DNA of 64,000 nt from assembly GCA_020072645.1 (NCBI GenBank), contig JAIQGK010000014.1, positions 62,001 through 126,000 of the forward strand, read 5' to 3'. The notes under the pieces were generated by a model, which saw only the letters and a list, made by a program, of their open reading frames with translations, was not told the DNA's origin and searched no databases. Both the position numbers and the translations under genes were made by a program. This DNA is from Terriglobia bacterium. GTDB taxonomy: Bacteria > Acidobacteriota > Terriglobia > Terriglobales > Acidobacteriaceae. Every line of letters begins with the position of its first letter. Position 1 is the stretch's first letter. This document shows, one piece after another, positions 1-64,000 of the stretch.

Positions 1-744
1 GCGCAGGGCGAGGACCTGGCGCTGGCCCACTATCAACTTGGCGTGGTGCTGCTAAGTGAAGGATTAAACCGGCACAAGGAAGACTTATTCAGCCGGGCAC
101 ATGATGAGATGACCAAGGCCCTGGCAGCACATGCGAATTTTCCGAGCGCAGTCTATGCCGACGGACGCGCCCTGGCACACATGAAGAAGGACGACGAAGC
201 GAAAGCACGGTTTGAGCAGTTCGTAAAGATGAGGCCGGAGGACGATCCCGACCGCCAACGCGCTTTGCGTTATATCAGCCAGCCGGAGCTGGCGAGGGCC
301 AGAATGGCGCCGCCATTCATGGTCACCACGCTCAATGGCCAGCGCGTTTCCATGGACGCACTGAAAGGGAAAGTGGTATTGCTGGATTTCTGGGCAACGT
401 GGTGCGGGCCTTGCCGCGAGGCGCTGCCGCACATGCAGAAGATCGCGAAAAAATTTGAGGGTGAGCCGCTGGTAGTGCTGAGCGTAAGCCTCGACGAGAA
501 TGAGCAGAAGTGGAAAGACTTCATCGCAAAAAACGGGATGACGTGGCCACAATATCTTGATGGCGGCTTTACCGGACCACTGTCGAGGATGTTCGCCGTC
601 AACGCGATCCCGCATACTTTTACCATTGACGCGGATGGCGTGCTCCAGGATGAGCAGATTGGAGACTCGTCCGTTGAAGGCAAATTGAAAAAGCTGATTA
701 GCCGCGCAAAAGAGCTGCAAGCCACGGAAAAGCCAGGGCAGTAA
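1..744 (+). CDS. TPR-thioredoxin (TlpA-like) protein, 5' end outside window
   Basis: The reading frame is open from the first base, so the N-terminus lies outside the window and the GTG at 43 is probably internal. The visible N-terminal part is helical tetratricopeptide-like sequence (AHYQLGVVLL, then DDEAKARFEQFVKMRPED). The C-terminal half is a thioredoxin fold of the TlpA/ResA type with the redox motif WCGPC inside FWATWCGPCREALPH, the cis-proline region NAIPHTF, and an insertion typical of the family. Such proteins reduce or relay disulfides outside the cytoplasm. Location cannot be judged because any signal peptide is missing. The family assignment of the C-terminal domain is secure; the partner is unknown. 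Confidence 0.85.
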   Translation, partial: AQGEDLALAHYQLGVVLLSEGLNRHKEDLFSRAHDEMTKALAAHANFPSAVYADGRALAHMKKDDEAKARFEQFVKMRPEDDPDRQRALRYISQPELARARMAPPFMVTTLNGQRVSMDALKGKVVLLDFWATWCGPCREALPHMQKIAKKFEGEPLVVLSVSLDENEQKWKDFIAKNGMTWPQYLDGGFTGPLSRMFAVNAIPHTFTIDADGVLQDEQIGDSSVEGKLKKLISRAKELQATEKPGQ

Positions 745-809
745 TGCAGTTAAGCCCTTTTTTTTGCTGACTGATGCCTAGAGCGAGAATGATTTGCGCA
801 CGCTGAATG

Positions 810-1454
810 TTACAGCAAATAGCAGACGCCAAAAGACTGGTCGCCACATTCAGTGCAGCGGCCGGCGGGCTGCTGCGGCGTTATCACCATGGGATATTCG
901 CACGCGCTGCACATTTCCCAAGGCGAAATCTGCTGCGCGGTAAAACCGTATCGCTCGCGCAGAACTCTTTCGGTTTCCGCGACGATCTGCTGGCATTCCG
1001 CCGCGCTCAGGAGTTTGTGGTTCAACGCCCAGACTTTGCGATCGGCATAGTCGGGAAACTTTGGCGCTTCTCCCCATCGCCATGAAGGATCGGCGGCGGT
1101 ACGGCTGCGGCCCAGCAGATGCATGTGGACGCGGCGATGTTCAGGAGCATTCTTCATACCGTGAGAACCAGGGCCGTGCGGCTCGGCGGCGAAATTCAAA
1201 GCCCAGTTGCCGGCTTCCCAGTAATTGATGCAGCCGAGATGAAGCTGCGGCAACGTGCGCAGCATGGCCTGTCCGGCGGCCGCAACCAGAAACGACCAGT
1301 GCGTAAGTTCGGCGGGCGTGAGTTCTGATCGCTCCCAGACGTCACGCGGCGGGGTTACCAGCAGATTGCCGCCATCTTCACGGCCCACCAGAGCTGCTCC
1401 TTTATCGGGCAGCGCCAGATGTCCCCCGACGCAGGTAAAAAGTGTCCGTCCCAA
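810..1454 (-). CDS. HIT-like protein with C-terminal zinc ribbon
   Basis: This is a 214-residue protein. Residues 106-113 read HRRVHMHL, resembling the H-x-H core of histidine triad (HIT/GalT) nucleotide-binding proteins, but the first His of the canonical triad is Arg. The C-terminus has two CxxC pairs (CSAC near 182, CTEC near 201) that would form a zinc ribbon. The start is TTG, chosen because AAGGAG lies seven bases upstream. The gene is divergent from the next one. A role as a nucleotidyl hydrolase or transferase is an inference from the motif only. Confidence 0.6.
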   Translation of the reverse strand: MGRTLFTCVGGHLALPDKGAALVGREDGGNLLVTPPRDVWERSELTPAELTHWSFLVAAAGQAMLRTLPQLHLGCINYWEAGNWALNFAAEPHGPGSHGMKNAPEHRRVHMHLLGRSRTAADPSWRWGEAPKFPDYADRKVWALNHKLLSAAECQQIVAETERVLRERYGFTAQQISPWEMCSACEYPMVITPQQPAGRCTECGDQSFGVCYLL

Positions 1455-1606
1455 ACAGGTGCTCCTTCTATTCCAGAGTAGCAGGCGCGAGCTAAAGCCG
1501 CAGCTCTGGCGTGCAGCTCTGCAATTCCAGCTCTGCCGCGCGAGAGAGGCGCAACTCGCAGTTCAGAGAGAGCATCCATTTCTAAGAAGCTACAGGAAGG
1601 CTCACC

Positions 1607-2209
1607 ATGATGAAACGGATATTACTCGCCACGCTATTTGCAGGCCTGACCGCATTCAGCGCCAATGCACAACAGAATCTGCCTTCGGGCACCGAAATCA
1701 AAGTAAGAACAGACACAGCCATCCCCGCGAAACCAGCGGCTGACTCACGCTATGCCGCGAGCGTGAGTGAGGACGTAAAAGACGCGTCTGGCAACGTGCT
1801 GATCCCTCGCGGATCGCGCGCTCGCCTGGTCGCCGTCCCGTCCAACGATGGCAAAGACACAAACCTTGATCTGCGCTCCGTGACCGTGAACGGCACGCCA
1901 TACCTGATTGACGCAACCGGGTCTGGCAGCAGCGGCGCTCCCGGCGGCCTGGGCGCGAACAAGCGCACCGGAATGTACGTGGGCGGCGGCGCGGCAGTCG
2001 GCGCATTGCTGGGCGCACTGATGGGCGGCGGTAAAGGCGCAGCTATCGGCGCAGTGCTCGGCGGCGGCGCGGGCGCGGGAACCCAGGTCCTGACGGGCAA
2101 GAAACAGGACCTACCGGCGGAAACCCAGCTCACCTATAAGCTGGCCACCAATGCTGAACTGCGTCCTCTGAGAAATAATTCACAGGGCACATCGAACCCA
2201 CAAAAGTAG
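1607..2209 (+). CDS. Exported glycine-zipper protein
   Basis: This 200-residue protein has a cleavable signal peptide (ending FSANAQQ). A beta-rich middle contains LIPRGSRARLVAV, the kind of segment seen in TrbI/VirB10-like and outer-membrane stability proteins. Residues about 118-160 form a glycine zipper (GGGAAVGALLGALMGGGKGAAIGAVLGGG, broken here only for description) that probably inserts in or lies along a membrane. ATG codons at 1607 and 1610 are equally possible. The gene at 47394 shares the 'PAGTEVDGHI/LPEGSRIKGVV' style of repeat. Function is unknown. Confidence 0.75.
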   Translation: MMKRILLATLFAGLTAFSANAQQNLPSGTEIKVRTDTAIPAKPAADSRYAASVSEDVKDASGNVLIPRGSRARLVAVPSNDGKDTNLDLRSVTVNGTPYLIDATGSGSSGAPGGLGANKRTGMYVGGGAAVGALLGALMGGGKGAAIGAVLGGGAGAGTQVLTGKKQDLPAETQLTYKLATNAELRPLRNNSQGTSNPQK

Positions 2210-2234
2210 AAGATCGGCAAAGTCGATCAAAAAG

Positions 2235-2268
2235 ACCCGGCACGCAAGAGCGCCGGGTTTTTCTTTTG
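2235..2268 (+). terminator. Intrinsic terminator
   Basis: The arms ACCCGGC (2235-2241) and GCCGGGT (2252-2258) pair perfectly and are followed by TTTTTCTTTT. It lies 26 bases after the stop of the glycine-zipper gene. Confidence 0.9.
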
Positions 2269-2304
2269 GCGAAAGCTGCATCGCCGTGATGGGAACAACT
2301 GCTC

Positions 2305-2796
2305 CTACCTTATCACCGCGGACGCAATGAAATCGTGCATCCAGTCCTGCTGGTAGCCCTTCTGGCGCAGATGCGTCGATAGCTGGGCCCAGTGGCGGAC
2401 GCCATGCAGGAGCGCATGAATAAAAATTTTGCGCCGACTGGCGGTGAGTTCCCCGGCCGAGCGCGTGGGAAACGTGAGCGTGCCGTCCCAGTCAGCATCA
2501 TTGGCAGCGATGGCGAAGCTGCGCAGGTCTTCCAGGCTCTTGCGCGACAGCGCGAATAGCTCTTCGCCGCTTTTACCCTCGAGCGTGGCATAGTCGGTGA
2601 TGGGCATGTTGAGCAGCCGCTCGGCGTAGCGCATCTGCACGGCCACAATGTGAAGCACCAACTCGCGGACCGTTTTTGTCCCGGCGATGTCGCACGGCAC
2701 ATCGAGCGCGTCCGGATGTTGCTTGAAGAAGTCGCGCCAGTGATTGCTTTCTTCCGCGCTGTAATCCAGCAGCTCGCCAAAGCTCAATCCACGCAT
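2305..2796 (-). CDS. DinB family protein
   Basis: This 163-residue four-helix protein of the DinB/YfiT type has the usual metal-ligand layout: one His in helix 2 (ELVLHIVAVQMRYAERLL) and two in a late helix (HALLHGVRHWAQLSTHLR). Bacterial members are often damage- or stress-inducible thiol-dependent transferases or hydrolases, but most, like this one, have no known substrate. Length and motif spacing are normal. It is a single gene with repeat DNA upstream and a convergent terminator downstream. Confidence 0.85.
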   Translation of the reverse strand: MRGLSFGELLDYSAEESNHWRDFFKQHPDALDVPCDIAGTKTVRELVLHIVAVQMRYAERLLNMPITDYATLEGKSGEELFALSRKSLEDLRSFAIAANDADWDGTLTFPTRSAGELTASRRKIFIHALLHGVRHWAQLSTHLRQKGYQQDWMHDFIASAVIR

Positions 2797-2829
2797 GGAA
2801 GCACCTCAGAGGGAAATATAACAAACGAA

Positions 2830-3250
2830 AATCCTTAACCACAAAGGTCACGAAACACAAAGCAGACAGAGGGGAGATCGCCGTAATCGCCGAGATCGCG
2901 CGTCATCGCCCGTGATCGGAAAAGCAAAAATGTTTTACCGCAAAGGGCGCAGAGGACGCAAAGATAGGAAAGAAAAATCACCACTGAAGATCGACCTAAT
3001 TCGCCGTGATCGGGTGATCGCCGTGTCGGAAAAGCAAAACCACTTTACTGCGGATTGGCGCGGATGAGCGCGGATCGGAAAGGATTGGGACATCGCCCGG
3101 AACCGGAAAAACAAAAACCAATCTTCCCTTTGCGGACTTTGCGTCCTTTGCGGTTAAAGCTTTTGCTTTTCAATTTCACTTTTTGGCAATTTCGGCGATT
3201 TTGGCAATCTGTCCTTTGTGTTCCTCTGTGTCCTTATGTGGTAGAGGGTT
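2830..3250. repeat. Nested palindromic intergenic repeat mosaic
   Basis: This is about 420 bases of non-coding DNA built from short motifs that return in reverse order and orientation. The outer pair is 'accacaaaggtcacgaaacac' near 2838 and its inverse near 3217-3243. An inner pair is 'accgcaaagggcgcagagg' near 2938 and its inverse near 3130-3155. 'atcgccgtgatcgg' units and the linker ggaaaagcaaaa (2920, 3030) and its inverse (3165) lie between. The whole could fold as one long imperfect hairpin. No coding potential is seen. Confidence 0.8.
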
Positions 3251-3256
3251 TTGCAG

Positions 3257-4408
3257 TCATTTCAGCTGCTCAATCTGCCCCAGCGCCGTCTCATCGATCC
3301 TCTTAATGCCCAGATGTTTTTGTAGCCAGCGGTCGCGGTCAAGACGCGCAGCGGCGTTGAGCGCGTGCCCCGCGTCATAGAACTCCATCTTTTTATCTTT
3401 GGCGCTGAAGCGGTCCAGATATTTTTGTGCCATCTCTTTGGTGATGGGATCGCCCGAGGCAAATTGCAGGAAGATGCTTTCACGGTCCGTATGGCCAAGG
3501 AAATAAACCGGATCGTCCCAGGCGTACTCACGGAAATATTCATGGACGTTGTCCGCGCCCACTTCTTTTATATGTGCGATGGTCTGCGGGTCATTGCTGG
3601 CGAATGCCTCTTCCTCGTCGGCATAGCCGCTGGCCATAAGCACATACGCGGTGATGCGTATTTCCACGCCGGCCAGGATCGCGCCCACATGGGCGTCCCA
3701 GCTATGGCCGACGTAAGCAATGCGCTTGCGATCAACGTCCGCCCGCCCGTAGAGCAGGTCGATGCCGCGGCGCAGGTCGGTGACTTGGTGCGTGGAAGCT
3801 TCACTCTGCGCTTTCGCCTCTTCCAGCGGACCGGCGTCGCTTTTGGCTTCCACCCAGTCATGGCGCACCTGGGGCGCGTCAATCAGCAAAGAGACAACGC
3901 CGGAGCGCGCCAGGATGACAGCCTCTTCAAGAAACTCGTCTTTATTGGCCAGCGGCGAGCCTTTCTTCAGCCAATGTCCCCAGATGATGGCGGGAAATGG
4001 GCCGCCGCCCGGAGGAATCAGCAGGTAAGCCGGTACGCGGTCACCGCTGGCGCCGGCATAGTTGAGTTCGATCAGCCGGACCTTGTCGCGCTTGTGCACG
4101 TCAGTCTCGCGCATCTCCAGTCCGGCGTGGCTGTCATAGTCAAAGCGCGGCAGCAGGTCAGGATAAGAAGGCTTGGGCGGCTCACCGCTCCCTTCTGCCT
4201 GCGCGGGCTGGGTGGCGGGCACGGAATACGGCGTGGGCGTCGGAGTCGCCGATCCAAGGCCCGTGTTCGACGATCCCGGCCGATTCAGTGTTGGCCGGTC
4301 TTCAGGCGTCGGCGTAGAAGATGGCGGTGGCGTGGGCGACGGCGACTGCGCTGCGGCGGCAATCGCAATCACAAACAGCATTACGATGAATGACAATAAA
4401 GTCCGCAT
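3257..4408 (-). CDS. Secreted alpha/beta hydrolase
   Basis: This 383-residue protein starts with a signal peptide (ending AAAAQS) and a 50-residue Pro/Thr/Ser-rich linker. An alpha/beta hydrolase of the dienelactone hydrolase/prolyl-oligopeptidase shape follows. The nucleophile elbow is GHSWDAH with Ser236; the likely acid is Asp320 (FASGDP) and the base His348 (DAGHAL). Strand segment PAIIWGHWL may supply the oxyanion hole. The substrate is unknown; an ester or peptide in the periplasm is a reasonable inference. The gene is divergent from the M48-like gene, with about 115 bases between them. Confidence 0.8.
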   Translation of the reverse strand: MRTLLSFIVMLFVIAIAAAAQSPSPTPPPSSTPTPEDRPTLNRPGSSNTGLGSATPTPTPYSVPATQPAQAEGSGEPPKPSYPDLLPRFDYDSHAGLEMRETDVHKRDKVRLIELNYAGASGDRVPAYLLIPPGGGPFPAIIWGHWLKKGSPLANKDEFLEEAVILARSGVVSLLIDAPQVRHDWVEAKSDAGPLEEAKAQSEASTHQVTDLRRGIDLLYGRADVDRKRIAYVGHSWDAHVGAILAGVEIRITAYVLMASGYADEEEAFASNDPQTIAHIKEVGADNVHEYFREYAWDDPVYFLGHTDRESIFLQFASGDPITKEMAQKYLDRFSAKDKKMEFYDAGHALNAAARLDRDRWLQKHLGIKRIDETALGQIEQLK

Positions 4409-4523
4409 GAATTCAATCCATCTATCAAAACGTGCTCATAACACTGTATCGCGAAGGCCGCATTTATGCCGGGGAAACGTGATAGTTGCTCCGGCCTCGG
4501 CTCGGTGCTAATCTCAAGCCCTC

Positions 4524-6416
4524 ATGGACCCCATGGAAGCAACAAGGCCCGCACGGAACTTTGGCCCGCTGAACCCAGAAACTTTCTTTGCCGCGCAAAA
4601 GCGCAACCGCCGCGCCACGTGGCGCATGTCCGCGCTGTGCACGTTTGCCGCGTTCATCATGGGCATTCCGCTCACCCTGGTGCTTACGCCGCTGCTGTAT
4701 GCCATCACCATGGTGGCGCTGGAAACTCTCAACCATTTCTCGCCGCAGCCGGAGCTGCTGCTCTACTTCGATCATCTGGCCAAACTCGGGCTGCGCGTCG
4801 CCGACTACGTAATCAACCAGAGAGGCACACTCGATCCCGGTGAACTCACCAGCGGCCTTCTTTTAGTGCTGCTGCCGGGGATGGTCTTCGCCTATGGATT
4901 GTGGTTTGCCATGCTGGCGATGTTTCGCCATGGCGGCGTGGGCGGCACGCTGGCCAGCATGAACGCCCGCGAACCCAACCAGGCTGACTTGAAAGAGCTT
5001 CAGCTTGCGGATGTGGCGCAGGAAATGGCAATCGCCGCTGGATTGCCCGCGCCAAAAATCATGCTGGTGGATTCCAGCGGCGCCAACGCCGCGGCCGTCG
5101 GCACGTCACCGCACGACGCGCGCATCGTGATTTCACGCCGCCTGCTTGACGATCTTGATCGTGACCAGATGCAAGCCATCCTTGCGCACCTGGTGGGATC
5201 CATTGGCAACGGGGACCTGGGCATCGCGTTCACGGTAACCAGCGTCTTTGAAACCTGCGGCCTGCTGGTGACGTTGATCAACGCTCCGTTCAGCAAGGAA
5301 TCGCTCGGCCGCTTGTGGCGTGTGGCGCGTTACATGCTTGGCAGCGGCACACCGGAAAAACGTGCGGCGGACGCAGCGGAAATCGCCGAGTCGCTCGCCG
5401 GTTCGGTCGATGGCAACTCTCCTGAAATGGACAACTATTTCAAGCGGGGCAATCCTGGCCTGATCAAGAAAGCTTACCGCTTGGTAATGTTCCCGCTCAT
5501 GTTCACCAACATGGCCGTTGAGCTCACGCTCTGGTTTTTTCTTAACGTGCTGCTGGGACCGTGTATGGCCATGCTGTGGCGCACGCGCCGCTACCTGGCG
5601 GATGCAAGCTCGGTAGAACTCACGCGCAATCCAGACGCGCTGGCCCGTGCACTGCAATGCATGAGTGAAGACAACACGGCCTTTGACAGCGGCGACTGGG
5701 CCACACATCTTTTTGTGGTGAATCCCAAGGGCGACAGCGGTCTGCGCGGCCAGCAGCCCAGCCAGCAGCAAATGGCCAAAGCCATTCAAGCATGGGCGTC
5801 GACGGCACACATGATGTCAGCGCAAGATGCGGCAAACCTTTATGACGTGCCGGTTGCCACCGGTGGCGCTGCTCGAGTTACTCCAAATGATTGGCCCGGC
5901 GTGCGCCAGGAAATAATCACCACCGTAAAAGCCGCAGCCATGGGAGATCAGCGGGCCATGGCGCGCATGCAGGCCATCGCTGAAATGATGGGTGAACGGC
6001 TACCCGTTGGCCTTGGCGAGCTGCCCAATCTTGCGGACGTTCAGGCCGCCAGCCACGGAGACAAAGCTGCGATCGCGCGCTTGATGCAGGCGCAAAAAGG
6101 CAGACGGCAAGCCCAGCCAAAGCGCAGCCAAAGTGGATTGCAGATGCAGAGCTTTGTTTCGTTTCATCCACCGCTGGTGAAGCGCGCCAAGCGCTTGCAG
6201 AAAATGGGCTCGCACATGATCGCGCCGGTAAGAGCCGGCGGATGGGTGCTTACGGTCTTCATGACTTTGCTTTACGCGATCATTGTGCCGCTGCTTACCG
6301 TGGCCGGCGGGCTCATGCTGATTGTCATCGCCATGTTGATTGGCTTGAACCTGATGCTGCTCGGAGTGTGGTTAACCGCCATACATTGGTTCTTTGTCTG
6401 GTTGAATGGCAGGTGA
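4524..6416 (+). CDS. HtpX-like M48 membrane protein, zinc site lost
   Basis: This 630-residue protein shows M48 architecture: two N-terminal membrane helices (about 35-70 and 110-133), a cytoplasmic peptidase-like domain, another hydrophobic hairpin near 320-352, and a hydrophobic C-terminal pair. The HExxH helix that should read like AHELSHIRNRD is AHLVGSIGNGD (222-226), so the catalytic Glu and second His are gone. The later REYxADA metal ligand region is RRYLADA (355-361), again without Glu. The flanking framework (VELTRNPDALARAL) is well kept, so the protein is probably maintained as a pseudoprotease, perhaps a scaffold or adaptor in membrane quality control. An alternative start is ATG at 4533. 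Confidence 0.8.
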   Translation: MDPMEATRPARNFGPLNPETFFAAQKRNRRATWRMSALCTFAAFIMGIPLTLVLTPLLYAITMVALETLNHFSPQPELLLYFDHLAKLGLRVADYVINQRGTLDPGELTSGLLLVLLPGMVFAYGLWFAMLAMFRHGGVGGTLASMNAREPNQADLKELQLADVAQEMAIAAGLPAPKIMLVDSSGANAAAVGTSPHDARIVISRRLLDDLDRDQMQAILAHLVGSIGNGDLGIAFTVTSVFETCGLLVTLINAPFSKESLGRLWRVARYMLGSGTPEKRAADAAEIAESLAGSVDGNSPEMDNYFKRGNPGLIKKAYRLVMFPLMFTNMAVELTLWFFLNVLLGPCMAMLWRTRRYLADASSVELTRNPDALARALQCMSEDNTAFDSGDWATHLFVVNPKGDSGLRGQQPSQQQMAKAIQAWASTAHMMSAQDAANLYDVPVATGGAARVTPNDWPGVRQEIITTVKAAAMGDQRAMARMQAIAEMMGERLPVGLGELPNLADVQAASHGDKAAIARLMQAQKGRRQAQPKRSQSGLQMQSFVSFHPPLVKRAKRLQKMGSHMIAPVRAGGWVLTVFMTLLYAIIVPLLTVAGGLMLIVIAMLIGLNLMLLGVWLTAIHWFFVWLNGR

Positions 6417-6444
6417 AGGGCGGCGTTCGAACATCGCCGCCCTT
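6416..6444. terminator. Bidirectional hairpin between convergent genes
   Basis: Ten-base arms AAGGGCGGCG (6416-6425) and CGCCGCCCTT (6435-6444) pair perfectly. There is no strong T-run on either side, so the terminator role is inferred from its position between two convergent genes. Confidence 0.55.
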
Positions 6445-6467
6445 AAATGTTTACTCTCCCTGCGATT

Positions 6468-8132
6468 TCAGTGTTGTTCTGCACTGCGCGGTAACGGACG
6501 CGCTATTGAAAGCGGGTTTCGCGACTTTAGCTGCATCGGCGGCAGCGGAGCTGCAGCTTGCGCCTGTCCTACGAGCGGCTTTTGCGCGCAAATGATCTGT
6601 GTTCCGCATCCACCTGAGCAAGTGCAGGTGCTCGGGTCCCAGGAACCGCCATTATTAATGCAGGACTGTTGCTGGGTAGGATCGCAACTTGACCCGGATG
6701 AGCAGGTGCATGTTGACCAGTCCCAAATTCCGCCGCTGTTAATGCAGGATGCTTGTGCGTCAGGATTGGGGCAAGAACTTATGCTGGCGCAATTGGAATT
6801 GTCGTGGCTGGAAACGCCCAGACAAAACTGGCGATCGTTGCGATTAGCGATAGAGGAGCACTGCGTTGGATCGTGCAGTGACATTCCCAGGCACAGCGCT
6901 CGTGTGTCAGCATTTGGCAGGTTATTGCAGTTCGGCGGAGGATTGGTGTTGCCGCTGGAGGCACCATAACAAAATGCCTGCATTTGCGGATTACTGATGT
7001 CATTGCAGTTCGATGGGAAGTTAGGCGCAAACGCAATACCATAACAAGCGAGTTGCATGTTTCGGTCTGTCATCGAGGTGCATGGGCTCTGCGTGCTGTC
7101 GGAAACGGCGAAGCATGTTTGCTTATCGTTCACGTCGCTGATGTCATTGCAGTTGGAGGAAATTCTCCCGGCGATGCCATAACAAGCAAGAAACTGATCG
7201 CGCGGGCTGCGGTATTTAAATGGGTTTCCAGTAGATTCCATCGTGCATCCCCCACCGCCATCATTGAGCCAGTTTTGCTGAATAAGATAGTTGCGGCCAC
7301 CCAGAGAAATGTTTGCTTGTGCCCCGTTTGGTGTGGTGAAAGTGGCGCCAAACGTCAGATTGCATTGATCAGCATTCTCGCTGGGATTCGAGGGATTGAA
7401 CCACGCGTTTAAGTCAGGATCGGTAACTGTTTCACTCAGCTCGTGGGAAACCGTGCTGGCCATAAGGTCCGCCCCTACGTTTCCGTTTGGCCCTATCTGG
7501 GAATTTAATGGAGCGCAGGGTTTGGGTATGTTTGGGCTGTTAAGACACTTTGGAGCGGGGTTCCCCACATAGGCATATTTTATGTCATTGTTGAACATGC
7601 TCGAATGACCGTGGAAGCCACAGAAGTCAACGCAAAACTCGCCATGGGTCGAATCCTTCTCATTCACGTCACCCGAGGAAAGAACAAAGTAAACCCCGTT
7701 TGGATCAACCGGCACGGCGCCGCGCGACATCGCGCTCGAAATCACGGTACGCAAGCTTGTCTCTGAGAGCAGGCTCGATTGTGAGTAATTATCAAACGTC
7801 TGCGCGCCCAGGTTCACCGTCCCACCGGCATTGGTATGGCTGCTGTTCTCATATGTGGTATTAATTGCAAAGTACGGAGTTCCGTTCAGGTTGGAAATCA
7901 AGTTGGGCAATAACGTAAGCGCCGAATCGCCATTCCAGTTGCCATACCAGATGATGTAAATCGTATGAGGATTGGTCATTACCGGCCCGCCGTGGTAGCC
8001 GATCCCGTTTGCTGTGTCCTGAGCACCGCTGCTCAGGGCTGCTACAAGAAGAATAGCCGTTATCAATACCTGAGCACGCAAAGCGGACCTTCCATGATTT
8101 GCGAACACCATTTGTAACTTCGATCGGTTCAT
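6468..8132 (-). CDS. Secreted EXORDIUM-like protein with Cys-rich repeats
   Basis: This 554-residue protein has a signal sequence (hydrophobic stretch about 20-36). Its body opens with GIGYHGGPVMTNPHTIYIIWYGNW, matching the plant EXORDIUM/phosphate-induced PHI-1 family, here described from its two halves GIGYHGG and IYIIWYGNW. A conserved SHELSETVTDP segment (near 232) carries an HExxE-like motif. Residues about 305-465 are six Cys repeats of the form C-x2-[I/L/M]-x-N-x3-Q/R-x2-C-[F/Y/L]-x-[G/V], each about 24 residues. Two longer repeats ending in W-x-x-STCTC follow near the C-terminus. The start has GAGGAAAC upstream. Function in bacteria is unknown; an extracellular binding or structural role is likely. 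Confidence 0.75.
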   Translation of the reverse strand: MNRSKLQMVFANHGRSALRAQVLITAILLVAALSSGAQDTANGIGYHGGPVMTNPHTIYIIWYGNWNGDSALTLLPNLISNLNGTPYFAINTTYENSSHTNAGGTVNLGAQTFDNYSQSSLLSETSLRTVISSAMSRGAVPVDPNGVYFVLSSGDVNEKDSTHGEFCVDFCGFHGHSSMFNNDIKYAYVGNPAPKCLNSPNIPKPCAPLNSQIGPNGNVGADLMASTVSHELSETVTDPDLNAWFNPSNPSENADQCNLTFGATFTTPNGAQANISLGGRNYLIQQNWLNDGGGGCTMESTGNPFKYRSPRDQFLACYGIAGRISSNCNDISDVNDKQTCFAVSDSTQSPCTSMTDRNMQLACYGIAFAPNFPSNCNDISNPQMQAFCYGASSGNTNPPPNCNNLPNADTRALCLGMSLHDPTQCSSIANRNDRQFCLGVSSHDNSNCASISSCPNPDAQASCINSGGIWDWSTCTCSSGSSCDPTQQQSCINNGGSWDPSTCTCSGGCGTQIICAQKPLVGQAQAAAPLPPMQLKSRNPLSIARPLPRSAEQH

Positions 8133-8410
8133 TGGTTTCCTCGCTTGAACAAATGCGCTGTGTTTTCAGACCTGTCCTTCTTGCACGTTCATGCGGTGGT
8201 TTGGTGCGATTGCTTCAATGGAAGACGCGATTGAACTAGCAGCGGAGGCTCAGATCTGCCTTGTTGGCTCAATTTTTATATCGATGAGTGGCAGTTAACC
8301 AAGAAAAAAACGTATGAGTAACGGAGGGCGGTTCCGAATTGGGACGGTGCGAGGGAAATCGGCGCAGATGACCGAAGTATTTTTGAAATTGTTTTGGGCT
8401 CCGAAGCGCC

Positions 8411-8683
8411 TTACGCCGCTATCTCGCCCGGAGAGAGTTCATCCACATAGCACCAGATCCACGCTTCGCCCGGCTCAATGGAGCGGATGAGCGGATGCTT
8501 GGTGCGATGAAAATGTTTCGTCGCGTGCTTGTTCTTGGATGAATCGCAGCAGCTCACATGGCCGCATTCCAGGCACAGCCGCAGATGGACCCAGGTATCG
8601 CCGGTCTTGATGCAGTCTTCGCAGACATCGGTCTCTGTGGATTTGAATTTGATCTGCTTCATGTGGCTGCAACTCTGGGCCAT
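8411..8683 (-). CDS. UBP-type zinc finger protein
   Basis: This 90-residue protein is almost entirely a UBP zinc finger: C-x2-C (CEDC), LCLECGHVSCCD, then HATKHFHRTKHPLIRS and WCYVDE. Eukaryotic relatives bind the ubiquitin C-terminus; free-standing bacterial copies are common and of unknown role. AAAGGAG precedes the ATG. The upstream DUF5996 gene ends 11 bases before it on the same strand, so the two are probably cotranscribed. Confidence 0.85.
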   Translation of the reverse strand: MAQSCSHMKQIKFKSTETDVCEDCIKTGDTWVHLRLCLECGHVSCCDSSKNKHATKHFHRTKHPLIRSIEPGEAWIWCYVDELSPGEIAA

Positions 8684-8694
8684 GGCTTTCTCCT

Positions 8695-9654
8695 TTAGGC
8701 CGCACCAGCGGCTGGTTCTTCTGTCCGTTCAAGCGATGCGCGGTCCCACTTTGCCACTAACGCACCGGCTTCATACGTGCTTTGCAGAAATTCCAGAACA
8801 GCAGCGGTCGGCGAACTGGCGTGGCGCGCGTCTTCATGCATCAGCAGAAATTCTCCGAGTTGTTGATGATAAAACGAGGCCGCCGGACGCACTTTCTGCT
8901 CGGCAAAACCCTGTGGCGTAGGCGCGGCATAGCAGTAGAACGCGGCGTCTTTCACGTCGCCGCCGCCCGGCCACCAGCCCGCGCTGATCACCTCATGCGA
9001 ATAAGCTTCCTGCATGATCTTGCGCAGAATCGGGTCGGGATCATTGCGCTCCGGCGCTGGACGCCCTGAGAAACGTGTGACCGCCAGATCAAAGCTGCCC
9101 CAGAAGAAATGTACCGGGCTGGATTTGCCGATAAAGCGCGAGCGGAAGACCTTGAACACGTCATCGATCGAAACCAGCGTGCGCCAGAAGCGGCGAGCAT
9201 ATTCCTTGTCGTAGGAAGCGTGAGTTTTGTCCTGGTCGAACGGGATAGGATTGGCGATCTCTACCGGCATGTGCCAGATCGCCACGGCGATCTTCAACGC
9301 TCGCAACGCCGCCATAAACTCCTGGTAGAAATCGGCTACGCTACGCGGCCCCAGAGGAATGATTTTTGTCGCGGGGTCGCAGGTCTTGATGATCAGTTGA
9401 TGCTCGAGAAAATCAAATTCAATTTCAAAGACGCGATCGCCATACGGAATGGCCGAAGTGGTCAGGCCACGCGCGGTCACGTAAAGAGCCACGTTCCACC
9501 AGTGATTGATCCTGGGCGTAAGCGCCAGCCGGACCTTGCCCACGATCTGCGTCCACATGTGCAATGTGTCGCGAGTATCCTGCCATTCGGAAAGAGGTAA
9601 AGCAGGCCAGCAAACGGGAGAGTCAGAAACAGCAGTGCTGCGGAGGTCTGTCAT
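8695..9654 (-). CDS. DUF5996 family protein
   Basis: This 319-residue cytoplasmic protein matches the DUF5996 family by its WPALPLSEWQDTRDTLHMW opening, FFWGSFDLAVTRFSGR centre and SAGWWPGG late motif. The family is widespread in Acidobacteriota and Actinomycetota and has no known biochemical function. It is probably the first gene of a two-gene unit with the UBP zinc-finger gene downstream, an association that may hint at a shared role. Confidence 0.8.
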   Translation of the reverse strand: MTDLRSTAVSDSPVCWPALPLSEWQDTRDTLHMWTQIVGKVRLALTPRINHWWNVALYVTARGLTTSAIPYGDRVFEIEFDFLEHQLIIKTCDPATKIIPLGPRSVADFYQEFMAALRALKIAVAIWHMPVEIANPIPFDQDKTHASYDKEYARRFWRTLVSIDDVFKVFRSRFIGKSSPVHFFWGSFDLAVTRFSGRPAPERNDPDPILRKIMQEAYSHEVISAGWWPGGGDVKDAAFYCYAAPTPQGFAEQKVRPAASFYHQQLGEFLLMHEDARHASSPTAAVLEFLQSTYEAGALVAKWDRASLERTEEPAAGAA

Positions 9655-9719
9655 AAGCCGCTCCAGACAGACAGTATAGTCGCAGCCGCGCAGACCCAGC
9701 GAGTTCAGCTCACGATTTC

Positions 9720-10952
9720 CTATTCAATCGCGCGCACCTGCTTCTGCGATGCCCCAAAAGCCGTGACCAGCAGCATCGATACACCGGCGATCAGGAACAT
9801 CAGGTTGAGGCTCCAGGCGATCAGCAGGCCCGCAACGGCAAGCGAGACCGGGACCAGCCCGAAGTTGGCCAGCATCAGAACGCTGAAGACGCGGCCACGC
9901 ACCGTGGCGTCAATCCGTTGCTGGATCCACGCGGCAATGTGCACATTGGCAACGCCTGCACTGCAGCCCAGCAACAGCAACACAGCAGCGATTAACCACA
10001 GGTGGCCGAGAAGGCCGATTGACGCGATGCCGGCGCTGATCGCCACGCACGCGCCAAGCAGCAGAAGACCGCGCCGATTGATCTTTAATATTCCAGCCAG
10101 CAGCGCACCAATTAGGCCTCCTGCTGCCATGGCCGAAATTACCAGCCCATAGGCCGCGGCTGAACCGAATTTTGTTTTCACCAGATACGGCAGTCCAACC
10201 CCCATGGGGCCGCTGATGCAGAAGTTGAGCATCGCCGCCACCAGCATGAGTGAACGCAAAGGCACGTCGCCGCGAACGTAAGCGATTCCATCGAGGATTG
10301 AACGCCACACGGGAGGCTTGGCGGCAGGCCCGGCTTTCGGCGGATCCGGCAACTGCCATAGCGCGGCGATGATGAACAGAAAACTAACGGCGTCAATGAA
10401 AAATGCCCACGCAGTGCCCAGGGCCTTGATCACGAGTCCCGCCGGAGCAGGCGCCGCGATGGTGGTGAGCTGTCCGGTAGTCTGAAAAACTGAGTTGGCG
10501 GCCACCAGTTGTTCACGCTTGACCACTGACGGCAGCAGCGTGGTGGCAGCGGGCCATGCAAACGCATCAGCCACGCCGAAGAAGAAACCAAGAACATATA
10601 GCTGCCAAAGCTGCAGCAAATGCCACCACAGAAGAAATCCGATGACCGTAACCAGGAGCGTGCGGGCCGATGCGGTGCTCATGAGGATCCTTCTGGCAGA
10701 GATGCGGTCCGTCAGCGCGCCGCCAAACAGCATCAGTGCGGCCCGCGGGATGGCCACCGCCATAAGAATGGTGCCAACGGCTACGGCTGATCCGGTCAGC
10801 TGCAAAACCACCCACGGCAGCGCCACCAGATAAAACTGGTCGCCTATGGCGGAAATAGCTGAGCCTGCCCAGAGCATGCGGAAGTTGCGCTCACGCAACG
10901 GATGCAGCGCGGCCGGCGGAGCGGAAGGTACAGGTAGGCTGGCGGCAGCCAT
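9720..10952 (-). CDS. Major facilitator superfamily efflux transporter
   Basis: This is a transporter of about 410 residues with 12 hydrophobic segments and the N-terminal layout of MFS_3/enterobactin-exporter-like proteins (LRERNFRMLWAGSAISAIGDQFYLVALPW). The loop after helix 2 carries GGALTDRISARRIL, the MFS motif A. The ATG at 10952 is chosen over an upstream TTG because AAGGAG lies seven bases before it. It is the last gene of a three-gene leftward unit that starts at the operator shared with the TetR gene, which suggests drug or metabolite efflux under TetR control. Confidence 0.85.
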   Translation of the reverse strand: MAAASLPVPSAPPAALHPLRERNFRMLWAGSAISAIGDQFYLVALPWVVLQLTGSAVAVGTILMAVAIPRAALMLFGGALTDRISARRILMSTASARTLLVTVIGFLLWWHLLQLWQLYVLGFFFGVADAFAWPAATTLLPSVVKREQLVAANSVFQTTGQLTTIAAPAPAGLVIKALGTAWAFFIDAVSFLFIIAALWQLPDPPKAGPAAKPPVWRSILDGIAYVRGDVPLRSLMLVAAMLNFCISGPMGVGLPYLVKTKFGSAAAYGLVISAMAAGGLIGALLAGILKINRRGLLLLGACVAISAGIASIGLLGHLWLIAAVLLLLGCSAGVANVHIAAWIQQRIDATVRGRVFSVLMLANFGLVPVSLAVAGLLIAWSLNLMFLIAGVSMLLVTAFGASQKQVRAIE

Positions 10953-10966
10953 GAAAGTTCTCCTTA

Positions 10967-11197
10967 TCAATCGGCGTTGCGAGTCAACTCCACCGTCTTG
11001 TCATCGAGAAGTGAATGCGCCACGCGCAACCACTCCGCCAGACCAGCCCAGGGACGCTCGGTTTCGGTTTCCGCAGAGTTGGTCGATTCTTTCTTGCTTC
11101 TGCTTCGACTCCAGTTTAAAGAGCGTAGCTGCCTTTTGGCGCGCAGGTAGAGCCCTGCGTAAATCTCGTTGCCGGCTTCTTGCGTGTTGGTGTCCAT
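10967..11197 (-). CDS. Small hypothetical protein in MFS operon
   Basis: This 76-residue charged protein has no recognisable domain. Its middle is Ser/Arg/Lys-rich (SRSRSKKEST) and its C-terminus could form an amphipathic helix (WAGLAEWLRVAHSLLDD). A good AAGGAG lies before the ATG. The stop is 14 bases before the transporter start and the gene begins 22 bases after the upstream gene, so it is translated within the same operon. Confidence 0.6.
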   Translation of the reverse strand: MDTNTQEAGNEIYAGLYLRAKRQLRSLNWSRSRSKKESTNSAETETERPWAGLAEWLRVAHSLLDDKTVELTRNAD

Positions 11198-11219
11198 CTA
11201 TCTCTCTCCTTCACCGCGG

Positions 11220-11705
11220 CTAATGGATGCGGTCTTTGAGCGCTGCCTTTACTTCCGCGCTCGCCTGGAACGCTCCGCAGACTTTGAGTTGCTTGATAAC
11301 GGCGCAGGCAAGCTCCGGAGTAACGTCGTCGGCGAGCCGAAGAATGCCGGTTACGTTGAGTTCAACTTGTCTCCCAGCGGCAAGAAGTTTTTCCAGGCTC
11401 TTGCGGTTGTGCATGACGATGCCTGCGGCCGTCAGCCGGCTCGTCGCCGACTGCGGCAGGTCCATGCCGTGCTCATGCAGCAGATTGCGCGCTGCGGCTT
11501 GCAGAAAGGCTTCGCGGCTTGGGTAAAGCCCGCGTTCCACCAGCAGGTCTACCTGCCTGAGTTCATCCGCGCCCATGCTCAGGGTAAGTTTTTCTCGCTT
11601 CGATCCAGCGAAAGCTCCGGCCCCAAACGTTCCTATCAGGCCCGCCATCGCCAGGAAGTTTTGCTTTCGTTCTTCCCTTTTGCTCTGCTGTTCATGGTTT
11701 GCCAC
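11220..11705 (-). CDS. Ribbon-helix-helix-like protein
   Basis: This protein of about 161 residues has a short basic N-terminal tail, a small hydrophobic stretch (FLAMAGLIGTFGAGAFAG) and then KREKLTLSMGADELRQVDLLVERGLYPSREAFLQAAARNLL, here cited by its two ends KREKLTLSM and SREAFLQAAARNLL. This resembles the beta-strand plus two helices of CopG/ribbon-helix-helix DNA-binding domains. The start is taken as GTG at 11705 with GGAGG nine bases upstream. It is the first gene of the operon reading to the MFS transporter. Whether it binds DNA or works as a membrane-tethered accessory is open. Confidence 0.6.
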   Translation of the reverse strand: MANHEQQSKREERKQNFLAMAGLIGTFGAGAFAGSKREKLTLSMGADELRQVDLLVERGLYPSREAFLQAAARNLLHEHGMDLPQSATSRLTAAGIVMHNRKSLEKLLAAGRQVELNVTGILRLADDVTPELACAVIKQLKVCGAFQASAEVKAALKDRIH

Positions 11706-11723
11706 TTCGTATGTCCTCCACAA

Positions 11724-11759
11724 TATGTAAATGTAAATTCACATTTACATAACTGTCAA
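11724..11759 (-). promoter_or_regulatory. Leftward promoter with embedded TetR-type operator
   Basis: An inverted repeat with 11-base arms TATGTAAATGT (11724-11734) and ACATTTACATA (11741-11751) surrounds a 6-base spacer. On the minus strand a perfect -35 TTGACA (11759-11754) and a possible -10 TACATT (11735-11730, 18-base spacing) bracket and overlap the palindrome. A repressor bound here would block the RHH-small protein-MFS operon. The adjacent divergent TetR gene is the obvious candidate. Confidence 0.75.
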
Positions 11760-11794
11760 GTACAATTTTGGGCAGGTTGGTATAAATATTTCCC

Positions 11795-12454
11795 ATGGCA
11801 AAAAAGACACTCGCCCCCCAGCAGGAGCGCAGCCGCGAATCGCTGCGCAAATTACAGAAAGCAACGGCAGAAGTCCTGGGGCAGCATGGGGTTGAAGGCG
11901 CTACGATTCCCCGCATCGCACAGCACGCCGGGCTGACCCCGGGCGCCATCTACCGCCGATTTCATGACAAAGATGAGCTTCTGGAAGCCACCATCCTGGG
12001 CATGCTGGAGCGCCAGGACGAAAGAATGAAACTCGGCCTTACGCCCACCGCCGCGGCGCAGATCCCGCTGCCGGTCTTTGCCGATCAGGTGATCGGCGGC
12101 ATGGTGCTCAGCTATCGCGTCAACGCGGCACTGCTGCGGGCGATGCGCACCTTTGTTCGCGGCAAAGCAAATACCGCGTTTTGGAAGACGGCCTGCAAAT
12201 TTGAGGTCCGCGCCATTGAACACGTCGTCGACCTGTTTCTGACTCACCGCAAGGAAATCAAGCATCCTGATCCCCGCATGGCTATATCCATGGCTTTTAT
12301 GATGGTGGTAAGCACGCTGTACGAAATTGTGGTGATGCCCACCGACCTGGGACCACTGAAAAACTTTCTGCCCAAGGACGATCAGGCGCTCAAACGCGAA
12401 CTCGTTCGCGCCTTCCTGAACTATCTGGGCGCGGAGCAGAAAAAGAGCGGGTAA
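11795..12454 (+). CDS. TetR family transcriptional regulator
   Basis: This 219-residue regulator has an N-terminal TetR helix-turn-helix (residues about 15-60: ATAEVLGQHGVEGATIPRIA, then GLTPGAIYRRFHDKDELL). The ligand-binding domain is all-helical and of usual length. It is divergent from the MFS operon across the palindrome at 11724-11751, the classical arrangement for autoregulated efflux control. TATAAA at 11781 could be its -10 element, which would give a very short untranslated leader. Confidence 0.9.
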   Translation: MAKKTLAPQQERSRESLRKLQKATAEVLGQHGVEGATIPRIAQHAGLTPGAIYRRFHDKDELLEATILGMLERQDERMKLGLTPTAAAQIPLPVFADQVIGGMVLSYRVNAALLRAMRTFVRGKANTAFWKTACKFEVRAIEHVVDLFLTHRKEIKHPDPRMAISMAFMMVVSTLYEIVVMPTDLGPLKNFLPKDDQALKRELVRAFLNYLGAEQKKSG

Positions 12455-12508
12455 GGCGGAATGTCTCGGCTTCGCTCCTTGAATACGGTAGAGTGATAAT
12501 TCATTACA

Positions 12509-12709
12509 ATGGCGAGGAAATCCAAATCGAAGGGCGTCATGAAAATCCTTGTTTCCGGCAGACGTACGAACACGCTGCAAGACATCCAGGCAGCCGTTGC
12601 CGCCGCCGCAAAAGCTGAGGGCAATTCAAAAATTCCTGCGCGTGCGACAGTTGAAGACATGAAGGCTGGGATCGTCCGTGCCGTGCAAAGCAAGCATGGT
12701 CGCGGTTAA
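12509..12709 (+). CDS. Small basic hypothetical protein
   Basis: This 66-residue protein is very rich in Lys, Arg and Ala (MARKSKSKGVMKILVSGRR, then an Ala-rich helix AAVAAAAKAEG). It could bind nucleic acid, but no family was recognised. It sits alone between the TetR gene and ffh. The ATG follows AT-rich sequence without a clear Shine-Dalgarno, so confidence is moderate. Confidence 0.5.
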   Translation: MARKSKSKGVMKILVSGRRTNTLQDIQAAVAAAAKAEGNSKIPARATVEDMKAGIVRAVQSKHGRG

Positions 12710-12837
12710 TACCAACATTCTCACGCGTCTTCTGGTGACCGTCGCGGTGCCCCTAGGCGATTAGCTAGGCTGTTACAATAAGGGTTAGACCTGCACCTTG
12801 AGCATCTAATCCCACTGTAGGGACACTGTCTTTATCT

Positions 12838-14199
12838 ATGTTTGAAAATCTTCAGGAAAAACTGCAACGGGCGTTCAAGAACCTGCGCGGACAGGGCACG
12901 CTCACCGAAGAAAATATCCAGGAAGCGCTGAAAGAAATCCGCATGGCCTTGCTGGAAGCCGACGTCAACTTCAAAGTGGTCAAGGAATTTATTGACCGCG
13001 TCCAGGCGAAAGCGGTTGGCCAGGAAGTGATGACGGCGCTTTCTCCGGCGCAGCAGATCGTCAAGATCGTGCATGACGAGCTGGTTGAAGTCCTGGGCAA
13101 GGACACGGCCAAGCTCAAGTTCGCATCGCAGCCGCCTTCAGTGATCCTGATGGCAGGCTTGCAAGGTTCCGGCAAGACCACTACTTCCGGCAAGCTTGCC
13201 GCGTGGCTGAAAAAAGGCGGACACCGGCCCATGCTGGTCTCAGTGGACGTGTATCGTCCTGCGGCGCGCCAGCAGTTGAAGGTTGTAGCAGAGGCAATCA
13301 AGGCCAACCTCTACGAAGGCAAGGTTGAAACCTCCGATACGCCAACCGTTGAGCGACTGGTAAAAGAAGCGCGCAAGGAAGCCATCAACAGCGGCTGCAA
13401 CTTCCTGATCGTTGATACCGCCGGACGACTGCACATTGATGACGAACTGATGGCAGAAATGCAGTCGCTCAAGAAGATTCTTAATCCGCAGGAAATCTTG
13501 TTCGTGGCCGACGCCATGACCGGCCAGGATGCCGTGCGCTCCGCCGACGAGTTCCACAAAAAACTTTCCATCACCGGCGTGGTGCTCACCAAAATGGATG
13601 GCGATGCACGCGGCGGCGCGGCGCTCTCCATACGCCAGGTCACCGGCCAGCCCATCAAGTTCATTGGCGTGGGTGAAAAGTATGACGCGCTTGAGCCTTT
13701 CCATCCTGACCGCATTGTAGGGCGCATTCTGGGCATGGGCGACATCCTTACGCTGGTAGAAAAAGCCCAGGAGAACGTCGATCAGAAAAAAGCAGAAGAG
13801 TTTGCCAAGAAAGCGCTGGGCGGTGAAGGCTTCTCACTGGAGGATTTCCGCGACCAACTTCGCCAGGTAAAGAAACTGGGCTCGTTGCAGAGCGTCATCA
13901 AGATGCTGCCCAGCATTGGGCCGTTTGCCGGCATGCAGAAAGCCGCCGATTCCGTGGACGAAAGCCAGATCACGCGCGTGGAAGCCATCATCAATTCCAT
14001 GACGCCGAAAGAGCGCAACCATCACGAAATCATCAACGGCAGCCGCCGCAAGCGCATTGCCCGCGGCTCCGGCACCAGCGTGCAGGAAGTGAACCAGCTT
14101 CTGCGCCAGTACGCGCAGATGCGCAAGATGTTCAAAGACATGGGCAAATCCAGTTTCAGCCGCAAGCTGGCCGGGATGAAGCTGCCGGGAATGCGGTAG
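12838..14199 (+). CDS. ffh: Signal recognition particle GTPase Ffh
   Basis: This 453-residue protein is the standard length for bacterial Ffh. The four-helix N domain is followed by the G domain with P-loop GLQGSGKTT (107-115), DTAGR, the TKMDGDARGGAALS segment and the GVGEKYDALEPF closing loop. The C-terminal M domain (from about 300) is methionine-rich with the SRP-RNA-binding GSGTSVQEVNQLLRQYAQM stretch. It binds 4.5S RNA and signal peptides and delivers ribosomes to FtsY. It appears monocistronic. Confidence 0.97.
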   Translation: MFENLQEKLQRAFKNLRGQGTLTEENIQEALKEIRMALLEADVNFKVVKEFIDRVQAKAVGQEVMTALSPAQQIVKIVHDELVEVLGKDTAKLKFASQPPSVILMAGLQGSGKTTTSGKLAAWLKKGGHRPMLVSVDVYRPAARQQLKVVAEAIKANLYEGKVETSDTPTVERLVKEARKEAINSGCNFLIVDTAGRLHIDDELMAEMQSLKKILNPQEILFVADAMTGQDAVRSADEFHKKLSITGVVLTKMDGDARGGAALSIRQVTGQPIKFIGVGEKYDALEPFHPDRIVGRILGMGDILTLVEKAQENVDQKKAEEFAKKALGGEGFSLEDFRDQLRQVKKLGSLQSVIKMLPSIGPFAGMQKAADSVDESQITRVEAIINSMTPKERNHHEIINGSRRKRIARGSGTSVQEVNQLLRQYAQMRKMFKDMGKSSFSRKLAGMKLPGMR

Positions 14200-14207
14200 A
14201 TCCTTAC

Positions 14208-14365
14208 CACTGATTTTCACTGATTGACACTGATCAGGATTTGGCCGCGAATCAACACGAAAGAACACGAATTAAAACTTTCTATTAAATTCGGCCGATT
14301 CGCGTGCATTCGTGGCTAATCTTTTTGCTTTTCTCCGTGCCTCCGTGTCTCCGTGGTGGGTTTTG
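14208..14365. repeat. Palindromic intergenic repeat after ffh
   Basis: The segment starts with 'actgattttcactgattgac', continues with 'ccgcgaatcaacacgaaag' near 14244 whose inverse 'attcgcgtgcattcgtgg' lies near 14299, and ends with the linker 'tttttgcttttc' and 'tccgtgcctccgtgtctccg'. The last part can be translated as an artificial N-terminus for the following gene. Confidence 0.8.
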
Positions 14366-14371
14366 ATTTTC

Positions 14372-15022
14372 TTGGATCTTAATGCACAACTCGACTCACT
14401 CACCGCCAAGTTGCGCGCCATGGTTCCCGCCGAGCGCTTGGCCTTGGTCGATCGCTTCGCCGAGAATCTGATCAAGTCCGGACTGGCTGATCGCGCGCTC
14501 AAGGCCGGCGATCTTGCGCCGGGCTTCGAACTCCCTGACGGCGACGGCATGCTTTGGCGTTCACAAAACTTGCTTCGCAATGGCCCTCTCGCAATCGTCT
14601 TCTTTCGCGGACGCTGGTGCGCTTACTGCAACGCCCAACTCGCAGCATTGCAGGCAATTCATCCCCAGATTGCTGGAGCCGGCGCGTCGCTGGTCGCTAT
14701 CTCCCCGCAGACACAAAAGCACTCCTACATGACGCGCGACATGCACAAGCTGCGCTTCCCTGTACTGAGCGATCAGGGAAATCAGGTCGCACGCAAATTC
14801 GGGCTTGCCTATCGTCTCTCCCCGGAGATGCAGGCGATGTATGAAAGCATCATGACCAAGCTACCGGGTTATAACGGCGACCAGGGCTGGGAGCTGCCGC
14901 TAGCCGCGACTTACATCGTGCAATCGAACGGAAAGATTACCTGGGCAAGAGTTGATGCGGACTGGCGGAAGAGACCGGAGCCGGAAGACATTTTGCAAAA
15001 ACTGAACATTGACCCGCTATGA
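14372..15022 (+). CDS. Peroxiredoxin-like (AhpC/TSA) protein
   Basis: This redoxin-fold protein has about 217 residues. The core is APGFELPD, then FFRGRWCAYCNAQLAAL, where the peroxidatic Cys sits in a CxxC pair, and LRFPVLSDQGNQVARKFGLAY. This is the 'peroxiredoxin-like family' of the AhpC-TSA superfamily, presumed to reduce peroxides with thiols. The frame is open further upstream through repeat DNA (GTG at 14312). Family alignment from memory places the true N-terminus at LDLNAQLDSL, so TTG at 14372 is proposed. ATG at 14420 is too far inside. Confidence 0.8.
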   Translation: MDLNAQLDSLTAKLRAMVPAERLALVDRFAENLIKSGLADRALKAGDLAPGFELPDGDGMLWRSQNLLRNGPLAIVFFRGRWCAYCNAQLAALQAIHPQIAGAGASLVAISPQTQKHSYMTRDMHKLRFPVLSDQGNQVARKFGLAYRLSPEMQAMYESIMTKLPGYNGDQGWELPLAATYIVQSNGKITWARVDADWRKRPEPEDILQKLNIDPL

Positions 15023-15184
15023 GCGGTCAATATCCTGAATGAGCGGTTTGGTTAAACGAAGGCTTGCCGCTAACAGGTTTTCCTCTTTGGCAGCGATTTC
15101 GTCAAGCTTGCGGAAGTAGCGGGCGGTGGCTTGGGCAAGCTTCGGACGGATTTTTTTCTTGCGGCGTGATTGGGATTGCGTCAT
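15017..15184 (-). CDS. Possible 55-residue basic protein
   Basis: An ATG-initiated frame encodes a basic helical peptide beginning MTQSQSRRKKKIRPKL and ending LIQDIDRS. It is convergent with the peroxiredoxin-like gene and overlaps its last six bases. The composition (Lys/Arg N-terminus, amphipathic helix EIAAKEENLLAASL) looks protein-like, but there is no good Shine-Dalgarno and no family was recognised. Confidence 0.4.
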   Translation of the reverse strand: MTQSQSRRKKKIRPKLAQATARYFRKLDEIAAKEENLLAASLRLTKPLIQDIDRS

Positions 15185-15277
15185 TTTTTTATCATTTACA
15201 AAGGGAAATTAGCCCTTCGAGATGATGGGATTTCTCAACGAGGAATTCTGACATTCTCCTCGCCGTGTTCGTTCATT

Positions 15278-16177
15278 CTATTTTCTCCAAGGCCTTGCGC
15301 GTTCGAGATATCGATTGCGCATCGCTATCTTAGCCTCTTCTTCTGTCCTGCCAGCAGTATTCGCAAGATGGACAGGACCAACTGAGCGGGCAAAACACCA
15401 CCATTGATTTCCATCGTACTTCGTCGTTAATAGGAAATCCTCAAATTTAGGAAATTGAGAGCTCTGAGTACAGGGGATATCTCCATAAGGAGCACCTACC
15501 GTCATTCCACAGGCATACTCCATAACGTCTTCTGTGCCATATTCATGGTCCCAAGACCCGCGAACCGTCAGAGGCGCCGAACAAGTTCCGCATCGGTAGT
15601 CTCCATATAGCTCTTCCATCCGTTCTAATTCATTGGTCAGTTTGAGGTTTTCGGCCCTGATATCGGCAAATAAATCCATTTCAATCAATCCAAAATCTCT
15701 GGGAATATCGACCAAACGTCCACGCGAACCCTCCATCCAAGACGCATCTTGCTTGCCATGCACTCGAGATATTATGTGGGAATCGATTGCATTGAAAACC
15801 CAGCCTGAAGGAAGACCACAGGCTTTAACAACATCATCAAACGGCAAAATTGCAGAATAGTGCCGGCCCTTAACTTGATCCTTTAGTGATTTTGCTAACT
15901 CGCCAATACGGTGATTGAACGTATCTGTAGAAATTATGTCAGCACGAATGAGAGCCTCGCTCCATCCTTTTGCCGTGAGCACATACAACATATCGGTCTT
16001 CTTTACCAGCAAGCCTTCCGAACAGAGTTCATTCCACGATGTGCTCTGGACAATCGCATAAGTTGGATCAGAGCAATCAAATAAGGTGCAGTCAATCGCT
16101 CTATCACCCAATATCGTGAATACCTGGTTCAAAAGAGTGAGAGCATCCGCGCGCCTTATTTCTTCTGGAAGAGACAT
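15278..16177 (-). CDS. Orphan hypothetical protein, AT-richer than neighbours
   Basis: This protein of about 299 residues has no recognised family. The N-terminal 90 residues look like a winged-helix pair (EEIRRADALTLLNQVF, LLVKKTDMLYVLTAKGWSEAL). A helix around 175-195 (IRAENLKLTNELERMEELYG) is coiled-coil-like. It leads to CGTCSAPLTVRG, one half of a possible zinc knuckle, and a C-terminal region that includes a Trp-rich QWWCFA. The gene is visibly AT-richer than its surroundings, with many ATA/TTA-type codons, and is surrounded by repeat-filled spacers, suggesting acquisition. ATG at 16177 is preferred to the TTG two codons upstream. Confidence 0.55.
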   Translation of the reverse strand: MSLPEEIRRADALTLLNQVFTILGDRAIDCTLFDCSDPTYAIVQSTSWNELCSEGLLVKKTDMLYVLTAKGWSEALIRADIISTDTFNHRIGELAKSLKDQVKGRHYSAILPFDDVVKACGLPSGWVFNAIDSHIISRVHGKQDASWMEGSRGRLVDIPRDFGLIEMDLFADIRAENLKLTNELERMEELYGDYRCGTCSAPLTVRGSWDHEYGTEDVMEYACGMTVGAPYGDIPCTQSSQFPKFEDFLLTTKYDGNQWWCFARSVGPVHLANTAGRTEEEAKIAMRNRYLERARPWRK

Positions 16178-16873
16178 GCCCAATTATCGTTTAGCCATGG
16201 CGCATTTTCTAGTTGGCCCGCTACGCCGCACGCCTAAATCATGCCTTGATACATGCCTTAATTCTTTGGAAAGTTTATGTGCCGCACCTAACGGCGCTCA
16301 AGCCTATTTACTTGCCTACCCACCCTTCCGGCTTCGCGTGCGCTCGCCTCAGGGTGGGCTAACTTGTGGTCGCACCTCCGGCGCTTGGTTTTCTTGACCA
16401 CCGGGCGAACAAATGGTAAAGTTAATTATTTCCTCCCAGCGAGGAGCCGCTATGCGGTGAGGGTTCTTTGAAAATTAGCAATCAGCACTCAGCCGTCAGC
16501 CAAAAATGGAACCCCTGGCCCTTTGCGACCCTCTGCCGACCGAACAGTTGGAGCGAGAAAACAGGGCCGAAATTGACCGCGATTGAGGCCCTGAAAACGG
16601 AGAAAAAAGGCTTCAACCGCTCGGTCACCGCTCGGTCGAATTAGGGTTAAGCTTTTGTTTTCAACAAAGGTCCTATGGGGGGTGGGTCGCTGGCTGAAGG
16701 ACGTAGGCAGAGGGCTGCAAGAAATTGCCGTGATCACCCGATATCGCCGTCATCGCGCGGGATCAGAAAAGCAAAACCGTTAACCACTAAGGACACGAAG
16801 GAACGCAAAGGAAAACCTTTGAAACCTACGCCAATTTGGATGAGTTATGGAGGAGCGGAGGGACCGGAAGCTT
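16178..16873. repeat. Gene-free 700-base spacer with several repeat types
   Basis: No convincing gene is seen. A REP-like hairpin has arms CCCACCCT (16319-16326) and AGGGTGGG (16351-16358). Degenerate 'tcagcactcagccgtcagcc' heptamer-type sequence lies near 16478, and the 'atcgccgtcatcgcgcggg', gatcagaaaagcaaaa and 'taaccactaaggacacgaag' elements lie between 16740 and 16810. The region between (16380-16680) has no structure I can name. Confidence 0.65.
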
Positions 16874-17569
16874 CTAGAAATGCTCTTGCAGCTCCACAAA
16901 TTTCTCGACCTGTAGCAGCTTGAGCCCTTTAGGTGCAGGATTTACGGTTTCATGCTCAAGCGCCCAGGTGAGGTCATGCGGGACAAAGACGGCGTTGATG
17001 CCCGCCGCCAGCGCTGGGTTGATGTCCGACCGGGGGCTGTTGCCGACCATCCATGTGAGCTGCGGCTCAAACTCATACTTGGCGATGATCTCTTTATAAG
17101 CAGACTCGGTTTTTTCCGCCACGATCTCGACGGCGGCAAAATATTCCTTGATTCCAGAACGTTCCACCTTTCCGGCTTGTTCCGTGAAGTCGCCCTTGGT
17201 CATTACCACCATGTGATGGCCACGGCCAGAAAGATAGTTCAGCGTTTCCGGCACGCCATCGATTAACTCAATGGGATAGTTTGAAACCTTGTGAGCAAAG
17301 CCCCAGATGAACTCATGCAGCTCCGGTGTGACCGGCTTTTCTGAGAGGCGCTCAAAGCACTTGACCAGAGAGTGCGAAAAGCTGTGCGAGCCGTAACCAC
17401 GCTCCAGCACCGTCTCGCGTTCGACCTCATACAGGAATTTCCGGACTTCGTCCGGGGAAAGATGCTGATGGTTCAGCCGCTCGATGAAGTCGGCAATGGC
17501 CTGGTCAAAGTAAACGTTGTTTTCCCAGAGCGTGTCGTCGGCGTCGATGAGGAGGGTTTGGGAAACCAT
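16874..17569 (-). CDS. HAD superfamily hydrolase
   Basis: This protein of about 231 residues belongs to the haloacid dehalogenase fold. Motif I is LLIDADDTLWENN, with both catalytic Asp residues; motif II is VVMTKGD; motif III/IV is MVGNSPRSDINPALAAG. The alpha-helical cap between motifs I and II suggests a C1-cap small-molecule phosphatase. ATG at 17569 is used because the open frame upstream is translated intergenic repeat. Substrate is unknown. Confidence 0.85.
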   Translation of the reverse strand: MVSQTLLIDADDTLWENNVYFDQAIADFIERLNHQHLSPDEVRKFLYEVERETVLERGYGSHSFSHSLVKCFERLSEKPVTPELHEFIWGFAHKVSNYPIELIDGVPETLNYLSGRGHHMVVMTKGDFTEQAGKVERSGIKEYFAAVEIVAEKTESAYKEIIAKYEFEPQLTWMVGNSPRSDINPALAAGINAVFVPHDLTWALEHETVNPAPKGLKLLQVEKFVELQEHF

Positions 17570-17576
17570 GCACAGA

Positions 17577-17785
17577 AATCTACCACGGAGGCACGGAGAC
17601 ACGGAGGAAACCAAAGATCAAAATAGCTGAGGTCTTATGATCGAGAACGCCTTCATAACGATTGCGGCTGCATCTTGTCCGCGATCAGTCGGCATCAAGC
17701 TATGCCAGAAAATCCTTTTCGGCCCGACCTCTTGCCATTCTTGTCTTGCTTTTCTCCGTGTCTCCGTGCCTCCGTGGTAGATTTT
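17577..17785. repeat. 26-bp perfect inverted repeat pair
   Basis: Positions 17581-17606 (TACCACGGAGGCACGGAG and eight further bases) recur as an exact reverse complement at 17754-17779. Each arm is bordered by an A-rich linker (gaaac / gcttttc). The roughly 145 bases between contain no gene. Confidence 0.9.
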
Positions 17786-17839
17786 CTGCGCATCCCCAGA
17801 CGAATGCTTCGGGGTCCCCAGGCTGCTAGAATCTTGCCT

Positions 17840-19555
17840 ATGAAAACAGCAACCTGTCTGTTGGCACTTTTCTTCGCAATGGTCCTTCCGGTGACACTAT
17901 TGGCCCAGGCGGGCCGGCGCGCCGCGCCTCCCCCCAAGACCGCCGATAAATGTCTTTTGAAAGAGAACGTGAATGAAGATATTGCCGCGCAGGTAAACAA
18001 GTTCAAGCTTGTTTCCATGCCCTTTAGCGTGAGCGGTCTCACCGACAACGAGCGCAAGATGGTTTACAAGCTGGTGGAAGCTTCGCAATTTCTGGAAAGC
18101 ATCCACTGGCGGCAGAGCGATCCTAAAGGGCTGGAGCTGTACAAGCGCCTGCTGGGCTGCAACCAGGTAATGAACCAGAAGATCCGCCGCTTTCTGATGA
18201 TCAACGGCAGCCGCTATGATCTGCTGGAAAACCAGAAGCCATTCATCGGCAGCGACCCGTTCCTGCCCGGCCATGCGCTTTACCCTGCGGGCATCACACG
18301 GCAGGAGATTGAAGCGTACGTCGCCAAGCATCCGGAAAAGAAGGCCCAGATTTATAGTCCGTTCACGGTGGTTAAGCGCCAAGGCGGCGAGTTGGTTGGA
18401 GTTCCTTACCACGTTGAATACAAGCCGTGGCTTACGGGCGCGGCCAAGGCCTTGCGTGAGGCCGCGGCTCTCAGTCCGGACAAAGCCTTTGCCGGCTTCC
18501 TCCAGTTACGCGCTGAAGCGCTGCTCACAGATGACTATTACAAGAGCGATATAGCGTGGCTCGACCTGGAGAACCCAAAGTTCGACATTATCTTTGCGCC
18601 GTATGAAACCTATCTCGACGATCTGCTGGGCGTGAAGACCTCTTACGGTGCGGCGGTGATGATCCGCAATCAGGAAGAAAGCGACAGCCTGGATACGTTC
18701 AAGAAATACGTTCCGGACATACAGGACGCGTTGCCCTTGGCGCCGGAAGATCGTCCGTCAATGCAAGGCAAGAGCACCCCGATGGAAGTAATGGACACGC
18801 CCTTCCGCGCCGGTGACCTGCGCCATGGATATCAGGCGGTGGCGGACAATCTGCCGAACGATCCGCGCATTCACCAGGAAAAAGGCACCAAGAAAATTTT
18901 CTTCAAGAATTACATGGATGCGCGCGTGAACTACGTGGTGCTGCCCATTGGCAAGCAGTTGATGCGGGAAGACCAGGCAGCGCTGGCCAGCATGGAAGGC
19001 TATCTTGCCGTGGTGCTGATGCACGAAATCTGCCACGGACTGGGACCGGCTTATGCACGCACAGCAGCCGGCAAGGCCGATATTCGCGAGTCGATTGGGC
19101 CGACATATTCCGGACTGGAGGAAGCCAAGGCTGACGTTGTGGGCTTGTTCGCGCTGAACTGGCTGATGGACAAAGGCGTGATACAGAAAACGCAGGCCAA
19201 CACGTTTTATGCGTCGCACGTGGCCGGGATTTTCCGTACGGTGCGCTTTGGCGTGGCTGAAGCCCACGGTCGCGCGGAGATGATGGAATTTAACTATCTG
19301 GCCGAACAGGGCGCCATCACGTTCGATCCTAAGACATCAAAGTATGCAATTGATTTCACAAAGATGCCGGATGCGATTGCCACGCTGGCCAAAGAGCTGC
19401 TGGAAATTGAGGCCACAGGCGACAGGAACCGCGCTGAGCAATGGTTTAAAAAGTATGATTCCATGCCGGCTGAGTTAAAATCGGCGCTAACGAGTGTAAA
19501 AGATGTGCCCGTGGACATTGATCCAGTCAGCGCATTTGGAGAACAGATTCAATGA
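17840..19555 (+). CDS. M49-like secreted metallopeptidase
   Basis: This protein of about 571 residues has a signal peptide (MKTATCLLALFFAMVL). The zinc site is HEICH at 395-399, with a second ligand motif EEAKADVVGL starting at 427. This pairing, HExxH then EExxAD about 30 residues later, together with the FAPYETYLDDLLGVKTSYGA segment, resembles dipeptidyl-peptidase III (M49)-like proteins, although classical M49 enzymes have HExxxH. The frame is open upstream only through repeat DNA, so ATG at 17840 is used. Its stop overlaps the PilZ gene start (ATGA), showing translational coupling. Confidence 0.75.
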   Translation: MKTATCLLALFFAMVLPVTLLAQAGRRAAPPPKTADKCLLKENVNEDIAAQVNKFKLVSMPFSVSGLTDNERKMVYKLVEASQFLESIHWRQSDPKGLELYKRLLGCNQVMNQKIRRFLMINGSRYDLLENQKPFIGSDPFLPGHALYPAGITRQEIEAYVAKHPEKKAQIYSPFTVVKRQGGELVGVPYHVEYKPWLTGAAKALREAAALSPDKAFAGFLQLRAEALLTDDYYKSDIAWLDLENPKFDIIFAPYETYLDDLLGVKTSYGAAVMIRNQEESDSLDTFKKYVPDIQDALPLAPEDRPSMQGKSTPMEVMDTPFRAGDLRHGYQAVADNLPNDPRIHQEKGTKKIFFKNYMDARVNYVVLPIGKQLMREDQAALASMEGYLAVVLMHEICHGLGPAYARTAAGKADIRESIGPTYSGLEEAKADVVGLFALNWLMDKGVIQKTQANTFYASHVAGIFRTVRFGVAEAHGRAEMMEFNYLAEQGAITFDPKTSKYAIDFTKMPDAIATLAKELLEIEATGDRNRAEQWFKKYDSMPAELKSALTSVKDVPVDIDPVSAFGEQIQ

Positions 19556-19908
19556 GGCCTACGCAGGAAGCGCAAAATCCAGAGGAACGCCGCAGATTTG
19601 AGCGAGTGGATATCGCGCATCAGTCGCAAGTGCTGGTGATGGATGCCAAGGGCGGGCAAGCCGGTGTGCTGCGTCAATTGGCGCGCGGCGGCTTTATGAT
19701 GGAGCCCGACCGGCACTACAACGAAGACAGCAAAATCTATACCTTCACTATCCATGAGCCGACGGAAGACATCCGCGTGCGCGTGAACGCGCGTCTGCGC
19801 TTTGCCGACCAGCAGTATGCTGGATTTGAATTTGTGGACCTTGATCCTGAAGCAGCAGTGGAGATAGGACACATCATCGGCAAATATTACGAGCACACCA
19901 AGGCGTAA
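19552..19908 (+). CDS. PilZ-like domain protein
   Basis: This 118-residue protein is a single PilZ-type barrel. The N-terminal RRRFERV provides the Arg motif of c-di-GMP binding. The second motif, normally (D/N)xSxxG, reads QLARGG, so binding may be weak or lost. The start codon overlaps the stop of the preceding metallopeptidase gene. A role in relaying c-di-GMP to that exported enzyme or its secretion is speculative. Confidence 0.7.
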   Translation: MRPTQEAQNPEERRRFERVDIAHQSQVLVMDAKGGQAGVLRQLARGGFMMEPDRHYNEDSKIYTFTIHEPTEDIRVRVNARLRFADQQYAGFEFVDLDPEAAVEIGHIIGKYYEHTKA

Positions 19909-19911
19909 AAG

Positions 19912-20072
19912 CAAAACCAAAATCTCAACACGGATGCCACGGATCAAGCTGCTTGTCGAAGGGCTCGGCTGGCCGTTAATATCTTACGCGCGATCTGGAA
20001 ACCCCAACAATCCGTGTGATCAGTGAAATCCGTGGTAAGGTTTTGGTTTTCCGATCACGGCGATTCCGCGCG
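19912..20072. repeat. Palindromic intergenic repeat
   Basis: It begins with the linker taaaagcaaaacc, followed by 'cacggatgccacggatcaa' (19928) and the inverse-type 'aatccgtgtgatcagtgaaatccgtggt' units near 20009-20036, then 'gatcacggcgattccgcg'. Same family as the other spacers. Confidence 0.75.
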
Positions 20073-20073
20073 A

Positions 20074-20502
20074 TTACGGCGATACTATCTGATCCAGCAC
20101 GGGTTCCCGTCGAAACCGCACTGCATGATTCGCCAGGCGGTTGGCTTCCTGGTTCTGCTCGCGCGGAATGTGGGAGATACAGAACTTCAGGGTGCGGGCC
20201 AGCTTGCGGCACATCCAGTGGAGAGAGTAAAGCCGCGGGCTGCGGCAGGAATACTCGCCGGTCATCTGCTTTACGACCAGCTCTGAATCGCTAAAGACGC
20301 TGAGTGAGGTGGCATTGAGTTCCAACGCGCGCTGCAGGGCTTCCAGCAGGGCGGCATATTCGGCCACGTTGTTGTCATGGTGGCCGATCCAGCGGGCAAT
20401 GCGGATCATTTCCCCGTCCGGCTTCTCAATCAGAACGCCAATGCCGGAAGGCCCCGGACTGCCGTGGGAACCACCGTCGACATAGGCGATGAGATCTGAC
20501 AT
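20074..20502 (-). CDS. Ribonuclease HI family protein
   Basis: This RNase H fold protein has about 142 residues: YVDGGSHGSPGPSGIG (first Asp), NNVAEYAALLEAL (Glu) and FSDSELVVKQM (second Asp). The last acidic position, usually ADxLA, is ANRLAN, an Asp-to-Asn change that may lower but need not abolish activity. The family degrades RNA in RNA/DNA hybrids. ATG at 20502 has AGAGA upstream; GTG at 20520 is an alternative. It is divergent from the structured RNA region. Confidence 0.85.
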   Translation of the reverse strand: MSDLIAYVDGGSHGSPGPSGIGVLIEKPDGEMIRIARWIGHHDNNVAEYAALLEALQRALELNATSLSVFSDSELVVKQMTGEYSCRSPRLYSLHWMCRKLARTLKFCISHIPREQNQEANRLANHAVRFRREPVLDQIVSP

Positions 20503-20725
20503 CTGGTCTCTAAGAGACACAATGAGGCAGATCAGGTTGTGCCGTCAAGAACATCTTTGGTTCGTTCGCACGTTTGGAGCAGCACCTTGGAGATAAAAAT
20601 TTTGTGGAAACCACTGTGGAAATCGCGGACGAGCAGGAAAGAACGTCATCACAGCCGCATTTTATCTACGTTTTTCAAATCGGGAAATCGTGGAAAAAAA
20701 TCTTCGTTTGCACAGATCACGGGCG

Positions 20726-20753
20726 TTGACTTTTCACGGTCTTCAGCTAGGAT
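20726..20753 (+). promoter_or_regulatory. Promoter of candidate structured RNA
   Basis: TTGACT (20726-20731) and TAGGAT (20748-20753) are separated by 16 bases and lie just upstream of the hairpin-rich region. Start of transcription would be near 20760. Confidence 0.6.
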
Positions 20754-20759
20754 CACACA

Positions 20760-21010
20760 TGTCGACGGTCGAAAGGGTTAGCCAAAATAAACAGTGGCTG
20801 ATCCGAAGTAGACTGGGTGATCAGGTTCAATGGAGCGATCCAGTGAACACCCGGACCCGAAAAAACCGACAGGCTCTGCGAGGGGCAGGTTGGGGTCAGG
20901 AACTGCGAAAGCAGTGATCGCATCAAGGGCTGTGACGGTACATGCATCCACGTTGTTAGCTCCCTCGCAGGAGTTGGCGGCTAGAGCATAACCAATGTCA
21001 CAGCCTTTAC
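20760..21010 (+). ncRNA. Candidate structured RNA of unknown class
   Basis: Five consecutive local hairpins can be drawn by hand. TTAGCC (20778) pairs with GGCTGA (20796). CTGGGTG (20813) pairs with CACCCGG (20848), capped by TGGA-GCGA-TCCA. GACCC (20854) pairs with GGGTC (20893), with inner AACC/GGTT. ACTGC-GAAA-GCAGT lies at 20902-20915. GGCTGTGAC (20928-20936) pairs with GTCACAGCC (20997-21005), enclosing a branched interior. Two loops are GNRA tetraloops. The last stem is followed by TTTACTATTT. It is not RNase P, tmRNA, SRP RNA or a 6S RNA that I recognise. It may be free-standing or part of a long leader of the L,D-transpeptidase gene. Confidence 0.6.
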
Positions 21011-21225
21011 TATTTGTGGTAGCAATTCACCTCACCCCCACCTTCTTGCTGCCCTGCCTAGCCATTATCCATTCAATACATCTCGCCTTTCCACTCTCAA
21101 TTTTTCTGTTCCGCGCGTTCCTGCATCGTGTCTAATCTCTGTAGCGGCTGGATTTTTGGGCAACCGGCGCGGACCTTGGCAATTCCATTTCGCGCTTGCG
21201 TATCTCGACTCTGGCTGCGCTCCTA
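21011..21225. other. Spacer between structured RNA and terminator
   Basis: No gene or clear structure was found here. If the upstream promoter transcript continues, this stretch would be its 3' part. Confidence 0.4.
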
Positions 21226-21262
21226 GGGTTTCAGGTATAGCTGCCTGAAACCCATTTTTTTC
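21226..21262 (+). terminator. Strong intrinsic terminator
   Basis: Perfect 10-base arms GGGTTTCAGG (21226-21235) and CCTGAAACCC (21244-21253) are followed by ATTTTTTTC. No open frame ends nearby on this strand, so it must end a non-coding transcript or attenuate transcription into the L,D-transpeptidase gene. Confidence 0.9.
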
Positions 21263-21417
21263 TTGCCCGATGGCGTGTCCCAGGCGACACAGTGTCTATG
21301 TTCCCCCACGTATGCCCTGACTTAAACATTTTATAAGCTGTTTATTATCAACAAGTTAAGACTTGGCTGCCCGGCTGCTCTTAATCCTGGTGTCACACGA
21401 CACAAGGAGAAATCAAC

Positions 21418-22245
21418 ATGCGGCGGCTAGTTGTGATCTCAGGAAAATCAAAAATCATTGCGATCTTTGCGGCGTTGGCCTTCTCGCTGACCAGCATCCA
21501 TCTGGCTGCCAAGGCCCACATCGCCAGCCTGCAGCGCGAACAGGAACGTCTTGAGCAGTCTGCGATGCGGCAGCGTTTGGCGGTTAGCCAGGACCCGCAA
21601 GTTGCGGCAAGCAAGCCGGCAATCCAAGTTCCGGCAAATCCGATAGCTACCGATCAGAAAGTTATCGCTCCCAAGAACAAGCCAGATGAAACCAGCGTCA
21701 TACACGCAGCCATCGCCCACAGCGCAGACCCCGCCCCTAAACGCCAGATCATTATCAGCATCGCGGACCGTCAACTGGCGGTCATCGATCACGGCCAGGT
21801 GTTGAAGACTTATCCCATTGCTGTGGGCGCGCGCGGCACACCAAGCCCCGACGGCGATTTTGTGATCATCAACCACGCCAAAGACCCCGTCTACCGGCAC
21901 GGCGATAAGGAGATTGCGCCGGGCAAAGACAATCCGCTGGGCACGCGCTGGATGGGACTGAGCCTGAAAGGGTACGGCATCCACGGAACCAACGTGCAGA
22001 GTTCCGTGGGCAAAGCGGTATCGCATGGATGCTTTCGCATGCGCAAACAGGATGTGGAAGAGCTTTACACGCTGGTGCAGGTAGGTGACACGGTAATGGT
22101 CCGGCGTGAACGTGACGCAATGATCGCCAAGGTTTTCACCGCGCCAACCTCATCACAGCAGGCCGTGACGCTGGCCGCCGCTACAAACAGCGAAGTAGGA
22201 CCTGCAGCAGCACTTCCGACAACGGTTGAAGCCGCTGAGCAATAG
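21418..22245 (+). CDS. L,D-transpeptidase (YkuD domain)
   Basis: This 275-residue protein has an N-terminal membrane anchor or uncleaved signal (IIAIFAALAFSLTSIHLA), a charged linker and a YkuD domain. The active-site block reads GIHGTNVQSSVGKAVSHGCFRM, quoted as GIHGTN and SHGCFRM, with catalytic Cys205 and His189. Such enzymes make 3-3 peptidoglycan cross-links or attach proteins to peptidoglycan in the periplasm. AAGGAG precedes the ATG. A GTGTC-ACAC-GACAC hairpin lies just upstream of the ribosome binding site. Confidence 0.9.
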   Translation: MRRLVVISGKSKIIAIFAALAFSLTSIHLAAKAHIASLQREQERLEQSAMRQRLAVSQDPQVAASKPAIQVPANPIATDQKVIAPKNKPDETSVIHAAIAHSADPAPKRQIIISIADRQLAVIDHGQVLKTYPIAVGARGTPSPDGDFVIINHAKDPVYRHGDKEIAPGKDNPLGTRWMGLSLKGYGIHGTNVQSSVGKAVSHGCFRMRKQDVEELYTLVQVGDTVMVRRERDAMIAKVFTAPTSSQQAVTLAAATNSEVGPAAALPTTVEAAEQ

Positions 22246-22254
22246 GACAGAAGG

Positions 22255-22445
22255 AATTTGAACCGCAGAGAACGCGGAGATCGCAGAGAGCAAAAGATCA
22301 GCCGCGAATCAACGCGAAAGAGCACGAATGAGCACAGATCGGGAAGCAAGGCAGTGGGAGCAAGCAGAAGAGACAACTGGCAGGTAGCGGGTCCGGTCCT
22401 TTGATTCTCTCCTCTGCGCTCTTTGCGGCCTCTGCGGTGAATCGG
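22255..22445. repeat. Palindromic intergenic repeat
   Basis: 'accgcagagaacgcggag' near 22261 returns inverted as 'ctctttgcggcctctgcggt' near 22419-22438. Between them lie 'gccgcgaatcaacgcgaaag' and 'agcacgaatgagcac'. Confidence 0.8.
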
Positions 22446-22471
22446 GTTTTGGAATTTTAGGAGGCATTGCG

Positions 22472-23965
22472 ATGTTGTTCTTGAGATATCTGCTGTTGTT
22501 TACCGGCTGGGGCCTGCTTGCGACCGCCGCCATCAACGTTTTCAAAAATCTTTACAGGGTTGTCCAGTATCACCGCCAGTTGCGACATATAGCTCCAGGC
22601 TCCGAATCCGGGCTTTCATCGGGACCGGAAGGCGCCCCCGCGGAGCGGCCATTAACCCGTGGCGCTACCGTGGAAAAACCGCAACTGAACTGGACCACTG
22701 CCAAATGGGCGTTTCCTGCGGCCTGGCTGCCGCTCATCCTTGCTGCCGGCATAGTGGTGGTGCCCAGCGGGATGGGTGGCATCAGAGTGAGCCAGACTGC
22801 AGGAACGCTGCCCGGCACGTTGTATCCGGGTGTCCATTTTGTGGTTCCCATGCTCGATTCAGTAGTGCTGTATGACATTCGCGACCAGGTGCTGACAACT
22901 TCTTCCGGCAAGGACGGACTGGAATCGACCAGCGAAGCCGAAGCAGAAAAGCGTGAAAGCAAAAACAAGAAAGCCGATGCATTCACCGTGCAGTCGCGGG
23001 AAGGCTTAAGCATTGGGCTGGCCATTACCGTGCGGTATAAGTTCGATCCGGCAAAGCTCGATTACATCCATGCCAACCTGCCGCAGCCGGTAGAGAAAGA
23101 GATTGTTCCGCCGGTGGTTTCCAGCGTCTTTCGCGAGCTGGCGCCGAACTATACCGTCCGCGAAGTTTTTGCCACCAAACGCGAAGAGATACGGCAATCT
23201 GCCGCGGACCGCATTACACGCAAGCTGGGAGCTGACGGCATCATTGTGAAAGAGGTCATGCTGCGCGACGTTCAATTGCCGGAGGAATACGCCAAAGGCC
23301 TGGAAGGTCTGCTGCTAAAAGAGCAGCAGAATGAAGGCATGGGCGTGGAAACAGAAATGAAAGCCAAGCAGGTGAAGATCGCGGAGCTGGAGGCCGAAGC
23401 GGCACGCGTCCAGCAGGTAAAACAGGCGCAGGGCGCGGGAGAAGTACGGGTGTTGCAAGCCAAGTCAGAAGCAGACGCAATGCAGTTTACTCTGCCGCTG
23501 AAACAGAAACAGATTGAGCAGTCGCGCCTGGAAGCTGAAGCGCAGAAAGAAACTACTGTGAAAAATGCGGAAGCTCAGGCGCAGGCCAAGGTGATCGACA
23601 GCAAGGCTGAGATGGAACGCCGAGGCATGCTCGCCGAAGCCGAAGCCAACCGTATACGCATTGTGGCGGTGGCTGACGGCGAACGCATGAAGTCAGAAGC
23701 TGCGCTGCTGAAAGAGAGCCCGCTGTTGATCAATAAGATTGTGGCCGAGCGCATGTCTGACAAGCTGCAGATCATGATGGTGCCATCCGACGCCAAGATC
23801 TTTTTCAACGACATAATGAAGAGTGGCGTGACGCCGGAGGCATTCACCAACGCCAAAGCGGCACAGGCCGCAGCGGAAGAGAATGAAGGCTCCGACCCGG
23901 AGCAGGACGAGCAACCTGCGCCGGCACAGCAAGCGACTAGAAACAAGTCATGGAAAGGAAGATAA
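22472..23965 (+). CDS. SPFH/prohibitin family membrane protein
   Basis: This 497-residue protein has two N-terminal hydrophobic segments (about 1-20 and 80-100). An SPFH/Band 7 domain follows (GTLPGTLYPGVHFVVPMLDSVVLYDIRDQVLTT, cited by GVHFVVPMLDS), then a long Ala/Glu/Lys/Gln-rich coiled coil (about 275-400) and a Pro/Gln/Glu-rich tail. Like prohibitins and flotillins it should form large membrane-bound rings that organise proteases or membrane domains. TAGGAGG seven bases before the ATG fixes the start. Confidence 0.88.
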   Translation: MLFLRYLLLFTGWGLLATAAINVFKNLYRVVQYHRQLRHIAPGSESGLSSGPEGAPAERPLTRGATVEKPQLNWTTAKWAFPAAWLPLILAAGIVVVPSGMGGIRVSQTAGTLPGTLYPGVHFVVPMLDSVVLYDIRDQVLTTSSGKDGLESTSEAEAEKRESKNKKADAFTVQSREGLSIGLAITVRYKFDPAKLDYIHANLPQPVEKEIVPPVVSSVFRELAPNYTVREVFATKREEIRQSAADRITRKLGADGIIVKEVMLRDVQLPEEYAKGLEGLLLKEQQNEGMGVETEMKAKQVKIAELEAEAARVQQVKQAQGAGEVRVLQAKSEADAMQFTLPLKQKQIEQSRLEAEAQKETTVKNAEAQAQAKVIDSKAEMERRGMLAEAEANRIRIVAVADGERMKSEAALLKESPLLINKIVAERMSDKLQIMMVPSDAKIFFNDIMKSGVTPEAFTNAKAAQAAAEENEGSDPEQDEQPAPAQQATRNKSWKGR

Positions 23966-24034
23966 GTTTCTGCCGGTAGTTATCCGGGCTGCCATGTCCC
24001 CGCCGGGACACGCCGGCCCGGGCCGGCGGAAGGG

Positions 24035-24210
24035 CAATTTTCACCACGGAGACACGGAGAAAAACAAAAAATATTTGCCGCTGATAAACGCAGATGAACA
24101 CTGATCTTAAAATTCGATCTTGTGATGTGTTTAGATCAGCGTTTATCTGCGCTAATCTGCGGCAGCCTTGCTTTTCCTCCGTGTCTCCGTGCCTCCGTGG
24201 TGGATTTGCT
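24035..24210. repeat. Double-nested long hairpin repeat
   Basis: The outer arms are CACCACGGAGACACGGAG (24042-24059) and its inverse within 24177-24203, which carries one extra 8-base unit. The inner arms are the stretch 24076-24110 (including CTGATAAACGCAGATGAACA) and its inverse within 24128-24164. A-rich linkers separate outer and inner arms on both sides. The whole 160 bases can form one imperfect hairpin. Confidence 0.9.
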
Positions 24211-24286
24211 CTTGACTAGTTCATTTCCCCGATTGCTAATTGCGATGTTTTCCAGTCAAATGAGGAGCTATACAAGCTTTCATTCA

Positions 24287-25486
24287 ATGCCTAAGACCGC
24301 CAATAGACGATGGCTCTGCGCGTTTTTGTTTTTCTGTGCGGCGGTCGCTTCAGCCGCGTCGCAAGAGATGCCTTCCCTTCCCGCTGCTGCCACAGAATTT
24401 GTCCAACTGATCCAGTCGCGCGCGGGATCGCCCTCGGCCGTTGCTGTAACTTTCCAGAATCTGTCTTCGCTGTCACCAGAACGATTGGAAGCCTTGCAGA
24501 ATGCAATTTTCAACTCCTTCCGTAACGCCAAAGTCAGGGTAGTGAAACCGGAACAGGCAGTGGCGGAAGTGCACATAACTTTTTCTGAAGACTGGCAAGG
24601 CTATCTTTTGATCGCAAGCGTACAGCAGGGATCGAGCAGCCAGACGGTAATTAAGAAATTACCGCGCGCGCAGCAGGCACAGTCAGCGCACGCCACCACG
24701 CTCACCATCCGCAAAATATCAGTATGGCAGCAGGAAACGCCGATCCTGGACTTTTATCAGGACAGCCAAAACCTGCTGGTACTCGAGCCGAGCCAGGTTG
24801 CGGTGTATTCAATGGATTCAGGCCAATGGCGTCCGCGGCAGACGCTGGGAATCCCACACCAGAACCCGTGGCCGCGCGATTTGCGCGGACAGCTGGAAGT
24901 ACACAGCGGAGAGATCAATGTTTTTCTTCCGGAAACGCGTTGCAGCGGAAAGATTTCGCCTCCGTCGCTCGATTGCCGCGCCAGCGACGATCCCTGGCCA
25001 ATCGGCGAAGGCTTGGTTGCCTTTTTTAGTCCGCGAAGGAATTTCTTTAACGGTCTGTTGGCAGGCCCAAGTGCCGGAGCATCGGTGACGGCATTTTTTT
25101 CCGGAGCAACATGGCAGAGCGGCGATCAGCATGTTTGGCTTTTCACCGGGACGGACGGGCACACACGGCTTTTTCAAAATGACCTGAACACACCGGCAGC
25201 AACTTTCAATGGCTGGGGAAGCACGCTGGCTCCGGTGCATTCAGTTTGCGGTTCGGGCTGGCAAGTGCTGACGAGTTCGCCAGCAGACACTACACGCCCG
25301 GATAGCGTTCAGGCGGTGGAGATTTCCGGTCGTGAAGCTTTGCCGGTGAGCGCGCCGGTGGATTTAGCTGGCACGGTGGAAGCATTGTGGACAGCGGGAA
25401 ATTACGGGCAGGTAGTGAACGGAGTGTTACATTCGCAGGCAGGAAAGTATGAAGCGTTTACTCTTACAGTTATTTGCAACCAGTAG
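24287..25486 (+). CDS. Exported protein of unknown function, sensor operon gene 1
   Basis: This protein of about 399 residues has a signal peptide (WLCAFLFFCAAVASAASQ). No domain was recognised. The first third looks like a helix/strand domain (TEFVQLIQSRAG, LEALQNAIFNSFR, AEVHITFSEDWQGYLLIASV) and the rest is beta-strand-rich, like a propeller (LLVLEPSQVAVYSMD, HVWLFTGTDGHTRLFQND). Longer frames upstream run into repeat DNA. Its last 38 bases overlap the start of the peptide-binding protein gene, so the two are cotranscribed and probably coupled. Confidence 0.65.
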   Translation: MPKTANRRWLCAFLFFCAAVASAASQEMPSLPAAATEFVQLIQSRAGSPSAVAVTFQNLSSLSPERLEALQNAIFNSFRNAKVRVVKPEQAVAEVHITFSEDWQGYLLIASVQQGSSSQTVIKKLPRAQQAQSAHATTLTIRKISVWQQETPILDFYQDSQNLLVLEPSQVAVYSMDSGQWRPRQTLGIPHQNPWPRDLRGQLEVHSGEINVFLPETRCSGKISPPSLDCRASDDPWPIGEGLVAFFSPRRNFFNGLLAGPSAGASVTAFFSGATWQSGDQHVWLFTGTDGHTRLFQNDLNTPAATFNGWGSTLAPVHSVCGSGWQVLTSSPADTTRPDSVQAVEISGREALPVSAPVDLAGTVEALWTAGNYGQVVNGVLHSQAGKYEAFTLTVICNQ

Positions 25487-26900
25487 CTTCTTGCTGCTGG
25501 CAGCTGGCGCGTATGGCGGATCGCGTCCGCGCTACGGCGGAACTGTGCGCATTCTACTTCATGATCGCGTGCTCTCTATTGATCCATTGGGCGACGAGGA
25601 CCGTCCCGCAGCGCGTGATCGCATGGCTGCGCTGGCGTTTGAGAACCTGACACAAGTCGATGCGCAGGGGCGTTTGCGTTCGGGGCTTGCGTTGTCCTGG
25701 CATGCCGACCAGTCCAAACGAGCATGGCAATTTCGGCTACGGCTGGCGAATTTCCATGACGGCACAGTTCTGACAGCGGCTGATGTTGCAGCGAGCCTGG
25801 CGAAGAGTAATCCGGCGTGGAAATACTCCGCGGTTGACAAGCAAACCGTGTCGATAGAAACGCCCTATGCCATCCAGCAAATGCCGGAGTTGCTGGCGCT
25901 GCCGCGCTATGCAATCGTGAAACGCCAGGGCGACGGCAGCAATCCACCAATCCTGATAGGCACAGGAAGTTACAAGCTCAATCAGTGGCAAGCCGGCGAA
26001 CACGCGCAGTTCACCGCGAATGAGGATTACTGGGGCGGACGCCCTTTTGCCGATGCCATTGAATTTCAGATGGGCGCAAGTCTTCGTGACCAGCTCATGG
26101 ACCGCCAGCTTGGCCTTTTTGCGGCGACCGAGTTGAGCGTGGACCAGATCCGCAACGTGGAGCAGAACAACCAGACTGTAACTCTCTCACGTCCGGCTGA
26201 TCTGCTGGCGTTGGTTTTTCTTCAGCCGGACTCCGGCGGAAGGCCGGGTAGGAAGCCCGTGGATGCGCGCGTGCGCCAGGCGCTTGGATTGACAATCAAT
26301 CGCGCGGCCATCAGCAATGTAATCTTTCAGCGCAAGGCAACTCCCGCTTCCGGGCTGTTGCCGCAGTGGCTTACGGGATATGAATTTATGTTTAATGGCG
26401 CAGCAGATATCAATCGCGCAAAAGAGTTGCGCTCGGACGCGGCGGCCTTTGTTGTGATCAGTCCGATTGCGCTCGCGTATGATTTTGCGGATCCGCTGGC
26501 TCGGTTGGCGGCGGAACGCATTGCGGTTGACGCGCGTGAAGCCGGCATCATCGTTCAGCCCTATGCTGAATCCCATCTCTACAGCAAAGCGGCGCGAGCT
26601 TCAATGAATGCGGATGCCGTTTTGTTACGCGTGCCGCTGCAATCGCTCGATCCATCGGTTGCACTGGCGGCGCGCATAGACGATCTGGGAATCGCCCAGG
26701 AAAATACTGCGGCAATACTTGGCGCGACGCGCCCGGAAGACCTGCTGGAGATCGAACGCAAATTGCTGGAGACGAATCGCGTGTTGCCGGTGGCGCATGT
26801 CCCACAGGTGCTTTGGCTCAGCAGCGCGGCGCACAACTGGCAACAAGAATTGAATGGTGCGTGGAGCCTTGACCAGCTTTGGATGGAAGGAGCGCGCTAA
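25449..26900 (+). CDS. Family 5 extracellular solute-binding protein
   Basis: This 483-residue protein has a signal peptide and the SBP_bac_5 fold used by dipeptide/oligopeptide (DppA/OppA) receptors: RPRYGGTVRILLHDRVLSIDPL, LALSWHADQSKRAWQFRLR, GTGSYKLNQWQAGEHAQF, and VRQALGLTINRAAI. No permease or ATPase gene is nearby. The next genes encode a sensor kinase and its regulator, so it may act as a periplasmic ligand sensor rather than a transporter part. GGAAAG precedes its ATG. Confidence 0.82.
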   Translation: MKRLLLQLFATSSFLLLAAGAYGGSRPRYGGTVRILLHDRVLSIDPLGDEDRPAARDRMAALAFENLTQVDAQGRLRSGLALSWHADQSKRAWQFRLRLANFHDGTVLTAADVAASLAKSNPAWKYSAVDKQTVSIETPYAIQQMPELLALPRYAIVKRQGDGSNPPILIGTGSYKLNQWQAGEHAQFTANEDYWGGRPFADAIEFQMGASLRDQLMDRQLGLFAATELSVDQIRNVEQNNQTVTLSRPADLLALVFLQPDSGGRPGRKPVDARVRQALGLTINRAAISNVIFQRKATPASGLLPQWLTGYEFMFNGAADINRAKELRSDAAAFVVISPIALAYDFADPLARLAAERIAVDAREAGIIVQPYAESHLYSKAARASMNADAVLLRVPLQSLDPSVALAARIDDLGIAQENTAAILGATRPEDLLEIERKLLETNRVLPVAHVPQVLWLSSAAHNWQQELNGAWSLDQLWMEGAR

Positions 26901-26903
26901 GCA

Positions 26904-28706
26904 TTGTCCTTAAAGACCAAGCTGCTTCTTCTGGTGACGATCAGCATTACCGCCAGCGTAGGCGCGGTGGCGTGGCTGATTGAAGAGCGCGCGCACGAAG
27001 CTTTCCGCCAGGTGGAGCAGGAGCGCACGTCGGCTCTGGTGAACCAGTTCCGACGCGAATTTGAGCATGCGGGCGACGAGATAACGCACGGCGTGGATTC
27101 AATTGCGGGTTCTGACGCGATGCAGCGCACGTTGACAGAGCTGGCCAACGGCGGAGAATACGCAAACTACGTGAATGAAGCTGCGTCTAACGCGGCGGTG
27201 CAGCGGCTGGATTTTCTTGACCTGATCGCGCCCGACGGCGCGATTATTTCTTCAGCGCACTGGCCCGCGCGCTTTGGATACAAGCAGCGCTGGTTTCTCG
27301 ATCTTCCCTCGCCCTTGCCGCGCCAGGCTTTTCTAAAACATGTTGAAACTCCGCAAGGCAGCGTGCTGGCCATGCTCTGCTTTCGCGTTGTGCCGGTCCA
27401 CGGCTTGAACTATTACCTGATCGGCGGGCGCAAGCTCGATACGGTTGTGCAATCACTCTCTCCGCCGGAAGGTTTGCGCGTGGCCATCTTCAGCGTGCCG
27501 GAGCAGGGATCGGGAGAAATAATTGGTCCGGGCAAAGAGACTTTTAATGCAACCAGGATAATGGCGCTCATCCAGAAAGTTCTGGACAAACATGCTGAGG
27601 ACTCTGTCACCGTCGATCTGGGGCAGGCTCAGGGGAATGAGGAGATTGTGCATGCGATTCCCCTTCCCGGCTATACCGATCGCGTTCCGGCTGTGCTGCT
27701 CGTCGGCAACTCGCTGGAGCAGGAGCTACTACTGGAAAAGCGCATTCGCAACATCAGCCTGATCATTGCCGGAGTGGGCGTTTTTATCGGGGTGGTCGTC
27801 AGCGGGATTGTGACGGCGCGATTCAGCCGGCCTATCAAGACGCTGGCGCAGGCGGCAACGGAAATCGGCCATGGCAATTGGGACGTGCGCGTGGAAACCT
27901 CCGGGAAGGATGAGATCGGCAAGCTTGCCGTGGCGTTCAACCAAATGACGCAAGAACTGATGGGACAGCGCGAGCGCCTGGTGCAGAGTGAACGCGTTGC
28001 GGCATGGCGTGAGCTGGCACGACGACTGGCCCATGAGCTGAAGAACCCGCTCTTCCCTTTGCAGATTACGGTGGAGAACCTGCTGCGCGCGCGGCAAAAC
28101 ACTCCGCAGGAGTTTGATGAAGTATTTCAGGAAAGCACCGCGACCCTGCTGGCGGAAATCGCCAACCTGAAAACCATCATCGGGCGCTTCAGCGATTTTT
28201 CCAAGATGCCCGCGCCGCAGTTGCAGGCGGTCGACTTGAATGAATTAATCCGCAGCATAGCGCAACTGTTTCAGGGCCAGCTCAATCGCGATCCTGGGCG
28301 CATTCAACCGCAATTGCAACTGGGCGACGTGCCGCGGGTAAGCGCCGATCCGGTATTGCTTCGTCGAGTGATAGAAAATCTTGTGCTGAACGCGATTGAC
28401 GCCATGCCGCAAGGCGGCACATTAATTTTCCGCACGATGACCAACTCTGACGATCGGTTTGCGATTTTTGAACTGGCCGATACCGGCGCGGGATTGACGG
28501 CAGAAGAGTGCGAACGCCTGTTCACTCCTTATTACACAACCAAGCAGCATGGCACGGGCCTGGGATTGGCGATTGCGCAATCGGTCATCAGCGATCATCA
28601 CGGGCGAATCACGGTAAGCAGCAAAAAGGAACAGGGGACGACGTTTCATGTGGAGCTGCCGGTGTGGGCAGGTGCGGGCGGCGGCAGGAATGTGAGTGCT
28701 TCATGA
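26904..28706 (+). CDS. Sensor histidine kinase (NtrB/NtrY-like)
   Basis: This is a 600-residue kinase. It has an N-terminal membrane helix, a periplasmic domain (about 30-280) and a second membrane helix (283-304). HAMP (305-357), a HisKA dimerisation helix with phosphoacceptor His377 in RRLAHELKNPLFPLQ, and an HATPase domain (VLNAIDAMPQGG, DTGAGLTAEECERLF, HGTGLGLAIAQSV) follow. The start is TTG, four bases after the previous stop and behind GGAAGGAG. It should phosphorylate the NtrC-type regulator downstream, from which it is separated by an inserted GIY-YIG cassette. Confidence 0.92.
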   Translation: MSLKTKLLLLVTISITASVGAVAWLIEERAHEAFRQVEQERTSALVNQFRREFEHAGDEITHGVDSIAGSDAMQRTLTELANGGEYANYVNEAASNAAVQRLDFLDLIAPDGAIISSAHWPARFGYKQRWFLDLPSPLPRQAFLKHVETPQGSVLAMLCFRVVPVHGLNYYLIGGRKLDTVVQSLSPPEGLRVAIFSVPEQGSGEIIGPGKETFNATRIMALIQKVLDKHAEDSVTVDLGQAQGNEEIVHAIPLPGYTDRVPAVLLVGNSLEQELLLEKRIRNISLIIAGVGVFIGVVVSGIVTARFSRPIKTLAQAATEIGHGNWDVRVETSGKDEIGKLAVAFNQMTQELMGQRERLVQSERVAAWRELARRLAHELKNPLFPLQITVENLLRARQNTPQEFDEVFQESTATLLAEIANLKTIIGRFSDFSKMPAPQLQAVDLNELIRSIAQLFQGQLNRDPGRIQPQLQLGDVPRVSADPVLLRRVIENLVLNAIDAMPQGGTLIFRTMTNSDDRFAIFELADTGAGLTAEECERLFTPYYTTKQHGTGLGLAIAQSVISDHHGRITVSSKKEQGTTFHVELPVWAGAGGGRNVSAS

Positions 28707-28709
28707 GCG

Positions 28710-29144
28710 TTTTTTCTGAAATCCCGACCCTGAGCTTGCCGAAGGGGAGGGAACCCTATTGCCCAGAAGGCTCTGTAGGACTGTGAGCCCGACAGCGCCA
28801 AAGTCTATACGAAGGTTCCAGCGGTGCTACTTTGTCTATATTCTGGCGAGCCTCACTGGGACACTGTATGTTGGTCTTACCGATCACATGAGGAAGCATA
28901 TGATTCAGCATAAGTCCGGGACATTTGATGGCTTTACCAAGAAATATGGAATCGACCGACTTATGTACTTTGAAACTTATACCGAGTCAAAGATTGCTGC
29001 CGATCGTGAACAGCAGATGAAGAAGTATGGACGGGAGAAGAAGATTGCTCTTTTTTCTGGGAGTAATCCCGACTGGAAGGATTTAACCTCGGAGCTGTTT
29101 CAAAGTATAGGGATCTCTCGCTACGCTCGAGATTTCAGAAAAAA
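28710..29144. mobile_element. GIY-YIG cassette bounded by 14-bp inverted repeats
   Basis: TTTTTTCTGAAATC (28710-28723) and its exact complement GATTTCAGAAAAAA (29131-29144) bound about 435 bases. Just inside the left repeat is 'ccctgagcttgccgaaggg', and just inside the right repeat is 'atctctcgctacgctcgaga'; both are REP-like imperfect palindromes. The left boundary is three bases after the kinase stop. The interior is AT-richer than either flank. This looks like an insertion that split the kinase-regulator operon without breaking a gene. Confidence 0.7.
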
Positions 29145-29187
29145 GACCATCGGCGATCACGAAATACCCAAGGACCATGAGAGCTAA
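28783..29187 (+). CDS. GIY-YIG nuclease domain protein
   Basis: This protein of about 134 residues has the single-domain GIY-YIG nuclease layout: CYFVYILASLTGTLYVGLTD (the GIY and YIG elements), HMIQHKSGTFDGFTKKYGIDRLMYFE, and a late catalytic-Glu-type segment ETYTESKIAADREQQMKKYGR. Family members of this length are often found beside REP-like palindromes. GTG at 28783 is the most plausible start; TTG at 28759 is possible. The last residues run past the right inverted repeat into host sequence and overlap the NtrC gene by 11 bases. Confidence 0.8.
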   Translation: MSPTAPKSIRRFQRCYFVYILASLTGTLYVGLTDHMRKHMIQHKSGTFDGFTKKYGIDRLMYFETYTESKIAADREQQMKKYGREKKIALFSGSNPDWKDLTSELFQSIGISRYARDFRKKTIGDHEIPKDHES

Positions 29188-30547
29188 CCTTTTTATCGTC
29201 GATGATGACGCCAACACGCTGGCATCGCTTTCACGCGCCTTCCGGCTGGCGGGACATGAGGCCACGGTGTGTGACAATCCGATCAAAGCGCTGGAGATGA
29301 TCAAAGCGGAAAAGTATGACGTGATCTTTTCTGACGTTGTGATGCCCGCGATGAACGGCCTTGAGCTACTCGAGAAGATCAAAGCCGCGGGCATAGCCAC
29401 GCCAGTGGTGATGATGTCGGGCCAGGCGCACATTGAAATGGCGGTAAAGGCCACGCGACTGGGCGCGCTCGACTTCCTGGAAAAACCGATTTCCACGGAC
29501 AAGCTTTTGCTTACGGTGCAGAACGCGTTGCATCTGGAACGATTGAAACAGGAAAACCAGCAACTGCGGCAGCAACTGGGCAGCGGCGGCATTGTGTTTA
29601 CAGGCGAAAAGATGCGCAAGCTGATGGCGCAGGTGGAGCGCGTAGCCGCCAGCGAGACGCGCGTCTGCATCTTCGGCGAGACCGGCACAGGCAAAGAACT
29701 GATCGCGCGAACGATCCACGACAAGAGCCCGCGCCACGCTGGACCGTACGTCACGCTGAACTGCGCGGCGGTACCGGCAGAACTGATTGAGTCTGAGCTG
29801 TTCGGACATGAGAAAGGATCTTTCACCGGAGCGGCGTCGCGACACATCGGCAAGTTTGAGCAGGCCACGGACGGAACGCTGTTTCTTGATGAAATCGGCG
29901 ACATGCCGCTGGCCATGCAAGCCAAACTGCTGCGCGTGCTGGAGCAGGGCGAAGTGGAACGCATTGGCGGAGACAAGCCGACAAAGGTGAATGTGCGCGT
30001 GGTGGTGGCTACGCATCGGCAACTGGAAGAGCAAGTGAAGCAGGGAAATTTTCGGCAGGACCTGTTTCATCGCATTTTTGTTTTCCCCATTGTGCTGCCG
30101 CCGCTGCGGGAGCGTCCGGAAGATATTCCCGCGCTGGCGGCGCATTTTGCCGCGCAAATTGTGAAACAAAATAACTGGAAGGAAATCACGTTCAGCCCGG
30201 AGGCGTTGCAGGCCCTGCAGGCGCATTCATGGCCGGGGAACATCCGCGAGTTACGCAATGTGGTGGAGCGTCTGTTGCTGTTTGCTGAAGGCGATACCGT
30301 AACGCCCGCCACGGTGCAGGCCGCGCTGCCATCGCAGGCCGTGGGCGGTGGAGGAGTGGCTTTCTCCGGGACCGGCACCCTGGCTGAACGCGTGGAGCAG
30401 GTAGAACGGCAAATGATCCTGGAAGAGATCAAGCGCCACAACCAGAACATCACGAATACGGCGAAAGCGCTGGGCCTGGAACGCAGCCATCTTTATAAGA
30501 AGTGCCAGCAGATGGGGATTGATTTGAAAGAGATACGCAAGGAATAA
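29177..30547 (+). CDS. NtrC-family sigma-54 response regulator
   Basis: This 456-residue regulator has three domains. The receiver domain has the DDD acid pocket at 9-11 and phosphorylation site Asp53 (FSDVVMP). The AAA+ domain has Walker A GETGTGKE (167-174), sigma-54 loop GSFTGA (214-219, usual GAFTGA) and LFLDEIGDM Walker B. The C-terminal Fis-type helix-turn-helix is NITNTAKALGLERSHLYKK. Phosphorylation by the upstream kinase should allow it to open sigma-54 promoters. AAGGA lies just before the ATG. Confidence 0.95.
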   Translation: MRANLFIVDDDANTLASLSRAFRLAGHEATVCDNPIKALEMIKAEKYDVIFSDVVMPAMNGLELLEKIKAAGIATPVVMMSGQAHIEMAVKATRLGALDFLEKPISTDKLLLTVQNALHLERLKQENQQLRQQLGSGGIVFTGEKMRKLMAQVERVAASETRVCIFGETGTGKELIARTIHDKSPRHAGPYVTLNCAAVPAELIESELFGHEKGSFTGAASRHIGKFEQATDGTLFLDEIGDMPLAMQAKLLRVLEQGEVERIGGDKPTKVNVRVVVATHRQLEEQVKQGNFRQDLFHRIFVFPIVLPPLRERPEDIPALAAHFAAQIVKQNNWKEITFSPEALQALQAHSWPGNIRELRNVVERLLLFAEGDTVTPATVQAALPSQAVGGGGVAFSGTGTLAERVEQVERQMILEEIKRHNQNITNTAKALGLERSHLYKKCQQMGIDLKEIRKE

Positions 30548-30667
30548 CTGCTCAGGATTTAACCACAAAGGACACGAAGGAACACAAAGGTTGTTGGGGT
30601 TATCCGGAAATGCTGGTTCCTAATCGAGATTGGCAAGGCGGGCGAGCGTGTGCGAAACTTGAACGCG

Positions 30668-30743
30668 GGGCCTGTAGCTCAACGGTTAGAGCAGCAGACT
30701 CATAATCTGTTGGTTGTAGGTTCGAATCCTACCGGGCCCACCA
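30668..30743 (+). tRNA. tRNA with anticodon CAU, probably tRNA-Ile2
   Basis: The full cloverleaf is visible: acceptor GGGCCTG/CGGGCCC, D arm GCTC...GAGC, anticodon loop CTCATAA, T arm with GGTTCGAATCC, discriminator A and encoded CCA. The acceptor pairs C4-G69 and C5-G68 fit the TilS-recognised tRNA-Ile2, whose C34 is changed to lysidine and reads AUA. An elongator tRNA-Met cannot be fully excluded. Confidence 0.93.
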
Positions 30744-30775
30744 GTCTCTAAATTAATCGAATTATCGTTAGAGAG

Positions 30776-30845
30776 GTCCTTCGCGCTTCGCGCTCAGGAT
30801 TTCGCCTCGCGGCTCAGACGCCGTGAAACCGGCTCAAGTTCGTTG
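30776..30845. repeat. REP-like sequence after the tRNA
   Basis: 'ccttcgcgcttcgcgctcagg' is palindromic, and the following 'tcagacgccgtgaaac' block recurs in changed form near 32720 ('tcagacgtcgtaaaac'). Confidence 0.6.
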
Positions 30846-30847
30846 CC

Positions 30848-31762
30848 CTATTCCGGCAGGACTCTGCCTAAGAATTCTCCTAACACATGCGCAAAGGCCC
30901 GAGGATTGTCCCCTTGCACCGTGTGGCCGGCCTCGCCGACTTGCGCGTAATGTCCATCACGAAATTCATTGGCCAGCTTTTGTGCGTCCTCGCTGGTGAA
31001 GACGTCGCTCAAACTGCCCTGCACGATGAGCGTGGGACAGTTGATCCGCGCAGCTTGCCGGAAGCGTTCCTCCAGCTGCTTTCGCTCCGCTTCCCGGTTT
31101 CTGTTGCCGTGCCACATCCGGAGATCAGTTTTCCTCGTCCATTTGCCGCTGGCGTTCTGGCGAAAATTGTGCAGCAGGCTGCGCCGCAAAAGCCGGGGAT
31201 CACGACGAGGGTTGAACTCAATGGCTTTCTGAATCACCTCGTCCAGTGAATCCAACTCCGCGGTTTGCGATACAAAGTCAAAAATTCTCCTCGCGCCTTT
31301 TGCCAGCATGCTGGGTCCGGCATCCACCAGCACCAGCGCGGCAAGCCGGTGGCTGTGGTGAAAGGCATAGTTAAAGGCATTGAATCCACCCATCGAGTGG
31401 CCCACCAGGACAAAACGATCAAGGCCCAGTTGATCAACGAAGGCTTCAATATCTCCACGGTGAGCATCACCGCTATAATCACCGTCCTCAGCCCACGCGC
31501 TTTCACCATGCCCGCGCTGGTCCATTGCGTGGCAATGATACTGCTGCCGCAGCGCCAGGCACACAACGTCCCAGGTATGTGCATTGAGAGCGGCGCCGTG
31601 GAGAAAGACAATGGGCAGGCAACCGGAGGTGCCCCAATCCAGATAATGGATTTGCATTTGCGGTGTTGTAATTTCACGCGTCTGGGGTAAGACGACCTCC
31701 ACCTCAATGCCTGAGATTTTGGCGGCCAGGACCAGATGTTCCAACTCTTCTGCTGGTTCCAT
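30848..31762 (-). CDS. Alpha/beta hydrolase
   Basis: This protein of about 304 residues is a compact cytoplasmic alpha/beta hydrolase. The oxyanion loop is VFLHGAALNAHTWD, the nucleophile elbow VGHSMGGFNAFN, the likely acid in VQGSLSDVFTSED and the catalytic His in GEAGHTVQGDNP. RGHGESAW follows the second strand, as in epoxide hydrolase, haloperoxidase and C-C hydrolase relatives. The substrate cannot be named. ATG at 31762 has GGAAG upstream; GTG at 31795 is an alternative start. Confidence 0.85.
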   Translation of the reverse strand: MEPAEELEHLVLAAKISGIEVEVVLPQTREITTPQMQIHYLDWGTSGCLPIVFLHGAALNAHTWDVVCLALRQQYHCHAMDQRGHGESAWAEDGDYSGDAHRGDIEAFVDQLGLDRFVLVGHSMGGFNAFNYAFHHSHRLAALVLVDAGPSMLAKGARRIFDFVSQTAELDSLDEVIQKAIEFNPRRDPRLLRRSLLHNFRQNASGKWTRKTDLRMWHGNRNREAERKQLEERFRQAARINCPTLIVQGSLSDVFTSEDAQKLANEFRDGHYAQVGEAGHTVQGDNPRAFAHVLGEFLGRVLPE

Positions 31763-32064
31763 CGCCGGCTTCCGTGTTTGCTGGACCTTGTTCACCTGCC
31801 CCCGGTTACTTTATAAAGCTTTTGGAGCGGACTCCATGGCTCTCCAAATATACATCGGAAATAAGTAGCCTTATCTGCGTGAACGCCACTAAATTCAACA
31901 ATTAGCAAATAGCAATCAGCCAAAAGCGAAGGCTAGTTGCGAACAGGTCGCGACTTTGTGGCTGAGCCACTGCACATGCCATACTGTCCGCGATGGCAGT
32001 TTGGCTTCCAATATTTCCGGCAGCGCATACAGCAGAGCTCAGGCACTGAATCGGGAGCAGATCT
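31763..32064. other. Intergenic spacer
   Basis: It contains 'ttagcaaatagcaatcagcc' degenerate heptamer repeats near 31902, as found at 16470 and 63160. No gene is supported. Confidence 0.5.
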
Positions 32065-32559
32065 TCAATCTGTGTTCGAAAAAATACGGATGTTCTTTGA
32101 TCGACCGATTGCTTTGTAACTGGCTGCCACTTCACCCAGGCTTATGCTTTTCTGCGGCGATTGCGCGCCAACAAAAGATGATGGTCCCAGATCAACGGGC
32201 CTAATTTCTTCCTGCGTTTCCTCCTGCGGGTTCTGCACCGCGGCGGCCGATCCAGGAACGCTCGCTACCGGGGCGTTTTGGTCAACCGGTGTCACAGGAT
32301 AGGTCGCGGTCACCACGCCCTCTGGACTTTCAACGTAACTGCTGGCGCCCGCCCTTCCCTGGTTGGAAATTCCGGCCGTGGGCATCGGCGTGGCAAAACC
32401 TGTCAGGGGCGTTGCCGGCGCTCCGGTTCCCGGCGCGAGAATCGGCTGACGCTGGCCATACTCGACCGTGTTCCCAACGACAATCTTGACGTCCTGTCCC
32501 ATGAAAACTTGAGGAAGGAATGCGCAAAACACAAGAAGAGTGAAAAGCGACTGTTTCAT
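32065..32559 (-). CDS. Exported Pro/Ala/Thr-rich protein
   Basis: This 164-residue protein has a signal peptide (MKQSLFTLLVFCAFLPQVFMGQ) and a low-complexity middle rich in Pro, Ala, Thr and Gly. Its C-terminus is acidic then basic (EETQEEIRPVDLG, then GEVAASYKAIGRSKNIRIF). The motif SLGEVAASYK near the end recalls short segments of other acidobacterial exported proteins, but no family was recognised. ATG at 32559 is used because the longer frame has no signal and no sensible start. Confidence 0.55.
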   Translation of the reverse strand: MKQSLFTLLVFCAFLPQVFMGQDVKIVVGNTVEYGQRQPILAPGTGAPATPLTGFATPMPTAGISNQGRAGASSYVESPEGVVTATYPVTPVDQNAPVASVPGSAAAVQNPQEETQEEIRPVDLGPSSFVGAQSPQKSISLGEVAASYKAIGRSKNIRIFSNTD

Positions 32560-32699
32560 AATGACTCCAAGCCGGCCAGAGACGCAGTCAATATCGGAGC
32601 ATGTTTTGCAATTCGCCCCTGACCTACACCTATGATTATTTTCAAGCCGTGCGACGGTACCAATCTGTGACACGCGTCACTATGTGGAAAAAGCCGCGC

Positions 32700-32800
32700 T
32701 AAGGATTTCATTTCATGGGTCAGACGTCGTAAAACGGCGAGAGCTGAAGGCACGATTTTTACCGCAAAGGACGCAGAGGCCGCAAAGGAGTTCGGGAAAT
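32700..32800. repeat. Repeat block
   Basis: It contains the 'gtcagacgtcgtaaaacggc' block shared with 30806-30838, followed by 'accgcaaaggacgcagaggc' of the palindromic family. Confidence 0.6.
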
Positions 32801-32850
32801 ATGCCCTGAGGCCGCTTCTTGCCCATCACACCCGCACCTCTTTCTACACG

Positions 32851-33621
32851 TTAAGTTCCGCTCTTCTGCTTTCCTCTGGCGTCCCTGAACCAGTTTTTCA
32901 GCCGCTGCGGTGGGACTCCGAGCCAGTAAGCCAGGCGCAGAGAATATATAAGGAGCGCGGTGCGAAACACGCCGTGTTCGATATAACGGCGACCGGAGAC
33001 CGTGACCGGCGTCCTTAAGACCCGGAACTTCCCTGCCTGCTTGATACGCCGCACAAGTTCCACATCCTCAAACAGTGGCCATTCAGGCGCGCCGCCGATG
33101 GAATCAAACACGGACTTGCGGACAAAGATCCCCTGGTCTCCGGTGGCAGAGTTGCGGAAACGCGCGCGAACGTTAATGCCCCAGGCCACAAGGCGCAGAG
33201 ATCGCGGATGCGACTCGGCAAAGCGAACATAGAAAGCGCCGCCGGCAAGTTGCGGGTCAGCCAACGCAGCTTGAAGAGCGTCAATCGCGAGCTGGGAAAT
33301 GACGCAGTCAGCATGAAGAATGAGCAGCGTAATATCTGGAGGGGCTAACGCAGACGCGGTTGCGGCGGTCGTGGAAATTCCGGCAGCGTCTGGAACATCG
33401 AAAGCCGCAGCGGCACCCACGTTGATCTGTGGGCCTTTGCCGCGGATGGAGCGCACCAGCACGATATCCGGCTGGTCCTGAAGCCAGGGCACAGTGCCGT
33501 CGGTGCTGCCACCATCGGACACAATAATTTCCGAGATGCCGTGGCAGGCGCGCAAGGCAGCGATGGTCGCGGGAATTGAGCCGCGTTCATTCAGAACGGG
33601 GATGACCACGGAGAGTTTCAT
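32851..33621 (-). CDS. TIGR04283-type family 2 glycosyltransferase
   Basis: This 256-residue cytoplasmic glycosyltransferase has a GT-A core: LSVVIPVLNERGSIPATIAAL, then EIIVSDGGSTDGTV, LLILHADCVI in place of the DxD, and GDQGIFVRKSVFDSIGG. The pattern matches the TIGR04283 family, named for its link to arsenosugar biosynthesis clusters but found widely. It lies downstream of the TIGR04282 gene on the same strand with a palindromic repeat between. ATG at 33621 gives the typical MKLSVVIP start. Confidence 0.85.
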   Translation of the reverse strand: MKLSVVIPVLNERGSIPATIAALRACHGISEIIVSDGGSTDGTVPWLQDQPDIVLVRSIRGKGPQINVGAAAAFDVPDAAGISTTAATASALAPPDITLLILHADCVISQLAIDALQAALADPQLAGGAFYVRFAESHPRSLRLVAWGINVRARFRNSATGDQGIFVRKSVFDSIGGAPEWPLFEDVELVRRIKQAGKFRVLRTPVTVSGRRYIEHGVFRTALLIYSLRLAYWLGVPPQRLKNWFRDARGKQKSGT

Positions 33622-33654
33622 TTCGACGGCATCTTGCCCCAAAAAAACAATTCT

Positions 33655-33760
33655 TACCACTGATGAACACTGATCACACTGATAAGAAAAAGCCAGTTTG
33701 TCAGTAGATCCATGCGTGGAGCATTGTTTGATCAGTGTTTATCAGTGTAAATCAGTGGTA
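33655..33760. repeat. Inverted 'actgat' repeat between glycosyltransferase genes
   Basis: The left arm (33655-33682, units TACCACTGAT, ACACTGAT, ACACTGAT) and the right arm (33731-33760) are imperfect inverse copies around about 48 unrelated bases. Placed within a likely operon, it could form a hairpin in the mRNA. Confidence 0.85.
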
Positions 33761-33764
33761 GGGC

Positions 33765-34415
33765 TTATTTTTGTTGCGACATGCGGCGCAGCAGTTCAGC
33801 GGTCTTCGGCGCGGCGGCAGGATCGCCGGCAAGCTGGCGGCGGAGGCGTTCAAGATCATCATGGCTATCAATATCGAACCAGGGATTGATGAGCACGGTC
33901 TTCATGCCGAACTGTTCCAGCTTGTGCGTGGTGGCGGCCAGCGTGGTGGAATGGCTCCACTGGATTCCTTCCAGCACGCCCACGGGACAATCCTTGAGGC
34001 CGATGAGGTAGAAACCGCCGTCAGAGGAAGGACCAAGCACGGCGTCAGCGTTTTGCAAAGCGTGGCGCGCAGTTTGAAGATAAGCCGGGGGAAGGCCGGG
34101 ACTGTCCGCGCCAATAGCCAGCACAATGGGCTTGCGCTTGAGGGCCAGACGCAGCACTTTTTCCAGACGGTCGCCCAGGTCGCCTTCAGACTGCAGCCAG
34201 ACTTCTTCCGGCTTGAAGTAAGGACGGTCAAAAGTTTTGGTGGCGGCAATAATGCATTCCGCCCACGAGACCGTGCGGACCATGGCGACCGTGTCTTCAA
34301 GAAACGCTTCCGCCAGTTCCGCCGCGCGTTCCGGACCAAGCTCCGGAATGAGCCGGGTCTTCACCGATCCGGGGATTGGCGGTTTAGCGAAAATGCAGAC
34401 GATGGCTTCCGGCAT
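33765..34415 (-). CDS. TIGR04282/DUF2064 nucleotidyltransferase-like protein
   Basis: This 216-residue Rossmann-like protein opens with IVCIFAKPPIPGSVKTRLIPELG. ADSPGLPPAYL and LGPSSDGGFYLIGLK follow, all typical of DUF2064 (TIGR04282), a relative of CofC/MobA-type nucleotidyltransferases. The family often sits with TIGR04283 enzymes, as it does here, and is thought to act on sugar precursors. AGGAAAC precedes the ATG. Confidence 0.87.
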   Translation of the reverse strand: MPEAIVCIFAKPPIPGSVKTRLIPELGPERAAELAEAFLEDTVAMVRTVSWAECIIAATKTFDRPYFKPEEVWLQSEGDLGDRLEKVLRLALKRKPIVLAIGADSPGLPPAYLQTARHALQNADAVLGPSSDGGFYLIGLKDCPVGVLEGIQWSHSTTLAATTHKLEQFGMKTVLINPWFDIDSHDDLERLRRQLAGDPAAAPKTAELLRRMSQQK

Positions 34416-34472
34416 GCGATCGGTTTCCTGTGGAGCAAGATTATGGCTGGCTTTCGCGCCGACAAAAGCAAC

Positions 34473-35138
34473 TTATTGTTTCATGCCGCTGGCGGCGTCG
34501 GGGCCCATTTCTTCGCGCAACGCTTTTTTTGCGATGCGGCCCAGCCACCATACCAGAACTACGATGGCCGCCAGTCCGCCCCATAGTAAGAGACGCCCGG
34601 CGATGCCGGAGTTGGGCCGTCCGCGCAGCAGATCAGAGATATCGTTCATGATGGAGCCGAGATAAACATAGAGAACGGTGGCGGGAAACATGCCGATCCA
34701 CGAGGCCAGCATGTAATCCCGCAGGCGGATGCTGGTGAGCCCGAGCGCATAGTTCAGGATGTTAAAGGGTAACACCGGTTGCAGGCGAAGCAGAACCACA
34801 GCCTTGAATCCGTTCTTTTCAATGGCGCGATCAATGGCCGCGGCCTGCGGATATTTTTTGAGACGGCGCGTGACCCAGCCCCGCGCAACATAACGCGCGA
34901 TAAGAAATGCCAGCGTGGCTCCGGCAACGCTGGCCGGCGACACGACTAGCGTGCCGATGATTGCGCCATAGAGAAAGCCCGCGCCGAGTGTGAGTGGCAG
35001 TCCGGGGAAGAAGAGCGCAGTGCCGGCGATATAGAAGACGGCGTAGATCGCGCCTCCGGCTGCGCCCATGGCCTTGGCCCAGTGGATGAAGTCGACCATC
35101 CATTGCAGGAATGGCAGCGCGTTGGCGAGCAAAATCAT
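34473..35138 (-). CDS. TVP38/TMEM64 (DedA-like) membrane protein
   Basis: This 221-residue membrane protein has about five helices. It carries the VTT domain signature: GTALFFPGLPLTLGAGFLYG near 40-60, GATLAFLIARYVAR, and FKAVVLLRLQPVLPFNILNYALGLTSI. Family members affect lipid or phosphate-lipid handling. It is first in the run TVP38, TIGR04282, TIGR04283, a combination that recurs in genomes, which supports a shared pathway. Confidence 0.87.
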   Translation of the reverse strand: MILLANALPFLQWMVDFIHWAKAMGAAGGAIYAVFYIAGTALFFPGLPLTLGAGFLYGAIIGTLVVSPASVAGATLAFLIARYVARGWVTRRLKKYPQAAAIDRAIEKNGFKAVVLLRLQPVLPFNILNYALGLTSIRLRDYMLASWIGMFPATVLYVYLGSIMNDISDLLRGRPNSGIAGRLLLWGGLAAIVVLVWWLGRIAKKALREEMGPDAASGMKQ

Positions 35139-35211
35139 CTGGCTATCATCTCAGATGCGGGCCTGGAATGGACATTGGAAAGACTGGAGCAATTTGTGCG
35201 GCAAGTTTGCG

Positions 35212-36186
35212 TTATTCAATCCAGAGGTCGCCCCATTCCGCTTTGCGGGCGCGTTTGTAAGCTTCTTTGCTGGAACGCGTAATCGTGCGGTTTTCGATTT
35301 TGCCTTCCGCAGTACAGAGCGCAAGCTTGACGTGTCCACTGTGCTTGCCGGGATGGCGCACGATGCGCGCTCCTGTGGATGGCTCGGCGCTTTTGGCCGC
35401 AACGAGATAAGAAAATTTCTCGTCTTCATAGCCCAGCGCGCCGCCTTTCAATTGCCGATGCTGCGATGTGCGTTCCACGCGTTGGGAAAAATGGCACCAG
35501 TCTCCTGCGGCGGCCATGGGACATGCGAAATGATGCGGACACGGAGCAAGGAGAGCAACCGCATTCGCAATCAAGGCAGATCGCGCCGCGTTGATGGCGG
35601 CAAAACCACGTCGCGTTCCCGGCTCAATGAGCACGAGAAACTTGCTCGCACATTTCCATGCCTTGTTGAGCACGGCTTCTGCGGCGGCTTGCGGCAGTTC
35701 GCCCAAGGTATAAGAGATCACCACCAAGTCATGCTTTTCGCAAGAAAGGCCAGAGCGCAAGTCCTGCTTCAGCCATTGCGCCTGCTGGACAATTGTCAAC
35801 TCGCTTTGCTCGGCCAGACGCTTGCCAACTGTAATCCAGCCAGCGTCGGATTCAATCAACGTAGCTTGCTGAAGCTGCGAAAACTGTTCTGCGGCGGCGA
35901 ACAGAGCTGTGCCCGGCCCAGCGCCGAGATCAAGCAGGCTAACAATTTCCTGGTTTGTAGCGCGCAATTTGATTTCAGCAAACACGCGCTGGATAGCGGC
36001 ATACGTTGCGGGAAATCGCACCGCAAGATAAGCGGAGCGATGCGCTTCAGAGGCAACGGCAGGACTGGAAAAATCGGCGGCCTTATAGTGTTCGGTAAGT
36101 TGCGCCGTCGCCAGCGTCAGCTTGCGGCGATCTACTTTATCAGTCTCCCGCTGAATAGCGTCCTGCAACTCGGCGGAAAGGCGCAT
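35212..36186 (-). CDS. Rsm22-type small-subunit rRNA methyltransferase
   Basis: This 324-residue SAM-dependent methyltransferase has a glycine-rich motif I (SLLDLGAGPGTAL), motif IV-like YTLGELP and motif VLIEPGTRRGF. A cysteine-rich insert, CPHHFACPMAAAGDWCHFSQR (cited by CPHHFACPM and DWCHF), marks the Rsm22 family, whose mitochondrial and bacterial members act on 16S-type rRNA and may bind an iron-sulfur cluster. It lies 73 bases upstream of the TVP38 gene start, on the same strand. Confidence 0.85.
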   Translation of the reverse strand: MRLSAELQDAIQRETDKVDRRKLTLATAQLTEHYKAADFSSPAVASEAHRSAYLAVRFPATYAAIQRVFAEIKLRATNQEIVSLLDLGAGPGTALFAAAEQFSQLQQATLIESDAGWITVGKRLAEQSELTIVQQAQWLKQDLRSGLSCEKHDLVVISYTLGELPQAAAEAVLNKAWKCASKFLVLIEPGTRRGFAAINAARSALIANAVALLAPCPHHFACPMAAAGDWCHFSQRVERTSQHRQLKGGALGYEDEKFSYLVAAKSAEPSTGARIVRHPGKHSGHVKLALCTAEGKIENRTITRSSKEAYKRARKAEWGDLWIE

Positions 36187-36201
36187 CGGGTGAGTGAGGC
36201 C

Positions 36202-36813
36202 TCAATCCTTGTACTTTACGGAGCAGCCGTAAGGACGCGTTGCCGCTTCCGCCACCGGCTTTCCGCCCATCGCCTGTTCAAGCGCCACAGAAACATAGTT
36301 TTTGGCGCTAGCGATATCGCCCTGGTCAGAGGTAGGATGATCGTCAATGGCGCCGTTGTAAATCAGTGTTCCGTTAGGATCGATGATGAACATGTGCGGC
36401 GTTGTTTTTGCGGCATAGAGATGGCCGAGAGATCCGCCGGGATCCATCAGCACGGCGGTAGGAGCGGCGTTCATTGTCTTGAGATAATTATTTTCCTGCG
36501 ACGGCGTGACAAAGCCCTGGGTTCCGGGAGCGGAGGAAATTACCGTGAGCCAGACGACGCCTTTGGCCGTCCATTCTTTTTGCAGGTGTTGCATATTGCC
36601 GCTTTCATAATGCTTCTTCGTATAAGGGCAGCCCTGGTTGTGCCACTCCAGCACCACAAATTTGCCCTTGTAGTCAGAGAGGCGCTGCTGCTTGCCATTG
36701 CTGTCCACGGCGGTAAAGCCGGGCGCGGGATCGCCGACTTTGACGGCGAAAGCCGACGCCGCGAGCGCCGGCAGAGCGCAGGCCCACAATATAAAACCAC
36801 GCCGAAAGTTCAT
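36202..36813 (-). CDS. Exported redoxin with single active Cys
   Basis: This protein of about 203 residues has a signal peptide (ILWACALPALAASAFA) and a peroxiredoxin/TlpA-like fold: VGDPAPGFTAVDSNGKQQRL, VVLEWHNQGCPYTKKHY, PHMFIIDPNG. The active loop has one Cys (CPYT) in place of CxxC; another Cys sits in the C-terminal RPYGCSVKY. This pattern fits an atypical peroxiredoxin-like enzyme that resolves through the distal Cys. ATG at 36813 has AAGGAG upstream. The gene follows the DsbD-N gene by 30 bases, suggesting a periplasmic thiol unit. Confidence 0.82.
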   Translation of the reverse strand: MNFRRGFILWACALPALAASAFAVKVGDPAPGFTAVDSNGKQQRLSDYKGKFVVLEWHNQGCPYTKKHYESGNMQHLQKEWTAKGVVWLTVISSAPGTQGFVTPSQENNYLKTMNAAPTAVLMDPGGSLGHLYAAKTTPHMFIIDPNGTLIYNGAIDDHPTSDQGDIASAKNYVSVALEQAMGGKPVAEAATRPYGCSVKYKD

Positions 36814-36843
36814 TGCGCTCTCCTTTATGAGTGCCATAGGCAA

Positions 36844-37674
36844 CTATTGTATCGGCTGGCGCACAGGCGCTTCAATCTGGTAAGAAGGGCCGCCGGGAAT
36901 CACCAGTACGCCGCGAAGAGCTGTGATCGGTTTAACAAGCAGATCGGATTTCTTTAACGTGATCCTGACACCGGAAGGTATGGGCTGAAGTTTTTGCGGG
37001 GCAGGATTATCGATTTGCCCCGGATCAAGCGGAAAGAATTCTGGTTTGGTGATGCGCTTGCCGACGCGGATCGTCAGGGAGAAATCATCTTTGCCCGACG
37101 TGACGCTTGCATTCCACCCTGATGGGAGCGGTTGCGGAATGAGTTTGTCAGTCTTTGCAAAAAGCTGTGCATGTTGCAGGTCCAGGTCGGTGGTTGTCGA
37201 CACGGGTAAGGTCAGATGCAGGTTGGCATGCTCGGGAATGCACACTTCGCGGCAGATGAGCCATTTGGCTTCGGCAGCGAATTCCGCTGAGCGGTCGCTG
37301 ATCGCAGATGGCGCGTGAATTGTAACCGGGAGCAAGACCTCGTTGTCATAGCCGTAATCAACCAATTCTTTGCTCGGCTGCAAATGCTCGGGACGCGGCC
37401 ACTGCATTTCTCCCGCGCTGAAGCCGGAAGGCAACTGCCATTTGAAAGAAGGCGGCTGGCCTGAATCACCAGGATTGATCCAGTAGATGTGCCAGCCTTT
37501 TTCCAGGATGAAATGTGCCCCCAGTTGCAAGTCAGAGCCGGGCTTCACCGATGATTGCCGCGACAGCAGTTCCACGTGCGCGTGCTGAGTTGCAGACTGA
37601 GAAAAAATCGCTGTGGAGGCCGCAAGCACAATGGCCAGCCCTGCGGCGCGGCGTATTTCCAGAACGAATGCCAT
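36844..37674 (-). CDS. Stand-alone DsbD N-terminal-domain protein
   Basis: This 276-residue protein has a signal peptide and one domain resembling the periplasmic alpha domain of DsbD (DsbC-like corrector): HFILEKGWHIYWINPGDSGQPPSF and AKWLICREVCIPEHANL, with the redox pair as CREVC. The CcdA-type membrane domain and C-terminal thioredoxin domain of full DsbD are absent. It is paired with the exported redoxin downstream, which may be its electron partner. Confidence 0.8.
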   Translation of the reverse strand: MAFVLEIRRAAGLAIVLAASTAIFSQSATQHAHVELLSRQSSVKPGSDLQLGAHFILEKGWHIYWINPGDSGQPPSFKWQLPSGFSAGEMQWPRPEHLQPSKELVDYGYDNEVLLPVTIHAPSAISDRSAEFAAEAKWLICREVCIPEHANLHLTLPVSTTTDLDLQHAQLFAKTDKLIPQPLPSGWNASVTSGKDDFSLTIRVGKRITKPEFFPLDPGQIDNPAPQKLQPIPSGVRITLKKSDLLVKPITALRGVLVIPGGPSYQIEAPVRQPIQ

Positions 37675-37724
37675 GAGTAATTTTACGGAGAAAAAGCAAA
37701 CTGCGAGACTAGCGCCTTTCCTAA

Positions 37725-37758
37725 ATAATAAAAAAGCGCCGGCTTTTGGACCGGCGCT
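37725..37758 (-). terminator. Intrinsic terminator of the porin gene
   Basis: AGCGCCGG (37735-37742) and CCGGCGCT (37751-37758) pair perfectly. On the minus strand the hairpin is followed by TTTTTTATTATT. It lies 28 bases past the porin stop. Confidence 0.92.
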
Positions 37759-37785
37759 CTGCGAATCAAGGTTAAAGGTTTCAGA

Positions 37786-39390
37786 CTACGGCAGTACGTA
37801 CCGGATGCTCAGGTAGCCCATACCAAGGTGCGCATTTTTGGGCGCTCCGATAGGCACAAACCAAGGTGCGCGCGTCAGGTAAGAGGCTTGCGTGACCATC
37901 AGCACCGCGCCGTATTGCGGGTTCTTCCAGAAAGTCTGGGTCCACTCGATCGAACCCTCCTGGATAGCGCGGTTGGCGCTGTTGGGCGAATTCAGTCCAC
38001 CAAAACCCGCAATGCGGTTCGGCACTGGATTGGTGACGTCCACGAATGAATTGCGTCCGAAGTAGAATCCACCATAGTAGAAACCGAACTGGCTCTTACC
38101 CGCAGTGGTTTCCGCGCCCACAATCACGCTGCCGGAGTGCACCAGCGAGAGGTCGGCATTAAATGCGCCCGGGCCGGTCGCGATCGGGAACACCACCGCG
38201 TCTGGGCCGGATCCAATCATGTAACGGCCGATTCCGCTGCCCCACATGCCGTGCGCGACCAGGTGGAAGTTTTTGTTGAACCCAAAATTGACACCGCCCA
38301 GCACGCCGCCGCCAACCTTGCTGTGGCTGTTGAAGTCTGTTCCGCCCACCGGCAATACAGTAATTTTTTTCGAGGTAACTATGCCGCCCGCTTCAAAGTG
38401 GATGTGGCTGGTATCATAGGCAAACTTGGTCAGAATGTCCGGGAATGCATTGGGCGTCCCATTGTTGTTGTTGGCATCAAATTGCGGGCCCAACTGCGCG
38501 TTGAAGGCGAACGGGAAGATCACTTCGCCGGCACCGACGTACTGCTGCGGGTTCTGCATTTCAACGCCCCATTGGAAATTGTCATTCGCGTGCCATACTG
38601 CGCGGAACAGTCCGGCGCGCGAATAAGGAACGCCCACGTGAACGTTTGCGTCCTCGCCAAGAGTCAGCATCAGATCAGCCGGATTAGGAGACAATCCCTT
38701 GCGGTTCGGCGTCTCCAAACCCCAGGATTGGCCAGCCAGGAACTCCCAGCTCCCACGCTTCAGGTCCAGCCAGTACAGACGAATGCGATTGGTATGCGGA
38801 TTTGACGTCACGAAAACGTTGGCCGGATCGTTGCCGTTGAAATCGCCTTCAAGATAGCCGGTTACGTTGTTGGCGCCGTATTTGCCGGTGACCTTCAAGT
38901 TGTACCGCGAATACTGGCCGGTAACGCGGAATTCCGTGAGATGCCCCTGCACCGTGTTGCTGTACGGAATGGCGCCGAAGGTGGTGGAGCTTGAACCAGT
39001 GGTATTGGTGGAACGGAAAATGTTTTCAAAATCCACGAATCCGCCGGGCGTGAACTCCGTGCCGCCGATACGGAATGAAAGCGGAGATTCTTTGGGCTTC
39101 TCGGTTTCCTGTACCACAGTTGTTGCAGGCGCAGGCGTTGCCATATGCAATGACGCGTCAGCTACGTGCGGCGTGCCTGAGGTTTTGTCCTGCAATTGTT
39201 GTTGCAGCGTCTGTATCTGCTGTTGTTGTTGAGAAATTTGCTGTTGCTGCTGGCTGATAGCTTCGCGCAATGCTTTCAGCTCATCTGCAACTGACCCAGT
39301 CCCGGCAGAGCCGCTATTGGCTGCGGTTGCCTGGCCCATTGCCAGCCCAGAGGCCAGCACCACGAAACACATCTTCTCTAGCAATCTCAT
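37786..39390 (-). CDS. DcaP-like outer-membrane porin
   Basis: This 534-residue protein has a signal peptide and a Gln-rich coiled coil at about 25-60 (LREAISQQQQQISQQQQQ) that would trimerise in the periplasm. A beta-barrel follows, opening FRIGGTEFTPGGFVDFENIF and containing many alternating aromatic strands (LYWLDLKRGSWEFLAGQSWG). This matches DcaP/ trimeric porin-like proteins of Gram-negatives. A palindrome and TTGACA lie upstream, and a strong terminator follows. ATG at 39390 is used because upstream sequence lacks a signal peptide. Confidence 0.85.
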   Translation of the reverse strand: MRLLEKMCFVVLASGLAMGQATAANSGSAGTGSVADELKALREAISQQQQQISQQQQQIQTLQQQLQDKTSGTPHVADASLHMATPAPATTVVQETEKPKESPLSFRIGGTEFTPGGFVDFENIFRSTNTTGSSSTTFGAIPYSNTVQGHLTEFRVTGQYSRYNLKVTGKYGANNVTGYLEGDFNGNDPANVFVTSNPHTNRIRLYWLDLKRGSWEFLAGQSWGLETPNRKGLSPNPADLMLTLGEDANVHVGVPYSRAGLFRAVWHANDNFQWGVEMQNPQQYVGAGEVIFPFAFNAQLGPQFDANNNNGTPNAFPDILTKFAYDTSHIHFEAGGIVTSKKITVLPVGGTDFNSHSKVGGGVLGGVNFGFNKNFHLVAHGMWGSGIGRYMIGSGPDAVVFPIATGPGAFNADLSLVHSGSVIVGAETTAGKSQFGFYYGGFYFGRNSFVDVTNPVPNRIAGFGGLNSPNSANRAIQEGSIEWTQTFWKNPQYGAVLMVTQASYLTRAPWFVPIGAPKNAHLGMGYLSIRYVLP

Positions 39391-39495
39391 TGAGCTTATT
39401 CTCCTCTGCTTCTTCGTCGTTGTCGGCCCATCAAGGTGATAATACGGTCCCCTGCTCTCGCAACTCAGGAACCAAAATTGTGGCTGAAACTCGCG

Positions 39496-39542
39496 TGTCA
39501 ATTTCACACCATAATTGCTTACTTGTACATACTTATGTACAA
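39496..39542 (-). promoter_or_regulatory. Porin upstream region: TTGACA and 20-bp palindrome
   Basis: On the minus strand TTGACA (39501-39496) could be the porin -35; the -10 is weak. Twenty-one bases further upstream lies TTGTACATA-CT-TATGTACAA (39523-39542), a palindrome with 9-base arms in a position typical of activator sites. Confidence 0.55.
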
Positions 39543-39694
39543 GGAAATACAACACCTTGGGCATTGGCCCTTCCAAATTTGGAAGAAAACCGAGTCACAA
39601 ATCTTAAACTTAGTAGATAACGCTGCTCAGGCGGGAAAAACTGCGGTTCGGACGAGGACAGGACCGAACCGCGCAAAATTCATTGTTTGTTAAT

Positions 39695-40681
39695 CTATCT
39701 TGCGGCCCGGGTCGCCTCCCGGCCACCGGGAATGTCGCTAAATGAGATTGCATTTGCCACATTGGGATAGGGCTCTCCCCCTAGTTCAACATAAGGGAAA
39801 ATCAAGTAATTCACGCGATCGCCATGCTGCGCCGGGCTTAGTTGCACGTCGCGTCCCACGCTGAACTGCACGCGATTTACGTCGTGCGCGCCGAAGAAAT
39901 AGTCCTTCTTCTCCTGGTGCTTCCAGGCTTCAGAAATATCCACCGGAAACCAGCCGCGGTCGCGAGTATAAAACTCCGCCCAACAGTGGTAGCCGACAAT
40001 CTGCCCAGCCGTCTGGTTCTCCGGCAATGAAAGTCCCATTTCAAAGCGAGCGGGAATCTTCTGCGAGCGCGCCATGGAGATAAAGACCGAATGAAAATCC
40101 GTGCAGTTACCATGTTTGGCGTCGCAGGCCCAGAGCGTATCGCCTCGCCCCCACCCGGTGCCCGTCTTGTCATATTTCATGGTGGAGAAGGTGTAATCGT
40201 AGAACGCGCGGCCTTTATCCAGATCAGACATGCCCGGCTTTATCTGGGCGGCGGCGAGTTCGGCAGGCTTGCCGGTGATAGGAACCAGTTTGTCTGCCTG
40301 CAAAAAGCGTTGCAGGTCTTTATCCGATGCAGGTTGCTTGAGCGAGACAGCCGCCAGATGCTCCAGCCGCACCACATCGTACTTAACGGTGAAGTGATAC
40401 TCGGGCTGGGTGGCTTTGTCCGTGTGGGCATAAAACATTTTGTTGCCATACTCATGCTCGGTTGTTTCCTTGAGCGCGAGATCGCCGCTCCTGGAAAGCA
40501 CCTTCACCTGCTGGAACTGGTCAGATTGGGCCACGGGGAACCAGACATCGAGCGGCTTGCCGGGATCGGTGATGCGGACGGTGAAAGAATAGTTGAGCTC
40601 AAAGTGGCGCGACTTGGTTTGAGCAAAGGCAAAAACAGCGCACAACAGGAAAAACGAGACCGCAGAAATTCTGCGCGGCAT
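39695..40681 (-). CDS. Exported transglutaminase-like protease
   Basis: This 328-residue protein has a signal peptide (FFLLCAVFAFA) and a transglutaminase core. The catalytic triad is Cys193 in HGNCTDFHS, His232 in VGYHCWAEF and Asp248 in PVDISEAW. An N-terminal beta-rich domain (about 25-110) precedes it. Bacterial members are usually proteases or amidases rather than cross-linkers. AAAGGAAG precedes the ATG. It appears monocistronic. Confidence 0.87.
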   Translation of the reverse strand: MPRRISAVSFFLLCAVFAFAQTKSRHFELNYSFTVRITDPGKPLDVWFPVAQSDQFQQVKVLSRSGDLALKETTEHEYGNKMFYAHTDKATQPEYHFTVKYDVVRLEHLAAVSLKQPASDKDLQRFLQADKLVPITGKPAELAAAQIKPGMSDLDKGRAFYDYTFSTMKYDKTGTGWGRGDTLWACDAKHGNCTDFHSVFISMARSQKIPARFEMGLSLPENQTAGQIVGYHCWAEFYTRDRGWFPVDISEAWKHQEKKDYFFGAHDVNRVQFSVGRDVQLSPAQHGDRVNYLIFPYVELGGEPYPNVANAISFSDIPGGREATRAAR

Positions 40682-40997
40682 GGGATGCTTCCTTTCGGCT
40701 TATTTCAGAGATTGACGAGTAAAGAACGTCCGACCGGAGGTTTGGTGGACGCGCCGTCAAGTGAAGCCGTGGAAGAAGCTGAGCATTGCGGAAAGGATTG
40801 TACACCGCGAAAAGGCAGATGGCAAAGGAGCCTTTACGGCTGAAGACGCAGAGGAAGACAGCTTGAGAGCCAAGGGAGGAAGCAGGCAATGCGATAAAAA
40901 CAAACCGCAGGAGCCCATGCTTTTAGCGTCAGCCGCGGTTCGAGATCGCGACTTGAGCCTATTGCGGAAGCCCCTGCGGTTCCTTACTTCACTTACC
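40682..40997. other. Intergenic spacer
   Basis: Apart from a short 'ggctgaagacgcagaggaag' fragment of the repeat family, nothing is recognised. No gene is supported. Confidence 0.5.
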
Positions 40998-43949
40998 TCA
41001 ATGGACCGTTATGGTTATCGACGCTGTATGTATCACGGCAAACGTCCCCGCAGCCAGATCCTCCATGATGATCTGGTGCGTGCCCGCCGCCAGAGTGTAC
41101 GTTTGGTCAATCGCTGAGCCATTGTTGATGCCCAGCCTCACACCGGTTGTGTTGTCCCACACCTGCATTTGTGCGATCTGCGTGGACGCTTCGGTGGCGA
41201 ATCCGGTCACCTGCACAGGCCCGGTAATGCTTGCGTTGTTCGCGGGTGCAGTAATGTGCACTCCGTCGGCGAAAACCGTTATGGTCACGCTCGATGTGTG
41301 GATTACCGCAAACGTCCCGGAAGCCAAATCTTCCACAATGATCTGGTGTGTGCCCGGCGCCAACGTGTAAGTCTGGTCAATGGTTGAGCCGTTATTGATT
41401 CCCAGCCTTACACCGGTTGTGTTATCCCAGACCTGCATCTGCGCAATCGTAGTGCCGGTTTCAGTGGCTGAAGCCGTCACTCGAACAGAAGTACTCTGGT
41501 TGGAGTTGTTGGCCGGCGCGGAAATGGTGACGCCTCCGGTTGCATTCATAGTAAGACCCGCAGTTGTAGTGTGAACCACTCCTCCGCTGCTGCCGCTAAT
41601 CGCAAGCGTGTATGTTCCCCCTGGAGTTGATGAGAGCGTGCTAACCGTGAGGGACGACGTGCTCCCTGCGGCTACCGAAGCGGGGCTGAAGGTTGCTGAA
41701 GCGCCAGAAGGTAATCCACCGCTTACGCTGAGGGCCGTGCTTCCGCTGAAACCATTCAACGCTGAGACAGAGATCGTATAACTAGTGCTAGACCCAGCAT
41801 TTACTGTTTGCGAAGCTGGAGTTGCGGAGACGGCAAAATCTTGCACAACCAAATTGACCGGGATGTTGTGGTTCAAGTTTCCGTTAATCCCAGTAAGAGT
41901 TATGGTATAGCTTCCAGCAGGGGTAGCGGCCGATGTGCAAGCCGTATACACAGAAGAACCCGTTCCGTTGATTGAGAGTGGACTGAAGCTCGCGGTGACT
42001 CCGGTGGGCAACGGGCTTTGGCTTAATGCTACAGTGCCGGTAAACCCAAAAAGAGCTGCGGTCGATATTGTGTAACTGGTGCAATTTCCAGGAAGAACCG
42101 CTTGCGAACTCGGAGATGCCGAAATCGAAAAATCTGGAGGCGGATTAACTATAAGCGTGACAGTGAGATTGCGGGTGTCAATCGAACTGCTGGCCGGGAT
42201 GTCGAGCGTATAGGTTCCTGCCGGCGTATTCGAGGTTGTGAGCGTGAGAACTGTGGAGCCAGGAGTATTTGTCAAGCTAGCAGGGCTAAACGTCGCGCTT
42301 GCTCCTGGTGGAAGTCCCGTCACCGGGCCGAAGCTGACACCACTGGTAAATCCATCAACTGACGTGGTGGAAATGGTATAGGTCGTACTAGCCGTTTGGT
42401 TGACTGTGCTTGAATTCGGCGATGCCGACAGGTTGAATGTCGGCGACTCGATGAATGCAAACATGAACGTCCCGTAGACGCTGTCCTGATACAGTTGAAT
42501 TCCTGTCGGCCCCTGATATCCGGCAGACGGCCCGACAAGGGTCATACTGGCAGATTGGGCTGTGCTGGCATTGGTAGTTAGTTTGCTTTTGTCAACCCAC
42601 GTCATGGTTTCGGAGCTTACAACTGAGGGCTGAAGAAAAATCTTTGGGAAGTTGGTAGTCAGCGTGAACTTAACTTCGTGAGTGGTTGTGCCTGTCTGGC
42701 TTTGAGCCGACTCGGACGTGTACGTGAGCGGAACAGTCACTGAACTGGGATTTCCTCCACTGGCCGCCGGTTCATAATTCAGGGTTTGGCCGGGCACCAA
42801 TACAAAACGTGTGGGATCTATATTTGCGGAACCATTAGAAAATGGATCAAGCGCCAGAATATTTTGAAAATCGGTGGCATCAAGCCCCTGATTGGGCCCC
42901 GCCCAAGCCCGCGCTAAACGGTCCGCGGTACCAGGGGGCATCGTTGAGGGGTTCTTTAGCCAAGTCATATAAATGGGCCCCACTATCTCCGGCTGTCCCA
43001 CTGGGTCGTTTGGATCGAAAATATACCCTGACCACCGTAAGGCATTGGGCAAGCCGTTGGGGGCAACCTGCTGCACAATGATCGCAGGGTTAAGCCACAG
43101 GTAGACCCAGTCAAAATCATGGTCGATACCATCGAAAGGCGGTGCGAGGCCAGAGGTGTCCACTCCTGGAATTGAAATACTCAGTCCCGCCCCCTTACTG
43201 ATGGTTACTGTATTGGAGGTATCCTTCTCCTGGGTGACAGCACTCGATGCGCCGATCTTGAATCCAAAATCGTCACTTCCGGCGCCTAAGGTTATTTCAA
43301 TACTCGACTTGTCACTAAATGAATTGTCAATCTCGGTGCTTGTACCGGCATTTGTAGTCGTGCCGTAAGTAACGGAGCTTTTTGATCCTGGCTGAGCATA
43401 ACCAAGAGCCAATACCACATATCTGGGGTTGATGGTTGCGCCACCGTCTGCGCCGCCCGTCATAGTGGGCCCGCTTGGCGTCAATGTGAATGAGGGCTGA
43501 GTAAAGGATGGGGTGAATTGTCCCGTGTTGGGATCCGTACAACCGGCGTTGCTGAAGACTGAGCTTGCAGCGATGGAGTAATTGGTTATTGAACCAACAG
43601 TCCGGGAATTGAGAATGATGTTCGGATTAGCATTTGTGGCGGTTACTAGTGGAGAACTCGCATTGATGTCGCTTACCAGGACCGCAATCACTGTTCCCAC
43701 GCTAGTTTGCCCAGCTTCAGTCGGGCCATAAAGGATTGTGTGCGTGTCATTTCCATTAATCGTAATTGTGACGGAACCTTCGTCGAAAACAAAGCCGTCA
43801 TTCTGGCAGTTTTCAGCTGACTGATCAAATCCTGCTACTTGTATTGATCCTGTCGATCCCGTTGCAGGTGGAATGGTGGGACCGGCCTGCTGGGCGAAGC
43901 TAGTAAGAGAACTCAATGCGACAAAGACAATGGCCCAAGCCTTGAGCAT
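40998..43949 (-). CDS. Large secreted Ig-repeat protein
   Basis: This 983-residue protein has a signal peptide (MLKAWAIVFVALSSLTSFAQQ without its last base of certainty). An N-terminal domain of about 480 residues without a recognised family follows. Next come three Ig-like repeats of about 90 residues (each starting like DFSISASPSSQAV and containing LPSGASATFSPAS). Two C-terminal repeats of about 83 residues are nearly identical (ITAPANN, then QMQVWDNTTGVRLGINNGS). The last two repeats are also alike at the DNA level. The design fits a cell-surface or extracellular adhesion protein. ATG at 43949 gives the signal peptide. Confidence 0.75.
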   Translation of the reverse strand: MLKAWAIVFVALSSLTSFAQQAGPTIPPATGSTGSIQVAGFDQSAENCQNDGFVFDEGSVTITINGNDTHTILYGPTEAGQTSVGTVIAVLVSDINASSPLVTATNANPNIILNSRTVGSITNYSIAASSVFSNAGCTDPNTGQFTPSFTQPSFTLTPSGPTMTGGADGGATINPRYVVLALGYAQPGSKSSVTYGTTTNAGTSTEIDNSFSDKSSIEITLGAGSDDFGFKIGASSAVTQEKDTSNTVTISKGAGLSISIPGVDTSGLAPPFDGIDHDFDWVYLWLNPAIIVQQVAPNGLPNALRWSGYIFDPNDPVGQPEIVGPIYMTWLKNPSTMPPGTADRLARAWAGPNQGLDATDFQNILALDPFSNGSANIDPTRFVLVPGQTLNYEPAASGGNPSSVTVPLTYTSESAQSQTGTTTHEVKFTLTTNFPKIFLQPSVVSSETMTWVDKSKLTTNASTAQSASMTLVGPSAGYQGPTGIQLYQDSVYGTFMFAFIESPTFNLSASPNSSTVNQTASTTYTISTTSVDGFTSGVSFGPVTGLPPGASATFSPASLTNTPGSTVLTLTTSNTPAGTYTLDIPASSSIDTRNLTVTLIVNPPPDFSISASPSSQAVLPGNCTSYTISTAALFGFTGTVALSQSPLPTGVTASFSPLSINGTGSSVYTACTSAATPAGSYTITLTGINGNLNHNIPVNLVVQDFAVSATPASQTVNAGSSTSYTISVSALNGFSGSTALSVSGGLPSGASATFSPASVAAGSTSSLTVSTLSSTPGGTYTLAISGSSGGVVHTTTAGLTMNATGGVTISAPANNSNQSTSVRVTASATETGTTIAQMQVWDNTTGVRLGINNGSTIDQTYTLAPGTHQIIVEDLASGTFAVIHTSSVTITVFADGVHITAPANNASITGPVQVTGFATEASTQIAQMQVWDNTTGVRLGINNGSAIDQTYTLAAGTHQIIMEDLAAGTFAVIHTASITITVH

Positions 43950-44326
43950 CTTGGTTGTCGCTTGCAAAGGCCTGGGAACGGCCCTCGATAATCTGGGCGC
44001 CCACTTTGGCGCAAACTGTTTGATGAAATTATGGAAGCGGTAAAACGTGGATATTGATGGGAACCACACCTGTTGGTGTTTCAAAGAGACCCCAGACTGC
44101 TGGAACTGTCCAGCTACTTAGATTAGCAGCAGCCGAACAATAGAATTAAGTAAAGCTATCGTCAATAATGGGAATTACCTATTTATATCGTTTGACGAAG
44201 TTTCATAATAGGATCTGCATTACAGTTGCCCGTTATTTAGTTTTTGTTTAGATATATTATTTGTGAAGTTTGAGTTATAGTTCAGAACGCGCAGGCCATT
44301 CTGTATAACGAGAAGAGGATTGAAAT
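43950..44326. other. AT-rich intergenic spacer
   Basis: This is the most AT-rich non-coding stretch of the region (44150-44280). It presumably holds the promoter of the Ig-repeat gene, but I could not assign -35 and -10 elements with confidence, and no gene is supported. Confidence 0.5.
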
Positions 44327-45814
44327 CTATTCCGCCTTCGCCACAAACTCTGCCGTCTCCACCTTCCCTGCACACTTTACCTGCACAAAGATTCGATAGT
44401 CACCCGGCTTAGGAAAGCCGTAAGGAAAAGAAACTTCTGCCGAAGGCTCGGCATGCTCCATGTTTGTCATATCTTCTTTTGCGCTACCGCCTTCAGCCAG
44501 GTTCACCGCGGCCATGGAAACCGAACCTGCGGGATGGACATGAGCGAAAACATTGCCATCTGTGCTTAGGAAAACCGCGTGCGCCGCCATGCCCATGTAG
44601 GGTTCAAGATCGGTGGCCGGCTTGCCATCTTTATCTTCCACGCGAAAACGGAACCAGTAAGGCTGGTTGGCTTTAAAAGGACGGTCTTTGAAAGAAATAT
44701 CTTTGGATGAAAGATCATCGCGCTCCCACACCATGCGATAGCCGCCGGAAAGCTGCGCAACTTTGTCAGCGGGAGCCAGATCAAGTTCTCCGGCATTGTC
44801 GCCAGTCAGCGCCTCTCCCGTGATGGCCGGTAGATTCACCGTGGCAACCTGTGTTTCCGGAAAGCCGGTGTGATGAACGATATCGGCATAAAGCTTATAT
44901 TGACCTTCCGGCATGATGGGCAGCTTCACGGCGAAGTCGCCGGGCTGGGTCTGGTCAGGATGCAGGTGCCAGAAGGTCTTCATATCCGGCATGCGCACAA
45001 TGAAAAGATGCATGAGATGGCCGTGGTCAGGAATGAGATCATCCAGAAGGATGCGATCCGGCTGCTCCGTGCGGAAGCGCGTTGGCTCAGCTTCGTTGGG
45101 GTTATCAAGATGCAAGCGCAGCAAGCTGCCAGCCGTAAGCGAAGTCGTCATGTTGGGAAGCCGATAATTCAGGCGATTGTTAGCGCTCGCTTCACTTCCC
45201 CACCACAGATTACCCAGGATGAATGCCGCCAGCACAATTGCCGTGGCAACGGCCAGGCCGATGCGTCCACGGCGCGTTTGCGCGGGCGCAGGCGTTTCTC
45301 CGCCTTTTAATGCTGCATCGCGCGTGGCCGCGAAGATGATGCCAATAAAGCCGGCCGCCAATGCCAACCCCAGAAACGCCAGCAGGATTCCCAAACCTGT
45401 CTGCATCCCTTGTGAACTGGTAGAGACCGCAGGCAGAGGCACGTCGAGCTGCGCGACGCCTTTTTGTCCCGTGACCTCGATCTGTACTTTCCAGGAGCCG
45501 CGCACCATGATCCATAAGCTGCCGGTAAAAAGTTGGGGATCATCTTTCGAGCGCTTGGCAGGATCAGGCAGTGGCGCCATCTTTGCGCCCACGCCGATCA
45601 TCCGCAACGGCAGGATCTTTATTTCACTTACATCGCTGGAAACGGTGCGAATCTGCACCTGCGCGACACCCGGCACAACGGCGGGCGGGCGGATTGTCAC
45701 CAATAGATGGTATGGCCCAGCGTAGCCGTCAAAGTAAACGTCGGGGCTGTTCACGTGGGCAGTCCCGGCCAGCGGCAACAGCAAAATAAAAATGAATGGA
45801 ATGAATTTCTTCAT
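44327..45814 (-). CDS. Exported His-motif protein, possible metal handling
   Basis: This protein of about 495 residues has a signal peptide, an N-terminal beta domain (HVNSPDVYFDGYAGPYHLLVTIRPP) and a pair of membrane helices (about 145-170 and 190-210). A C-terminal periplasmic part carries conserved His clusters: DHGHLMHLFIVRMPDMKTFWHLHPD and HAVFLSTDGNVFAHVHPAGS, cited by HGHLMHLF, FWHLHPD and FAHVHP. Such clusters suggest copper or another metal. CAGGAG lies before the ATG. It follows the multi-pass membrane protein gene on the same strand and probably works with it. Confidence 0.6.
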   Translation of the reverse strand: MKKFIPFIFILLLPLAGTAHVNSPDVYFDGYAGPYHLLVTIRPPAVVPGVAQVQIRTVSSDVSEIKILPLRMIGVGAKMAPLPDPAKRSKDDPQLFTGSLWIMVRGSWKVQIEVTGQKGVAQLDVPLPAVSTSSQGMQTGLGILLAFLGLALAAGFIGIIFAATRDAALKGGETPAPAQTRRGRIGLAVATAIVLAAFILGNLWWGSEASANNRLNYRLPNMTTSLTAGSLLRLHLDNPNEAEPTRFRTEQPDRILLDDLIPDHGHLMHLFIVRMPDMKTFWHLHPDQTQPGDFAVKLPIMPEGQYKLYADIVHHTGFPETQVATVNLPAITGEALTGDNAGELDLAPADKVAQLSGGYRMVWERDDLSSKDISFKDRPFKANQPYWFRFRVEDKDGKPATDLEPYMGMAAHAVFLSTDGNVFAHVHPAGSVSMAAVNLAEGGSAKEDMTNMEHAEPSAEVSFPYGFPKPGDYRIFVQVKCAGKVETAEFVAKAE

Positions 45815-45837
45815 AGACTCCTGAAATCGACCCGCGG

Positions 45838-45945
45838 TATTGCCAGCGGTGCCAAAATTGCCAAACAATCCAAATTGAAAATCATCCGGTTCCGAGCTTT
45901 TCACTCTGGATTCTTTGGCCATCCCGGCGATTTTGGCAATTCAGA
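45838..45945. repeat. Inverted 'attttggcaat' repeat
   Basis: 'tgccaaaattgccaaacaat' near 45850 returns inverted as 'cggcgattttggcaattcag' near 45925. The same element occurs near 3183-3213. Confidence 0.65.
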
Positions 45946-45959
45946 TCTCCCGATCTTCC

Positions 45960-47138
45960 CTACCGCCTCACTCTTTTCAGCCAATTGCCCCAGTAAATTC
46001 CGAGCCACATGCTGACCACGGAGAACAGAAATCCCAGGCCTATGTTGCGCCAGAACTCAGCGGGCGTCCGTTCCCAGGTAACAAAGACGTGGTTGACCGT
46101 GGGCGAGGTCGGCAGCGCGAAGTAAGGAAAATCAGTGGTGGAAAAGAACCTGTTCCGCGCCATGGATGACATCAAAAACGTCGCAAAGGGCCATTCCGCA
46201 GCAATCAGAATCGCCAGAAAAGCCACGCCGCCAAGAATAGCGTACTGCCATTTGGGCGCGTCTTTGAACAGAGGCAAAAGCAGATCGAGAAAGAACGCGG
46301 GAACGATCAGCAGGAGCGGAAATGGAAGCGGCACCATATGCGTAATGTCCTGATAGACTGGCCCGAGCTTGGGATGCGCGGGAAAGAGCGGTAGCACCCA
46401 CATAAGAATCAAGACAAAAGCCGAGTAAATCCCGGTCATGATGGTGCGCGCCCAGCGATGTGCGGTGACGCGCGCCAGTCCTTCCAGCAAGAGCAGTGTG
46501 CCAATTCCGATCACCATGTAGGAAATGGCGCTGTGCAACAGAACGCGGTTCGTGTATTCCAGCTTGAGCGTCATGGTCTGGATCACGATAAAGCCGCCCA
46601 TCAACAACACAACTCGCTGCAGCTTGAGGCGCTGCTCGCCATCCGCGCGGTTGAGGTAGGAGGCGCCAAGAATCGCGCCGCCCCACATGATTCCGGCAAT
46701 GCCCAGCGCCAGCAGCATGTGCGGCGGGCTGATGATCTTCACGTCCAGCCCGTAAGCTTCATGCCACCAGTTGTCGAATGGTGCCGAGGTGAGCATCGCC
46801 CCGCCGCCCCAGGCCGCGATAAAAGCTCCCAGCGGCGCGCGAAAGCCGAGGACGTTCACGGAGTTTCGACGCTCTTCTGTATCGCCACCAAAGGTCGTCC
46901 GCATGATCACCCAGGCGGAGCCGAACGCGCCCAGCACCGCCCCAAACTGGATCAGCAGATGGGCCGGAGTCCAGAAGCTGTCACGGCCAATGGTTTCATG
47001 CCAGGAAATGTCCCAGTAAAGCCCTGTGGAAATACACATGGATGCAATCACGTTGGCCCAGACCAGCCACGGGACGGCCTCCACGCGGGACGAGATGGTT
47101 GGCGTGCTTATGCTCGACGTAGCAGTAATGGTGCTCAT
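45960..47138 (-). CDS. Multi-pass membrane protein of unknown function
   Basis: This 392-residue protein has about ten membrane helices. Two related motifs, WDISWHETIGRDSFWTPAHLL and FDNWWHEAYGLDVKIISPPHML, share the pattern W-H-E-x3-G-x-D-x4-[TS]-P-x-H and suggest an internal duplication with buried His/Asp residues, for example a metal or haem site. No family was recognised with confidence. AAGGGG lies before the ATG, and a perfect 18-bp palindrome sits in the promoter region. The downstream exported His-motif protein is the probable partner. Confidence 0.65.
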   Translation of the reverse strand: MSTITATSSISTPTISSRVEAVPWLVWANVIASMCISTGLYWDISWHETIGRDSFWTPAHLLIQFGAVLGAFGSAWVIMRTTFGGDTEERRNSVNVLGFRAPLGAFIAAWGGGAMLTSAPFDNWWHEAYGLDVKIISPPHMLLALGIAGIMWGGAILGASYLNRADGEQRLKLQRVVLLMGGFIVIQTMTLKLEYTNRVLLHSAISYMVIGIGTLLLLEGLARVTAHRWARTIMTGIYSAFVLILMWVLPLFPAHPKLGPVYQDITHMVPLPFPLLLIVPAFFLDLLLPLFKDAPKWQYAILGGVAFLAILIAAEWPFATFLMSSMARNRFFSTTDFPYFALPTSPTVNHVFVTWERTPAEFWRNIGLGFLFSVVSMWLGIYWGNWLKRVRR

Positions 47139-47192
47139 GGACGCGCCCCTTCAGCGAAGATCATGCGCTGTTAAGAAGTGGATACAGGATAC

Positions 47193-47210
47193 ACTGAATG
47201 GCCATTCAGT
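47193..47210 (-). promoter_or_regulatory. Perfect 18-bp palindromic operator
   Basis: ACTGAATGGCCATTCAGT is a perfect palindrome. On the minus strand a possible -35 TTTAGA lies just upstream and TATCCT just downstream at 18-base spacing, so a bound repressor would cover the promoter of the membrane protein pair. Length and symmetry fit a TetR-type site; no regulator gene is adjacent. Confidence 0.65.
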
Positions 47211-47393
47211 CTAAAGGGGGGTGAATGCAGCATTGTCAAAACCCGAAGACGACAAAATTTGGATAGCAAGGCCAAGTCTTAATCGGTTAAGATATCGGAC
47301 AAATGCTCGCTCCAGAGCTGCCGAGGACCCCCGGATCTTGCCGAGGATTTTTTCCAGCATGACCCATGGCGGCCGAGGCGGGGGGAAAAGCCA

Positions 47394-48767
47394 ATGATGT
47401 CACCGCGTTTGATCTCTTTCGTCTTCTTAACCATATCTACAGCCCTGGCGGGCCAGGATTCGTCTTCGCCAGTAGCGCTTTCCACACGCTCCGCATCTAC
47501 GCCGGCGATTGCTTTGACGGTTGCCAGAAATACGCCTCTGCAAATCGTACTTGACCGTGAGGTGCGGATCAGGAAAGCCGGACAGCCGGTCCACGGCCGT
47601 TTGGTGCAGCCAGTCTATGCCTTTGACCGGCTGGTGGTGCCGGCAGGTACAGAAGTTGACGGCCACATCACAAGGGTTGGGGCCATCTCAAGAAAAAAGA
47701 GGGCGCTCGGCATCCTAAATGCCGACTTTACGCCCGAGCGCAAGGTTGAAGTTGAATTCGATCACTTCGTGATGGCGGAAGGCCGAACGATCCCGTTCAA
47801 GGCTGTAGTCACTCCGGGGTCGGGCCAGGTAATGCAGTTGGTAAGCACCAGCAACGACAAGAAGAACTCAGCCAAGGACTCAGTGTCAGAAAAAATCGAC
47901 CAGGCAAAACAGGAGGCGCGGCGGCAATGGCAGCAAGCCATCCAACAGATCAAGGAACCGGGCAAAGTGCACCGGTTGGAGCGATATGCGATCAGCCAGC
48001 TCCCGGCCCGCCCACAGTATTTAGACGCCGGAACCAGTTATTTTGCTGAATTGCAGGAACCGCTGGAATTTGGCAGCGAGCCGTTCACGCCGCAGATGGC
48101 CGCTTCAATCGGGACCGAAATCCCACAAGGCAGCTTGATCCACGCTTTGCTCATCACGCCGCTTGATTCGGCCACTACGCAGAAAGGCGCTGAGGTGGAA
48201 GCGGTCATGTCTCAACCTTTGTTTGACGGCGACCGGCTAATCCTGCCCGAAGGCAGCCGGATCAAAGGCGTGGTGCTGCAAGTGCGGCCCGCCGCCCGCC
48301 TGCATCACAACGGGCAGCTTCGGATTGCGTTTCGCCAGATTGTCCCGCCTGATGGAGTCGCGCAGAAGATAGTGGCCAGCGTGGAAAATGTCCAGGCCGG
48401 CAAGGATGCTCATGTAAAACTTGATCCGGAAGGCGGCGCGGAGGCTTCCACTCCCAAGACCAGGTATCTCTCAACCGGCCTTTCGCTCGCCCTGGCTGCC
48501 ACGTCGTTCCATCAAGACGAAGATGCGAACGATGCCGGGCAATCACAGCATGGCGTTGGTGGCGGCGCGGCCGGGTTCAAGCTGGTAGGCATCGCTCTTG
48601 GTCTGGTCGTGAAGTCTCAGGCCTTTGGCATGGCAATGGGGGCCTTTGGCGCCAGCCGGTCAGTCTACGTGCATTTCATCGCCCGGGGCCAGAATGTGGT
48701 GTTTCCACAAAACACTCTCATGGAGATAGGAATTGGCACGCACGGAAAAACCGTTCTTCAACCGTAA
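47394..48767 (+). CDS. Exported protein with TrbI/VirB10-like beta segments
   Basis: This 457-residue protein has a signal peptide (LISFVFLTISTALAGQ). Two similar beta segments, RLVVPAGTEVDGHITRVG and RLILPEGSRIKGVVLQV, resemble the barrel repeats of TrbI/VirB10. A helical charged region lies between (about 150-200), and a glycine-rich hydrophobic stretch near 390-425 could associate with a membrane. The protein is a larger relative in style of the glycine-zipper protein at 1607. There is no conjugation gene nearby, so transfer is unlikely; envelope function is inferred. Confidence 0.6.
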   Translation: MMSPRLISFVFLTISTALAGQDSSSPVALSTRSASTPAIALTVARNTPLQIVLDREVRIRKAGQPVHGRLVQPVYAFDRLVVPAGTEVDGHITRVGAISRKKRALGILNADFTPERKVEVEFDHFVMAEGRTIPFKAVVTPGSGQVMQLVSTSNDKKNSAKDSVSEKIDQAKQEARRQWQQAIQQIKEPGKVHRLERYAISQLPARPQYLDAGTSYFAELQEPLEFGSEPFTPQMAASIGTEIPQGSLIHALLITPLDSATTQKGAEVEAVMSQPLFDGDRLILPEGSRIKGVVLQVRPAARLHHNGQLRIAFRQIVPPDGVAQKIVASVENVQAGKDAHVKLDPEGGAEASTPKTRYLSTGLSLALAATSFHQDEDANDAGQSQHGVGGGAAGFKLVGIALGLVVKSQAFGMAMGAFGASRSVYVHFIARGQNVVFPQNTLMEIGIGTHGKTVLQP

Positions 48768-48796
48768 GGTTGAAAGCCTTATGACAGGCGCTTTGC

Positions 48797-50896
48797 CTAC
48801 ACGAGTGCGATGAGGCGCTGCTGGCGCAGGATCTCAATCCCCGCCAGACATGCCTTGTTTGCCGGGACGCCCGGAATTTCGATGTTGCGCAGCAGGAATT
48901 CTCCAGTAATCTCCTGAACCGTGAAACCATCTTCACAGAGGTCCAGCAATTCTGCGGAGAGCGGGGTGAGTTGTCGAACTTCCGCCGGCCCGCCCGAAGT
49001 CCTGCGGATGGCGAGCTTCACCGGCTTACTGGGTACGTCATGCAACGGGCTTCTTTGCCGCAGACGGCGAACAATCTCATAATAGTCAGCCGGTAGCTTG
49101 ATGACCTTTACTCCCGGAAGCAAACGCAGGCGGCTCTCCGGGGAAAGCAGGTTCTCGTTGTCATAGGAGAGTTTGTCATCGGCTTGTTGCCCGGTATTTT
49201 GACGCGCGCCGCTCGCTTCATGCTCCGACTCGTGAACGCCAGCAAGCAAGGCCGCTTCGTATTCCGCCAGCGCAGTGATTGCAAGGGGCGCTTTGCTTAC
49301 CGGGATGTAGTGCAGCCGCACAAAGCCAAGAAAGTCCGCCGGGAATTGGGGTTGCGCGTAGTAGGCGGTGCGGTCGCCATTGGAAAAATGTGTTCCGTTC
49401 TTCGTCCGCCACGCCTGCCATTGCTGAAATACGTCCACTATGTCGCCGCTATCCTGATGGAGCCCCAGGAGCAGCTTGCGAAATGCCCTCATGCCATTCA
49501 GGAGAAAGTCGCGCAGCTCCTTCAGAAATTCGCGGTCAAGGTGCGGCAGAGGCGCGGAGTAAAAGCTGGAGAAAATTTCAGGATGCGCGGCGATCATCGC
49601 ATGATCTTCAATCTCCTGCCGCCAGCCGCGATAGGACATATCGGCAACATCGTCGTTGAGTTGCAGCGCATCTTTGTGCTGCGTGGTGATGGGCGTAGCG
49701 GCCAGCGGCGCCAGGATGCTGAGTTGCGGATCGGCATGGTCATAGCGCAGTGAGTCAACAAAGAACGCAGCGGTATCGCGCAGGTCATTCATGGTCTCAT
49801 CGGGGAAGCCCGCCATCAATGAGACCGCGGTATTAATCTTGAATTTGTCGCAAGAGCGGACGCGTTCCGCGGAATCGTTTAGCTCAAGGCCCTTGTCGAT
49901 AATCTTCTGCATGCGCCGCGAGCCAGTCTCAATGCCGAAGAAGATGCCGCGGCAACCGGCTTTCGACATGAGCTCGATCAGTTCTTCGTCAACGCAGTCT
50001 GTGCGCGCGCTGCAGCCCCATATGAATGTGTCTTCCGGGTCCTTACGCTTGGCCTCCAACAGGGCCTCACAAAATGCCACAACGCGTTTGCGGTCCACGG
50101 TGAACATGTCATGCACCAGCTCAAACGAGTTGACGCCGTATGTCTGCCTGACGCGGCGCATGTCGGCAATCATCTGCGCCGGGCTCTTCAGCCGGAAATT
50201 GCGGCGGAAAAAATCGTTGGTCGAACAGAACGTGCAGGAAAACGGACAGCCGCGCCCCAACTCCAACGGAAAGTGGCGGCAGTGGCGAACGTCTGGAAAT
50301 AGATGAAAAGCGGGAAATGGCAGGGCGTCCAGGTCCGCGATCAGGGGCGCAGCCGGGTTGCGCACGATTTCTTTGTGCTGGCGAAAGGTGATGCCAGGGA
50401 CCGCGGCAATAGAACCATCTCCATCCAGAGCATTCACCAACTCGGGCAGGGATTGCTCCGCTTCACCGCGCACGACCAGATCAATGAAGGGATAGGCGCG
50501 CATGGTTGCGATATCGACGACCGACGCCTGGGGGCCGCCGAGCACAACCACTGACTGCGGATGCGTTCGCTTGACCTCAGCGGCGATGCGCAGCGTGAGC
50601 GGGTAGCTGCTGCAAACCGTGCTGAAACCGAAAAAATCGAAATCGCGTGCGGAGAAATAATCTCCGGCAAAGCCGCAAAAATCGGCGTTGTCGCGGTTCG
50701 AATCCCGGAGCCACTCGTAGTAAACGCGATTGAGGTCTACAACTTGAGGCTGCAAGCCTTTGGCTTCCAGCACGGCGGCAAGGCTCAGGATGCCGACAGG
50801 CGCAAGCTCGCCCATGATGCGGGCTGCTTCTGTTTCGTCCACGGCACAGCGATCGAACTGGTTGGCTGTGGGAGCACTGATGAGACAAACCTTCAT
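48797..50896 (-). CDS. B12-binding radical SAM enzyme with PqqD-like C-terminus
   Basis: This 699-residue enzyme has three visible parts. Residues about 1-165 form a cobalamin-binding Rossmann domain (LAPVGILSLAAVLEAKG, VVVLGGPQAS, DLVVRGEAEQSLPEL). Residues about 205-450 form a radical SAM barrel with cluster motif CPFSCTFC (Cys217, 221, 224). Residues about 625-699 resemble PqqD/RRE peptide-binding domains (LTPLSAELLDLCEDGFTVQEI, then EILRQQRLIAL). This order is typical of peptide-modifying C-methyltransferases and related RiPP enzymes. Two short paralogous peptide genes lie directly upstream on the same strand and are the likely substrates. No transporter or protease gene is adjacent. Confidence 0.85.
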   Translation of the reverse strand: MKVCLISAPTANQFDRCAVDETEAARIMGELAPVGILSLAAVLEAKGLQPQVVDLNRVYYEWLRDSNRDNADFCGFAGDYFSARDFDFFGFSTVCSSYPLTLRIAAEVKRTHPQSVVVLGGPQASVVDIATMRAYPFIDLVVRGEAEQSLPELVNALDGDGSIAAVPGITFRQHKEIVRNPAAPLIADLDALPFPAFHLFPDVRHCRHFPLELGRGCPFSCTFCSTNDFFRRNFRLKSPAQMIADMRRVRQTYGVNSFELVHDMFTVDRKRVVAFCEALLEAKRKDPEDTFIWGCSARTDCVDEELIELMSKAGCRGIFFGIETGSRRMQKIIDKGLELNDSAERVRSCDKFKINTAVSLMAGFPDETMNDLRDTAAFFVDSLRYDHADPQLSILAPLAATPITTQHKDALQLNDDVADMSYRGWRQEIEDHAMIAAHPEIFSSFYSAPLPHLDREFLKELRDFLLNGMRAFRKLLLGLHQDSGDIVDVFQQWQAWRTKNGTHFSNGDRTAYYAQPQFPADFLGFVRLHYIPVSKAPLAITALAEYEAALLAGVHESEHEASGARQNTGQQADDKLSYDNENLLSPESRLRLLPGVKVIKLPADYYEIVRRLRQRSPLHDVPSKPVKLAIRRTSGGPAEVRQLTPLSAELLDLCEDGFTVQEITGEFLLRNIEIPGVPANKACLAGIEILRQQRLIALV

Positions 50897-50928
50897 GGGT
50901 CACTTATTTGGATTGAGCATGAACAATA

Positions 50929-50959
50929 AGCGGGTCAATTTCGATCGAACTGACCCGCT
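50929..50959 (-). other. Hairpin between peptide gene and radical SAM gene
   Basis: AGCGGGTCA (50929-50937) and TGACCCGCT (50951-50959) pair perfectly with a 13-base loop and no T-run. In precursor-enzyme operons such hairpins often make the precursor mRNA more abundant than the enzyme mRNA; that role is inferred here. Confidence 0.6.
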
Positions 50960-51042
50960 CTCAAGCATTAATATCTAACGATTCACTTGCGAATGGCACA
51001 CCACAGGCTAACCGGACACAGCCTCGGTGAGGCGCGGGCCGA

Positions 51043-51348
51043 TCAGGCCTGGGTTGGGTCAGTAGGGACATCGCACCCCATGTGGGTGACCAACGTATTC
51101 TCAAATGCTCTCCTGAGCTCTATAACCTGTGCCTCGGTCAATCCCAGTTCAGGAACTGTGCGTGCAGCCTCCTGCAGCTGATTGGCCATGTGTCTTGCGA
51201 GAACTCTGGCCCATTCTCTTTCCGAAATGACGGCGTTTTGGGGCACAGCAGCGACGCCACCGAGGATAGACGCTCCTCCTAGTGCAAGCGCGCCACGCAT
51301 CACAGTTCGACGATCAAACCCTTTCTGTTCATCTTTGGGTTCTGACAT
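51043..51348 (-). CDS. Candidate precursor peptide 1 with twin-arginine signal
   Basis: This 101-residue protein starts with a twin-arginine signal (FDRRTVMRGALALGGASILG). A 57-residue domain follows that is 32 of 52 aligned residues identical to the next peptide: EWAR-LAR--ANQL-EA-R, then AFENTLVTHMGCDV near the end. The conserved helix-plus-tail shape, single Cys and short variable C-terminus (PTDPTQA) suit a RiPP precursor. Twin-arginine export of folded cargo would allow modification in the cytoplasm first. AGGAG precedes the ATG. It could instead be a small cofactor-carrying subunit. Confidence 0.7.
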   Translation of the reverse strand: MSEPKDEQKGFDRRTVMRGALALGGASILGGVAAVPQNAVISEREWARVLARHMANQLQEAARTVPELGLTEAQVIELRRAFENTLVTHMGCDVPTDPTQA

Positions 51349-51535
51349 TTACGTCTCTCCTGAGCAAAATTTTTGGCCACGGAACCGGATCCTTGCAATT
51401 ACCGGCTGTCAAACCGGAATGAAGGACACTGACGTTTATCTCTTCAAACTTTCATGGGGTGTCACTGATCTGGGGCTGAATGATGTTGATCCACCACAGG
51501 CCAGCTATTCCCGGCCCTTGATCTACCGCGACCAC

Positions 51536-51724
51536 TCAAGGGGTAGCAACTTCGCAACCCATGTTGGTGACCAACGTATTCTCAAATGCCTTCTGTAGCA
51601 CAGCAACCTGGTCGGCGTTCAATTGGATATCACCAACTTGTCTTACAGCTTCCGGTAGTTGGTTGGCTACGAATCTTGCCAGGGCCCTTGCCCACTCTTG
51701 CTCTACGGGGATGACATCCTGCAT
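51536..51724 (-). CDS. Candidate precursor peptide 2
   Basis: This 62-residue peptide is a shorter paralogue of the next gene without any export signal: VEQEWARALARFVANQLPEA, QVAVLQKAFENTLVTNMG, ending CEVATP. The block FENTLVTxMGC(D/E)V is the best conserved part of the pair and may be the modified core, with the N-terminal helix as leader. ATG at 51724 has GGAGG six bases upstream and is preferred to the ATG seven codons earlier. It is the first gene of the peptide-peptide-radical SAM unit. Confidence 0.7.
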   Translation of the reverse strand: MQDVIPVEQEWARALARFVANQLPEAVRQVGDIQLNADQVAVLQKAFENTLVTNMGCEVATP

Positions 51725-51767
51725 GTCGTTCCTCCAGTTCATCAAAAGTCTGAAAACACAGGAGGGG

Positions 51768-51863
51768 AGTATATACCCGATCTGGATGCACCCTTCTAGG
51801 TTTTAACGTGAATAATTGCTGATTTTATGAAGATTTTTAGCGTCAATAGTTGCCGATTTTATG
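51768..51863 (-). promoter_or_regulatory. Promoter and direct repeat of peptide-radical SAM operon
   Basis: On the minus strand TATACT (51773-51768) is a good -10 placed 43 bases before the peptide 2 start; no good -35 is seen. Upstream lie two 29-base direct copies, 51801-51829 and 51835-51863, identical at 25 of 29 positions (both ending GATTTTATG on the plus strand), with a 34-base period. This looks like a tandem activator site for a promoter that needs help. Confidence 0.6.
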
Positions 51864-51901
51864 CCTTGGCCGCGCAGCTGTCTGCCGAGGGGTGAAGCGG
51901 C

Positions 51902-52459
51902 TCAACCGGGACGCTCCATCTTTTCCGCCATCTCCAGCATTTTGGTCACGCTGTTCCAGTTGCGGCCGGTGCCGGAAGTCCCGAGCGCGCGCTCAATGGC
52001 AGGCCACGGAAATTTGGACCGTCCCTGGCCGTTAGGGAAATAGATATAGGCTTCGCGTCCGATGAGGTGCATCTCTTCCGGCCCGATCTTGATGGCCAGC
52101 GCTTTTTCCCGGGCGTCCTTGCCGGGATCGGCGGCAAGAAAGTTGACCAGCAGCTTGCCCGGCTCAATGCCGCTGCGTTTGGCGAATGGGTTCCGCGCCA
52201 CCACCTGCTGCAATTCCGCCAACGTACGCAGCACTACGCCGGGACGGAAGCCGATCTTACGTTCAATCGCGTCCTGGATCCGCGTGCCAAGTTTCGCCAA
52301 GTCCTTCTCTTCAGTGTTGAAAATCACATTGCCGCTTTGGACGTAGGTCTGCGGGTCTTTCAATTTGAGCGACAAGCAGAGAGCCTTGAGCGCGTCCATC
52401 TTGATCAGATTGTGGCCGCCGACGTTCACGCCGCGCAGCATGCAGATGACGACAGGCAT
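51902..52459 (-). CDS. DUF1697 family protein
   Basis: This 185-residue protein opens with VICMLRGVNVGGHNLIKMDALKAL. YVQSGNVIFNTEE and the late GTSGTGRNWNSVTKMLEMA follow, all typical of DUF1697. The family is common in soil bacteria and has no known function. It is transcribed away from the WD40-like gene, and it lies upstream of the peptide operon on the same strand but across the promoter, so it is probably separate. Confidence 0.88.
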   Translation of the reverse strand: MPVVICMLRGVNVGGHNLIKMDALKALCLSLKLKDPQTYVQSGNVIFNTEEKDLAKLGTRIQDAIERKIGFRPGVVLRTLAELQQVVARNPFAKRSGIEPGKLLVNFLAADPGKDAREKALAIKIGPEEMHLIGREAYIYFPNGQGRSKFPWPAIERALGTSGTGRNWNSVTKMLEMAEKMERPG

Positions 52460-52642
52460 AGCGAGAGAGTATAGACCACACGGACCATGTGCGATGCGGC
52501 AGAAAAAAACGGAGACGTGGACGCCGAAAAAGCAAAACTCACTTAGGGGCAGTTACCTCGGTATGTCGGTCCAAACGAATACACTTCCCCGCGCCGAACA
52601 TGTGATGCACAATGGCTTCATCCCCAAAAGCGAGGAACATTG

Positions 52643-54027
52643 ATGAAGACGATGTGTGTATGCCTGTGCATGCTGATGGCGACCCTTGCCTTCAGCCAGG
52701 CAAAAAAGGGAGCCCCCACCAGCAGGGTGCGGCCTTAACTGCCGCCAAAATCTGCGACGATCCTTACGCCATAACTGAGACGGCGGACGGGTGGCCGGAA
52801 GGGCCGATCCAAATACTTTTCCATCGCGAAAAGAGCAAAGCGCCGTGGGCAAAAAATCCGGCGATTCGCGTAGCGGGTTTGGAGGCCGCCACGCCTGGCC
52901 GCGCGCGCACGTTGGTCTGCGTGGAAGAGTCCCGTATAGAAATGGGGCATTACGATTCCGGGGAGCCGGGTTATGTTCCGGCATGGGGCACAATCTTTGT
53001 GCGCCTTTCAGACCACAAGGTTTATTTCATGGGCCACTCTTTGGATGGAGAAATGCCGCCCGAGTGGAAATACAAAAAGGGCGCGGGCATGGGCAAGCCG
53101 CCAACAGAAATTCTGGTGCGGTGGCTGCGCCTGCTGCTGGAGCAGAAAGTTGCGCACTTCAAGGCGCGACTCAAGTTGAAGGAATTTGCTGAGGTCTCCG
53201 CACTGGGGTTTTCCGGCGACGGAAGCCGGCTGGCGGTGGCGCAAGCGTCGCGCCGTCCCCTAGACGGCGGAACACCTCCTTCGCCGATTACGGTTTTCGA
53301 TCTCACGACAGGACAGCCTGTGGCCACCATGCACGCGGATTATTCCACCGACGCGATTGCGCTTTCAAAGTCGGGAAGCACGGTTGCCACAAATCGATAT
53401 GGCGGCGTCGAGATCTGGGACGTTGCAACGGCCAAGATGACCCACAAGCTGGATACCAGCCATGTGACTTCCCTGGCATTCGGTCCCGATGACACACTGG
53501 GCGTGGCAGGAGATGAAAAGGCAGCTGTGTGGGACATAAGCGGAAATCGTGTTGTGAAATCAGGCACCGGCTCGGTGGTGGAACTTTCTCCGGACGGCGC
53601 GTGGCTGGTGATGGCAAAAGCGGCAAAGGGATTTACCGCGCGCGAGTTGGAATCAGGCCGCGAGTTGGGAAGTTTTTCCGATGTTTGCGGTGATTCATAC
53701 AAATGCGTGCCTTCGCGGGACGGCAAGATGATGGCACGATGGTCGTCACTAGGCGAGGCCATCTTCTCAAGCGGCAACCCCAGTGGAAACCCTCCTTCGC
53801 TGCCCAACCTGGGCGTAGACACAGTGTACGCAGTAGCGCCGACGCACGACGGTTTTGTAATGGCCAACACCGACGGAATTGCCGGCATTGTGTCCGCCGG
53901 TACGCCGGAAGCGCGCGCCTTCGCTACGGACATGACCGGCATCAAGGCTGTCGCGGTTTCAAACGACGGCAAACTGGTTGCGCTGGGTGACAGCAGTGGG
54001 AACGTGGAGGTTTGGGAGCTGCGGTAG
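52643..54027 (+). CDS. Exported WD40-like protein joined by -1 frameshift
   Basis: ATG at 52643, behind GAGGAAC, opens a frame encoding a good signal peptide (CVCLCMLMATLAFSQAKK). That frame stops at 52736. The long body (ICDDPYAITETADGWPEG onward) is in the -1 frame. The two frames meet at A-AAA-AAG (52702-52708), read as gcA AAA AAG, the classic -1 slippery heptamer, and a GC-rich hairpin can form about three bases later. A slip there gives a continuous protein of about 460 residues whose C-terminal two thirds are WD40-like blades (GGVEIWDVATAKM, DSSGNVEVWELR). Alternatives are a one-base deletion or a sequence error. Without a shift, the body would start at an implausible ATG at 52612. Confidence 0.65.
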
Positions 54028-54269
54028 GGCGCGAATCGCATGCCGCTGCGTACTACTTACAGTCCAGAACTGCTCGAATTCATTCACTTCTTAGAATGGA
54101 GCATGCAACCTAATGGAACTTTGTATGCTCCTAAGCACAGGACTATCGCGGAGCAACCAGCAGCTTTTGTTCTCCGGCAAGATTTGAAAGATTCCAGCAA
54201 GCGCCGCAAGGTGTCTTCGAACGTCAACCCACCTGTTCCCCTGTTCATTCACGCATCAAGGAGGCGCTC

Positions 54270-56861
54270 GTGCGCTTGCGTACTGTTGCAGGGCATTTTT
54301 TCTATCCGCAATCACATACCACATCAAACTTTTCAGTCTCTCTGGCTGGCGCCGCTGCCTTCATGGCGCTCTTGTTGTTGCTTGCGCCTTGCGCTTTCGC
54401 CCAGACCACCGTCACGCTTCAAAACGGAACAAACAGTTACGCGGGAACAACTGACGACTGGATCCTTTACTCCAGCGGGGCCAACCTCAATCAAGGCACG
54501 ATCAGTGACCTCGACATTCGCAATGAAAACACTGACCGCACTGTGATCCGCTTTGCCATCTTCGCTTCTGAAGGCGGGCCGGTCCCGAACGGTGTCACCA
54601 TCACTTCAGCAACATTGTCGCTTTATAAGTACAACGGGCCAGATGCCGTCATTCAGGCCACACGGCTGCTGAGAAACTGGACAGAAACAGGAGTCACGTG
54701 GAACACCACCGGCACCGGCACTGCATGGACAGTTCCCGGCGCGGGCGGCGTAGGGACAGATGTTGTGAGCAGCGCCGATGGACAGGGCTCAATTGCCGAT
54801 GCGGCTGTCAATAACTGTACGGCTGCGCCTTATCCGGCGGCCTGCTGGCTCAACATTGATGTAACGTCCGGAGTGCAGGCTTTCTCCACTGGCACAGCCA
54901 ATAATGGATGGCTGCTTACCCAGGTGAGCAGCAGCGCCATCGACCAATACAAAGACTTCAACTCAAAAGACAATACTAACTTTCCCGCATTGCGTCCCAA
55001 GCTGACCATTACTTATCAGACCGTCACCTCCGGAACATGTGTGAACTCTCCGCTGCCGGCCGGTGGAATTGCCATCGCCACTTTCAACAGCATGAGCCTC
55101 TACTACAATCCAGCGAATGCGCCCAGCGGCGACCAAATTTTCGTCCGCTACCGGCTGGCGACTGCCGATCCCATCGCGCCCGGATTCACATGGAACCAGG
55201 GCCACCCGCTCTGGTATGACAGCCGTAATGACAGCAGCGGCCAGCCCTTGCATCCTTACCGCGGACGCGGAAGCGTGGTGAATCTGGAGCCCGCAACTCA
55301 GTACGTCTTCGAGGTCGGCACGGGCGCGAGCTACAGTTCCGCCACCTGGCTCAATCATATTTCCGATGGGCAGAGTGATTGTCCTTCCACGTGGAGCGAA
55401 ACTTTCCCTGCAGGCACAACACTGACACCCTGGACCGGCACAAACACTACCACGACCAGTTCTTCCTATCAGGGCTCGCGCAGCGGATCGTCGCGCCAGC
55501 AGGTGCTCCTGGCCAACCAGTCCGGGACTGCGTCCGGTTATACAGTCTATGACTTCACCGGCGCAAATGCGGTGGCGCAAACCAGTAACTCCAGCAACTT
55601 CTTCCCAGTGGTCATTTCAGGAAGCTATATCATCCTGAAAGGCCTTAAGGTCGTGGGTGGCGAATCGGGCATCTTTATTGATCCCGGTTCGCACGACATT
55701 GTGATTGATGGCGTGGAGATTACCGGGTACGGCCGCGATTGCGGCGTAGCGCTGGGCGCGGGCCTAACCGGGGACCGCGCATGCAATGAAGATGCCGGCA
55801 TCAAATTTCCGGACCAGAGTTACGGTCCGGTGCTCAACACCAAGCGCATCGTCATTCAACATTCAAAGATCCATAATCCGGCATTCGGGGCCAATCCCTG
55901 GGATGGAGGGCAGCATCCCGCAGGCACAGCGCCCATCACAATGTATCCAACCGGAGGCCAGATTGTGATCCGCTACAACGAGGCTTACTCCACCACCAAC
56001 GGAGTTCTGGGTGGCCCGCCTGATCTCAACCACTACCATGAAGACGGACTGGTCATGGGCGGATGCAACAGCATCGGCACGAACTGCGACCAGCAGGGCA
56101 TTGGGCCGGACGTGGATATCTACAAGAATGCCGTGATGAATTATTTTGACGATGGTCTGGAGACGGACGGCGACGGCACGAATAACCGCGTCTGGAAAAA
56201 TTACTTTGATTATGGCGGCGCGTCGGCCATCTCTACCACGCCGACCTATATAGGACCGGTGTACGTCTGGAGAAATGTTTACAACCGCCAGCGCGAGTGC
56301 CTGGACGATCCGTGGGGTAATGAGACCTGCAATGGCGGCGGGCGCGACTCCATGATGAAGTCTGGTGGAATTGGTAGCTATGACGGCGGCCGCAGATACC
56401 TCTACCACAATACTTCCCTGCAACCACCTTATACTTCTGAAACTTCAGCCACAGGCCCTAATCCGCTGGGCGCAGGCACAGGCGTTGAAGACACAGGTTC
56501 AAGCACTCCGCTGGAAAACACCGTGAGCAGGAACAACGTGTTTGAAGTCTGGAAATCCAACTGGGGAGCTTTCACCTTCAACAGCACGGCTTCAGGTAAT
56601 GATCTTGACTACGACCTGAGCAACGGCGTCATGAGTGAAGCCAACGGCTTCGCCGCCACCACTCCGCAATACCAAACCGGCAATGGCTGGTCAGCGTACT
56701 GGACCGGCAAATACCGTCTGGTGCCGGGAACTCACGGCTACGACGATGGCGTAATAATCCCGAACTTTAACGATGGCTTCTTCGGTGTGGGCCCAGATCG
56801 GGGAGCACACGAAGACGGCACTCCGGACATGGATTTCGGGACGGGGGCGAGTGGGCATTAA
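54270..56861 (+). CDS. Secreted DNRLRE plus beta-helix protein
   Basis: This is an 863-residue protein. The N-terminus has a signal segment (AAAFMALLLLLAPCAFAQ). A DNRLRE-type beta sandwich (about 45-250: DRTVIRFAIFA, ATLSLYKY, TWNTTGTGTAWT, PALRPKLTITYQ) comes next. A fibronectin-like linker follows, then a parallel beta-helix (about 450-700: YIILKGLKVVGGESGIFI, HDIVIDGVEITGYG, TKRIVIQHSKI). Such proteins often act on or bind polysaccharides. The GTG start is fixed by AAGGAGG five bases upstream. The function is inferred from fold only. Confidence 0.8.
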   Translation: MRLRTVAGHFFYPQSHTTSNFSVSLAGAAAFMALLLLLAPCAFAQTTVTLQNGTNSYAGTTDDWILYSSGANLNQGTISDLDIRNENTDRTVIRFAIFASEGGPVPNGVTITSATLSLYKYNGPDAVIQATRLLRNWTETGVTWNTTGTGTAWTVPGAGGVGTDVVSSADGQGSIADAAVNNCTAAPYPAACWLNIDVTSGVQAFSTGTANNGWLLTQVSSSAIDQYKDFNSKDNTNFPALRPKLTITYQTVTSGTCVNSPLPAGGIAIATFNSMSLYYNPANAPSGDQIFVRYRLATADPIAPGFTWNQGHPLWYDSRNDSSGQPLHPYRGRGSVVNLEPATQYVFEVGTGASYSSATWLNHISDGQSDCPSTWSETFPAGTTLTPWTGTNTTTTSSSYQGSRSGSSRQQVLLANQSGTASGYTVYDFTGANAVAQTSNSSNFFPVVISGSYIILKGLKVVGGESGIFIDPGSHDIVIDGVEITGYGRDCGVALGAGLTGDRACNEDAGIKFPDQSYGPVLNTKRIVIQHSKIHNPAFGANPWDGGQHPAGTAPITMYPTGGQIVIRYNEAYSTTNGVLGGPPDLNHYHEDGLVMGGCNSIGTNCDQQGIGPDVDIYKNAVMNYFDDGLETDGDGTNNRVWKNYFDYGGASAISTTPTYIGPVYVWRNVYNRQRECLDDPWGNETCNGGGRDSMMKSGGIGSYDGGRRYLYHNTSLQPPYTSETSATGPNPLGAGTGVEDTGSSTPLENTVSRNNVFEVWKSNWGAFTFNSTASGNDLDYDLSNGVMSEANGFAATTPQYQTGNGWSAYWTGKYRLVPGTHGYDDGVIIPNFNDGFFGVGPDRGAHEDGTPDMDFGTGASGH

Positions 56862-57041
56862 GAACACTTATAGAACTGTCTAGCAGCCCATGTGCTTCTA
56901 AGACGATCACCGAACAGCCGAGCGGCACGATCTGATAATCATGCGGATCCATTCCCGGCTGTCGACGATTTTTTGTCGGGGCCATTCATGTTGCAGATAA
57001 AACCGCTGAACCATGTCCGCTAGGAAGTCAGCGGTCTTAGG

Positions 57042-58085
57042 CTATCTGCCGTTTGCCGTCGCCAACGGGGTTGCCATCGCCACGCTCCGAATCGGCGCGC
57101 ACAGACCTTTCATCAGCCGCGCGAATTCTTCGAGGTTGAGCGACTGCGCTCCATCGGAGAGAGCCCGCTCCGGACAGGGATGCACTTCAATAATCAAACC
57201 ATCGGCGCCGATAGCGAGAGCGGCGCGGCTGGCGGGGGCAATCAGCTCGCGTTTGCCGGTACCATGTGATGGGTCAGCGATCACCGGTAGATGCGAGAGC
57301 TCGCGCACCAGCGCAACGGCGGCAAGGTCGAGCGTGTTGCGCGTCATTTCGCTCTCAAAGGTCTTGATGCCGCGCTCACAGAGCACAACATTGTCATTGC
57401 CGCCAGCCAGAAGATATTCTGCGGCCAGCAGCCACTCTTTTACGCTGGCGGATGGGCCACGCTTGAGCAGAATAGGCTTTTTGGCCTTGGCGAGCTGGCG
57501 CAGCAGATCGTAATTCTGCATGTTGCGCGCGCCCACCTGAAGCATATCGGCATGGTCACAGATGAGCTGAATATCATTGGTGCTCATTACCTCGGTGACC
57601 ACGGGTAGCCCAACTTCTTCACGGACTTCACGCAGCAGGCGCAGCGCCTCAATGCCCAGACCCTGAAAATCATAGGGCGAAGTGCGCGGCTTGTAAGCGC
57701 CGCCGCGCAGCAGCGTTGCGCCGGCGGCCTTGATGGCGCGCGCGGTGGAGAAAAGCTGCTCGTGCGATTCCACTGAGCATGGCCCGGCGATCACCACAGC
57801 TTCTTCGCCGCCGATGATCACGCCGCCCACGTCAACCTGGGTGCGTCCGCTCTTGGTTTGCTTGCTCACCAGCTTGAACGGATGCGCAATAGGCACAACG
57901 TCTTCCACGCCCGGCGCGGCCTTGAGCGCTTCCAGGGCGATGCGGTTGCCGCCGGAGCCGACCGCGGCCACAATGGCGCGCTCCGATCCACGCGTGACAT
58001 GCGGCTGAAAACCGCATTCGATGACCCGTTCAATTACGTGTTGAAGTTCCGCTTCAGACGAACCTGCCGCCATATTGATGACCAT
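57042..58085 (-). CDS. aroF: DAHP synthase with N-terminal regulatory domain
   Basis: This 347-residue type I-beta 3-deoxy-D-arabino-heptulosonate 7-phosphate synthase makes the first intermediate of the shikimate pathway from phosphoenolpyruvate and erythrose 4-phosphate. The N-terminal 70 residues form the ferredoxin-like regulatory domain of the Thermotoga-type enzyme. The barrel carries VIAGPCSVES, LRGGAYKPRTSPYDFQG, ILLKRG, DPSHGTG and EVHPCPERALSDGAQSL. It lies 111 bases behind the chorismate mutase gene on the same strand, under the attenuated leader. Confidence 0.95.
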   Translation of the reverse strand: MVINMAAGSSEAELQHVIERVIECGFQPHVTRGSERAIVAAVGSGGNRIALEALKAAPGVEDVVPIAHPFKLVSKQTKSGRTQVDVGGVIIGGEEAVVIAGPCSVESHEQLFSTARAIKAAGATLLRGGAYKPRTSPYDFQGLGIEALRLLREVREEVGLPVVTEVMSTNDIQLICDHADMLQVGARNMQNYDLLRQLAKAKKPILLKRGPSASVKEWLLAAEYLLAGGNDNVVLCERGIKTFESEMTRNTLDLAAVALVRELSHLPVIADPSHGTGKRELIAPASRAALAIGADGLIIEVHPCPERALSDGAQSLNLEEFARLMKGLCAPIRSVAMATPLATANGR

Positions 58086-58196
58086 GAGAAAACTCCTGTA
58101 AAAGCATTTGGTACTTAGTATTTAGTACTTGGTAATTAGCCAGAAATCTGTTGCTGCAAACTCTGTTTGTTGCCCCCTCGAAAAATTTAAAAGTCG

Positions 58197-58538
58197 TTAC
58201 GTACCAAGCTGTGAAGGCTTGACTCTTGCCGGATCTCCCGTTTGTTCCTCCATGCGCTGGGTGCCCAGGCGGCGCGTTTCGCGGATGATCCCGGAGAAAA
58301 TGTCGGTGACGCTTTGCTGGTCGAGTGGGCCGTTATTCTTTTCCACCACGCGGGCCAGCACCTGGCGCTCACGATTGCCGTCGTATGCGGGCAAGCCCGA
58401 GGCAACCTTGATCGAGGCAATTTCACAGGCGATGGCGGCGCGCTGGTTGAGCAGACGAAGCAGCTCGGCATCGAGCGCGTCAATCTGGCGGCGCCAGTCG
58501 TCAAGCGTTTTGTCGCCGGTAATGCTTGGCAAATCCAT
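58197..58538 (-). CDS. Chorismate mutase, AroQ class
   Basis: This 113-residue protein matches the single-domain AroQ chorismate mutase: LDDWRRQIDALDAELLRLLNQRAAI, then Arg/Lys-containing helix ACEIASIKVASGLPAYDGNRERQVL, and the C-terminal helix IFSGIIRETRRLGTQ. It converts chorismate to prephenate, toward Phe and Tyr. ATG at 58538 has TAGGAG upstream. It is the first structural gene behind a leader that encodes a Phe/Tyr-rich peptide, matching the end products of the pathway. Confidence 0.92.
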   Translation of the reverse strand: MDLPSITGDKTLDDWRRQIDALDAELLRLLNQRAAIACEIASIKVASGLPAYDGNRERQVLARVVEKNNGPLDQQSVTDIFSGIIRETRRLGTQRMEEQTGDPARVKPSQLGT

Positions 58539-58582
58539 AGAAGCTCCTAAAAGCAAGAGGTGGTATCAGCTTGTTAACTGAG

Positions 58583-58739
58583 GTTCATCGCTACGCCACC
58601 CCAGCTACGCGATGAACGTCTGCCTAAAGGCCCGCGATTCCTGCCCCACCACGCGCAAAAACCGCGCGCGTTGGGGACCCCGCAAAGCGAATCGCTAGAC
58701 GCTGATACTGGCTGTTGGTCAGTTTTCAAACTGACCAAC
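58583..58739 (-). other. Three hairpins in the aro leader after the attenuator
   Basis: GTTGGTCAGTTT (58714) and AAACTGACCAAC (58728) pair perfectly. CCCCA plus ACGCGC (58644-58656) pair with GCGCGT plus TGGGG (58666-58676). GTTCATCGC (58583) and GCGATGAAC (58609) pair perfectly. Their role is unknown; they may protect or tune the mRNA upstream of the chorismate mutase start. Confidence 0.6.
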
Positions 58740-58744
58740 CCCCG

Positions 58745-58777
58745 AAAGCAAAAACCGCGACCCCTTGGGGATCGCGG
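58745..58777 (-). terminator. Attenuator terminator of the aro operon
   Basis: On the minus strand CCGCGA and TCGCGG arms with an inner CCCC/GGGG stem are followed by TTTTTGCTTT. It lies 40 bases after the leader peptide stop and 207 bases before the chorismate mutase start. Confidence 0.85.
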
Positions 58778-58817
58778 CTTACGGTGATTTATGATGACTA
58801 ACTTCTTATTGCATTTG

Positions 58818-58895
58818 TCAGCACAGATCCGCGTGGCCGCTACCCGTAAAGTGGTAGCGGTAAGTAAACGCGAAAGTAAATCGGCTGGCGTGCAT
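58818..58895 (-). CDS. Aromatic (Phe/Tyr) leader peptide
   Basis: The 25-codon frame contains RFTFAFTYRYHF: four Phe and two Tyr within 11 codons. It precedes the intrinsic terminator in the leader of the chorismate mutase-DAHP synthase operon. A perfect 8-base hairpin (58837-58860) overlaps the aromatic codons. Ribosome stalling at these codons when Phe- or Tyr-tRNA is scarce would favour antitermination. The ATG lies only a few bases after the predicted transcription start, so translation may be leaderless. The function is inferred from codon content and position. Confidence 0.75.
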   Translation of the reverse strand: MHASRFTFAFTYRYHFTGSGHADLC

Positions 58896-58904
58896 GCTCA
58901 GCGG

Positions 58905-58934
58905 ATAGTAGTCTAGATTTTTGGGTGTTGTCAA
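58905..58934 (-). promoter_or_regulatory. Promoter of the aro operon
   Basis: On the minus strand TTGACA (58934-58929) and TACTAT (58910-58905) are 18 bases apart. Transcription would start near 58898, just before the leader peptide. Confidence 0.75.
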
Positions 58935-58953
58935 GAAAGTTAATGTAAAAAAC

Positions 58954-59069
58954 AGCTTTTAGCCATTAGCTTTTGGGCTTTAGCCAGAACGGTGGCACTC
59001 AACATCCAGAGGAAAGATCAAGATTCAGGCCAGAGATCAAAGGCTAACGGCTAAAAGCTAAGGGCTAAA
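58954..59069. repeat. Inverted 'gctaaaagct' repeat
   Basis: AGCTTTTAGCCATTAGC (58954-58970) and GCTAACGGCTAAAAGCT (59043-59059) are inverse with one mismatch. They flank the divergent starts of the aro operon and the decarboxylase gene. Confidence 0.75.
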
Positions 59070-59071
59070 TT

Positions 59072-60514
59072 ATGAGCAAAACCATTGATTCTAAAGATGC
59101 GGCAGCGGCGCAGCAAAACACCGAGTGGCAGGCGTATGTAGAAGATTTTCGGCGAGCGGGGCACGAGACCGTGGACCGGATTGCCGAGTACCTGAACAAC
59201 GTTTCTGAAATGCCGGTGCTGGCGCAGACCAAACCGGGCGATCTGCTGGATGCTCTGCCGAAGTCGGCGCCGGAAAAAGGCGAGACGTTTGACGCGATCC
59301 TCCGCGACTTCGACCGGCTGGTGATGCCGGCGGTAACGCAGTGGAACCATCCGCGCTTTTTTGCTTACTTTGCCTGCACCGGTTCCACGCCGGCGATCCT
59401 GGGCGAGATGCTGGCTGCGGCGCTCAACACCAACGGGCTGCACTGGAAGACTTCTCCTGCTGTAGCGGAACTGGAACAGCGCGCGCTCGATTGGTTGGGG
59501 CAATGGATCGGCCTCCCTGAAGGATGGTTTGGCATTGTCTACGACACGGCTTCCACCAGCAGCATGCATGCGGTGGTGTGCGCGCGTGAGTTGGTCGATC
59601 CGGAAGCGCGAACGGCGGGAAGCCGCAACGACATGGTGCTGTACACATCTGAGCAGTCGCACATGTCAATTGAGAAAGGCGCGATTGCCGTGGGCGTGGG
59701 CCAGAAGAACATTCGCAAGGTGCCGTCGGACGCGGAGTTTCGTATGCGCGCCGACGCGTTGGCAGAGATGGTCGAGGAAGACAAACGCGCGGGCAAGCGG
59801 CCGTTCTGCGTGGTTGCAACCGTGGGCACAACTTCCACCACCAGCGTTGATCCTGTGCCGCAGATTGCGGATGTCGCGGAGAAGCACGGCCTGTGGCTGC
59901 ATGTGGACGCCGCTTACGCTGGCGCCGCGGCAATCCTGCCGGAGCAGCGGCACATTATGGCGGGAGTGGAGCGCGCGCATTCTCTGGTATTCAACGCCCA
60001 CAAGTGGCTCTTTACGCCCATTGACCTGAGCGCGTTTTACACGCGCAGGCCGGACATTCTGCGGCGAGCGTTTTCCCTTACGCCGGATTACTTGAAGACG
60101 CAGGACGATCCGCGCGCGCATAACCTCATGGATTACGGCGTTCCGCTGGGACATCGTTTCCGCGCGCTGAAGCTGTGGTTTGTGATGCGTTACTTTGGGC
60201 GCGAACGCATTGAAACCATTTTGCGCTCGCACATTCAATGGGCCCAGGATTTTGCCGCGCTGGTGGACGCGCATCCGAAATTTGAGCGCGTTGCGCCGAC
60301 GCCGCTGTCTGTTGTCTGCTTCCGCTATAAAGGCTCTGACGATGAGAACCGCGCGATCCTGGAAAAAGTAAACGCTTCAGGCCGTATGTTCATTGCCAGC
60401 ACTGTGTTGAACGGAAAACTCACGCTGCGGCTGGCGATTGGCCATCTGGAAACCAGTTGGCGCGATGTGCAGGAAGCGTGGGAGTTGCTGCAAACGGCGG
60501 CGGAAGAACTCTAA
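59072..60514 (+). CDS. PLP-dependent group II (aromatic) amino acid decarboxylase
   Basis: This 480-residue protein has the size and order of aromatic L-amino acid decarboxylases: WNHPRFFAYFACTGSTPAILGEML, SEQSHMSIEKGA with the PLP-stacking His, ATVGTTSTTSVDP, LHVDAAYAG with Asp279, and the Schiff-base Lys311 in FNAHKWLFTP. It probably makes an aromatic amine from Phe, Tyr or Trp, or a related product. It is divergent from the chorismate mutase-DAHP synthase operon, which makes the precursors of these amino acids. Confidence 0.92.
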   Translation: MSKTIDSKDAAAAQQNTEWQAYVEDFRRAGHETVDRIAEYLNNVSEMPVLAQTKPGDLLDALPKSAPEKGETFDAILRDFDRLVMPAVTQWNHPRFFAYFACTGSTPAILGEMLAAALNTNGLHWKTSPAVAELEQRALDWLGQWIGLPEGWFGIVYDTASTSSMHAVVCARELVDPEARTAGSRNDMVLYTSEQSHMSIEKGAIAVGVGQKNIRKVPSDAEFRMRADALAEMVEEDKRAGKRPFCVVATVGTTSTTSVDPVPQIADVAEKHGLWLHVDAAYAGAAAILPEQRHIMAGVERAHSLVFNAHKWLFTPIDLSAFYTRRPDILRRAFSLTPDYLKTQDDPRAHNLMDYGVPLGHRFRALKLWFVMRYFGRERIETILRSHIQWAQDFAALVDAHPKFERVAPTPLSVVCFRYKGSDDENRAILEKVNASGRMFIASTVLNGKLTLRLAIGHLETSWRDVQEAWELLQTAAEEL

Positions 60515-60600
60515 CCACAACGGACATGAAGGACGGTGGAAGAAATTTTAGCCGCGAATGAACGCGAAAAAGCACGAATCTGAAGTAATAGAGAACAAGA
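60515..60600. repeat. Repeat fragment after decarboxylase
   Basis: 'accacaacggacatgaagg' and 'gccgcgaatgaacgcgaaaa' are members of the dispersed palindromic family. Confidence 0.65.
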
Positions 60601-60639
60601 TTCGAGTTTATTCACTTTTCCTAAGCGGCTACTTTCGGC

Positions 60640-61668
60640 CTACGCCGCGTGGCTCTGCAAAAAATAAAACGCATAGCACAGCGCGAGAAACACGGCTTCC
60701 AGTCCGGCAAAAACGATAAAAACACTATTATGGATGCGGAAGAGCAATCGATTATCGAAGCCCCACTCAGCCTCAGGCGGACGCGCCTGCATGGCGCGAT
60801 AGAGGCCGCGAGCCGTCATCACAAACAAGTGCAGCAGCAGACCATAAAAGCCGATCCAGAAAACTACCCAGAAGAGCGGGCCCACGCTGGAGAAAAGTCC
60901 GTCAAAGCCATAATCACTGCCGCTGAGCGCCACAAACAAAAATGCCAGCAACACCAGGTTGGGCCAAAGGCCCTCCGCAGTGATGAAGTAAAGATAATAG
61001 TCAGCCAAATTGCGCGCGTGGCGATTGCGCGGAAACTCTTTTTGCGCACCCTGGCTGAACAGACCCGCGGCCAGAAACAGCGCCAGAGAAAATATCAGCG
61101 GGCTGCCTGAATTCACAATTGCCATTGTGCTCTGCCGCGCGCGAAGGTTACGCTCCCGCGCCGCCATTTTTTCCTTGTACTGCTCCTCAGAGCTGCGCGA
61201 TTCTTCCAGCGAACTTTTCAATGCCGTAAGCGCCTGCTCGCGGCTGAGCGGCGTTGCGGAAATGTGCAGCTTAAAAGTCGAGTTCGGCGAACTGGAAATT
61301 CTCCTGATCTCAGCCTGCGTGGCTGAAATAATTTCTTCCTGGCGCTTGATCTCTATCTTTGAGCTGGACTGCAATGCGGTGATTTCTTCTTCCAGCTTGC
61401 CGGAATGGCGGGTCGCGAGCCAGTTCATGCCCGCGGCGATGACTGCGATCAGCACCAGGCCTTGCAACGCAAACATGCCAGGAGAAATCCAGCCGCGCAG
61501 TCCGGCAACAGCGGCAAAAGGCAGAAGCTCGGCATTCTGGTCAATCACGTTTTTCTGGCGCAGCAACGGGATTGCTCCCGGCTGTTGCTGCCATTGCAGA
61601 CGGAGCTGGTCCTGCGGCGTTAGCTCAACTTGGCTAACCTCTGCTGCGCCCTCGTACACTGATTCCAT
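60640..61668 (-). CDS. Membrane protein with central coiled coil
   Basis: This protein of about 342 residues has no recognised family. One membrane helix (about 65-85) is followed by a coiled-coil region (about 90-175) rich in Glu, Lys and Ser (KLEEEITALQ, EIKRQEEIISATQAEIRR, EQYKEKMAARERNLRARQ). Four more hydrophobic segments form the C-terminal half. The topology suggests an envelope sensor or scaffold. ATG at 61668 is used; the frame is open further upstream without a better start. Confidence 0.55.
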   Translation of the reverse strand: MESVYEGAAEVSQVELTPQDQLRLQWQQQPGAIPLLRQKNVIDQNAELLPFAAVAGLRGWISPGMFALQGLVLIAVIAAGMNWLATRHSGKLEEEITALQSSSKIEIKRQEEIISATQAEIRRISSSPNSTFKLHISATPLSREQALTALKSSLEESRSSEEQYKEKMAARERNLRARQSTMAIVNSGSPLIFSLALFLAAGLFSQGAQKEFPRNRHARNLADYYLYFITAEGLWPNLVLLAFLFVALSGSDYGFDGLFSSVGPLFWVVFWIGFYGLLLHLFVMTARGLYRAMQARPPEAEWGFDNRLLFRIHNSVFIVFAGLEAVFLALCYAFYFLQSHAA

Positions 61669-61826
61669 CGTACTGGCTTGTTTAGCACGGTTTGAAAATC
61701 GGGCACAAGCACCAACAGTGCATAGCCTGAATTGCACTCGCGGTAGAGACCGCTCCAGGCATTGATTTCAGCGGTTTTCGCAGCGCAGTGCCGCCGCAGT
61801 TTCAATCCGCTATTTTATTTTTCCAC

Positions 61827-61882
61827 GGGCTAAAGCCCGGATTATTTTGAAGCACTTACGGCACGACTAAAGTCCGTGCCCT
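61827..61882. repeat. Pair of REP-like hairpins
   Basis: 'cgggctaaagcccg' and 'ggcacgactaaagtccgtgcc' are two short imperfect palindromes side by side, a form seen often in Acidobacteriota spacers. Confidence 0.7.
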
Positions 61883-61957
61883 GACACTTGTCTTCATCAA
61901 GGACACTTTTTCCGCAACCTCTTTAGCCGATCACACAAGTCTCTATCGCCGCGCTCT

Positions 61958-63109
61958 CTATCGCCGCACCACGGTAATTGCCCTGGCTGAGGTGGCCACG
62001 CCAAACGGCGATCCCTTCACCGCCCCCAGCGCGCCGTTCGAGGCAATCGCAAACGCCGCAATGTCATGACTCGTCTGCTCCGTTACATAGACAAAATTCG
62101 TATCTGAGTCCACGGCAACGGCTGAAGGTCCAACGCCGCCGGTGGGGAAGGGAGATCCGTTCACCGCGCCCAGCGCGCCGGTGCTGGAATCAATCGCAAA
62201 GGCAGAAACGTTATTCGATCCGCTGTTGGCCACAAACAGGAGCGCTCCCTGCGGATCAATGCCAAGCCCAAGCGGCGTTAAACCAGTGGCAAAAGGCGAG
62301 CCGCTGATCGGAGTCAGCGTTCCATTGCCCTGAATGGCAAATCCCACAACCGCGTTGTTGGCTGAATCCGTCACATAAAGAAAGCGGCCGGAGTGTTCCA
62401 CTGCGATTGAAGCCGGCGTGGCGCCCGCACCCACTGATACCGGCAATCCTGCCTGCGCCAGCGCTCCATTTCCGCCGATACTAAAAACAGCAATGGTCCC
62501 TTCCGTGCCATTCGCCACAAACAGGAAGTTGCCCGCGGGCGCAATCGCCACAGCAGAAGGATGCGACACCGGCTGGATCGGGAACGGCGAAGCCGGCGAA
62601 CTCGTCGTACCCTGGATAACGCCCAGGCTTCCACTGCCCGGGTCCACTGTGTAACCCGTCACATTGCCGGCTGTCTGGTTCACCGCATATAGAAAAGGTG
62701 ACGCCGGCGACATGGCCAGGGAAACTGGTCCTTTATCGGTGGCAAAAATATTGGCCGGGTTCACCGGAGAAACAATGCTGGTGCTTACCGGGACAGAAAG
62801 ATTACCGTTGCTCTGGTTAATATCCAGCAGGGTCACGTCATTGCCGGAAAAGTCGGCTATATAAAGGAAGTCGCCGGAAGTATGCGGGGCCAGCGCCACC
62901 GGATTCGACCCGACAGGGAAATTCGGCGTCCCCAAAGGCACCAGCGATCCATCGGATTGTGCGCGGAACTCAAACGTCTCATTCGTCCCCGGGCCCGTTA
63001 CATACACAAACTGCTTGTGCCCGCTGGCGCATCCGCTCAAAAAGCCGGCCGCACAGACCGCTAAAAACGCTATTCCGCCGTAAAAGGCCTTCAACTTCCC
63101 TGCCCTCAT
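61958..63109 (-). CDS. Lactonase-fold (YncE-like) lipoprotein
   Basis: This 383-residue protein has a lipoprotein signal (AAGFLSGCASG, lipobox Cys near 27). Seven blade-like repeats follow (FLYIADFSGNDVTLLDIN, FLYAVNQTAGNVTGYTVD, FLFVANGTEGTIAVFSI, FLYVTDSANNAVVGFAI, LLFVANSGSNNVSAFAID, FVYVTEQTSHDIAAFAI). The fold is that of 7-bladed lactonase or YncE-like propellers. Many such proteins in this phylum are not enzymes, so surface binding is as likely as lactonase activity. Confidence 0.87.
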   Translation of the reverse strand: MRAGKLKAFYGGIAFLAVCAAGFLSGCASGHKQFVYVTGPGTNETFEFRAQSDGSLVPLGTPNFPVGSNPVALAPHTSGDFLYIADFSGNDVTLLDINQSNGNLSVPVSTSIVSPVNPANIFATDKGPVSLAMSPASPFLYAVNQTAGNVTGYTVDPGSGSLGVIQGTTSSPASPFPIQPVSHPSAVAIAPAGNFLFVANGTEGTIAVFSIGGNGALAQAGLPVSVGAGATPASIAVEHSGRFLYVTDSANNAVVGFAIQGNGTLTPISGSPFATGLTPLGLGIDPQGALLFVANSGSNNVSAFAIDSSTGALGAVNGSPFPTGGVGPSAVAVDSDTNFVYVTEQTSHDIAAFAIASNGALGAVKGSPFGVATSARAITVVRR

Positions 63110-63580
63110 TGAGTCTCCTAAGCCTGCAATTGAAAAGATAGTAAAGGATACATGAAATTACGGCAGCAATCAGCAGCCAGCACGCAGCCAGACGGAGTTG
63201 TCCCTGCCTCCTGGGAAGAACGCCCAAGAGGGCCGTTTCATGCAGGATATGTTTCAGGCCCGCTCAGCTCAACGCGAAAGAGATAGTGACAAGGCAAAAA
63301 AATCAAAATCTTTAACCACAAAGGACACAAAGGAACACAGAGGACGTTGCAGAGATCAGGAAAGCAAACCTACCACGGAGGCGTGGAGAAGAAAAGCCTG
63401 CCTTGCAGCGGGAAATCTGCTTAATGGTGCGAATGCCTTTATTTTTAAAAAGTGCCAAGCCACTCCTTCACCGGTTTGTATCAAGGGCACCGGCTTCAGC
63501 TATACCGTAAAGACACAATCAATCCGAGCTTTTAGCCCCTGCGGCTTAATGCTCGGTTGGTTTGGGCCGCCAAACCGGCG
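63110..63580. repeat. Repeat-filled spacer
   Basis: It contains 'cagcaatcagcagccagca' heptamer-type repeats near 63162, 'aaccacaaaggacacaaagg' near 63314 and 'taccacggaggcgtggag' near 63370. No gene is supported. Confidence 0.65.
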
Positions 63581-64000
63581 TTAGGGATTCTTGGATACCT
63601 TATGGGATCGATACACGGTGATGACATCCTTGGGTAAAAAAACATATTTTAAAACCTCATCTAAAATCTCTGGATGTAAATAAAGCGGAGAATTTTTCAT
63701 TTTCGACCAAGTATAGACGGAAACCCGGCTTCTTCTTCTCCTTCCGAAAAATGCATTTTGCCAAAGCAACGGCTCCCGTGCTGGATTCTCATTGTCATCA
63801 ATTATTTGCTCAAGAAACCCACCGACTAGCCGAACTTTTGGTACGGGTTGTCCATCGGTAATTACAATTTGCCTTTGAGCAAGAGAAAATGTGCAATACC
63901 GGCGAAGTTCCCAAGCAGCGCGGTCCAGCGCGATAATCTGTGTACCAGACGCAAAGTTGGGAATTTCGAAATATCTGAACCTTCCGAAGGTATCGATTTG
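63581..64000 (-). CDS. C-terminal part of an orphan gene, cut by right edge
   Basis: The frame is open from the last base of the window, giving 139 residues without a start codon. Visible parts include GRFRYFEIPNFASGTQIIAL, WELRRYCTFSLAQRQIVITDG, VRLVGGFLEQIIDD, and the end PKDVITVYRSHKVSKNP. No family was recognised. Like the gene at 15278 it is AT-richer than the surrounding genes, which hints at acquisition. Confidence 0.6.
   Translation of the reverse strand, partial: QIDTFGRFRYFEIPNFASGTQIIALDRAAWELRRYCTFSLAQRQIVITDGQPVPKVRLVGGFLEQIIDDNENPAREPLLWQNAFFGRRRRSRVSVYTWSKMKNSPLYLHPEILDEVLKYVFLPKDVITVYRSHKVSKNP

Follow-up and report, generated by a model that had tools for sequence, protein, structure and literature searches.

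A probable RiPP-like locus in an acidobacterial genome: two paralogous small peptides encoded beside a B12-dependent radical SAM enzyme

The gene trio

The window, meaning the whole stretch of 64,000 nucleotides that was analysed, carries on its minus strand an acidobacterial trio of genes encoding peptide 2, peptide 1 and then a B12/radical SAM enzyme. The open reading frames lie on one strand, at the place and with the lengths (62, 101 and 699 residues) that an earlier note on this DNA had given them. The genes and their features are as follows.

51536..51724, minus strand: peptide 2, 62 aa, short-form precursor candidate without a signal; open reading frame with ribosome site, paralogue of peptide 1
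51043..51348, minus strand: peptide 1, 101 aa, long-form precursor candidate; open reading frame with ribosome site
51238..51321, minus strand: Tat-like signal in peptide 1, about residues 10-37, with twin Arg and a hydrophobic Gly/Ala stretch
50928..50960, minus strand: hairpin of 13 pairs between peptide 1 and the enzyme, from a terminator-like scan
48797..50896, minus strand: B12-dependent radical SAM enzyme, 699 aa, with Pfam domains above cut-offs
50438..50821, minus strand: B12-binding domain, residues 26-153; PF02310 at 44.7 bits (cut-off 32.1)
49763..50263, minus strand: radical SAM domain, residues 212-378; PF04055 at 68.6 bits (cut-off 29.5)
48800..49615, minus strand: ApyI/HvfC/TglI-like module, putatively peptide-binding, residues 428-699; folded on its own, pLDDT 83
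48800..49147, minus strand: RRE (PqqD-like) part of that module, from hhalign, the PqqD model and Foldseek

Peptide 2 is counted from the ATG at 51724, which is preceded by CTGGAGGAACGAC, to 51536; the mechanical reading frame begins at a TTG 21 nt before the chosen ATG. The ATG of peptide 1 is preceded by CAGGAGAG, and in relatives the orthologue of peptide 1 sits directly upstream of the enzyme gene.

Two paralogous peptides under purifying selection

The local alignment of the two peptides scores 167, while the best of 2,000 shuffles reaches 55, and the paralogy proposed earlier thus holds, with the identity count now at 34 over 60 aligned columns instead of 32 over 52. Both peptides are under purifying selection: compared with the congeneric genome G050, dN/dS is 0.33 for peptide 2 and 0.37 for peptide 1, and it ranges from 0.12 to 0.55 across the eight pairs computed. 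This selection rules out chance small ORFs, together with the finding that a small ORF lies just upstream of the enzyme, by a fixed rule, in 28 of 29 loci where shuffles would lead one to expect 3.1, the 29 including near copies (for example L082-L084, L005/L023, and the window with L003 and L075). Pfam and NCBIfam scans name no family for either peptide; the earlier note had not recognised the precursor family either. The C-terminus of the window peptides is conserved as much as the remainder, and on reading them a single conserved Phe is seen, with no aromatic pair near the C-terminus.

The enzyme and its relatives

Judged by its sequence, the enzyme is a B12-dependent radical SAM enzyme, as had been recognised from its cobalamin domain and CPFSCTFC motif: it carries B12-binding and Radical_SAM domains over their Pfam cut-offs and the cluster motif (CxxxCxxC) at residues 217-224, and the three cluster cysteines are invariant across a 16-row enzyme alignment. 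The whole-enzyme model has a pLDDT of 83. The best NCBIfam match is NF050148 (ApyD) at 338 bits, which misses the cut-off of 750 and spans positions 26-445 of 645, ending at 445; all 16 enzymes of the alignment match the same model with E values of 1e-20 or lower. In the fold search, methyltransferases (TsrM, CysS, MgmA, TokK) are prominent.

The enzyme could act on a small molecule, as BchE or HpnJ do, with the small proteins as accessory subunits or regulators; the BchE and HpnJ models also match it, at 140 and 131 bits, and relatives' peptides look by eye like small beta-alpha-beta proteins. We regard this as decidedly improbable, given that the ApyD match is far better, that the enzyme has an RRE-like module (see below), and that upstream peptides diverge between lineages beyond detection, a pattern better suited to substrates than to subunits. 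If the peptides are substrates, the reaction might still be a C-C or other cross-link, of the kind made by PbsB between ortho-tyrosines. A cross-linking RiPP B12 enzyme is described in PMC12257519, and the enzyme subfamily falls outside ApyD by cut-off; cross-linking is rather unlikely, as the window peptides, with their one conserved Phe, lack an aromatic pair close to the C-terminus and several of the nearest structures are those of methyltransferases. We favour methylation of the peptides.

The enzyme family spans Acidobacteriota and some alphaproteobacteria, a breadth that had been overlooked in the earlier note, and no match to the enzyme was found on plasmids at E 1e-80.

An RRE-like C-terminal module

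Folded alone, the C-terminal 272 residues are modelled as strands followed by three helices and contain a further strand and helix, a fold that contains the three-stranded sheet and three following helices of an RRE. Their top Foldseek matches are TglHI (E 4.7e-6) and NGO1945 (E 6.2e-5), followed by PqqD and lasso B1 proteins, TbiB1 also being matched. An RRE-like predicted structure, which the earlier note had named as one of two points on which its reading could fail, is thus present. The superposition on TglHI and NGO1945 is loose (rmsd 10-11, TM 0.41-0.56), and scores like that of PqqD are also reached by non-RiPP proteins, for example histone demethylase NO66 and carbamoyltransferase GdmN; both facts count against the RiPP-like reading.

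In profile comparisons, Pfam PqqD reaches 13.2 bits on the enzyme, under its cut-off of 23.4, while hhalign of the RRE part against a set of 13 PqqD domains gives 95.8%. With E values up to 1 allowed, the PqqD model matches 8 of 12 sisters, which is not decisive alone, and at that same limit the ApyI and HvfC models each match 8 of 15 sister modules. The loci from which the HvfC set for hhalign was drawn (16 of 20) have matches that fall below the HvfC cut-off, which is exceeded in 0 of 149 genomes, and DUF2063 (PF09836) is absent from the families matched by the 15 module members at E up to 1. Given the PqqD hhalign result, the Foldseek matches and the ApyI/HvfC matches, mere resemblance is an unlikely explanation of the PqqD-like tail. 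The earlier description of this C-terminus as PqqD-like therefore stands as far as its RRE character goes, but is too narrow, the module being ApyI/HvfC-like as well. From sequence and model, the protein reads as an ApyD-like enzyme with an attached ApyI/HvfC-like module of binding type.

The likeness to TglI raises another possibility, in which the peptides serve as scaffolds or carriers for building a small molecule, as TglA does for 3-thiaglutamate, and are not the product themselves. The substrate of TglI, TglA, is a scaffold according to PMC9016710, and the window peptides are conserved to their end. No PEARL/LanB-like ligase is found among the 13 neighbouring proteins scanned, and the Tat-like signal of peptide 1 is in keeping with the peptide itself being exported, so that the scaffold role appears quite unlikely.

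Co-occurrence of peptide and enzyme

Among 300 genomes of the family, 9 have a peptide match and 14 have the enzyme, and in 8 of the 9 peptide-matching genomes the enzyme is adjacent on the same contig. The ninth, G088, matches at 36% over 39 residues (E 0.0026) and lacks the enzyme at the threshold used; this match is probably due to chance. No orphan peptide gene was found in a profile search of 392 genomes of the phylum (best 15 candidates in some), a search that is blind to dissimilar peptides of other lineages; among the matches listed there are three extra ones, at E 0.007-0.01, within open frames of 587-816 codons. Peptide homologues apart from a radical SAM gene, which had been set out beforehand as evidence that would speak against the reading, are thus limited to that one weak and probably chance match in the family, and a widespread peptide unrelated to the enzyme is unsupported by either search. 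The adjacency provides the genetically linked precursor gene expected of RiPPs.

Other loci give a wider picture. The upstream peptides of most of them are unlike the window peptides in sequence, and an iterative HMM search of 6,579 ORFs from 28 loci found 16 ORFs, all upstream of the enzyme and all from the window clade, Bradyrhizobium and Natronohydrobacter. Mutual homology of all upstream peptides is rejected on this ground; whatever those of other lineages have in common is at most an architecture recognised by eye. Related enzymes elsewhere thus adjoin different small peptides, and the whole has the look of a family of modified peptides not yet described. The Bradyrhizobium relatives' peptides contain a poly-valine stretch (RRRIVVVVVVVIVF). 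L014, the locus that fails the upstream-ORF rule, has by eye a similar-looking peptide in one reading frame. For L018 the distance was taken from an enzyme fragment (a 116-codon frame); the full enzyme begins about 0.7 kb further on, with a second, similar peptide directly before it. The enzyme copies of L004 and L007 are each split over two open frames, and that of L008 is interrupted by the contig end.

In the tree of the 29 enzymes the window clade forms a single group (support 100/100), the poly-Val group requires one change with weak support (34/69), loci with an upstream kinase require two changes, and three distant rows on long branches are of unsure placement. The kinase gene lies upstream in 13 of 29 loci; it is abundant in several genomes (3 to 56 per genome in the ten checked), which makes adjacency less striking where copies are many. 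Other neighbours recur in 2 to 5 of the 29 loci, most of these being closely related. One such neighbour, an ABC-ATPase-like ORF of L075 and four Bradyrhizobium loci, lies several kb off in differing surroundings and is probably there by chance.

A Tat-like signal on peptide 1

The Tat-like signal of peptide 1 had been overlooked in the earlier note. A DRR followed by a hydrophobic stretch is present in 7 of 7 long-form peptides, the window copy included, and TatC is encoded in the same genome, which together fit Tat export within the RiPP-like reading. Counting against it, no Tat model reaches its cut-off. With TIGR01409, which requires 16.7 bits, the window copy scores 12.5, G050 15.9 and L007 12.8, and the remaining 4 of 7 long forms have no match; Pfam TAT_signal gives 13.6 bits on the window copy (cut-off 22.7). 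Export signals are called rare in bacterial RiPP precursors in PMC12452194, and a literature search found no Tat-signalled RiPP precursor.

Proposed system

Taken together, the locus is probably a RiPP-like minimal operon, in which the peptide is bound by the RRE, modified at the B12-radical centre and, in the case of peptide 1, exported by Tat; binding, modification, its chemistry and export are steps that we infer. Peptides 1 and 2 would be ribosomal precursors that the enzyme grips with its C-terminal RRE module, the conserved ...V[RP]D[IVL]xL[TN]... stretch probably adding as a strand, together with the helix after it. The C-terminal part of the peptide, around FENTLVTNMGC and beyond, would be fed to the B12/radical SAM centre, which would most likely C-methylate an unactivated carbon there. 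Peptide 1 would afterwards be exported by Tat and cleaved by signal peptidase, and peptide 2 may remain inside, accompany peptide 1 or serve as an alternative substrate.

This operon model is supported by the paralogous genes, their purifying selection, the adjacency to the enzyme and the recurrent upstream ORF, by the matches of the C-terminal module to TglHI, NGO1945, PqqD, lasso B1 and ApyI/HvfC, and, as regards methylation, by ApyD as best match and the methyltransferases in the fold search. Against it count the missed ApyD cut-off and the early end of that match, the absence of a recognised MNIO, P450 or exporter in Pfam scans of 13 neighbouring proteins (encoded by part of the neighbouring ORFs; five of the 13 match no family well), and the conserved C-terminus, unlike a classical variable core. 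It is also weakened by the fact that a B12 radical SAM enzyme can cross-link, as PbsB does, or act on small molecules.

Relation to known systems

Proteusins such as polytheonamide undergo radical SAM C-methylation of valine-rich cores, which would parallel the poly-valine relatives in Bradyrhizobium; they carry an NHLP/Nif11 leader, for which no peptide scanned has a match, the two window peptides giving none in Pfam or NCBIfam at E up to 1. ApyD, as described in PMC10635010, is an RRE-containing B12 radical SAM enzyme, like that of the window, and methylates a Tyr C-beta in a precursor peptide. The precursor here is different, the aminopyruvatide cluster has an MNIO gene that the scanned window neighbours lack, and ApyD works with ApyI, whereas the window enzyme carries an ApyI/HvfC-like module within itself. 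TglI, HvfC and NGO1945, MNIO partners with DUF2063 and an RRE, resemble the window module in fold and pair with an MNIO, whereas the module is fused to a B12 radical SAM enzyme. Bufferins and oxazolins, according to PMC12452194, are MNIO-modified RiPPs with a Sec signal replacing the leader and a DUF2063-plus-RRE partner; the window has a putative export signal on the precursor too, where it is Tat-like and combined with a B12 radical SAM enzyme instead of Sec and MNIO. PbsB, a further B12 radical SAM enzyme, likewise has a RiPP precursor as its substrate (PMC12257519), and differs in its multi-enzyme cluster, FHAFRF-type precursors and cross-linking of aromatic residues.

If the operon model is true, Acidobacteriota and some alphaproteobacteria would have a RiPP family of two components, a precursor and one enzyme. 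The enzyme would unite two modules that are reported to be separate proteins in the apy cluster, and the precursor might be the first of a RiPP to be exported by Tat. Single-enzyme systems with diverse peptides would be useful for learning what B12 enzymes methylate. A wider proposal, put forward tentatively and with more doubt than confidence, is a new RiPP class in which B12 radical SAM enzymes with an absorbed MNIO-partner-type module modify small beta-alpha(-beta) peptides, Bradyrhizobium enzymes methylate the poly-valine strand, and a kinase with a sensor-like repeat domain belongs to the operon of many Acidobacteria. Since Tat is a route for folded proteins, export in the window's clade could then wait for modification.

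Intergenic hairpin and surroundings

The terminator-like scan found one hairpin against 1.2 in shuffles, a number not above chance. It lies behind peptide 1, where it is possibly an attenuator, and a similar-looking hairpin is seen in G050. A conserved RNA hairpin is not supported: in six sequences 1 of 13 pairs is changed on both sides, and the covariation term is positive, which is unfavourable. A transglutaminase-like protein is encoded about 8 kb from the trio.

Gene trio in the window

Three genes on the minus strand encode two peptides, a long and a short form, and a B12 radical SAM enzyme:

51724-51536, minus strand: peptide 2 (short form), 62 aa, first in transcription order
51348-51043, minus strand: peptide 1 (long form), 101 aa, second in transcription order
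50896-48797, minus strand: enzyme, 699 aa, third in transcription order

A ribosome-binding-like sequence precedes the ATG of each peptide gene. The earlier note had regarded the peptides as paralogues, and this is upheld by an identity of 34 of 60 aligned residues and an alignment score of 167, against a maximum of 55 in 2,000 shuffles. The nearest named relatives mark the genome as acidobacterial (Terriglobia); its genus is probably Candidatus Angelobacter, because the congeneric genome G106 yields a locus identical to L008. Compared with their counterparts in G050, another congeneric genome, peptide 2 has a dN/dS of 0.33 and peptide 1 one of 0.37, and the eight peptide pairs computed range from 0.12 to 0.55. 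The gap that separates peptide 1 from the enzyme gene contains a hairpin of 13 pairs (50928-50960, minus strand), which resembles one in G050 and could govern how much peptide is made relative to enzyme. No description of this peptide/enzyme family was found in the titles and abstract starts listed by searches of open-licence papers.

Co-occurrence of peptides and enzyme

Among 300 family genomes, identical for both searches, the subfamily enzyme was found in 14 and a peptide match in nine. The peptides had been proposed to belong with the enzyme, and a search for homologues apart from it agrees: eight of the nine peptide genomes are among the 14 enzyme genomes, with both genes adjacent on one contig, and the ninth has a weak match and lacks the enzyme. 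Across the phylum, some enzyme match at E 1e-40 occurs in 181 of 396 genomes. Scores above 800 bits were reached in just five, and the next-best are 492, 394 and 371, a gap that sets the subfamily apart from general B12 radical SAM enzymes. The peptide profile matched five of 392 phylum genomes, namely the window's own, one congener and three with weak matches within long open frames. The enzyme also occurs in 4 of 146 Bradyrhizobium-group genomes searched, and in the 17 genomes harbouring 17 of the compared loci a search at E 1e-80 gave a single match per genome.

An ApyD-like enzyme with a probable recognition module attached

The B12-binding and radical SAM domains both exceed their Pfam cut-offs. 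The top NCBIfam match of the window enzyme is ApyD (338 bits, well below the cut-off of 750), a model matched at E 1e-20 or better by all 16 aligned enzymes. A model of the whole enzyme (pLDDT 83) resembles TsrM, CysS, OxsB, MgmA, AprD4 and TokK, and its fold matches also include TglHI and NGO1945, which suggested something beyond a PqqD resemblance in the tail.

The C-terminus had been called RRE-like, and structure prediction bears this out. When the last 272 residues were folded separately (pLDDT 83), the three best matches were a pair of TglHI entries, at E 4.7e-6 and 2.3e-5, followed by NGO1945 at 6.2e-5, all superposing loosely (rmsd 10-11); chain A in both TglHI entries is probably TglI, judging from its length of 268-269 residues. 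PqqD and leader-bound lasso B1 proteins rank next (E 0.1 and above, target-normalised TM 0.63-0.75), interspersed with non-RiPP proteins such as GdmN and NO66. The ApyI and HvfC models each match 8 of 15 sister modules, taken from homologous enzymes of other loci, at E up to 1 (best 4e-11 and 6e-8, respectively), while the window's own module is matched by HvfC alone of this pair (E 0.0047). A profile of the RRE part, the PqqD-like portion of the module, from 12 sisters gave 95.8% against 13 PqqD domains and 36% against 16 HvfC-like proteins. From the module's fold matches, the sister matches and the PqqD profile match, we read the protein as an ApyD-like B12 enzyme to which an ApyI/HvfC-like recognition module is attached.

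Upstream peptides in other lineages

A small ORF with an ATG start, 50-160 aa, a ribosome-site-like word and an end within 350 nt upstream of the enzyme is present in 28 of 29 loci, against 3.1 expected from dinucleotide shuffles of the same regions; L014, the sole exception, has a similar-looking reading frame by eye. For locus L018 the distance was taken from an enzyme fragment rather than the full enzyme, as this locus shows an apparent partial duplication (5753-6640) of peptide, enzyme fragment and a second similar-looking peptide immediately before the full enzyme.

An iterative profile search joins the peptides of the window's clade, Bradyrhizobium and Natronohydrobacter, and found no further relatives among 6,579 ORFs. 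The peptides of the remaining lineages have no detectable sequence kinship and share, by eye, a common build of a hydrophobic strand and then a helix often starting L-T/S, to which a further strand with many Val and Ile residues is often added. Such diversity beside a single enzyme type fits substrates better than subunits. Four Bradyrhizobium peptides (loci L005, L006, L012 and L023) carry RRRIVVVVVVVIVF, a valine run near the end and then a short tail, and the Natronohydrobacter peptide ends in VSVIVTVVIVF. At locus L088, a peptide that looks like an NHLP-type RiPP precursor lies before a second enzyme:

L088, offset 742-2563, reverse strand: more distant B12 radical SAM relative

Probable chemistry

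Most likely, the peptides are modified at the B12 radical centre under the guidance of the RRE. The best guess for the reaction, by analogy, is C-methylation, since ApyD methylates the Tyr C-beta (PMC10635010) and the structural neighbours prominently include methyltransferases; the Bradyrhizobium valine run would be a striking candidate target for repeated C-methylation. The main chemical rival is cross-linking, for which PbsB offers a precedent (PMC12257519). Chemistry confined to Cys is unlikely as the common reaction of the family, because the MGC motif does not always keep its Cys: the congeneric genome G106 has MGE and Bradyrhizobium has HLGG.

Tat-like signal of the long forms

In all seven long forms, DRR and then a hydrophobic Gly/Ala stretch precede the conserved EWAR region. 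Scored with the Tat model TIGR01409 (cut-off 16.7), the window copy reaches 12.5 bits, G050 15.9 and locus L007 12.8, and the other four have no match. The twin-Arg stretch is thus likely, as far as its sequence goes, to be a Tat signal scoring below model cut-offs. The N-terminal part of the long forms is more variable than the remainder (pN/pS 0.56 and 0.36; 21 pairs pooled), a pattern as in signal sequences. Tat transports folded proteins, and TatC is present in the genome. Signal-bearing precursors accompany the DUF2063-plus-RRE partners of MNIO enzymes, and their premature export must be prevented (PMC12452194). We infer that a Tat signal may be the remedy here, as the transport of folded cargo would solve the early-export problem.

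Kinase gene and other surroundings

In 13 of the 29 loci (L009, L010, L011, L013, L016, L017, L018, L020, L021 and L082-L085), the peptide gene is immediately preceded by a Ser/Thr kinase-family gene in the same orientation; none was found upstream in the window's clade. A protein kinase domain scored above cut-off in all ten of these kinases that were scanned; eight bear PD40 propeller repeats in the C-terminal part, and those of L009 and L011 have TPR repeats instead. At E 1e-10, two of ten genomes hold 3 and 5 kinases and the others up to 56.

The system appears minimal: a Pfam scan of 13 neighbouring proteins, a subset of the ORFs at about 39.7-63.1 kb, contained no MNIO, P450, LanB-like enzyme or transporter. 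Five of the 13 had no good family match, and the stretch at 39.7-40.7 kb encodes a transglutaminase-like protein. The gene of a 457-aa protein (47394-48767, plus strand) with a TrbI-like match just over the cut-off is convergent with that of the enzyme.
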